The translations under genes and the position numbers were made by a program. From Cyanobacteria bacterium UBA9971 (GTDB lineage: Bacteria > Cyanobacteriota > Vampirovibrionia > Gastranaerophilales > UBA9971), in assembly GCA_003499955.1 (NCBI GenBank), contig DNRP01000043.1, forward strand, positions 3,144-32,549: a stretch of DNA of 29,406 bases. The letters are read 5' to 3'. Below are positions 1 through 29,406 of the stretch, one piece after another. The notes beneath the pieces were generated by a model, which saw nothing but the letters and a program-made list of their open reading frames with translations, was not told the origin of the DNA and ran no database searches. The number at the start of each line of letters is the position of its first letter. The stretch's first letter is position 1.

Positions 1-269
1 GTATTGAGTCTTCTGGAAGGAATAAGCCCTCCGTACGCAATAGTGTCGAGAGAAGTAACTATATAATCTACTTTTTGCTGTTTTAATAAATCATCAAGCC
101 ACTCAAGAATTTTATCAACCTGCGAATAACTAACCAGTCCGCCAAGAAATTCTCTTGGTGGAGCGAAAACTTTTATATTTTTGTTTAATGAAGCTATTTG
201 CTGCGGTAAAGTATAGCTTACCGGTCGATTATCCAAAGGAATTAATGCGATTTTCACAATATCAGTCAT
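1..269 (-). CDS. DUF4127 family protein, N-terminal part (gene runs off the window edge)
   Basis: The reading frame opens at the ATG at 267-269 and stays open to base 1, giving 89 residues. The N-terminus reads MTDIVKIALIPLDNRPVSY, followed by a PPREFLGGL segment, a WLDDLL helix, and then TSLDTIAYGGLIPSRR. The pattern PLDxRP ... LGG ... SxDxxxYGGLxxSR is what I associate with the DUF4127 family, whose biochemical role is unknown. The upstream gene on the same strand ends at 272, only 2 bp before this ATG, so the two are almost certainly co-transcribed and probably translationally coupled. The C-terminal majority lies outside the window, so length and domain completeness cannot be judged. Family call moderate; gene call firm. 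Confidence 0.75.
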   Translation of the reverse strand, partial: MTDIVKIALIPLDNRPVSYTLPQQIASLNKNIKVFAPPREFLGGLVSYSQVDKILEWLDDLLKQQKVDYIVTSLDTIAYGGLIPSRRLN

Positions 270-271
270 AT

Positions 272-973
272 TTACGGAGCTTTATCAGTTTCTGGCTTCA
301 ACTCGGGCGCATGCATATTTCGTAGCATTAAAGAATCATTTTTATAATACATTTCATCCTGATAATAATTTTCTGCATCATCAGCAGGATTTGTATCGTT
401 TATCCTGTTAAATATTGCTTTTGCTTTGCTCATATCACCGCCTGTTCCAGGGATATTAGGTCCAAAATTAGGCATTGATTGATTTTTTAACGGTTCTGTA
501 ATTACAACAGCGTTAATATTTGTTTCGCTTCCGTCTATTCCCATTATTTTTGCAATTTTTAAGTCGCTAAAATCGGATTTTTTCCACACAAGGACTTCAA
601 AATAAAGAATTTTCCCGACAAGCTCTTTTTCTTGAGGAAGCGGTATTTCCAGCTCCAGAATTCCTTTATCTCCTACAATTCCTTCATAAGGTTTTACGAT
701 TGAACCTAATCTTAATTCCTGTCCATGGAATGCAGGATAACCGGCATTTTCATCCGAAGTAACAAGAGAAACACGGCTTTCCGGTTCGGCTTTGATTACA
801 AATTTTGTTTTATTGCCAATAATAAGTTTTGAAGGTTTATAAACAGCCGGAAAATTTTGATTTATAATAAATGACGACTTTTTTGTCGAACTTAACTCAA
901 ACACCTGTGCATTTACAGGCACAGAAAATGCGACTAATGTTATTAAAGCAATGCTAACGCAATTTTTTTTCAT
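272..973 (-). CDS. Secreted/periplasmic protein of unknown function, partner of the DUF4127 gene
   Basis: This 233-residue protein begins MKKNCVSIALITLVAFSVPVNA|QVF, a clear Sec signal peptide with an A-x-A type cleavage region near residue 23. The mature part is rich in beta-type segments (about residues 45-140) and could be an Ig-like or beta-sandwich fold. The last 70 residues are polar, with acidic and Asn-rich stretches and a Pro-rich tail, and look unstructured. I do not recognise a named family. An AAAGGA ribosome site lies about 8 bases before the ATG. The stop is 2 bp from the DUF4127 start, so the pair forms an operon, which suggests an envelope-linked job for both. Function is unassigned. 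Confidence 0.75.
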   Translation of the reverse strand: MKKNCVSIALITLVAFSVPVNAQVFELSSTKKSSFIINQNFPAVYKPSKLIIGNKTKFVIKAEPESRVSLVTSDENAGYPAFHGQELRLGSIVKPYEGIVGDKGILELEIPLPQEKELVGKILYFEVLVWKKSDFSDLKIAKIMGIDGSETNINAVVITEPLKNQSMPNFGPNIPGTGGDMSKAKAIFNRINDTNPADDAENYYQDEMYYKNDSLMLRNMHAPELKPETDKAP

Positions 974-1004
974 ACCGGCTATCCTTTAGATTGTTTTAAA
1001 TTAT

Positions 1005-1037
1005 ATTATACCTTTAACCTGTTTTTAAGGATATAAT
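1005..1037. promoter_or_regulatory. Divergent promoter candidates between 973 and 1087
   Basis: The 113-bp gap between the divergent genes holds two perfect TATAAT hexamers. One is on the minus strand (plus-strand ATTATA at 1005-1010), facing the secreted protein gene. The other is on the plus strand at 1032-1037, facing the membrane protein. Neither has a good TTGACA at 17 bp, so the -35 boxes are weak or absent. In DNA this AT-rich a chance match is possible, but position and orientation fit both genes. Confidence 0.4.
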
Positions 1038-1086
1038 TTATGAATAGTTTGATAAAAAATTATAGCTAACTAAAAAAGGAATATTT

Positions 1087-2046
1087 ATGGGCAAGCCTAA
1101 ATCAGGAACAAATATATTTGCAATAATTTTCAAAAGTTTAATGATTTACATCCAAAATTTTCTGCCGTTATCAAGGATAATGCTTTTTCCGGTTTTTGGT
1201 CAAATTATAGGAATATTTTTAATCTTTTATCCTAATTATCTTTACACAGAAAAATATTTAGCAAAATTATCAGGCGAAAATCTTGAACAGAATCTCGTTT
1301 TCATTCTTTTAGGCTTAATATTAATGGTGATTCCCGGTTTTGCTGTTTTTTTAAAAGCTTTCTGGGATTATATGATTGCAATGGTATCTTTAAACCCTAT
1401 AGTTTCTGATATAGAAAAAAAAGGAAGTTTTGGCGATTTTAAAGTTTATAATAACTCCGTAAAATTAAAAACGAATAATTATGTAATTTTGCTTTTATTA
1501 ATGACACTTTTCTGGCTGGGAATTTTGATTTTTCCGTTTTTATCTTTTTTCTTAGGCTTCTTTATTAATTCGGTTTTAATAACCCCGATTTTTCTTTTAA
1601 TGATATTCATTTCAATAATATTTTCTATTATTTTGTCTGTAAATCTCAGTCTTATTTTTCAAGTATTTGCTTTTGAGTCAATATCACCTGTTGAAGTAAT
1701 CAAAAAAAGCTGGAACTTAATGAAAGGCAATTTTTGGCGGACAACATTTATGGGAATTGTTTTATTAATTGTGACTTCTGCACTTATTCCCGGTATAATT
1801 ACAGCTATATTAGACAAATCACCTTTAATGACTCATTTAATAACTTCTTTTGAGGCTTATGTAAATTTATTTGCCAAAAATCAGACATTTATAGAATTTT
1901 TAGCAAATTATAAAATGACACCATTTGGATTGTCAGTTACTTTAGCTGTTTCAACAGTAGGAACAATAATAACAGCAATGATGCTTCCATTGGGAAGCGC
2001 ATGTTTTACCTTACTGTATTTTGATATTTTGGGTAGAAAAAGATGA
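1087..2046 (+). CDS. Multi-pass integral membrane protein of unknown function
   Basis: The 319-residue protein has about six hydrophobic segments (roughly residues 28-50, 70-100, 130-155, 160-195, 218-240 and 280-310). The motif FESISPVEVIKKSWNLMKGN followed by FWRTTFMGI resembles the repeated 'ISPxEAIKRSWxLxKGNFW' signature of the YciC/glycerophosphodiester-phosphodiesterase membrane-domain group of proteins. That resemblance gives no reaction. An AAAAAAGGA ribosome site lies 6-8 bases before the ATG. The downstream zinc-knuckle gene begins 22 bp after the stop and may be co-transcribed. It is likely an inner-membrane protein; no catalytic residues can be named. Confidence 0.7.
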   Translation: MGKPKSGTNIFAIIFKSLMIYIQNFLPLSRIMLFPVFGQIIGIFLIFYPNYLYTEKYLAKLSGENLEQNLVFILLGLILMVIPGFAVFLKAFWDYMIAMVSLNPIVSDIEKKGSFGDFKVYNNSVKLKTNNYVILLLLMTLFWLGILIFPFLSFFLGFFINSVLITPIFLLMIFISIIFSIILSVNLSLIFQVFAFESISPVEVIKKSWNLMKGNFWRTTFMGIVLLIVTSALIPGIITAILDKSPLMTHLITSFEAYVNLFAKNQTFIEFLANYKMTPFGLSVTLAVSTVGTIITAMMLPLGSACFTLLYFDILGRKR

Positions 2047-2068
2047 AAGCCGTTAAAAATTAGAGATC

Positions 2069-2305
2069 ATGCAAATGTTTATATGTAAAAAATGTCAAAC
2101 AATCGATAATTACGGCTTGGTGTTCAATCCAAATTATAAGGGCGCAGGCATTTTCACAAAATCTCTTAACGAGCATGATGAAATTGTTTTTAATGTTGAC
2201 GGATATGAATTTATACCTGATTTAGGGTTTATGAATGCTCATGCGGTCTGTCAGTATTGCGGAGAAATTAAGTGCTGGGAGTATCATTTCCCTAAATTCC
2301 ATTAA
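2069..2305 (+). CDS. Small CxxC/CxxC zinc-knuckle protein
   Basis: This is a 78-residue protein with Cys pairs C6-x2-C9 near the N-terminus and C61-x2-C64 near the C-terminus, plus C69. The arrangement of two CxxC knuckles enclosing about 50 residues suggests a single zinc-ribbon-like site. No further family is recognised. The start could be ATG 2069 or ATG 2075 (MFICKK); neither has a strong ribosome site. It follows the membrane protein gene by 22 bp on the same strand. A palindromic repeat begins on the very next base after its TAA. Calling it real rests on the paired cysteines and the tight packing. Confidence 0.6.
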   Translation: MQMFICKKCQTIDNYGLVFNPNYKGAGIFTKSLNEHDEIVFNVDGYEFIPDLGFMNAHAVCQYCGEIKCWEYHFPKFH

Positions 2306-2349
2306 TGTCATTGCGAGGAGGAGCTAAAGCTCCGACGTGGCAATCTATT
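2306..2349. repeat. TGTCATTGCGAG-family palindromic repeat, copy 1
   Basis: This is a 44-bp element beginning TGTCATTGCGAGGAG and ending ACGTGGCAATCTATT, with an internal GAGCT/AGCTC hairpin. It fills the space between two convergent genes: it begins one base after the TAA of the zinc-knuckle gene and ends 4 bp before the rocD stop. Related copies lie at 13613, 18459, 20843, 21868, 23402 and 26740. The folded RNA could serve as a shared terminator, but there is no clear U-run. Confidence 0.85.
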
Positions 2350-2353
2350 CAAC

Positions 2354-3553
2354 TTATGAAAGGACTTTTTGGAATTTTTCAAAAGCCCAATCAATCTGGT
2401 CTTTAGTTATTATTAAAGGAGGAGCAATCCTTATTACGTAAGTATGTGTGTCTTTGCAAAGCACGCCTTCTTTTTGCAGTGCTTCACAATAGGATCTTGC
2501 AGGTTCGTCAAGTTCTATTGCAATGAACAAACCCTTACCCCTGACTTCTTTTATATGAGGATTATCAATAGTTTTTAGCTTATCAAGAAAATATTTCCCG
2601 AGTTCGGCGGAATTTTGAATTAAATTTTCTTCTTTTAATACTTTTAAAGCTGCTCTTGCTACGGCACATCCGAGGGGATTTCCGCCAAAAGTGCTGCCAT
2701 GTGATCCCGGAGTTAACACATCCATCACAGAATTGTCTGCAAGTACCGCAGAAACAGGATAAAATCCTCCTGAAATAGCTTTGCCCACAATTATTACATC
2801 AGGAGTCACATCTTCGTGTTGATGAGCAAATAATTTTCCTGTTCGTCCAAATCCTGTCTGAATCTCGTCAAACATAAGAAGAACATTGTTTTCTTTACAG
2901 ATTTTTTCAGCTTCTTTAAGGTATCCTTCAGGCGGAATAATTATACCTGCCTCTCCTTGAACCGGCTCAAGAAGAAATGCGCATGTGTTCGGGGTAATTG
3001 CTTTTCTTAATGCTTCTGCGTCACCGTAAGGGATTATTTTGAAACCTGATGTGAATGGGCCGAATCCTTCTTTGTACGCAGGTTCGCTGGAAAAGCTCGT
3101 AATAGTGGTTGTTCTTCCATGAAAATTATTTTCGCAAACTATTATTTCCGCGTGATATTTTTCTATGCCTTTAACTTGATATGCCCATCTTCTCGCAAGT
3201 TTTACTGCCGTTTCAACAGCTTCTGCACCTGTATTCATCGGAAGTACCGCTTCTTTTCCCGTAAGCTCCGACAATTCTTTAAGAAAAAGAGATAATATTT
3301 GATTTCTAAAAGCTCTTGAGGTTATTGTTAATTTTTGAGCTTGTTCAACCATTGCTTCAAAGATTTTTGGATGGCAATGTCCTGTATTTAGGCAGGAAAA
3401 AGCACTTAAGCAATCGAGATATTTGTTTCCGTTTATATCAAAAACCCATACACCTTCGCCTTTTTCTATAATGATATCAAGGGGGCTGTATGTTTTTGCG
3501 CCATATTGGTTCTCTAGTTCTATATAATCCTGTGCTGAAAGTGTTTTAATCAT
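2354..3553 (-). CDS. rocD: Ornithine aminotransferase (ornithine--oxo-acid transaminase)
   Basis: This is a 399-residue class-III PLP aminotransferase that transfers the delta-amino group of ornithine to 2-oxoglutarate, giving glutamate semialdehyde. It links arginine/ornithine to proline and glutamate. The N-terminus (YGAKTYSPLDIIIEKGEGVW, then VFDINGNKYLDCLSAFS) matches ornithine aminotransferases better than acetylornithine or GABA enzymes. The PLP features are present: the NTGAEAVETAVKLARRW cofactor loop, LMFDEIQTGFGRTGK with the Asp that contacts the ring nitrogen, and VGKAISGGFYPVSA with the Schiff-base Lys near residue 258. Length is normal. It lies 25 bp downstream of a 66-residue ORF with a strong ribosome site, so the two probably share a transcript. 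A related acetylornithine aminotransferase is the main alternative. Confidence 0.88.
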   Translation of the reverse strand: MIKTLSAQDYIELENQYGAKTYSPLDIIIEKGEGVWVFDINGNKYLDCLSAFSCLNTGHCHPKIFEAMVEQAQKLTITSRAFRNQILSLFLKELSELTGKEAVLPMNTGAEAVETAVKLARRWAYQVKGIEKYHAEIIVCENNFHGRTTTITSFSSEPAYKEGFGPFTSGFKIIPYGDAEALRKAITPNTCAFLLEPVQGEAGIIIPPEGYLKEAEKICKENNVLLMFDEIQTGFGRTGKLFAHQHEDVTPDVIIVGKAISGGFYPVSAVLADNSVMDVLTPGSHGSTFGGNPLGCAVARAALKVLKEENLIQNSAELGKYFLDKLKTIDNPHIKEVRGKGLFIAIELDEPARSYCEALQKEGVLCKDTHTYVIRIAPPLIITKDQIDWAFEKFQKVLS

Positions 3554-3578
3554 TATGAAATCCTCGCAATAATAAGAC

Positions 3579-3779
3579 TTAATTTTCGTCTATAACAGAT
3601 ATCTCTAAATCGCCATATATATTAACATGACCGGTTGTTTCTTCAATAATATATTTAGTCTCTTTATTTTTAGCAAGTTCAGCTTCTATTATTTCGCACA
3701 CTTCGGCATAATCACTATATTCACCTAATAATTTTCTCCGATCAAAGCCCGTTTCAGTTTTAATATAAACTTGATACAT
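3579..3779 (-). CDS. Small hypothetical protein upstream of rocD
   Basis: This is a 66-residue, moderately acidic, soluble protein (MYQVYIKTETGFDRRKLLGE...) without Cys pairs, membrane segments or a signal peptide. It has a very good ribosome site (AAAAAGGAGAAAAT just before the ATG). It ends 25 bp before rocD on the same strand, which supports translation and an operon. The alternating beta-type N-terminus (VYIKTE) and central helix suggest a small alpha/beta fold. I do not recognise the family. Confidence 0.6.
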   Translation of the reverse strand: MYQVYIKTETGFDRRKLLGEYSDYAEVCEIIEAELAKNKETKYIIEETTGHVNIYGDLEISVIDEN

Positions 3780-3817
3780 ATTTTCTCCTTTTTATTACTT
3801 GTAATATTATCATATTA

Positions 3818-3854
3818 TAAAAAACTAAAAAACCTGCCTTCAAATGAAGCAGGT
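3818..3854 (-). terminator. Rho-independent terminator downstream of tRNA-Asp
   Basis: Bases 3832-3854 fold as ACCTG(C)CTTC / GAAGCAGGT with an AAAT loop and one bulged base. Read on the minus strand, the stem is followed by TTTTTTAGTTTTTT. It lies 15 bp past the 3' end of the tRNA, so it most likely ends that transcript. Confidence 0.75.
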
Positions 3855-3868
3855 AATTAAAAAAGAAA

Positions 3869-3943
3869 CGGGGTGGACGGGGCTCGAACCCGCGACCCCC
3901 TGCGTGACAGGCAGGTACTCTAACCAAACTGAGCTACCACCCC
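3869..3943 (-). tRNA. tRNA-Asp (anticodon GUC)
   Basis: The minus strand gives a full 75-nt cloverleaf. The acceptor stem is GGGGTGG/CCACCCC with a G discriminator, and the D arm is GCTC...GAGT. The anticodon stem CCTGC/GCAGG closes the loop CTGTCAC (anticodon GTC). The T arm is GCGGG-TTCGAGC-CCCGT. The 3' CCA is not encoded (TTT follows the discriminator) and must be added by the CCA enzyme. It appears to be a single-gene transcript with its own terminator. aspS, which charges it, lies about 10 kb away in this window. Confidence 0.96.
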
Positions 3944-4014
3944 TCGTTTGTTAATCAATTATAAAATACATATTTTTTATTATCAAGCAAATATTTATTT
4001 TTTCAATTTTTTAC

Positions 4015-4049
4015 AACAAAACCTCTATTTATTTAATAGAGGTTTTGTT
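4015..4049 (-). terminator. Strong hairpin terminator after the EF-hand gene
   Basis: A perfect 15-bp stem (4015-4029 with 4035-4049, loop TATTT) lies 22 bp past the stop of the minus-strand EF-hand gene. On that strand it is preceded by an A-run and followed by GTAAAAAATTG, so the U-run is inside the stem (TTTTG), not after it. It probably insulates the tRNA from the upstream gene. Confidence 0.7.
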
Positions 4050-4070
4050 AATTTATAACTGATAATTATA

Positions 4071-4655
4071 TTAAACTGATCCTGGTTTATTTTTCCAGTT
4101 GTTTTCAAAATCACTTACGGCTGTCTTATAATAAAGGTTATCCTCTTTATTTGACAATGATTTTATATTCTTTAAATTTTCATAAAATAAATTCGGAGTT
4201 TTATTTTGTCCTATCATTTGTTTACAACTCTTATCTGTCCAAATTCCAGATGAACCTTGTGTAAATGTAGCTCTTAGCGCCGCATCTTCATCATGATCAA
4301 GTATTCCATCCTTATTGGCATCATATAATGACCACATTTTTTTTGCTGATGCTTCACCCCAGGCAAGACTTTGATGAAGTGCCGTATAACCATGCACCGG
4401 TTCTTTTTTAGGTTCAATTTTAACAGTTGTTTCATCAACAGTTACAGGTTTTTTATGAGATGTATTTCTTTTTAATAAGTGATTTAAGTTTGAACCAAAG
4501 AAACTCATTAAAGAATTCAAATTAAAAGAAGATTGTTGATTTCCGAAATTTGAAAAAACAGAAGATTGCTGAGAAAAATTCATTACAGATTGAGAAAAAC
4601 CATAATTTTGATTAATATACATGTTGTTAAAATTTTGATTGTAAATACCCAACAT
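4071..4655 (-). CDS. Single EF-hand protein with Asn/Gln/Ser-rich N-terminus
   Basis: The 194-residue protein has three zones. Residues 1-60 are low-complexity and rich in Asn, Gln, Ser and Phe (MLGIYNQNFNNMYINQNYGF). A short basic Lys/Thr/Pro linker follows. A helical C-terminal domain then carries one canonical EF-hand loop, DANKDGILDHDE, with D-N-D-x-D-E at positions 1, 3, 5, 9 and 12, so calcium binding is likely. There is no classical signal peptide or membrane segment. The ribosome site is strong (GAGGAGGAG about 8 bases before the ATG), suggesting good expression. It stands alone with its own terminator. The Asn/Gln-rich start resembles the protein at 25260. Function unknown; a surface or secreted calcium-responsive protein is one reading. 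Confidence 0.75.
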   Translation of the reverse strand: MLGIYNQNFNNMYINQNYGFSQSVMNFSQQSSVFSNFGNQQSSFNLNSLMSFFGSNLNHLLKRNTSHKKPVTVDETTVKIEPKKEPVHGYTALHQSLAWGEASAKKMWSLYDANKDGILDHDEDAALRATFTQGSSGIWTDKSCKQMIGQNKTPNLFYENLKNIKSLSNKEDNLYYKTAVSDFENNWKNKPGSV

Positions 4656-4768
4656 TTTAGACTCCTCCTCAAATATATAAAATTATTTTAAAAACCCCAA
4701 ATCAATAATTATGCTCTATCTATATAAAAACAATTTTCGATGAGCAAATATTAAAATGTTAAAAACTT

Positions 4769-6127
4769 TTAATATTTTGTAATATTATCAATTAAAAGTT
4801 TTATTTCATCAGCTTTTTGCTGATTTCCCAATTCCTCAAATAATTTAAGAGCGGAATTATAGTTTTTTAGGGCTTCTTTCTTTTCAAAAAACTGTAAATA
4901 TAAATTGCCGTAATAATTATAAGTCTTTGCACTGTTCTCTTTAAAGTTGCAGCCCTGATTTATTTCCATTGATTTATCGAGAGCTTCCTTTGCTTTATTA
5001 AAATCTTCCATTAATACATACAAATCGCCGAGCTCGCAGAAACATTTGCCTTTGCGCTCTATATCATTTGTTTTTTCTGCAATTTCAAGAGATTGCCTGT
5101 ATTTTACTTCTGCAACGTCAAATTCTTTCTTTCTTTTAAACAAATTTGCAAATTCATAATGATTTTCCGCAAGCCCGCTAAGATTTTCCATTTTTTTGTT
5201 TATTTCAAAAGATTTGTTTAATAACTCTTCCGCGTTTTTAAATTCATTGTTAATGATGTAAACAGAAGCCAATCCGCAAAAATCATCAGCAATTCCGACT
5301 TTTTTTTCGAGTTTTTCATCAATTTCAAGGGATTGTTTGAAAAATTTTTCCGCTTCAGAAAGATCTCCTCGTGTTTTGTAAATTTCTGCCAGCACACTAT
5401 AGGAATTAGCTTCATTTTCTATGATTTTATGTTGGATGCTTATAGAGATTGCTTTCTGACAAAGGTCAATCGCTGCTTCTATATTTCCCCACTTGTGATT
5501 AACAGAAGCCAGACTTGTGTAAATTGAAGAAATAGCTTCATTATTTTTTAAAATTTCACTTGTTTTCAAAGCATTTCTAAATAATTCTTCTGCTTTTCCA
5601 AGCTTACCCCAAAAAAGATTTATACTTCCGAGATTTGAAAAAATAATAGGCAAGCTGTCAAACAGTTCGAGGTGCTTGCTTATGGTCATAGCCTTGTTAA
5701 ACATTTCTTCTGCGGTTTCAAGTTTTCCCTGAATATAATAAATATTGCCAAGATTAATACAAATTCCCGCGACACCTTCCATTTTTCCGGAATTTTCATC
5801 TATTTCGAGCGATTGTTTGTACATTTTTTCGGCTTCTGCCATATCGCCCCAGTTTGAATAAAGAACACCAAGATTGCAATAAATATTAGATAAGCCTTCC
5901 TGACGGTTTAATTTTTTGTTAATTTCAAGCGAATTTAAATATTCAGCTTCGGCTTTTTTAAGTTCGCCCTGAATAGAATAAATTATGCCGAGATTGCAGT
6001 AAATTCGCGCTTTTTGTTCTTCAGATACTGATTTTGTTTTTATAATTTTTCTGTATAATATTTCAGCCTCAAACAATTGCCCGCTGACAAAGAATAATTC
6101 GGCTTCTTGAATTTGATTTTTTTTCAT
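4769..6127 (-). CDS. Tetratricopeptide repeat protein (ten 40-residue TPRs)
   Basis: From the ATG at 6125-6127 (MKKNQIQEAELFF) the protein is 452 residues. It is a solenoid of ten TPRs at 40-residue spacing, after a half-repeat at the N-terminus. Each reads like IYCNLGxxYxxxGxxxxAExxYxxSLEI. The 40-residue period, with a longer helix B, is the TPR_12/kinesin-light-chain style rather than the 34-residue canonical form. There is no signal peptide, enzyme domain or membrane segment, so it is a pure protein-interaction scaffold, probably cytoplasmic. The frame extends to a TTG at 6184, but a TATAAT-like box (minus strand, 6165-6170) lies inside that extension, so I prefer the ATG. It is divergent from the flavin reductase gene. 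Confidence 0.85.
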   Translation of the reverse strand: MKKNQIQEAELFFVSGQLFEAEILYRKIIKTKSVSEEQKARIYCNLGIIYSIQGELKKAEAEYLNSLEINKKLNRQEGLSNIYCNLGVLYSNWGDMAEAEKMYKQSLEIDENSGKMEGVAGICINLGNIYYIQGKLETAEEMFNKAMTISKHLELFDSLPIIFSNLGSINLFWGKLGKAEELFRNALKTSEILKNNEAISSIYTSLASVNHKWGNIEAAIDLCQKAISISIQHKIIENEANSYSVLAEIYKTRGDLSEAEKFFKQSLEIDEKLEKKVGIADDFCGLASVYIINNEFKNAEELLNKSFEINKKMENLSGLAENHYEFANLFKRKKEFDVAEVKYRQSLEIAEKTNDIERKGKCFCELGDLYVLMEDFNKAKEALDKSMEINQGCNFKENSAKTYNYYGNLYLQFFEKKEALKNYNSALKLFEELGNQQKADEIKLLIDNITKY

Positions 6128-6198
6128 AGGATTTAATTGAACCCGTTTTGATGTTATAAAATTGATTATACCTGAATTTAACAATAAGGAGATAAAAC

Positions 6199-6705
6199 AT
6201 GAAAGAAGTTAATTATATTGATGTTTCGGAAAAAATCCAGAAACAATTGCCTCAAGGAGCTTTTTTGACAGTTAAAGACAATAACAAAAATATTAACACA
6301 ATGACAATTGCTTGGGGAAATCTCGGTTTTATGTGGAATAAACCTGTATTTACCGTAATGGTAAGATATTCCCGCCATACTTATAAATTAATTGAGAATG
6401 CGGAAGATTTTACGGTAAGTTTCCCGACTAAAAACCAACTTAAAGAAGAATTAAACTTTTGTGGTTCAAAATCAGGAAGAAATTTAGACAAATTTAAAAA
6501 ATTAAATCTTAAAATTCAAGAAGGCAAAAAAGTCAATTCGCCAATTATAACTGATTGTGATGTTCATCTTGAATGCAAAATCATTTATAAACAGGCACTC
6601 GAAAATTCGGGAATGAACGAATTTGTTAAAAATATTTACGGAGAAGAAAAAGATTACCACGTTCTTTATTACGGAGAAATTCTTTCCTGCCTTGTAAGTG
6701 AATAA
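6199..6705 (+). CDS. Flavin reductase-like FMN-binding protein
   Basis: This is a 168-residue protein of the flavin-reductase-like (split-barrel FMN-binding) family. The segment GAFLTVKD, NTMTIAWGNLGFMWNKP, then VMVRYSRHTYKLIENAEDFT and VSFPTKN follows the usual order of that fold: the hydrophobic FMN site, the 'P-x-x-x-V-x-V-R-x-S-R-x-T' core, then 'F-x-V-x-x-P'. Such proteins bind FMN and often reduce free flavin or act as small NAD(P)H oxidoreductases; substrate cannot be told. There is an AAGGAGAT ribosome site 5-6 bases before the ATG. It is monocistronic, ending at a bidirectional terminator. Confidence 0.8.
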   Translation: MKEVNYIDVSEKIQKQLPQGAFLTVKDNNKNINTMTIAWGNLGFMWNKPVFTVMVRYSRHTYKLIENAEDFTVSFPTKNQLKEELNFCGSKSGRNLDKFKKLNLKIQEGKKVNSPIITDCDVHLECKIIYKQALENSGMNEFVKNIYGEEKDYHVLYYGEILSCLVSE

Positions 6706-6742
6706 ATATTAAGATCAATTCAATATAAAAACTATGAAAAAT

Positions 6743-6775
6743 AAAAACATCTGACTTTTTTAGTCAGATGTTTTT
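6743..6775. terminator. Bidirectional terminator between convergent genes
   Basis: A 13-bp perfect stem, AAAAACATCTGAC (6743-6755) with GTCAGATGTTTTT (6763-6775), encloses a T-rich loop. A and T runs flank the GC-bearing core on both sides, so it can act on both strands. It serves the flavin-reductase gene (plus) and the phosphorylase gene (minus). Confidence 0.88.
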
Positions 6776-6791
6776 AATATAAAGTTAAAAA

Positions 6792-8486
6792 CTATTTCAT
6801 TTTGGAATATGTCAAGTCGCTTGAGCTGGGTTGTTCTAAGGTAACAGCTTCGTCAGTTTCATTAGAAGGAATACCGAGAGCAATTGGTTTATATAGCCTG
6901 TTATAATACTCGGTAACCATTCTGTCAGAGTGGAAATAAGCTTCGGATGTTCTGACAGCCTGACGCATTAATTGAGACCATCTTGGCTTTTCTTCGTAGT
7001 AGGTAGGAAGAATTTTATTCTCAATAATATCCATTAAGCATTCATAATCTTTCCAGTGTCTTTCTTCCCAAGGAATATCATCGTCAAGACCAGGATAAGT
7101 TATGGTAAATCCGTTAATATCATGGAAAGTTCCTTCTACAGTCCAACCGTCAAAAGTTGAAAGATGAAGAGCACCGTTCATATTAGCTGACATACCGGAA
7201 GTTCCCGATGCTTCAAAAGGTCTTAACGGTGTATTTAACCATACATCACTGCCTTTTTTAAGAAGTGCACTAAGCTCAAGCTCATAATTAGGAAGAACAA
7301 CCACATTAGGAAGATCATACGACTGTTTAAGGATGTTATTAAACATATCACGACCAAGAGTATCAGCAGGGTGGAATTTGCCTGCAAATATAATTTGAAT
7401 TTTACCTTCTTTAAGCAGTTTGGAGATACGTTCTCTATCCATTAATATCATCCAGGCTCTTTTGTAATCAGCAAACCTTCTTGCCCATGTGATGGTAAGT
7501 ACATTAGGATCAAAACGTTTGCCTGTTGTTCCCGCCACATATTTAAAGAGTTCTTTTTTCATTTCTGTTTTAACATCAAGAATGTCTTGATAGTTGGAGG
7601 ATTTTTCAGCTTTAGGGATTCTGCGATCTTGCCAGTAATGAAGATTTACCGCATTTGTAATGGCTATAATAGGGCATCTGTCTTCAACATAATCCCACAT
7701 TTTATTTGAAACCAAACCGTGAAGTTGAGAAACAGCATTTGCAAGTCTGCTCATTTTTAATGCTGCAACGGTAAGAGAGAAATTTTCACCGCCTAATTGG
7801 ATAGCTTTTTCTCTGGAAGCACCTGCAAAGAAACCACCTTCTTTTAAGGTATCAACCCAGTGAACTTCGTTTCCTGCCGAAACAGGTGTGTGAGTTGTAA
7901 ATACGGTTTTTTCTCTAACTTTAGCTAAGTCACCGTTAAATTCTCTTAAAAGTTCAAATGCAGCAGGTAATGCATGACCTTCGTTCATATGAATCATATC
8001 GAATTCATATTGCGCCTGCCTGAGAACTCTTACACCTGCTATGCCAAGTACTGTTTCCTGAGCTATACGGGTTCTTTCATCACCGTCATAGAGTTTATGG
8101 GTAATAGCTCTGTCTTCAGGGGCATTTTCAGGGAGATCTGTAGATAATAAATATATAGGACATGTGCCGAAAATTTCCGGTTCAAGCCTGAATGCTTTAA
8201 CTTTGACTGTTCTTCCATAAATTTCAACATCAACAGTAATGCCTGTGTCTGTTAAAAAATCGTAATATTTTCTGACATAAGCTATTTCAACAGTGCCTTC
8301 ACTGTTAATCCTCTGATCATAGTATCCGAAAGACCATAAGATGGTAACACCAACCATCGGTACTCCAAGATAGCCTGCTGATTGCATATGGCTTCCTGCC
8401 AAAAATCCAAGACCGCCTGAATATATGCTTAATGTTTGGTCAATCGCCATTTCCATTGAAAAATATGCTACTTTTGGTAATGTCAT
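6792..8486 (-). CDS. glgP: Short alpha-glucan (glycogen/starch) phosphorylase homologue, PLP lysine replaced
   Basis: The 564-residue protein matches the short bacterial alpha-glucan phosphorylase type of GT35. It starts with VAYFSMEMAID and YSGGLGFLAGSH. Further landmarks are HMNEGHALPAAFELL (about 167), FTTHTPVSAGNEVH (197), TWARRFADYKRAW (333), FAGKFHPADTLGRD (368) and NTPLRPFEASGTSGM (418-432). GT35 enzymes release glucose 1-phosphate from glycogen using PLP held by a lysine in GTxxMK. Here the motif reads GTSGM-S433-ANMNGAL, so the lysine position is Ser. The rest of the fold looks intact, so this may not be a working phosphorylase. I keep glgP as a family label only. The ribosome site is weak (AAAGGG), and the gene ends at a shared terminator. 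Confidence 0.82.
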   Translation of the reverse strand: MTLPKVAYFSMEMAIDQTLSIYSGGLGFLAGSHMQSAGYLGVPMVGVTILWSFGYYDQRINSEGTVEIAYVRKYYDFLTDTGITVDVEIYGRTVKVKAFRLEPEIFGTCPIYLLSTDLPENAPEDRAITHKLYDGDERTRIAQETVLGIAGVRVLRQAQYEFDMIHMNEGHALPAAFELLREFNGDLAKVREKTVFTTHTPVSAGNEVHWVDTLKEGGFFAGASREKAIQLGGENFSLTVAALKMSRLANAVSQLHGLVSNKMWDYVEDRCPIIAITNAVNLHYWQDRRIPKAEKSSNYQDILDVKTEMKKELFKYVAGTTGKRFDPNVLTITWARRFADYKRAWMILMDRERISKLLKEGKIQIIFAGKFHPADTLGRDMFNNILKQSYDLPNVVVLPNYELELSALLKKGSDVWLNTPLRPFEASGTSGMSANMNGALHLSTFDGWTVEGTFHDINGFTITYPGLDDDIPWEERHWKDYECLMDIIENKILPTYYEEKPRWSQLMRQAVRTSEAYFHSDRMVTEYYNRLYKPIALGIPSNETDEAVTLEQPSSSDLTYSKMK

Positions 8487-8981
8487 TGCTATTCTTACCC
8501 TTTAATTAAAATATCTTAACAATTCCCCATATTTTGAGGTTAAATGTAAACACATCATAAAGTTTAAATTAAGTTAATTTAATTTTTATGTCAACTATAT
8601 TAAGTAATTGTTGCTTTAAATATTTATCACCTCAATTTGATTATATCAAATATCGGTAAATTTTTCTTATATGGAGAGCAATAAGTAAATATAGTCTTTA
8701 AAATTATATTAAAATAAGTTGTATTATTAATACTTTACGTCAAATTTATTAGTTAATAAAGATTATACATAAGAACAAGTGTTTTGCAAATATATTAAGG
8801 GATTAACGTTCTTTAGCAGCTAAAATCTGCTTTTAAATTCAAAATTTTTATATTAAGTATTGTTTCATGGCATGCTTTTATATTTTAAAATGAAATAATT
8901 TTCTATTTATAGTATTATTTAACTCGCAATCATAGTTTTATTCTGATTGCAAAGTATTATAAATAAAGGAAAATCATAAAA
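8487..8981. other. 495-bp divergent intergenic region (glgP/thiC), no riboswitch recognised
   Basis: This very AT-rich gap separates two divergent genes and must hold both promoters. I see no open frame of note. I searched by eye for the THI-box (TPP riboswitch) signatures CTGAGA and the GATCTGG/ACCTGA core ahead of thiC and found neither. A small inverted repeat, GCAATCA ... TGATTGC (about 8925-8950), sits just upstream of the thiC ribosome site (AAAGGA) and could form a 7-bp hairpin. Confidence 0.5.
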
Positions 8982-10241
8982 ATGACTCAGATGGATTCAG
9001 CAAAAAGAAAAGAATTAACTCCTGAAATGCAGGCAATATTAAAAAAAGAAGATATTTCCGCAGAAGAACTTATGAATAAAATTGCGGAAGGAAAAATTGT
9101 AATATTAAAAAATATTAACCACGAAAATGTTATTCCCACAGCTGTAGGAGAAGGTCTTTTAATAAAAACAAACGCCAATTTGGGAACCTCCAACCAGAGA
9201 AGCTGTCTTGAAGAAGAATTACTCAAACTTGATATGGCGGAAAAAACCGGTGCTGATGCAATAATGGATCTTTCTACCGGTCAAAATATCAGTAAAACCA
9301 GAAAAGCGATTATAGCAAGAGCAAAAGTTCCTATTGGTACTGTTCCTGTCTATCAGGCATCGGTTGAATCAATAAGAGAAAAAGAATCAATCCTTGATTT
9401 AGATAAAGATACTTTATTTTCGGTAATAGAAGAGCAGTGCAGAGATGGCGTGGACTTTATAACTGTTCACTGCGGAGTTACAAAAGCTGTTGTTAATGCC
9501 CTGAAAGAACAAAAAAGAACTACAGGGATAGTCAGCCGCGGCGGCTCAATGCACGCAGCCTGGATTGAAGGACACAAAAAAGAAAACCCTCTTTATGAAT
9601 ATTATGACGAGCTTCTTGATATAGTAAAACCCTATGATGTGACACTTTCATTAGGTGACGGGCTTAGACCGGGTTGCGGTTCCGATGCGGGTGACAGGGC
9701 GCAAGTTATGGAAACGGTTGTCCTTGGCGAACTTGTAAACAGGGCAAGGAAAGCGGGCGTTCAATCAATGGTGGAAGGACCGGGACATGTACCTCTTAAT
9801 CTCGTTGCCGGCATGATTCAAACTATTAAAACACTTACACAGGGTGCGCCTTTATATGTACTCGGCCCTTTAGTAACAGATATAGCTCCGGGATATGATC
9901 ACATAACTTCCGCTATAGGCGGAACTCTTGCGGGTATGTCGGGCGCGGATTTTCTTTGTTACGTTACACCTAGCGAACACATTGGCTTACCAAATTTAGA
10001 ACAGGTAAAACAGGGCGTAATCGCTTGTAAAATTGCAGCCCACGCTGCTGATGTTGCAAATGGAAGAAAAAGCGCTATAGAATGCGACCGCCTGATGTCT
10101 ATTGCAAGAATGAATCTTGATTGGACAAAGCAGGCTGAATATGCGATAGATAAAGATATTTTTGAAAAAATTGATGACGGCGCTCCATGTACAATGTGCG
10201 GTGAATATTGCAGCATGAAGCTTGTTAAACAATATTTCTAA
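8982..10241 (+). CDS. thiC: Phosphomethylpyrimidine synthase ThiC
   Basis: ThiC converts aminoimidazole ribotide to HMP-phosphate in thiamine synthesis, using a radical-SAM mechanism with a [4Fe-4S] cluster. The 419-residue protein is the short form, without the long N-terminal domain of the enterobacterial enzyme. Conserved blocks seen include DLSTGQNISKTRKAIIARAK, TVPVYQA, ITVHCGVTK, SRGGSMHAAW, YDVTLSLGDGLRPG, MVEGPGHVPLN, LYVLGPLVTDIAPGYDHIT and IGGTLAGMSGADFLCYVTP. The cluster motif at the C-terminus is C403-TM-C406-GEY-C410, a CX2CX3C spacing rather than the CX2CX4C of long forms. The gene appears monocistronic, and no THI riboswitch is visible upstream. An AAAGGA ribosome site precedes the ATG. 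Confidence 0.97.
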   Translation: MTQMDSAKRKELTPEMQAILKKEDISAEELMNKIAEGKIVILKNINHENVIPTAVGEGLLIKTNANLGTSNQRSCLEEELLKLDMAEKTGADAIMDLSTGQNISKTRKAIIARAKVPIGTVPVYQASVESIREKESILDLDKDTLFSVIEEQCRDGVDFITVHCGVTKAVVNALKEQKRTTGIVSRGGSMHAAWIEGHKKENPLYEYYDELLDIVKPYDVTLSLGDGLRPGCGSDAGDRAQVMETVVLGELVNRARKAGVQSMVEGPGHVPLNLVAGMIQTIKTLTQGAPLYVLGPLVTDIAPGYDHITSAIGGTLAGMSGADFLCYVTPSEHIGLPNLEQVKQGVIACKIAAHAADVANGRKSAIECDRLMSIARMNLDWTKQAEYAIDKDIFEKIDDGAPCTMCGEYCSMKLVKQYF

Positions 10242-10411
10242 AATTAAGGTAAAAATCTGGTTTATTTAATAAGTTTGTGATATCTTATACTCAACTTAAA
10301 TTTGTTTTCGGATTTATTAAAATGAAAAAAGCTTAATCTATTTAACTTTTCCGAAAATAGTAATCCACGCCGGCATTTGCTACCGGTATAACAGATAAAA
10401 TAGTTTAAGGT

Positions 10412-10417
10412 TATAAT
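10412..10417 (+). promoter_or_regulatory. -10 box candidate upstream of the acyl-CoA-dehydrogenase-like gene
   Basis: A perfect TATAAT at 10412-10417 is followed 16 bases later by the AAGGA ribosome site. At the right distance upstream is TAACAG, a poor -35. An 8-bp inverted repeat (TTTTCGGA at 10305-10312, TCCGAAAA at 10350-10357) lies further upstream and is of unknown meaning. Confidence 0.4.
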
Positions 10418-10446
10418 TTACTGATAATATATAAGGATAAATGAAT

Positions 10447-11511
10447 ATGGCTGGACAATTTGAACTGGGCTCCAAACACATTGAATGCATGAAACTTGCA
10501 AATCAAAACATATCTGAAATTCAGGATACGCATACTAAAGAAATAGCAAAAAAAATGCTTGCAAAAACTTACGGATTTCTTCCTTCAGAAAGTCAAGTTT
10601 ATGATGATTATCTGGGGTTGTCCGTAGCTATGGAAGAAATTGCAAAAGTTTCACCCGGTGTTGCTTCTGTATTAGCAGATCAAGTTTTGTTAAGAGAAAT
10701 AATTAAAGTTTATGGAAATAATAATGCTAATGCTGTTTTAAGCTCTAAAGAAACAATAGGAATTTTATGTTGTGAATCAGGTTTGGCTTCAATAAGCAAT
10801 ATTTCTACAAAAGCAGTTAGAAATAACGGACAATGGACAATTAAAGGCTCTAAACAAATTAATAACGAACAGCTTTTATCTGAAAATTATCTTATTTTTG
10901 CGCAAGATGAAGAAGGTTTAATAAGATTATTTGTTATTCCCGAAGATCAAATAAATATTGATATTATTAATAAGAATATTGCTTCAACAAAAATTTCATT
11001 AAGTAATGCGGTTATTGATGTGGTTGTTAATGATAATGCGCATATTGGCGTAATAAATGACGAATTTGAGTATGTTCAAACCGTAGCAAGAACTCTTATA
11101 GCGGCAACATCTGTTGGAATTGCCCACAGTTCTTTAATTACAAGTATCGGCGTGGCAAAAGAAGTCAGAAATGACGATGGACAAGCAATTTCTTCAAGCC
11201 AGAATATGCAATTTACTCTTGCTGATATGTTTGCAGAAATTGAAGCTTCAAGAATGCTTACATATTTTAGCGCAAATTCAATTGACGAAAATAAAGCAAG
11301 TATTAAATTAGCTACAATGGCAAAAGTTAAAGCTTCTGATATAGCTGCAAAATCTTCAGTTGATGTATTGCATATATTAGGAAATATCGGTTATCTTTCT
11401 AATACAGATTTTGCGAACGTTGTTTTGAGAGCTGTTGATAATCAAGTAAAAGGCGGAACAAACAGAACTCAAATGTCTAAAATTTATCAATATATGCTTG
11501 CAAAAAAATAA
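10447..11511 (+). CDS. Acyl-CoA dehydrogenase-like flavoprotein, divergent, catalytic Glu not at usual site
   Basis: The 354-residue protein has the acyl-CoA dehydrogenase layout: an all-alpha N-terminus, a small beta domain (about residues 105-205, with GILCCESGLAS and WTIKGSKQ), and a C-terminal helical domain ending GNIGYLSNTDFANVVLRAVD, then QVKGGTNRTQMSKIY. That last block aligns with 'GGxGYxxExxxxRxxRDAxxxxIYEGTxxIQ'. The general-base Glu of IYEGT is Gly336 here, and the GGxGY block is GNIGY. It is shorter than typical members (about 380). Substrate and activity are therefore uncertain. An upstream in-frame ATG at 10441 exists, but AAGGA at 10433-10437 sits 3 nt from it and 9 nt from 10447, so I prefer the latter. 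A terminator follows. Confidence 0.72.
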   Translation: MAGQFELGSKHIECMKLANQNISEIQDTHTKEIAKKMLAKTYGFLPSESQVYDDYLGLSVAMEEIAKVSPGVASVLADQVLLREIIKVYGNNNANAVLSSKETIGILCCESGLASISNISTKAVRNNGQWTIKGSKQINNEQLLSENYLIFAQDEEGLIRLFVIPEDQINIDIINKNIASTKISLSNAVIDVVVNDNAHIGVINDEFEYVQTVARTLIAATSVGIAHSSLITSIGVAKEVRNDDGQAISSSQNMQFTLADMFAEIEASRMLTYFSANSIDENKASIKLATMAKVKASDIAAKSSVDVLHILGNIGYLSNTDFANVVLRAVDNQVKGGTNRTQMSKIYQYMLAKK

Positions 11512-11552
11512 ATTATAATGTTTAAGATCAAATCAATGCTATAATATTTTTG

Positions 11553-11588
11553 TTAAAACGAGGCTGATTAACAGCCTCGTTTTAAATC
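11553..11588 (+). terminator. Rho-independent terminator
   Basis: A perfect 14-bp stem pairs TTAAAACGAGGCTG (11553-11566) with CAGCCTCGTTTTAA (11572-11585) around an ATTAA loop. The GC-rich core followed by TTTT is typical. It lies 41 bp after the stop of the acyl-CoA-dehydrogenase-like gene. Confidence 0.9.
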
Positions 11589-11767
11589 TGAATTATATAT
11601 CAATAAATTTTATAAAATTTTACTCAAAATGAATGATCTAAAATTAATGTGTCAATAATAAAATTGTGTATACGGAAAGTTGTAAAAATATTTATATAGA
11701 TTTCAATCTCAATAAATATTAAAATATTTGCATTAATTATTTGAATAAAAATTGAAAGGATAAATAT

Positions 11768-13114
11768 ATGAAACTACACTGGCAAATTTTAGTAGCATTA
11801 GGACTTGGAATAAAAAGAAACTGGCACATTTTTCTTGCTTTGCTAGGTGGTGTAGCAGCGGGGATTTTCTTTCCGTTTCAAGCTGGAGAACCAACGGCTT
11901 TTCATGATTTTATGTTTCTTATAGGACAAGGATTTATAAGACTTATTCAAATGGTTGTAATTCCTCTTGTTGTAAGCGCAATTATAGTCGGAATTGCAAG
12001 TATGGGCGACAGTAAACAGCTTGGCAAAATCGGTTTAAAAATGGTTTTATATTACACCTTTGTTACCGTTACGGCTGTTATTATAGGGCTTTCAATGGCT
12101 TTTATAATAAAACCCGGCGAGAGTTTGCAGCCGTTTATTAATAAACAGGAACAAACTGCCGTTCAAGAAAAAGTAGCACAGGTTGAGAATAATAAATCAA
12201 ATGTGTCAAATCTCATTTTAAATATGCTTCCCGGATCATCTTTAACCAATCCTGATGCTGATAATCAGTCAGAAACAAAATTAGTTCAAATTATAATTGC
12301 TGTAATAATCTTTGGTTGCGCATTTGCATTTATAGGAGATATAAACAGACCGGTTGTTTCATTCTTTGAGTCTGTTTTTGCGGCGACAATGAAAGTCACA
12401 GATTGGTTAATGGTTGTAGCAATGCCCGGGATATTTTCGCTGACTTTTTATGCGGTTTCAAAAGGCGGACTTGAAACAATTAAAGAACTCTGGGTGTATG
12501 TAGTCGCCGTATTATTAGGATTAGCGATACAATTATTTGTAACATACCCTTTAATCCTAAAACTGTTCAGTAAAATAAAAACTACCGCTTTATATTCCGC
12601 AGTTGCAGAAGCAATGATGGTTGCTTTCGGAACAGCAAGCAGTTCTGCGACATTGCCTGTAACAATCGCCTGTTGCGAAAGACGAGCAGGTATCTCAAGC
12701 AAAATTTGCAGTTTTGTGCTTCCGTTAGGTGCAACAATGAATATGGACGGAACAGCTTTGTTCCAATCACTGGCTGTAGTTTGTATAGCACAGGCTTATG
12801 ACGTTCATTTAAGTTTCTTAAGCATAATACTTATAGGAGTTCTTTCAATTATTGCTTCCAGCGCATCAGCGGGAATTCCAAGTGCGGGATTAATTACACT
12901 TGCTCTTATCGTACAAGGAAGTTTAGGGCTTTCAATTGAGCAGGTAGCACCTATTTATGTTTTAATATTCGCGATAGATCGTATACTCGATATGTTTAGA
13001 ACTGTTGTAAACGTCACAAGCGATACTGTAGTAGCTTCAATAATAGCTTCCGGCGAAGGCGAGCTTGATTATGATTTGCTTGGAAATCAGGAAGTCTGGA
13101 AAGAAGTTGTATAA
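11768..13114 (+). CDS. Dicarboxylate/amino acid:cation symporter (glutamate/aspartate or C4-dicarboxylate transporter)
   Basis: This is a 448-residue DAACS/SDF-family secondary transporter of the inner membrane, the family of GltPh, GltP and DctA. Family landmarks are in order: QMVVIPLVVSAIIVGIASM early, the serine-rich re-entrant loop HP1 FGTASSSATLPVTI, TM7 PLGATMNMDGTALFQ, HP2 ASSASAGIPSAGLITL, and TM8 DRILDMFRTVVNVTSDTVVA. TM8 keeps the Asp, the Arg (RTVVN) that in GltPh contacts the substrate side-chain carboxylate, the Asn and the second Asp. An acidic amino acid or dicarboxylate taken up with Na+ or H+ is therefore likely. The 130s-170s segment is a long polar loop. The TAA is immediately followed by the kdsB ATG with no gap, so the two are translationally coupled. 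TGAAAGGA precedes the start. Confidence 0.92.
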   Translation: MKLHWQILVALGLGIKRNWHIFLALLGGVAAGIFFPFQAGEPTAFHDFMFLIGQGFIRLIQMVVIPLVVSAIIVGIASMGDSKQLGKIGLKMVLYYTFVTVTAVIIGLSMAFIIKPGESLQPFINKQEQTAVQEKVAQVENNKSNVSNLILNMLPGSSLTNPDADNQSETKLVQIIIAVIIFGCAFAFIGDINRPVVSFFESVFAATMKVTDWLMVVAMPGIFSLTFYAVSKGGLETIKELWVYVVAVLLGLAIQLFVTYPLILKLFSKIKTTALYSAVAEAMMVAFGTASSSATLPVTIACCERRAGISSKICSFVLPLGATMNMDGTALFQSLAVVCIAQAYDVHLSFLSIILIGVLSIIASSASAGIPSAGLITLALIVQGSLGLSIEQVAPIYVLIFAIDRILDMFRTVVNVTSDTVVASIIASGEGELDYDLLGNQEVWKEVV

Positions 13115-13891
13115 ATGACGAAAACAGCGATAATTATTCCTGCAAGATATGCTTCTACAAGATTACCGGGAAAACCTCTTATAAAAATTCATGATAAAAC
13201 AATAATTCAATGGGTTTATGAAAGAGCGAGCCAGTCGAAATTAGCGCAGGAAGTAATAGTTGCTACAGATGATGAAAGAATATATCAGTCAGTAAAGGAA
13301 TTTGGCGGTCATGTAAAAATGACCGCTTCTTCGCATCAGAGTGGAAGCGACAGGATTGCTGAAATAGCAACAGCTAATCCTGATATGGAAATTATCGTTA
13401 ATGTTCAGGGGGATGAGCCTTTAATCACACCCGAAAGCATTGATGGGGCTATACAAGCCTTGATTTTGGATAAAAACGCAGATATTTCTACACTGATTAG
13501 AGAAATCACAGACAAAGAAGAAATTTTAAATCCTAATATCGTTAAAGTTGTTACCGATAATTCAGGAAAAGCGCTTTATTTCTCTCGCGCGGCGATTCCG
13601 TACATAAGGAATCAGATTGCCACGTCGCATCCGAAGGATGCTCCTCGCAATGACAGTTATATAAAGTTTTATGCGCATATCGGGCTTTATGCTTATAGGC
13701 GTGAATCTCTATTAAAAATGACCGAATTGCCTCAGTCCGATCTCGAAAAAGCGGAATGTCTCGAACAGTTAAGGGCATTGCAAAATGGTATGACCATAAA
13801 AACAGTCGTGGTTGACTATAAGCCAATCGGAATCGACACACCGGAAGATGTGGAAGGATTTAAACGATATTTGCAAACAAAGCTTAATTAG
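13115..13891 (+). CDS. kdsB: 3-deoxy-manno-octulosonate cytidylyltransferase (CMP-Kdo synthetase)
   Basis: KdsB activates Kdo as CMP-Kdo for lipid A/LPS inner-core assembly in the cytoplasm. The 258-residue protein has the N-terminal nucleotide loop IIPARYASTRLPGKPL, VIVATDDERI, TASSHQSGSDRIAE, the metal site VNVQGDEPLI, YFSRAAIPYIR, HIGLYAYR, LEQLRALQNG and the C-terminal GIDTPEDVE. Residues 166-181 (NQIATSHPKDAPRNDS) are extra compared with the usual short link between IPYxR and YxHIGLYAYR. They are encoded by a palindromic repeat found elsewhere in the window, inserted in frame. No internal stop results. The start abuts the transporter stop, so expression is coupled. A Kdo pathway implies an outer membrane with LPS. 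Confidence 0.96.
   Translation: MTKTAIIIPARYASTRLPGKPLIKIHDKTIIQWVYERASQSKLAQEVIVATDDERIYQSVKEFGGHVKMTASSHQSGSDRIAEIATANPDMEIIVNVQGDEPLITPESIDGAIQALILDKNADISTLIREITDKEEILNPNIVKVVTDNSGKALYFSRAAIPYIRNQIATSHPKDAPRNDSYIKFYAHIGLYAYRRESLLKMTELPQSDLEKAECLEQLRALQNGMTIKTVVVDYKPIGIDTPEDVEGFKRYLQTKLN
13613..13656. repeat. TGTCATTGCGAG-family repeat inside kdsB (in frame)
   Basis: The 44-bp stretch runs CAGATTGCCACGTCGCATCC to GCTCCTCGCAATGACAG. Its reverse complement matches copy 1 (2306-2349) at both ends (TGTCATTGCGAGGAG and ACGTGGCAATCT) and differs in the hairpin core (GCATCC/GGATGC in place of GAGCT/AGCTC). It is read through as NQIATSHPKDAPRNDS. Confidence 0.88.
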
Positions 13892-13896
13892 TTACT

Positions 13897-14376
13897 TTAG
13901 TCGCTCAGTTTATCAGGATTAAATGTACAACTTGTTTTCCACTCTCGTATAGGACGTGAAGTAAATACTTTTCCTGATAATCTTGCCTGATGAGTCATCC
14001 AAGCCTTAACTCTCTTGGGAGTATTTACTGATTGCTCCAAAACATTTCTCCAATAATCTTCATCCGGCGATAAATAGGATAGGCATTCCATTGCGCGACT
14101 AAAGGAATTTGCTGCAATCCACGAGTCCTGTTCATTAGTTGAAAGAATTCCTTTTTGCACTGTTAGAGCAAATTGATTTAAACCTTTTTCAAGCTTTTTT
14201 GAGTAACCAAATTTGATATTAATATAAGTTTCTACATCATCACGGATGCCGTTATTATTTAAATCATCTCCAGCTAAGCTACTATTTTGAGGATTGTTTT
14301 TTCCATATATATTTAATATTGGAATTGATAATATAATTCCGAGTACTGCTATTGTTATAATTAATATTTTTTTCAC
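13897..14376 (-). CDS. Membrane-anchored/secreted protein with calcium-loop-like motif, unknown function
   Basis: From the GTG at 14374-14376 the protein is 159 residues, starting MKKILIITIAVLGIILSIP, a signal anchor or signal peptide. The segment DDLNNNGIRDDVETYI has the D-x-N-x-N-G-x-x-D-x-x-E spacing of EF-hand/dockerin-like calcium loops. The rest is helical with two Cys (ECLSYL and TSCTF), possibly a disulfide outside the cytoplasm. The frame can be extended upstream to a TTG at 14400 inside aspS, but that adds a basic segment before the hydrophobic stretch and is less likely. It follows aspS on the same strand with essentially no gap, so it may be co-transcribed. No named family recognised. 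Confidence 0.65.
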   Translation of the reverse strand: MKKILIITIAVLGIILSIPILNIYGKNNPQNSSLAGDDLNNNGIRDDVETYINIKFGYSKKLEKGLNQFALTVQKGILSTNEQDSWIAANSFSRAMECLSYLSPDEDYWRNVLEQSVNTPKRVKAWMTHQARLSGKVFTSRPIREWKTSCTFNPDKLSD

Positions 14377-14380
14377 AACT

Positions 14381-16189
14381 CTATTTCTTCTTAATCTCAA
14401 TCAATTTAAGATAAAGCTCTTGAAGCTGGTCATCGGAAGCACTTGCAGGGGCTTCTGTCATTAAACATTTTGCTTGACTGTTTTTCGGGAAAGCAATAAC
14501 TTCTCTGATAGAACTTGACTTGGCGAGCATTGCGACAAGCCTGTCTAAACCAAGCGCAATTCCACCGTGTGGAGGCGTTCCGTATTTAAAGGAATTTATC
14601 ATAAATCCGAATTTTTCCTGAGTTTCTTCATCAGACATTCCCATTAAACCGAAAACTTTTTTCTGAAGCTCTGAATTGTGGATTCTAATACTTCCGCCGC
14701 CTAATTCAGTTCCGTTATAAATTATGTCGTATGCGAGAGCTCGGCAATTGCCAGGATCGGATTCTAATGAATCAATATCTTCAGGATTTGGAGAGGTGAA
14801 AGGATGGTGAACCGCTACAAATCTGTTTGCTTGCTCGTCTTTTTCAAACATCGGGAAGTCCATAACCCACAGCAAATTATGTTTTGACTCGTCAATAAGA
14901 CTTAATTTTTCGCCAAAATGCAGTCTTAATCTGCCTAAAACATCAAAAACGATTTTATTCCTGTCAGCAACGAGAAAAACAACATCACCCGGATTTGCAT
15001 TAGCTCTTTTTTGTATTGCGGCGGATTCTTCATCGTTTATAAATTTCAAAATAGGCGATTTAATAGTTCCGTCAAGCCCGTAAGTTATCCACGCAAGACC
15101 TTTTGCTCCGAAAGAAACTGCAAGATTTCTTATGTCGTCCATGTCTTTGCGGCTGTAGCCCGCAATTCCCTGAACACAAATAGCTCTTACCGCTCCGCCC
15201 TGTTTTACTTGATCGGCAAAAGCTTCAAAAGAACTTTTTCCCATAATATCGCTTAAGTCAAAAAGTTTAAGGTCAAATCTGGTATCAGGTTTATCTGAAC
15301 CATAATTTTCCATAGCTTCTTTATGAGTTAATCTTGTAAATGGTGCTTGAACTTCAATACCGGCAGCCTTAAAAGACTCAACCACGAGTCCTTCAGTGAC
15401 GGAAATAATGTCTTCCTGATCAACAAATGACATTTCTATGTCGACCTGGGTGAATTCAGGCTGTCTGTCTGCTCTAAGGTCTTCGTCACGGAAGCATTTT
15501 GCGATTTGATAGTATCTTTCGATTCCGCCTACCATTAATAATTGTTTAAAGATTTGCGGCGATTGAGGCAACGCATAAAATTTATTCGGCTGAACGCGAC
15601 TGGGAACAAGATAATCTCTTGCACCTTCCGGTGTTGTTTTTATTAATATCGGGGTTTCTACTTCTATAAACTCATTAGTATTCATATAATTTCTGATATT
15701 GGTAGTAATTTTATGTCTTAAAAGTAAATTATTAAGGACTTTAGGTCTTCTGAGGTCGAGATACCTGTATTTTAGACGTAAATCCTCATTAACTTCCTGA
15801 TCGTCTTCAATGATGAAAGGAGGGGTTTCTGATTCGCTTAAAATCACTGTTTTATCAGGATAAATTTCTATAGCGCCTGTTGTTAAATTAGGATTAAAAG
15901 TATCCGCGGGTCTTTGAGAAAGAATTCCCGAGATATTTATTACATATTCACTTTTAAGCTGCTGAAAAATCTTGTGAATATCAGTATTTTTAATCGGATC
16001 GGCAACGATTTGAATTATTCCGCTTCTGTCTCTGAGTTCCACGAAAATAATTCCGCCGAGATCTCTTACATTTGAAACCCAGCCTGCTAAATTAACTCTA
16101 GTATTAATATCTTTTTCGGAAAGTTTGCCGCACCAGTGGGTTTTTAATTTTGAAGTTTCTATATTTTGCATAATATTATTCATCACCAT
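14381..16189 (-). CDS. aspS: Aspartyl-tRNA synthetase
   Basis: The enzyme charges tRNA-Asp (and in non-discriminating forms also tRNA-Asn). At 602 residues it is the bacterial type. It has an N-terminal OB fold (VNLAGWVSNVRDLGGIIFVELRDRSG), a class-II core with motif 2 FRDEDLRADRQPEFTQVDIE and motif 3 GGIALGLDRLVAMLA, and the bacterial GAD insertion in the middle (about residues 290-430). YALPQSPQIFKQLLM and PFTSPNPEDID are also seen. The first Met is uncertain: MVMNNIMQNIETSK offers starts at 16189, 16183 and 16171, with AAAAGAGATA as the only ribosome site. Residues deciding Asp/Asn discrimination were not resolved. A small membrane-anchored gene follows on the same strand. Confidence 0.96.
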   Translation of the reverse strand: MVMNNIMQNIETSKLKTHWCGKLSEKDINTRVNLAGWVSNVRDLGGIIFVELRDRSGIIQIVADPIKNTDIHKIFQQLKSEYVINISGILSQRPADTFNPNLTTGAIEIYPDKTVILSESETPPFIIEDDQEVNEDLRLKYRYLDLRRPKVLNNLLLRHKITTNIRNYMNTNEFIEVETPILIKTTPEGARDYLVPSRVQPNKFYALPQSPQIFKQLLMVGGIERYYQIAKCFRDEDLRADRQPEFTQVDIEMSFVDQEDIISVTEGLVVESFKAAGIEVQAPFTRLTHKEAMENYGSDKPDTRFDLKLFDLSDIMGKSSFEAFADQVKQGGAVRAICVQGIAGYSRKDMDDIRNLAVSFGAKGLAWITYGLDGTIKSPILKFINDEESAAIQKRANANPGDVVFLVADRNKIVFDVLGRLRLHFGEKLSLIDESKHNLLWVMDFPMFEKDEQANRFVAVHHPFTSPNPEDIDSLESDPGNCRALAYDIIYNGTELGGGSIRIHNSELQKKVFGLMGMSDEETQEKFGFMINSFKYGTPPHGGIALGLDRLVAMLAKSSSIREVIAFPKNSQAKCLMTEAPASASDDQLQELYLKLIEIKKK

Positions 16190-16265
16190 TATCTCTTTTC
16201 GGTATTTTTAATGCCGTCTTTATATTTTTTTACCATAATTATAAGCATCAGGTCAATTCTAATGC

Positions 16266-16862
16266 TTAATCATCCTGTTCAATTTCAAGATGTGACTGAA
16301 AATCAAAAGGCTTGTCTTCAATTTTTTCGTATATATACGCAGCAAGCATTCCGGCAAAAGCATTGCAAGGAGCGCTTATCAACAAAGCTACAGCAATTAC
16401 TATAAAAATAAAACCACCGAATCCTAATTTATATTGGTGATAACCCCAAATAAAATTAATTAATAGCCAAATTGGTATATAAACTACAGATGCAGCAATT
16501 AAAGAAACAAAACCTGAAACAGCTCCGATAATAGTACCGTCTTGTAATGATAAAATTCCAATTAATTGGTTTTTTTTAAGATAAAAAATTATTACGGCAC
16601 CAATTATTAAAAATATGGATAAAAGAATAAAAGGGGTCAATAAAGGAGCTAAGAATATAATAAAAAGCAAAACTCCTACTATTAAACTTACGAACTTACT
16701 TTTTTTTATGTAAACAACTACTGCTGCACCTATTATTAAAAATGCCGATAAAAAGACATTAGAAGTTATAAAAGGGGTAAAGAAAGGTACTAACAGTAAC
16801 ACTCCTGCAATTAAACCGATTATAGCACTTAATATGACTGTGGTCTTTAGAATATTCCTCAT
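16266..16862 (-). CDS. Multi-pass membrane protein with internal duplication, unknown function
   Basis: The 198-residue protein (MRNILKTTVILSAIIGLIAG) is almost wholly hydrophobic, with five to six membrane segments and an acidic C-terminal tail (EIEQDD). Two consecutive segments repeat the pattern GVLLxxxFxxPxxTPFI...FLIIGAxxxxYxKK (about residues 18-58 and 60-100), a clear internal duplication. The frame extends to a GTG at 16886, but the GGAG ribosome site lies inside that extension, 9-10 bases before the ATG at 16862, so I chose the ATG. It resembles small four-helix DUF-type membrane proteins in general. No function can be assigned. Confidence 0.65.
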   Translation of the reverse strand: MRNILKTTVILSAIIGLIAGVLLLVPFFTPFITSNVFLSAFLIIGAAVVVYIKKSKFVSLIVGVLLFIIFLAPLLTPFILLSIFLIIGAVIIFYLKKNQLIGILSLQDGTIIGAVSGFVSLIAASVVYIPIWLLINFIWGYHQYKLGFGGFIFIVIAVALLISAPCNAFAGMLAAYIYEKIEDKPFDFQSHLEIEQDD

Positions 16863-16944
16863 TCTATTTTTCTCCAATTCTGGCACTATTTTTACATAAT
16901 AAAATAATACCAGTAGATTGGAATTTAGGCATAAAAATTGTTTT

Positions 16945-18162
16945 TTAGAAATTCAGACTGGCAAAACCATAAGCAGAATATGGCAAGTTGCCTTTTTTAA
17001 ATGTAAATTTTATAAGCTCTGTTTCAATTTTGTTTGGCTTTTCCCAAATTAAACTGTTAATCCTTTTCAAATTTTCTTTGTCCATATTTAAAACCGAAAT
17101 CAGGGCTGATATTTCATTATCAGGAGCAAAATATATGTTAGTGTAATTTTTAAGCGAATTATACCGGGAAATTATATGATCTTCTGTTTCCGAAATAATT
17201 GTTTGAGTTTTTTGAAGCAGCGCCACATTTGAATATTCAGATTCATTCTTCTGATATTTAACAATATCAGATTTCTTTTTGCTGATTGAATCCTCGCAAC
17301 CTATGATTTTTTTAAGATGTGAAACTCCAAAATCAACCGTATCATTTGTAAAAATCTGTGAATATGTTTTTAGTTCATCAAGAAGATATTTTAACTGATT
17401 ATCTCCATAAGAGCTTGTTTCAGAACTCGCATATAATTTTACAAAAGTATTTTCTCTAAGGCATTCACTGTGAGAATTTTTGGTCAATTTAAAATTAAAG
17501 TCTTTATAGCCGTTTATTCCGGCTGTTTTATAAACAAATAAGTCGTGCCTGCTTAACAATGTTTCACAGGAAAAATTAATATTATTTATTTCTCGTGTTT
17601 GTTCTTGAATATCAATATCGTTAAAAAAATTATCAAGAAGTATTTCGAAAATTTTATTTTGATAATGAAATTGTCTCATGTTGCGGTTTTTGTCATTTTT
17701 TATAAAAGACAATTCATTTTCAATTATATTTAGTTCTCTTTCTGTTTCTTCATTAAATTTATCCTGATTTTCTTTAATATAGTTGTATAAAAGAACTTTT
17801 TGAAAAATATTTTTTAAGTATTTGTCAGAAATAACAGGTTTGTTAAAATTATTTTTTTGAAAATATTTATAATTAGAAACTTGTTTTAAATGAACATCTT
17901 CTATCCAATATTGACTAACAGCTTCAAGAAAACCGTCATTTACAAGATTTTTTTTACTAAGCCACTTAGAAACATTTTCATAGCCATTTTCTCGTGTAAA
18001 CAGAATGTATTCCTGATAAAATCCAATTAGTAAAAGTAAATCCTGCAATTTTTTTTCATTAATAACATATAAATTATTTTCAAATATTATTGGTCGAAGA
18101 AAAAAATTTGTTTCTTCAGCTATATTTACCGGTGTGTGTATATGGCAATAAATATTGGTCAT
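16945..18162 (-). CDS. Orphan 405-residue protein of unknown function
   Basis: From the ATG at 18160-18162 (MTNIYCHIHTPVNI) the protein is soluble and rich in Lys, Asn, Ile and Glu. It is mainly helical, with possible coiled coil around residues 130-180. It ends in an aromatic motif, YSAYGFASLNF. There is no signal peptide, membrane segment or motif I recognise. The frame extends 10 codons further to an ATG at 18192, but AAAGAGA just upstream of 18162 and no ribosome site upstream of 18192 favour the shorter form. Codon use looks even more AT-biased than in the housekeeping genes. It is monocistronic with repeat-rich or AT-rich flanks, which would suit acquired or fast-evolving DNA. Function unknown. 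Confidence 0.6.
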   Translation of the reverse strand: MTNIYCHIHTPVNIAEETNFFLRPIIFENNLYVINEKKLQDLLLLIGFYQEYILFTRENGYENVSKWLSKKNLVNDGFLEAVSQYWIEDVHLKQVSNYKYFQKNNFNKPVISDKYLKNIFQKVLLYNYIKENQDKFNEETERELNIIENELSFIKNDKNRNMRQFHYQNKIFEILLDNFFNDIDIQEQTREINNINFSCETLLSRHDLFVYKTAGINGYKDFNFKLTKNSHSECLRENTFVKLYASSETSSYGDNQLKYLLDELKTYSQIFTNDTVDFGVSHLKKIIGCEDSISKKKSDIVKYQKNESEYSNVALLQKTQTIISETEDHIISRYNSLKNYTNIYFAPDNEISALISVLNMDKENLKRINSLIWEKPNKIETELIKFTFKKGNLPYSAYGFASLNF

Positions 18163-18434
18163 ATTCTCTTTATACCTGATTCTACATAACATTTTATTAA
18201 ATTTAAAATTAATATATGATTTTAATTAATATATACATGAATATATATATTATAATTAACTTATCATTTATTAGAACTAATATATTTTCGGTTTTTCTTC
18301 CATTAACTCTTTCAATTTTAATTTTAAATTTAATAAAAATTAAAAAATATGTCCGATCGGATACTTTATTGTTTAATTAATTACAATAAAAAATTAGTAT
18401 TTTCTATACAAGTACTAATTCAGTTTGGTATATT
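18163..18434. other. AT-rich intergenic DNA with two dyads
   Basis: No gene is seen here. It contains the perfect 10-bp palindrome TCCGATCGGA at about 18353-18362, conspicuous for its GC content in AT-rich surroundings. It also contains a 7-bp inverted repeat, ATTAGTA/TACTAAT, at about 18393-18420. Either could be a protein-binding dyad; there is no evidence for which gene they would serve. Confidence 0.4.
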
Positions 18435-18581
18435 AAGAAGCTATCTGGTAAAATTATCTGTCATTGCGAGCGACTGAAATAAAACGAGGAGCGCGGCAAT
18501 CACAAGATTTCACTAATTATGAGATTGCTTCGTCGCAAGCTCCTCGCAATGACAATTGCAGGTTTTAACCAGATGACTTCT
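18435..18581. repeat. Composite palindromic repeat: TGTCATTGCGAG core with outer inverted arms
   Basis: The core at 18459-18554 begins TGTCATTGCGAGCG and ends CTCCTCGCAATGACA. Outside it, AAGAAGCTATCTGGTAAAA (18435-18453) is mirrored by TTTTAACCAGATGACTTCT (18563-18581), an imperfect inverted repeat. The whole 147-bp unit could fold into one long hairpin. It lies about 110 bp upstream of aroF. Confidence 0.82.
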
Positions 18582-18646
18582 AAGATAAATTCCTTGAATT
18601 TATAAAAGAAAATTATGTAAAGTATTTAATTTAAACATACCTGTTC

Positions 18647-18652
18647 TATAAT
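18647..18652 (+). promoter_or_regulatory. -10 box candidate of aroF
   Basis: TATAAT at 18647-18652 sits in the string TGTTCTATAAT, 39 bp before the ATG. The same 11-mer occurs ahead of the rlmD-family gene at 27151-27161. The -35 region is weak. Confidence 0.45.
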
Positions 18653-18690
18653 GTAGTTAATATAATTGCTAATAATGGAGTAAAGTTTAA

Positions 18691-19701
18691 ATGTTAATTG
18701 TAATGAAACCGGGAGTTTCAGAAGTAGAAATTCAAAAGGTAGTAAGCCTTCTGGAAACAAAAGGTTTTGATGCACATGTTTCAAAGGGCGAAATAAATAC
18801 TGTTATAGGTGCAGTAGGCGGAAAAGTTATAGATAAAAGAGGTATCGAGCTTTTAGAAAGCGTGCAGGAAGTAATTAAAATAACATCAAGCTATAAACTT
18901 GCCAGTCGCGCCTTTCAAAGAGAAGATACCATAATAAAAATAGGGAATGCTCAATTCGGTGGCACAGAAATTGCTATAATAGCAGGTCCTTGTGCAGTTG
19001 AATCGCTTGAACAGCTTGAAATTATTGCCGAAAAATTAAGTAAATGCGGTGTTAAATTTTTAAGAGGCGGCGCATTTAAACCGAGAACTTCTCCTTATGC
19101 CTTTCAAGGGTTGGGAGAAGAAGGTCTTAAGTACTTAAGACATGTCGCTGATAAATACAATATGTATGTTGTTTCGGAAATTATGGAAATTTCACAAATT
19201 TCTATGATGCTTAAATATGTTGATGTATTTCAAGTTGGCGCAAGAAATATGCAAAATTTTAATCTCCTTAAGGAACTTGGTTATGTAAATAAGCCCGTTC
19301 TATTAAAAAGAGGGCTCTCCGCTACAATCGATGAACTTTTAATGTCCGCAGAATATATTATGTCAGGTGGAAATAGAGATGTAATTCTTTGTGAAAGAGG
19401 AATCAGAACTTTTGAAACAGCAACAAGAAATACCCTCGATATTTCCGCAATTCCTGTTATCAAAAAACTTAGTCATCTGCCTATTATTGTAGATCCCAGC
19501 CATGGAACAGGTTTAAGGGATAAAGTTGCTCCTATGTCAAGAGCTGCAATTGCGGCAGGATCTGACGGGATAACGGTAGAAGTTCATGGTTGCCCCGATG
19601 AAGCACTTTGTGACGGGGCTCAATCTCTATACCCAAATCAATTTGAAATATTGTTTAATGAATTAAAATGTATAGCGCCTATTTTGGGGAGAAGTCTTTA
19701 A
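18691..19701 (+). CDS. aroF: 3-deoxy-7-phosphoheptulonate (DAHP) synthase, type I-beta with N-terminal ferredoxin-like domain
   Basis: It catalyses PEP + erythrose 4-phosphate to DAHP, the entry to the shikimate pathway. The 336-residue protein has an N-terminal ferredoxin-like regulatory domain (about 1-70, MLIVMKPGVSEVEIQKVV) as in the Thermotoga maritima enzyme, then the KDPG/DAHP barrel. Barrel landmarks are IIAGPCAVES, LRGGAFKPRTSPYAFQG, VVSEIM, VFQVGARNMQNF, KPVLLKRGLSATIDE, VILCERGIRTFE, LPIIVDPSHGTGLRDKV, GITVEVHGCPDEALCDGAQS. The PxxS loop (KPRTSPY) binds erythrose 4-phosphate, and Cys, His, Glu and Asp ligands for the metal are present. The N-terminal domain in such enzymes usually gives Tyr/Phe feedback control. 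A GGAG ribosome site lies 11 bases upstream; a terminator follows. Confidence 0.95.
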   Translation: MLIVMKPGVSEVEIQKVVSLLETKGFDAHVSKGEINTVIGAVGGKVIDKRGIELLESVQEVIKITSSYKLASRAFQREDTIIKIGNAQFGGTEIAIIAGPCAVESLEQLEIIAEKLSKCGVKFLRGGAFKPRTSPYAFQGLGEEGLKYLRHVADKYNMYVVSEIMEISQISMMLKYVDVFQVGARNMQNFNLLKELGYVNKPVLLKRGLSATIDELLMSAEYIMSGGNRDVILCERGIRTFETATRNTLDISAIPVIKKLSHLPIIVDPSHGTGLRDKVAPMSRAAIAAGSDGITVEVHGCPDEALCDGAQSLYPNQFEILFNELKCIAPILGRSL

Positions 19702-19720
19702 TTTGTTTTTTGCATAAAAG

Positions 19721-19752
19721 AGAGGAAGTTTGAAAATTCAAACTTCCTCTTT
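19721..19752. terminator. Bidirectional terminator between aroF and flagellin
   Basis: A 14-bp perfect stem pairs AGAGGAAGTTTGAA (19721-19734) with TTCAAACTTCCTCT (19737-19750), with only AA between. It is followed by TTT on the plus strand and CTTTTATGC on the minus strand. It serves aroF directly and may also end the flagellin transcript. Confidence 0.85.
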
Positions 19753-19817
19753 GACTTAGATTAATGACGATACTCCTACTATCTAGCTAGGTCGTACATC
19801 TATTATGGGTCTATTTC

Positions 19818-20669
19818 TTAAATTAATGTTAATGCAACTTGTGGTGCCTGGTTAGCTTGAGCTAATAATTGAGCTGAAGCTTGTTGTAATATTTGGTTTT
19901 TCGTTAATGCAGCAGCTTCTTTTGAAACATCAACGTCTCTGATTCTGGATTCGGAAGCTGACATGTTTTCAAACTTAATTGATAAACTTTGAATAGCTGA
20001 ATCTAATCTGTTTTGTATAGAACCGATTGTTGATCTTCTTTCGGATACGTCAGAAATTGCATCATCAATAGTACTAATGTAAGCTGAAGCAGCTGAAGCA
20101 GTTGCTAATGTTGTGCCTGCTGTAATATTAACACCTAATGATGAAGCATCAGCAGCGTCAAGAGGATTTACAGTACCGCCTGCAACGTCAATTACGTTAG
20201 TAGAAGCCTCGGAATTACCGCCGATTTGAAGATTCAGTGTTGTTGAACTACCGTCTAAAAGCCCGATAGTATTAAATTTGGATGCTTTTGACAGTCTTGT
20301 GATTTCATCTAAACGTTGACTAACTTCTGATTCGATAGCTGTTCTTTCACTACTTCCGTTGGTGTCGTTTGCAGCTTGTACAGCAAGATCTCTTATCCTT
20401 TGAAGGTTGTCTTGAATGATACCAAGATCACCTTCAGCTGTTTGTAAGAGGTTAACGCCTGTTTGTGCGTTTTGAGAAGCTATTTGAGCGCCTCTTGCTT
20501 GAGCTTTCAAGCTTTCAGAAATTGTTAAACCTGCAGCATCATCTGCAGCTTTATTAATTCTGTAACCTGTTGACAATCTTTGTAAAGATTTGCCGATTTC
20601 GTTTGTTGAAGTACCTAAACTTCTTTGAACTAAAATTGAATTTACGTTTGTGTTTACTACAATACCCAT
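19818..20669 (-). CDS. fliC: Flagellin
   Basis: This is a 283-residue flagellin, the filament subunit exported by the flagellar type III system. Both conserved ends are intact: the N-terminal D0/D1 (VNTNVNSILVQRSLGTSTNE, then QRLSTGYRINKAADDAAGLT) and the C-terminal D1/D0 (SRIRDVDVSKEAAAL, then QILQQASAQLLAQANQAPQ). The central variable part (about residues 140-200, Ala/Ser/Thr/Gly-rich) is very short, so it is a minimal flagellin. Residues 89-101, LQRIRDLAVQAAN, and E115 match the region that TLR5 recognises in Salmonella flagellin. No other flagellar genes are in the window. AAGGAGA precedes the ATG; a sigma-70-like promoter candidate lies upstream, and no sigma-28 GCCGATAA box is seen. fliC is used as the general name. 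Confidence 0.96.
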   Translation of the reverse strand: MGIVVNTNVNSILVQRSLGTSTNEIGKSLQRLSTGYRINKAADDAAGLTISESLKAQARGAQIASQNAQTGVNLLQTAEGDLGIIQDNLQRIRDLAVQAANDTNGSSERTAIESEVSQRLDEITRLSKASKFNTIGLLDGSSTTLNLQIGGNSEASTNVIDVAGGTVNPLDAADASSLGVNITAGTTLATASAASAYISTIDDAISDVSERRSTIGSIQNRLDSAIQSLSIKFENMSASESRIRDVDVSKEAAALTKNQILQQASAQLLAQANQAPQVALTLI

Positions 20670-20710
20670 AAAAAGATTCTCCTTATCTTTCCTAAATTTA
20701 CGTCCTTGTT

Positions 20711-20777
20711 GTTCTAAGTCATTTAGAACTTTACATTTCTTAGTAAATTTATATTAAGCTTTATTAAGCTTTGTTAA
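20711..20777 (-). promoter_or_regulatory. Flagellin promoter candidate and 5'-leader hairpin
   Basis: On the minus strand TTAACA (20772-20777) and TATAAA (20748-20753) are separated by 18 bp, a reasonable sigma-70-type promoter. The leader of about 70 nt contains a 7-bp hairpin, GTTCTAA/TTAGAAC, at 20711-20729, which could stabilise the transcript. No canonical sigma-28 promoter was found. Confidence 0.5.
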
Positions 20778-20792
20778 CATTCATATAAAGTT

Positions 20793-20830
20793 AGAAGTTT
20801 CTCCAACTTAAGTTAGAGAAACTTCTTTTT
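20793..20830. terminator. Near-perfect palindrome, probable terminator after lipA or insulator of flagellin
   Basis: AGAAGTTTCTC (20793-20803) pairs with GAGAAACTTCT (20816-20826), and the interior AACTTAAGTT is itself palindromic. A T-run follows on the plus strand, whereas no plus-strand gene points here. On the minus strand, the direction of lipA, the U-run is poor. It may therefore act mainly as an insulator or a protein site. Confidence 0.5.
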
Positions 20831-20842
20831 GTATTAAGTATT

Positions 20843-20963
20843 TGTCATTGCGAGGCTTAAAAAGCCGAAGCAATTACATTGTTTTGTAAAATTATAAGAT
20901 TGTCCCCCTTCTTTTTTGACATTTAGTCAAAAAATTGGGTACCCTACTTCGTTCGCAATGACA
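20843..20963. repeat. TGTCATTGCGAG-family repeat between lipA and flagellin
   Basis: This 121-bp element runs from TGTCATTGCGAGGC to GTTCGCAATGACA, with GAAGCAATTACATT and AAGATTGTCCCCC internally and a TTGACATTTAGTCAA dyad in its middle. It ends 5 bp from the lipA stop codon. Confidence 0.85.
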
Positions 20964-20968
20964 AACTT

Positions 20969-21820
20969 TTAGGTGTTCATTACTTCGGCTGCTTTGTAAG
21001 AACTTCTTGCAAGTGGAGAAGAAACGGAGAATTTTATACCTATTTTTATAGCATCATGTTTTAAATTTTCAAATTCTTGGGGCGTGTAATATTTTTCAAC
21101 TTTCAAATGATTTCGGGTAGGCTGAATATATTGTCCTATCGTGACTATATCGCAATTATATTTCTTTAAATCACCTAAAAGCTCTGTAATTTCTTCGTAA
21201 GTTTCTCCAAGTCCTATCATCAAACCCGATTTAGTGTAAAGTTCAGGACATTTGTTTTTTATATAAGACAAAAACTCAAGGGACTGTTCATAATTTGCCT
21301 GAGGTCTGGCTATCGGATAAAGCCTTTTTATTGTTTCAATATTATGGTTAAATACATCAGGTTTTGCCTGAATTACTTTATCTATAGCTAATTTATTTCC
21401 TTGAAAATCAGGAGTTAAAACTTCAATTTTTACTTCAGGAGTAAGCTTTTTTATTTCCCGAATTGTATTTGCAAAGTATTCTGCGCCTCCGTCAGGCAAA
21501 TCATCTCTGGTTACAGAAGTTATTACCGCATATTTTAATTCCAATTCTTTAATTGCTTTAGCAACCAGATATGGTTCTTCAAGATTTACTAATTCCGGAA
21601 TATTCGTATCCACACTACAAAATTGACAATTTCTCGTGCAATTTTTGCCAAGAATCATAAATGTTGCGGTATTTTTGGCGTAACATTCTCCTTTATTCGG
21701 ACATCTTGCGCTATCGCAAACTGTATTAAGATTGTGTTTTTTCAAGATTTGTCTTACAAATCTTGTTTTTTCCGTATCTATTATTCCTCTTTTTATCCAA
21801 TCCGGTAAACGCTGGTGCAT
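20969..21820 (-). CDS. lipA: Lipoyl synthase
   Basis: LipA is a radical-SAM enzyme that inserts two sulfurs into octanoyl groups on the H protein or on E2 subunits. From the ATG at 21818-21820 (MHQRLPDWIKRG) it has 283 residues. The auxiliary cluster motif is CDSARCPNKGEC (C-x4-C-x5-C) and the radical-SAM motif is CTRNCQFC (C-x3-C-x2-C). Also seen are ATFMILG, VITSVTRDDLPDGGA, TPDFQG, FNHNIETI, LMIGLGE and the C-terminal SSPLARSSYKA. An in-frame ATG four codons earlier exists, but its own bases form the TGAGG ribosome site for the chosen start. lpd lies upstream on the same strand, separated by a palindromic repeat. Both serve lipoate-dependent complexes, so functional grouping is clear. Confidence 0.97.
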   Translation of the reverse strand: MHQRLPDWIKRGIIDTEKTRFVRQILKKHNLNTVCDSARCPNKGECYAKNTATFMILGKNCTRNCQFCSVDTNIPELVNLEEPYLVAKAIKELELKYAVITSVTRDDLPDGGAEYFANTIREIKKLTPEVKIEVLTPDFQGNKLAIDKVIQAKPDVFNHNIETIKRLYPIARPQANYEQSLEFLSYIKNKCPELYTKSGLMIGLGETYEEITELLGDLKKYNCDIVTIGQYIQPTRNHLKVEKYYTPQEFENLKHDAIKIGIKFSVSSPLARSSYKAAEVMNT

Positions 21821-21867
21821 TTTGAGCCTCATTATCTAAAATATGTGAATTACTAATTAATTTTTGT

Positions 21868-21965
21868 TGTCATTGCGAGGAGGGCTAAAAGCCGACGTGG
21901 CAATCTATTAAACATTTTAGATTAAGAATAGATTGCCACGCTCGTGTTAGTCGCTCGCAATGACA
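21868..21965. repeat. TGTCATTGCGAG-family repeat between lpd and lipA
   Basis: This is a 98-bp palindromic element, TGTCATTGCGAGGAGGGC ... GACGTGGCAATCTATT ... AATAGATTGCCACGCTCG ... GCTCGCAATGACA. The internal pair GGCAATCTATT/AATAGATTGCC makes a two-arm hairpin. It is the most symmetrical copy in the window and lies within the presumed lpd-lipA transcript. Confidence 0.9.
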
Positions 21966-21972
21966 ACTCGGA

Positions 21973-23346
21973 CTACTTTGGCGGAAGGTGCAGAGTCTTG
22001 TTATCTATACCTAAAAAAGCTTCATATAAAGCTTCTGAATAAGTCGGGTGCGCAAAGATTGTTTCCTGAAGCTGTTTGACTGTTAAACTATTTTGGATTG
22101 CAATGGTTGCCTGTTGAATCAAGTCTGAGCCATGATCCGCAACTATATGAGCTCCGAGAATTTTACCTTCGTCAAGAGTTGCAAGAACTTTCACAAATCC
22201 TTCCAGTTCATCCTCTATAAAGTATTTTCCCGCTGCACTTACCGGGAATATACTTACTTTATAGTCTATTTTTTTTCTTATAAGATCTTCTTCCCGCAAA
22301 CCCACAGAACATAATTCAGGATTTCCGTAAATAATATGCGGAATCGCTTCATAATTAATATGACCTTCTATATTTAAAAGAATATATTCTACGGCGGTTA
22401 AACCTTGATGAGAAGCTGTGTGAGCCAGCGGTTCAAGCCCCGTAACATCGCCAATCGCATAAATATTGTCCCGATTGGTTTTCAAATTATTGTCAGTTTT
22501 GATATAACGACCCGACATGGAAAGATTTAGCGTTTCTATTCCTTTTATATCAGTATTTGGAGTTCTTCCCGCCGCTACAAAAACTATTTCAGGATAAAGT
22601 TCCTGTCCGTTTTCCAGAGTGACTTTTTTATCTGCAATACTTTTAATTTTTGTAGCAGTATGACATTCGATTTTTTTAATTTTAAAAATTCTCTCCAGTC
22701 GCTCCGAAATGCTTTTATCACACATTGGAACCAAGGTTGAAGCCATTTCCACCAGAGTGATTTTTGATCCGAAAATTTCAAAAATCCGTGTCCATTCAAC
22801 ACCGCTTGGACCAGTTCCAACTATCAAAACTGATTCGGGAATTTTTTCAAGTTTTATAATATCATTTGTATCAAGAATAAAATCATGGTCAATTTTCAAG
22901 CCGGACAGTGAAGTTGGTCTTGAGCCAGTTGCAATTATAAGATTTTTAAACTCCACAAAAATCTCTTCTTCTTTATTCAGGATTTTTAGTTTATTTTGGT
23001 TTTCTATACAGCCCTCGCCGAAAATAACGTCAATTTTATTGCTTTTAATTAGTTGTGTGAGGCTTTTTCTCATTTTTTCAACTACAAACCATTTTCTTTC
23101 GGAAACTTTTTGGTAGTCAAAACTTAAATTTTCTATGTTAATACCAAATTTTGAGAATTTTTTTGCGGAATTATATTTATCAGCGCAGGTTAAAGTTGCT
23201 TTTGACGGAATACACCCCCAGTTAAGGCATGTGCCACCCAAATTATCATTTTCTATAAGTACAACTTTTGCTCCAAGTTGAGCTGCTCGAATTGCAGCGA
23301 CGTAACCTCCCGGCCCCGCTCCTATTATGGCTATATCATAAATCAT
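21973..23346 (-). CDS. lpdA: Dihydrolipoamide dehydrogenase (E3)
   Basis: This is the E3 flavoprotein of pyruvate dehydrogenase-type complexes or the glycine cleavage system. It reoxidises dihydrolipoamide with NAD+. The 457-residue protein has the FAD motif IIGAGPGGYVAAIRAAQLGA, the redox disulfide GGTCLNWGCIPSKA, and the NAD motif LIVGTGPSGVEW (slightly unusual: Pro-Ser in place of the common GGxIG). It also has FVAAGRTPNT, the second FAD motif YAIGDVTG, and the catalytic pair in FAHPTYSEALYEA (His of HPT and the following Glu). Length is standard. GGGAG precedes the ATG. With lipA downstream it forms a lipoate-related pair. No E1, E2 or GCS genes are visible here, so the complex served is unknown. 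Confidence 0.94.
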   Translation of the reverse strand: MIYDIAIIGAGPGGYVAAIRAAQLGAKVVLIENDNLGGTCLNWGCIPSKATLTCADKYNSAKKFSKFGINIENLSFDYQKVSERKWFVVEKMRKSLTQLIKSNKIDVIFGEGCIENQNKLKILNKEEEIFVEFKNLIIATGSRPTSLSGLKIDHDFILDTNDIIKLEKIPESVLIVGTGPSGVEWTRIFEIFGSKITLVEMASTLVPMCDKSISERLERIFKIKKIECHTATKIKSIADKKVTLENGQELYPEIVFVAAGRTPNTDIKGIETLNLSMSGRYIKTDNNLKTNRDNIYAIGDVTGLEPLAHTASHQGLTAVEYILLNIEGHINYEAIPHIIYGNPELCSVGLREEDLIRKKIDYKVSIFPVSAAGKYFIEDELEGFVKVLATLDEGKILGAHIVADHGSDLIQQATIAIQNSLTVKQLQETIFAHPTYSEALYEAFLGIDNKTLHLPPK

Positions 23347-23401
23347 TCAATAACTCCCGAGTTTTAATTTCATGCTTTGATTTTAGCATGAGTAATTGAA
23401 T

Positions 23402-23544
23402 TGTCATTGCGAGGCTTTAACCTTATATAAAATGCAACTATCGAACTACCGAAGCAATCTTCCCAATGACAACACGCCACTTTAGAAGATTGCTTCGCAA
23501 GATAAATTTTAGTCTATTTCGTTGTTTAATGGCTCACAATGACA
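23402..23544. repeat. TGTCATTGCGAG-family repeat, degenerate or tandem, upstream of lpdA
   Basis: It starts TGTCATTGCGAGGC and ends CACAATGACA, with an internal AATGACA at about 23465-23471 and AGATTGCTTCGC. It may be two adjacent units or one unit with insertions. It occupies most of the 200-bp gap between lpdA and the next gene upstream. Confidence 0.78.
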
Positions 23545-23549
23545 CTTTT

Positions 23550-24095
23550 TTAATTGGACTCATTCAACCCTTTTAAAGACTCATCCCTGTTTTGAATTTC
23601 TTGCTTTTCTCTATTAAAATGTTTTTCTTTTTCTTTAATTTGTTGCAAATCAACTTTAAATTGTGAAAAATATGTTTTCTGCTCCAACGTAAGTATAGCT
23701 TCAAATTCTCGCATATTTTTCTTACGGATTATATTTAATCTTGATTTTAAAGACTGGACTACCTTAATCTGCGACTGAATCTGATTAATAGGCGCACCAC
23801 TTTTTCTCATAGTTATTAATTTGTTTTTTTCTTCTATAAATTTAACTTTATAAATATTAAGTTTTTTTGCAGAGTTTTTTCCAATAGCGTCAGTTTTTTG
23901 TTGTTGTTCAAAAGTTAAATTTATATTTTTATCCAGATCATTTATTTTTTGTTGAACAATTTCTAAATTTGTCCGAGAAAATTGCGTATCTGCGCCTATA
24001 ATCAACTTTAATGCATTTTCTTCCGATATTGCAGTTAATATAAAAATACAATTAAGAAAAATTATTAATAGAAAAAGGAGCATGGCTTTTTTCAT
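23550..24095 (-). CDS. Periplasmic Spy/CpxP (LTxxQ)-like protein
   Basis: The 181-residue protein starts with a signal peptide (MKKAMLLFLLIIFLNCIFIL, cleavage likely near residue 24) followed by an all-helical, Lys/Gln-rich body. Two LTxxQ-type motifs appear about 80 residues apart: LTFEQQQK and LTLEQKTYFSQF. This spacing and the helical context are typical of the Spy/CpxP/ZraP group, small periplasmic chaperones or stress sensors. It is longer than Spy and more charged, so the family call is tentative. A ribosome site (AAAGGGAC) is present. A palindromic repeat separates it from lpdA. Confidence 0.62.
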   Translation of the reverse strand: MKKAMLLFLLIIFLNCIFILTAISEENALKLIIGADTQFSRTNLEIVQQKINDLDKNINLTFEQQQKTDAIGKNSAKKLNIYKVKFIEEKNKLITMRKSGAPINQIQSQIKVVQSLKSRLNIIRKKNMREFEAILTLEQKTYFSQFKVDLQQIKEKEKHFNREKQEIQNRDESLKGLNESN

Positions 24096-24512
24096 AATTT
24101 TAGTCCCTTTAATGAAAGTTAAAGTTAACTTTATTATAAATTATAATTAAAAATTTTGCTGTAATTCCATTTAAAAAAGTCACTAATATAAATATATTGA
24201 ATTACAAATATGTAATAATTTGCTTATTAAGGATTTATAGTTTAATTAAAAATTCCATAAATCCTATATTGAAAGATTTATATTAAGAGATAGCATAAAT
24301 CATATATTGAAATGATATTTATATTTAAAACTCAAATTAAAATATAAATAAATTAACATATTAACTTTAATCATTGACTTAATAATTATAAGGATATAAA
24401 TTTATATATATTATAAAAATTTTTTTGAATCAAAATAAATTTCATAAACAAATAATAACTTAATTTTTTATAAATTTAATATAATAATCATAAAAGATAG
24501 AAGGCAAATACA
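24096..24512. other. 417-bp AT-rich divergent region with repeated half-sites
   Basis: No gene is seen. The direct repeat CATAAATC(C/A)TATATTGAAA occurs at 24256-24274 and 24294-24312 (38 bp apart, start to start). GGATTTAT at about 24230-24237 is the inverted partner of the ATAAATCC in the first copy. A TATAAT at 24480-24485 lies 28 bp before the XRE gene start and is a plausible -10. Confidence 0.5.
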
Positions 24513-24968
24513 ATGAATTATCTAGGAAAATATTTAAAGAAAAAATTGAAAGAACTAAAAGTTTCAGAAAGAGAAATTTCTGCAAAATGCGGAATAAGTC
24601 ATTCTTATCTAAATCAATTAATCAAGGGCGTTAATCCCAGCACTAAAAAAAATATAAGTCCTACTCTTATAACTTTTGAAAAATTATCCAGCGGCTTAGG
24701 TGTTTCTGTAGAATTTCTTCAAAAAGTAGCACGCGGTATTATACTGGAAGATGACTATTTTGCAGCAGAAAAAAAAGTTGTAGTTGATAAATTTTTAAGT
24801 TCAGAAAATAAAAATATTTCGCCTGATTTATTAAAACAAATTAATGATTTTCAAAATTTCATATCAATTGTAGGTCTTGATAATAAAACAAGGTCCGAAA
24901 ATGAATGGACAGAATTGATTTATGAACTAAAATCTTTGATCGGCAAGCATATGCAGGAACGCGGATAA
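24513..24968 (+). CDS. XRE-family HTH transcriptional regulator
   Basis: The 151-residue protein begins with a Cro/CI-type helix-turn-helix (about residues 4-70). KVSEREISAKCGISHSYLNQ holds the helix 2-turn-helix 3 pair, followed by LIKGVNPST and TFEKLSSGLGVSVEFLQKVA. The C-terminal half (75-151) is acidic, helical and without a recognised ligand domain, peptidase or membrane segment. A GAAGG ribosome site precedes the ATG, and a good terminator follows. It is divergent from the Spy-like gene, and the shared upstream region holds repeated sequences that could be its operators. Target genes are not known. Confidence 0.85.
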   Translation: MNYLGKYLKKKLKELKVSEREISAKCGISHSYLNQLIKGVNPSTKKNISPTLITFEKLSSGLGVSVEFLQKVARGIILEDDYFAAEKKVVVDKFLSSENKNISPDLLKQINDFQNFISIVGLDNKTRSENEWTELIYELKSLIGKHMQERG

Positions 24969-24984
24969 GATTTTGATAATAGCA

Positions 24985-25006
24985 TTTAACAACGGTTGTT
25001 GTTAAA
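24985..25006. other. Short perfect hairpin after the XRE gene
   Basis: TTTAACAAC (24985-24993) and GTTGTTAAA (24998-25006) form a 9-bp stem with a GGTT loop, 17 bp past the stop. It precedes the stronger terminator at 25026. It may add to termination or protect the 3' end. Confidence 0.5.
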
Positions 25007-25025
25007 AAATTTCCCTGTCACTCTT

Positions 25026-25061
25026 ATACGGTAAGGAATTATAGCCTTCCCGTATTTTTTT
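25026..25061 (+). terminator. Rho-independent terminator of the XRE gene
   Basis: ATACGGTAAGG (25026-25036) pairs with CCTTCCCGTAT (25045-25055) with one mismatch and an eight-base loop, followed immediately by seven Ts (25055-25061). This is a classic intrinsic terminator. Confidence 0.9.
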
Positions 25062-25090
25062 GTCGTTTAATTTTTTTATCTTTAAAAATA

Positions 25091-25113
25091 TTTCAAATGT
25101 AAACATTTCGAAA
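25091..25113. promoter_or_regulatory. Dyad upstream of the duplicated-module gene
   Basis: The imperfect palindrome TTTCAAATGT AA ACATTTCGAAA lies about 150 bp before the ATG at 25260, between the XRE terminator and that gene. Its symmetry suits a dimeric repressor or activator site. No evidence links it to a named regulator, though the adjacent XRE protein is a candidate. Confidence 0.35.
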
Positions 25114-25259
25114 CATTATTGTGTTTAAAATAAAGAATATAGCAATTTTATATACTCGATGGTTTTTATTTATATACAGAGTAAAAAATATCAGAATTGA
25201 ATTTTTTTACAACACATTCCCTTATGAGTAAATAAAAATGAAGATATAGGAGATTCGGT

Positions 25260-26159
25260 ATGAACTTCAACACGGGGTTTAACTACGCACAGCCATCATT
25301 AGTAGGGAGTTTGGTATTTCCGGGAAGACAGTCCGTATTGCCTGCCTCTACTGTTCCTGAATATGCAGCTCAAGCTTATCCTTTATTAAATTATTCAAGT
25401 TCGGCTCATCAAATGGTTAGTGCATTGGGTGATGATAAATTAGGCAGATATTTGAATGTTGCTAACTTTAATCCAACTTCATATTCAAACAATGCTTATT
25501 CTTATAATCCATACAGCAATAATTCTTACAGCAATAATACTTTTAGCAATAACTCATCATCTAATAATTCAATAATTAATATAATTTTAAACTTTATAAA
25601 CGCAAAATCAACTGATACTGCAACTCAAGATGAAACAACAACTGCTGATACACCTTCAACCACTACAACAAATACGATAAACGGACTGTCTTTGTTTAAT
25701 CCATTACCGATATCCGATCTTTATGGCAATCAAATACCTTTTAATAATGCTGCAACTCAATTGGGGTTATTCGGCAATTATTACGGAACTCAAAGTATAG
25801 TAAGCAGATATGTCGGCGATACGATGTCTACCGACAAGGATGCCCCCGGCTATACATGGAAATACACTGTTCCGACTGTAAATACTGCTTCAACTACATC
25901 AACAACTTCAACTACAACTACAACAAGCACAACTTCTTCGGCTACCAATACAAATAATGCATTATCATTATTTGATCCATTACCGATATCCGATCTTTAT
26001 GGAAACCAGATACCTTATAACAATGCGGTTATACAAGAAGGCCTTTTTGGTAACGTACACGGCGTTACAAGTATTTTAAGCAGATATGTCGGTGACTTAA
26101 TGCCTACAGACAAAAATTCACCCGGATACACTTGGAAATATACCGTTCCGGGAGGTTAA
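25260..26159 (+). CDS. Duplicated-module protein with Thr/Ser-rich linkers, probable surface or secreted protein
   Basis: The 299-residue protein has an N-terminal unique part (1-75) and a Ser/Asn/Tyr-rich low-complexity stretch (about 78-105, SYSNNAYSYNPYSNNS). Two near-identical modules of about 63 residues follow (about 142-204 and 232-296), each starting LSLF(N/D)PLPISDLYGNQIP and ending PGYTWKYTVP. Thr/Ser-rich linkers precede each module. No classical signal peptide or membrane segment is visible. AGGAGA lies 7 bases before the ATG, a strong site. Both modules share a 23-bp identical DNA tract, suggesting recent duplication. It is monocistronic with a strong terminator. Family unknown; composition suggests a glycosylatable extracellular protein, which is inference. 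Confidence 0.72.
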   Translation: MNFNTGFNYAQPSLVGSLVFPGRQSVLPASTVPEYAAQAYPLLNYSSSAHQMVSALGDDKLGRYLNVANFNPTSYSNNAYSYNPYSNNSYSNNTFSNNSSSNNSIINIILNFINAKSTDTATQDETTTADTPSTTTTNTINGLSLFNPLPISDLYGNQIPFNNAATQLGLFGNYYGTQSIVSRYVGDTMSTDKDAPGYTWKYTVPTVNTASTTSTTSTTTTTSTTSSATNTNNALSLFDPLPISDLYGNQIPYNNAVIQEGLFGNVHGVTSILSRYVGDLMPTDKNSPGYTWKYTVPGG

Positions 26160-26182
26160 TAATAAAATTAAATTAATTATAT

Positions 26183-26213
26183 AAAGACGGTGTAAATTAT
26201 TACACCGTCTTTT
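26183..26213. terminator. Bidirectional terminator overlapping the tsaE stop codon
   Basis: AAAGACGGTGTAA (26183-26195) pairs perfectly with TTACACCGTCTTT (26200-26212) around an ATTA loop. The right arm encodes the last codons of tsaE on the minus strand (Lys-Thr-Val-stop). It ends the plus-strand module-protein gene with TTTT, and it can end tsaE too. Confidence 0.88.
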
Positions 26214-26697
26214 GTTTGTATCTTTTCTTTAAGTATTCAAGGATTTTTATATTTTTATCTCCGAAAGCCTTAATAAAAAACTTTCTCTGGTTTTCATCAA
26301 CATATTTAATCTCGATTTCCAGACGATTTTCCGGCAGATCTCCCGAAGAAAATTCTGCCCATTCAATTATTGCAAGTGCTTTTTCGTTTTCTGTATATTC
26401 ATGAAGTTCATCAAGTATGGATTCAAGCCCGATTTTTTCCAGTCTGTACAAATCAAAGTGATAAAGACTTAATTTTCCTGAATGATATTCGTTAAGTATT
26501 ACAAAGCTCGGGCTGGTGACTTTTTCTTTAATTTCAAGATATTTCGCAAGATATTTTACGAAAGTCGTTTTCCCTGCTCCGATATCGCCATACAAGCAAA
26601 TTAATCCGCCTGTTTCTGAAATGATTTTGGCAATATTTTGCGCAAATTTGTCTGTAGCGTTACGATTATTTATGTGTATTTCAAACGAGTTATTCAT
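26200..26697 (-). CDS. tsaE: tRNA threonylcarbamoyladenosine biosynthesis ATPase TsaE
   Basis: TsaE is the P-loop ATPase that works with TsaB and TsaD to make the t6A modification at A37 of ANN-reading tRNAs. The 165-residue protein has the Walker A motif YGDIGAGKTTFVKYLA (residues 36-51), then SPSFVILNEY, the conserved LYHFDLYRLE, and AIIEWAEF carrying the family's Glu-Trp. Length is normal. No clear ribosome site precedes the ATG (TTAACCT). The gene stands alone between a repeat element upstream and a bidirectional terminator that overlaps its stop. Confidence 0.95.
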   Translation of the reverse strand: MNNSFEIHINNRNATDKFAQNIAKIISETGGLICLYGDIGAGKTTFVKYLAKYLEIKEKVTSPSFVILNEYHSGKLSLYHFDLYRLEKIGLESILDELHEYTENEKALAIIEWAEFSSGDLPENRLEIEIKYVDENQRKFFIKAFGDKNIKILEYLKKRYKQKTV

Positions 26698-26739
26698 AGG
26701 TTAATTTTATACTATTTTACATAAATTGTTAATTGTTGC

Positions 26740-26827
26740 TGTCATTGCGAGGAGTGAAACGACGAAGCAATCCAAAATTAAACTATTAGATTGCCGCGTC
26801 GGCTCTTCTAGCCTCCTCGCAATGACA
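26740..26827. repeat. TGTCATTGCGAG-family repeat upstream of tsaE
   Basis: This 88-bp palindromic element starts TGTCATTGCGAGGAGTG and ends GCCTCCTCGCAATGACA, with CGAAGCAATCC and AGATTGCCGCGTCGGC inside. It lies between the tsaE start and the structured RNA candidate. Confidence 0.9.
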
Positions 26828-26844
26828 AAAAGTAAGCATAAAAA

Positions 26845-27014
26845 TGCCCTGAACAACCGCTGTTTTGATTCCCGGTGATCAGCCAGGATGGGTGCCCACC
26901 CTTATAGATTTTTCGTTTCCTAAAGTAAATTAGGTATACGTCACTATAAAAAACGGAGAAAGGCTCCCTATTTATAATAAATGTAGGATCAAAACTAATC
27001 GGCTACTCAGGGAT
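26845..27014. ncRNA. Candidate structured RNA, multi-helix, class not recognised
   Basis: There is no open frame, but extensive complementarity. The ends pair as CCCTGA (26847-26852) with TCAGGG (27007-27012), CCG with CGG (27000-27002), GTTTTGAT (26862-26869) with ATCAAAAC (26988-26995), and CC with GG. Inside are GGGT-GCCC-ACCC (26890-26901), a long arm TTATAG/CTATAA with CGT/ACG and CCTAA/TTAGG (26902-26949), and GGAG/CTCC (26955-26967). This makes a closed multi-branch fold of about 166 nt, whose size and long closing helix recall 6S RNA, though I cannot match its sequence. G+C is higher than in the flanks. Strand is undetermined. A -10 box for the next gene lies downstream at 27156, so it need not be a leader. 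Confidence 0.5.
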
Positions 27015-27155
27015 TTTCAATAATTTTATTCTTTCATATTTTTTATTGTTTTTCCAGTCTTGACAAATTAATTTATGAAGTTTTTTAAAAAATTTATATT
27101 TTTTATTAAATAAAAGATACATTTAAAAATTAAATATAAACCATATTTTTTGTTC

Positions 27156-27161
27156 TATAAT
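27156..27161 (+). promoter_or_regulatory. -10 box candidate of the rlmD-family gene
   Basis: TATAAT at 27156-27161 lies 42 bp before the ATG, inside TGTTCTATAAT, which is the same 11-mer found ahead of aroF. The -35 region (AAATATAAACC) is weak. Confidence 0.45.
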
Positions 27162-27203
27162 CGGATAGTAAAAGAAAATTTTTATATAAAGCAGTAAAAA
27201 ATA

Positions 27204-28823
27204 ATGGAAAAAAACGAAATAATTGAATTAAATATAGAAAAACTCACTTATGGTGGAGAAGGTTTAGGCAGAATTGACGGCATGACGGTTTTTGTGCCTG
27301 ATACAGTTGCGGGTGATTATATAAAAGCAAAAATCGTTTCTGTGAAGAAAAACTTTGCAAATGCAGAGATTACAGAAATAATTATGCCTTCCGAACACAG
27401 AATAAAACCTTTTTGTCCGCTCGCAAATGCCTGCGGAGGATGCCAATGGCAGCATATAAACTATGAAGAACAATTAAGAGCAAAAAAACAAATAATAGAA
27501 GAATGCATGCAAAAAATCGCCGGAATTGAAGTCTCTGTAAAAGACGTTCTAAAAAGCGATGAAGTTAAGGAATACCGCTGTAAAGTTCAATATCCTGTCC
27601 AGCAGACAAAGATTTCCAAAAGATTTCTGGCGGGATATTACAGAAAAAATACCCACGATATAGTAAATATAAAATTCTGTCCGATTCAACCGAGTATAAT
27701 TGACGAAATTGCCGAATATTTAAGAAAAAAAGCGCAAGAGTTAGACCTTACTGCATACAATGAAAAGAATAAAAAAGGTTTGATTCGGCATTTTGTTTTT
27801 AGATACAGCCAGACAAATAAAGATTTGCTTTTGACTATTGTGGTATCACCACCCCCCTGCCCCCCTCCTCAAGGAGGGGGGAGAATGGTTGCGGAGGGGG
27901 CTGCGCCCCCTCCGCCCGCCCCAAATAAAGTGGATTTTTTACCGGAATTAAAAAAACTTTGCGCGGCGGTAAAAAACGAATTTCCTGCTATTAGCGGCGT
28001 TCTGGTAAATTACAACACTAAACATTCAAATGTTATTTTAGGAAAAGAAACAGAGCTTATCGAAGGCAAAGATTATATAGAAGAAATACTGGAGGGAAGA
28101 ACTTTCCATATTTCCGCAGAAAGTTTCTTTCAGGTAAATCCGCTTACCGCTCAGAAAATGTTTTTAGAAGTGCGTGGTATTGTAGAGGATAAGGTTTCCG
28201 GTTATTTTAGCGATACTGTCATTCTGAGCGCTAGCGAAGAATCTGTCCAGCATACGAAGACTGCTATTATACCCAATGGGACAGATCCTTCGGCGTTGCC
28301 TCAGGATGACAAAAAAATTCAGCATGACAATTTTGAAAAACCTTCTATTCTTGATGTATATGCGGGTTCAGGAAGTTTTTCCATGTTTTTAAGCGATTTA
28401 GCGTCTAACATTACAGCGGTAGAAGAAAGTGAAAGTTCCGTAAATGACGGGCTGGAAAACTTAAGACTTAACAAAATTGAAAATATTACTTTTATTCAAG
28501 GCAATGCGGATGAAGTCCTGAAAAAAATGACGGGTGGCGAGCAAAAGCCTGAAAACGAAGATGAAGAACCCATAATAATAGAGCCTCAAGCCTTTGATAT
28601 AGTTATTCTTGACCCGCCAAGAAGAGGATGCTCTGAATCAGTCATCGAATCAATTAAAAAACTTGCGGCAAAATACATAATTTATATAAGCTGCAACCCA
28701 TCTACTTTAGCCAGAGATGTTAAACTTTTAAGCGAGGATTTTATTCCTGAATATATCCAGCCGGTTGATATGTTTTGTCATACTTACCATGTAGAATCTA
28801 TTTTGGTGTTAACAAAAAAATAG
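27204..28823 (+). CDS. rlmD: 23S rRNA (uracil-5-)-methyltransferase, RlmD/RumA (TrmA) family, with two repeat-derived insertions
   Basis: It is a SAM-dependent m5U methyltransferase of rRNA. Domains: TRAM (1-60), the [4Fe-4S] cysteines C71, C77, C80 and C159, then the Rossmann core with DVYAGSGSF (384-392), DPPRRGCSES (470-479) and YISCNPSTLARD (494-505), where C497 is the catalytic nucleophile. The RlmCD/RlmD choice is uncertain. At 539 residues it is much longer than the usual 430-460. Two insertions explain this: residues about 215-241 (Pro/Gly/Ala-rich, from a GC-rich palindrome) and about 338-371 (from another palindromic repeat). An acidic insertion (444-462) has no repeat origin that I see. 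All core motifs survive, so it is probably active. The GNAT gene follows within 7 bp. Confidence 0.93.
   Translation: MEKNEIIELNIEKLTYGGEGLGRIDGMTVFVPDTVAGDYIKAKIVSVKKNFANAEITEIIMPSEHRIKPFCPLANACGGCQWQHINYEEQLRAKKQIIEECMQKIAGIEVSVKDVLKSDEVKEYRCKVQYPVQQTKISKRFLAGYYRKNTHDIVNIKFCPIQPSIIDEIAEYLRKKAQELDLTAYNEKNKKGLIRHFVFRYSQTNKDLLLTIVVSPPPCPPPQGGGRMVAEGAAPPPPAPNKVDFLPELKKLCAAVKNEFPAISGVLVNYNTKHSNVILGKETELIEGKDYIEEILEGRTFHISAESFFQVNPLTAQKMFLEVRGIVEDKVSGYFSDTVILSASEESVQHTKTAIIPNGTDPSALPQDDKKIQHDNFEKPSILDVYAGSGSFSMFLSDLASNITAVEESESSVNDGLENLRLNKIENITFIQGNADEVLKKMTGGEQKPENEDEEPIIIEPQAFDIVILDPPRRGCSESVIESIKKLAAKYIIYISCNPSTLARDVKLLSEDFIPEYIQPVDMFCHTYHVESILVLTKK
27850..27921. repeat. GC-rich double palindrome inside the rlmD-family gene
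   Basis: Two hairpins lie in tandem. CCCCCTCC (27861-27868) pairs with GGAGGGGG (27873-27880), and GCGGAGGGGGC (27891-27901) pairs perfectly with GCCCCCTCCGC (27905-27915). The stretch is almost pure G+C in AT-rich surroundings. It is read as PPPCPPPQGGGRMVAEGAAP and onward without a stop. Confidence 0.85.
28217..28311. repeat. TGTCATTCTGAG-family palindromic repeat inside the rlmD-family gene
   Basis: This 95-bp element starts TGTCATTCTGAGCGCTAGCG and ends TTGCCTCAGGATGACA. Its inner arms AAGAATCTGTCC and GGACAGATCCTTCG also pair. The termini differ from the TGTCATTGCGAG family, so this is a separate family. It is translated in frame from about residue 338 to 370. Confidence 0.87.
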
Positions 28824-28830
28824 AATTAAA

Positions 28831-29274
28831 GTGCTTAAATCAACAGTTTCGCTTAAAAAAGACTTTTTAAACAAAATAAAAATCAGATACGACAAAAATA
28901 TTCCTCCTGAATTTGTCCAGCAGCTTTATCTTTCTGTCGGATGGCAGCATCGGGAATGTTGCGAAATTAAAAAATCACTTGAGGGAAGTTTTCTTGTGGC
29001 TTCGGCATGGATTGGTGAAATACTGGTCGGGTTGGCAAGGGCAACCGGTGACGGTGTTTTTAGCGTTACAATCTGGGATTTTTCAATCCTTCCTGCTTAT
29101 CAAAAACAGGGCATAGGTAAATTATTATTAAATTCCATGCTGACTAAACTAAACGATTATGATATACCATTAATTACTTTATATTCAGAGTTGGATAAAA
29201 AAAACTTTTATAGTAAGCTAGGGTTTGAATGTGGTTCAAAAAAAATAATTGGAATGTATAAGTACAATAAATAG
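28831..29274 (+). CDS. GNAT-family N-acetyltransferase
   Basis: The 147-residue protein carries the GNAT acetyl-CoA core. [20 protein letters not shown] holds beta-4 and the pyrophosphate loop Q-x-x-G-x-G/A (QKQGIG), followed by [21 protein letters not shown], the usual 'A..FY.K.GF' C-terminal motif. Substrate cannot be predicted. It probably starts at GTG 28831 (no good ribosome site), 7 bp after the rlmD-family stop, so it is translated from the same message. rplI begins 19 bp after its stop. Confidence 0.85.
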
Positions 29275-29293
29275 TCAGGAGAAAAAAGGAAAA

Positions 29294-29406
29294 ATGAAAG
29301 TTATCCTTAAAAAAGATGTACAATCTCTCGGTGAATCAGGAGATATAGTAGATGTAAAAGACGGTCATGCCAGAAATTACCTTTTGCCTTATAAGTTTGC
29401 AGAATT
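29294..29406 (+). CDS. rplI: 50S ribosomal protein L9, N-terminal part (runs off the window)
   Basis: The ATG at 29294 opens [20 protein letters not shown] followed by [17 protein letters not shown], the very characteristic N-terminal domain of bL9, which binds 23S rRNA near the L1 stalk. AAAAAAGGA gives a good ribosome site 3-4 bases upstream, and an additional CAGGAG lies further up. The gene continues beyond base 29406. It is probably in one operon with the methyltransferase and GNAT genes. Confidence 0.97.

Follow-up and report, generated by a model that had tools for sequence, protein, structure and literature searches.

The rlmD gene examined here contains a 95-bp palindrome that does not interrupt its reading frame, which raises the question of what this element is, how it came to lie there, and whether it is read as part of the protein. 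The window (the whole stretch of DNA analysed, 29,406 nucleotides) comprises positions 3144-32549 of contig C22 in a metagenome-assembled genome (MAG) of 2,243,743 bases, 188 contigs, and 83% completeness. Its RlmD ORF scores 366.2 bits on TIGR00479 (cut-off, 183.55), and its kin are found in Candidatus Melainabacteria and Gastranaerophilales, the nearest named one being GWA2_34_9 (L066). The gene and its two inserts are laid out as follows.

27204..28823, plus strand: rlmD, 23S rRNA uracil-1939 C5 methyltransferase, 539 aa (TIGR00479; Pfam TRAM and tRNA_U5-meth_tr)
about 27846..27925, plus strand: insert A, G+C-rich double hairpin of another repeat family, about 26 extra residues (SPPPCPPPQGGGRMVAEGAAPPPPAPNK); repeat search, fold, congener comparison
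28217..28311, plus strand: insert B, interpreted as an inverted REP dimer and predicted to be translated within residues 338-370; repeat search, fold, congener comparison
28217..28248, plus strand: left REP unit of insert B, T type (TTCT..AGAA); pattern search, unit alignment
28249..28278, no strand: variable spacer between the insert B units, 30 bases; unit coordinates
28279..28311, minus strand: right REP unit of insert B, C type (TCCT..AGGA); pattern search, unit alignment
28312..28329, plus strand: 3' extension of insert B, ending in a second end-like motif, TCAGCATGACA, at 28319-28329

The initial annotation had described 28217-28311 as a palindrome with paired ends and paired inner arms, kept in frame, and this description was borne out. 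The outer ends, TGTCATTCTGAG (28217-28228) and CTCAGGATGACA (28300-28311), are 92% complementary and the inner arms (28235-28248 and 28279-28292) are 93% complementary; the frame stays open through the 539-aa ORF that scores above the RlmD cut-off. Folded alone, insert B has a z score of -5.34 as DNA and -6.03 as RNA, and in both cases 0/200 shuffles were as good. Rfam gave no matches in positions 27000-29000 of the window.

Comparison with relatives shows the same site without the element. The stretch from VEDK to PSILD spans 49 residues in the RlmD of the window and only 7 and 3 residues in congeners G002 and G001, respectively, so that it is longer by 42 and 46 residues, and inserts A and B are both missing from the RlmD of these two congeners. 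A comparison of orthologues had been proposed with the original description, and relatives do lack the residues: an RlmD match was obtained from 34 other genomes, 33 of them informative (the match from G018 stops at residue 194), and query residues 333-369 have no counterpart in any orthologue match.

A search of the genome, also proposed at the outset, revealed that the element is a genome-wide repeat. A blastn search of the own genome with insert B and its flanks found 45 matches at E<=1e-3 (self included), and a model of the unit has at least 150 matches in the 2.24-Mb assembly (150 of 1391 candidates scored). These 150 matches form 103 loci, 47 of them inverted pairs and 56 single units, and a decayed partner may lie beside some of the single ones; an end-like motif at most 30 bases outside an end, as in the 3' extension above, occurs at 7 of the 103 loci, insert B of rlmD among them. 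Across genomes the distribution is patchy: 19 of the 40 genomes searched, own included, have unit matches (76 in G001, 101 in G002, and 103 in G006), several genomes of the same family among these 40 have none, and 43/146 genomes of a class sample have matches under stricter filters.

The copies share a common plan, namely TGTCAT-YCT-GA-(stem-loop)-GA-AGR-ATCTGTCC, a variable spacer, and then the same unit inverted. A pattern search returned 56 units, with TTCT opposite AGAAT in 28, TCCT opposite AGGAT in 27, and TTTT opposite AGAAT in 1; 53 units (43 distinct) were aligned and the remaining three were left out. The TGTC tag is invariant in all 53 aligned units. In the unit hairpin, 93.3% of cells are paired and 48 cells are changed on both sides, values that none of 500 shuffles reached, and sliding the hairpin partner lowers pairing to 49.7% or less. 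Two out of five covariation measures fail to exceed shuffles, these being the number of pairs with both-side changes (3; 358/500 shuffles) and the number of further pair types (9; 312/500). Because nearly every dimer has one unit of each kind, the C/T alternation mostly reflects two inherited unit types, and the inner stem is therefore the better covariation evidence: its pair 13-22 is G-C in 25 units, C-G in 16, U-A in 1, and other in 1. The stem opens with A-T and T-A (pair 5-30 in 42/43 distinct units and pair 6-29 in 43/43) and is 5 bp long; a GA/GA internal loop separates it from an inner stem that varies and has 2-3 or more bp.

On this architecture, the 95-bp element is best read as an inverted dimer of a TGTC-tagged REP hairpin unit. 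As far as the relevant sections of the published description go (PMC3733652), CGTC-tagged REPs are alike in having an unpaired end tag, often altered to TGTC, on a hairpin unit, in opening their first stem with A-T and T-A, in forming head-to-head dimers, and in that some copies are translated in genes, DNA repair genes included. The same sections give no known dedicated transposase for them and list them from five phyla without naming Melainabacteria, and they describe stems of 8-9 bp with loops of 4-5 bases, in contrast to the 5 bp and GA/GA loop found here. This difference in stem and loop is why we assign the unit to REPs of the CGTC/TGTC plan rather than to a published CGTC family. REPINs, in the portion of PMC3116915 that deals with them, likewise consist of a spacer and two inverted REPs that form one long hairpin, with the doublet seeming to be the replicating unit; they are extragenic and accompanied by RAYTs, whereas some copies here are genic and no RAYT was found. 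The initial annotation had pointed to Rickettsia palindromic elements as a precedent, and the choice was apt, as RPE-4 and RPE-6 are assigned to the CGTC-tagged REP superfamily in a passage of PMC3733652. From the passages on them in PMC3767692 and PMC10969869, Rickettsia palindromic elements resemble ours in being palindromic and translated in frame within unrelated housekeeping genes, and RPE-4/6/7 have the end motif ATGAC in common with the window element; they differ in lineage and consensus, and an insert is said there to occur at the same locus in every Rickettsia orthologue, whereas the congener sites here are empty. By analogy, then, the window element appears to work like a Rickettsia palindromic element, and we do not claim that it belongs to the RPE sequence family. 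The kind of element is already known, being that of intragenic CGTC/TGTC-tagged REPs, some Rickettsia palindromic elements included.

We consider it highly probable, at about 0.88, that this 95-bp palindrome belongs to a non-autonomous mobile repeat whose in-frame copies in genes are read as extra, probably disordered peptide. Two TGTC-tagged REP units, inverted around a variable spacer, would spread by an activity acting in trans; a copy that lands in a protein gene would survive only where its length leaves the frame open and the site is a permissive loop or linker, and it would then be read as extra peptide. In rlmD, the insert B dimer and the G+C-rich insert A would fill two loops that serve as recurrent landing sites in relatives. 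That the element is mobile and that the protein tolerates it, as first suggested, are points that we infer, and the same goes for transposition, translation in the cell, and retained RlmD activity. The REP-dimer nature, the second insert of rlmD, and the turnover of the site described below were absent from the initial annotation.

The same arrangement recurs in other genes. A locus was called genic if the copy lay in an ORF of 110 aa or more and was flanked within it by 25 or more codons on each side, and the surroundings of all 103 loci were examined. Eighteen lie inside ORFs and 14 were judged sound; the exclusions were L294 (which lies ahead of the probable start of GltX), L305 and L336 (ORFs that are probably spurious), and L326 (N-terminal with an uncertain start, still kept among the 10 genic dimers of the frame count below). 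Proteins with an in-frame copy that score above NCBIfam cut-offs are RlmD, DnaG, RNase HII, LeuS, RecJ, MutL, and MutS, and those identified at the family level are a thioredoxin-reductase-like protein, a GatD-like amidotransferase, a SpoU-type methyltransferase, an amidohydrolase, a GH35 protein, a TPR protein, and a HAD-like protein. Judging from the open frames, these copies would be read as protein. The RecJ insert lies outside the model-matched part (33-578), so the conserved core is uninterrupted. DnaG is insert-free in G001, G004, and G006 (no DnaG match was obtained from G002), and MutS in G001, G002, G004, and G006. Replication and repair genes make up 5 of the 14 (DnaG, RecJ, MutS, MutL, and RNase HII), a count that recalls the frequent occurrence of genic REPs in DNA repair genes, reported and left unexplained in a section of PMC3733652. 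A TPR protein of the own genome (L312) and one of G001 (L193) have a REP-derived insert at the same place with differing peptides.

It would be extremely improbable, in our view, that the hairpin is instead skipped by translational bypassing or cut out of the RNA, so that the insert never appears in the protein. Bypassing elements are known from yeast mitochondria, and in favour of this reading the hairpin is highly stable as RNA (-40.2 kcal/mol). Stops and frame changes inside a gene are tolerated by a bypassing element; a sequence that is skipped is free to lose its frame or to gain stops, and gene-breaking copies are expected if the repeat is skipped. All 10 dimers taken as genic are open in frame (a count that includes the doubtful L326 and follows from the way this set was selected), while of the 37 other dimers 19 are closed in all six frames. 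Close same-strand ORFs flank 26 loci on both sides, and 25 of these pairs were scanned (all except L259), covering 25 of the 85 loci outside ORFs. Both partners have Pfam matches at 1e-6 in 20 of the 25, and these are always two separate genes, rpoB/rpoC, rplJ/rplL, motA/motB, and cheB/cheR among them; the other 5 were uninformative on one side. Thus, a split gene was seen in 0/20 pairs annotatable on both sides.

The reading as translated peptide accords with the predicted structure. AlphaFold2, run with a 36-sequence alignment, gave RlmD a mean pLDDT of 84.5 and a pTM of 0.82, with pLDDT below 50 confined to inserts A and B (residues 219-229, 237-243, and 334-375). The surface loop anticipated at insert B thus appears as a disordered segment (334-375) in the model, although residues that align with no relative would be expected to score low as well. 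In RlmD the best PDB match is interrupted at both inserts (query 2-217, 251-322, and 381-538), and in DnaG, MutS, and RNase HII it is likewise interrupted around the insert; the insert peptides are, on these predictions, probably disordered.

Insert A is a second repeat of rlmD predicted to be translated, unrelated to insert B, with 5 matches in its own genome (self included) and a fold z score of -4.59 as DNA. Its G+C-rich type is found in RlmD, in NagZ (near the start), and in an MnmL/YtqA-type protein. The window also holds a sister REP family, recognised by twelve TGTCATTGCGAG ends (0.08 expected) that make up five inverted pairs and two single ends.

18459-18554, 20843-20963, 21868-21965, 23402-23544, and 26740-26827: inverted pairs of TGTCATTGCGAG ends
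2306 and 13644: single TGTCATTGCGAG ends, one of them inside an ORF
13615..13655, minus strand: TGTCATTGCGAG-family REP unit, predicted to be translated (IATSHPKDAPRND), inside ORF 13115-13891

By our reading, ORF 13115-13891 encodes the CTP-transferase KdsB. The TGTCATTGCGAG type is present in LeuS, an M16 peptidase, and MqnE, and by eye in the thioredoxin-reductase-like protein, NagZ, KdtA, the amidohydrolase, and KdsB; going by these frames, the sister repeats seem to be translated too. ORF 25260-26159, which has no Pfam match, contains two 207-base copies that are 72% alike.

In the protein P0014, the start of another protein (PF01743 match) is fused to the C-terminal part of RlmD exactly at insert A, the result of either misassembly or recombination at the repeat. 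This fusion, together with the fragmentation of a metagenome assembly into 188 contigs, would fit repeats that had joined unrelated reads, but for the window such an artefact is very improbable: both RlmD parts are present and in frame, an identical RlmD is found on 2 contigs, the longest of 93,846 bases (40,400 for C22), the same pattern recurs in many other genes, and separate assemblies of relatives carry different inserts at the same sites.

These different inserts are the new part of the finding. Among 35 aligned relatives, RlmD site B is empty in 34 (the exception is L100) and site A in 32; of the site A exceptions, L112 has HSEQSEESV, a peptide of the window REP type, L126 has a proline-rich peptide, and L142 has a short one. 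Turnover was followed in 20 close RlmD proteins, with peptides assigned to repeat families by eye. At site B, the window element is present in P0001 and the chimera-like P0014, HCEQSEA or HCEKAR peptides in P0005 and P0006, RHSEEQSD in P0016 and P0017, and IPNQVRN in P0018; at site A, P0005 has a related G+C-rich peptide displaced by a few residues and P0019 a longer, not repeat-like one. In a tree of RlmD, P0001 stands beside P0005 and P0006 with weak support (0.384).

The DnaG site was compared in 24 close proteins: it holds a forward dimer in the genome of the window, the reverse type in P0124 and P0132, a HAELVSASE peptide in P0126, a short QDDK in 5, other long forms in P0135 and P0140, and nothing in 13. 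The DnaG of the window's genome pairs with P0126 (0.938), and P0124 joins both (0.991). With the DnaG insert region as sole query, 3 proteins were found, DnaG itself included; HAELVSASE-type repeat patterns occurred at 4/365 loci, none identified from the own genome. In G001, the DNA at this site reads TCAGGATGACAA, which matches a REP end and looks like a deletion scar; possibly the target already carried this sequence. A single insertion diverging where it stands would not easily yield both opposite orientations and unrelated families at one site; inversion and replacement at the site may have occurred. Since the two sites are seen with other families, the opposite orientation, a scar-like stretch, or nothing, the RlmD and DnaG loops look, from these comparisons, like turnover hotspots. 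For RPE-4/6/7, a section of PMC3767692 treats a hotspot versus one ancient, diverged insert as an open question, and the DnaG and RlmD sites favour hotspots. It is conceivable, and we put this forward only tentatively as a doubtful extension, that translated REP slots are reusable landing pads in which TGTCA..TGACA-ended families replace one another, flip, or leave a short in-frame scar, with no resident RAYT. If so, housekeeping proteins, several of them of replication and repair, would renew their disordered loops within a genus.

The differing occupants also bear on whether the loops have been adopted to serve RlmD, for instance in RNA binding. RlmD does have RNA as its substrate, and both loops are occupied in several lineages. 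At a given site, however, the peptides share neither sequence nor reading frame, close relatives have no inserts, and the inserts are predicted to be disordered, all of which makes adoption very unlikely.

As to the mover of the repeat, no clear target-site duplication was seen where RlmD, DnaG, and MutS were aligned with relatives whose sites are empty. A 2-base duplication was considered from length modulo 3 (1 mod 3 in 7/10 genic dimers versus 15/37 others), which is too weak a signal. A resident RAYT was also sought and not found: PF01797 (Y1, RAYT type) has 0 matches in the own assembly (83% complete). Among 40 genomes it matches in 11, above the cut-off in 10, and the sole match in the genus, in G002, is below the cut-off and has two stops.

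In searches of an open-access library we found, among the titles listed, no report of palindromic, REP, or REPIN repeats in Melainabacteria or Gastranaerophilales, nor of the insert peptides; within that scope the lineage is new, and new as well are how many genes carry copies and that the sites turn over. Repeats read as protein, best known from Rickettsia, would thereby extend to Melainabacteria with several repeat families and clean empty sites in congeners, a combination that makes the hotspot question of RPE-4/6/7 testable. The inserts also provide a natural map of places in DnaG, MutS, MutL, LeuS, RNase HII, and RlmD that may tolerate some 25-45 extra residues.

Outside genes, REP copies occupy short gaps of core operons (L304, L305, L265, L266, L309, and L308), including those of rpoB-rpoC, rplJ-rplL, rpsE-rplO-secY, motA-motB, and cheB-cheR. 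In G002, nine copies (L152, L155, L157, L160, L163, L166, L169, L172, and L175) have near-identical flanks with inverted GTCGCC-like ends, and the REP dimer there is apparently carried within a larger repeat that was amplified recently.
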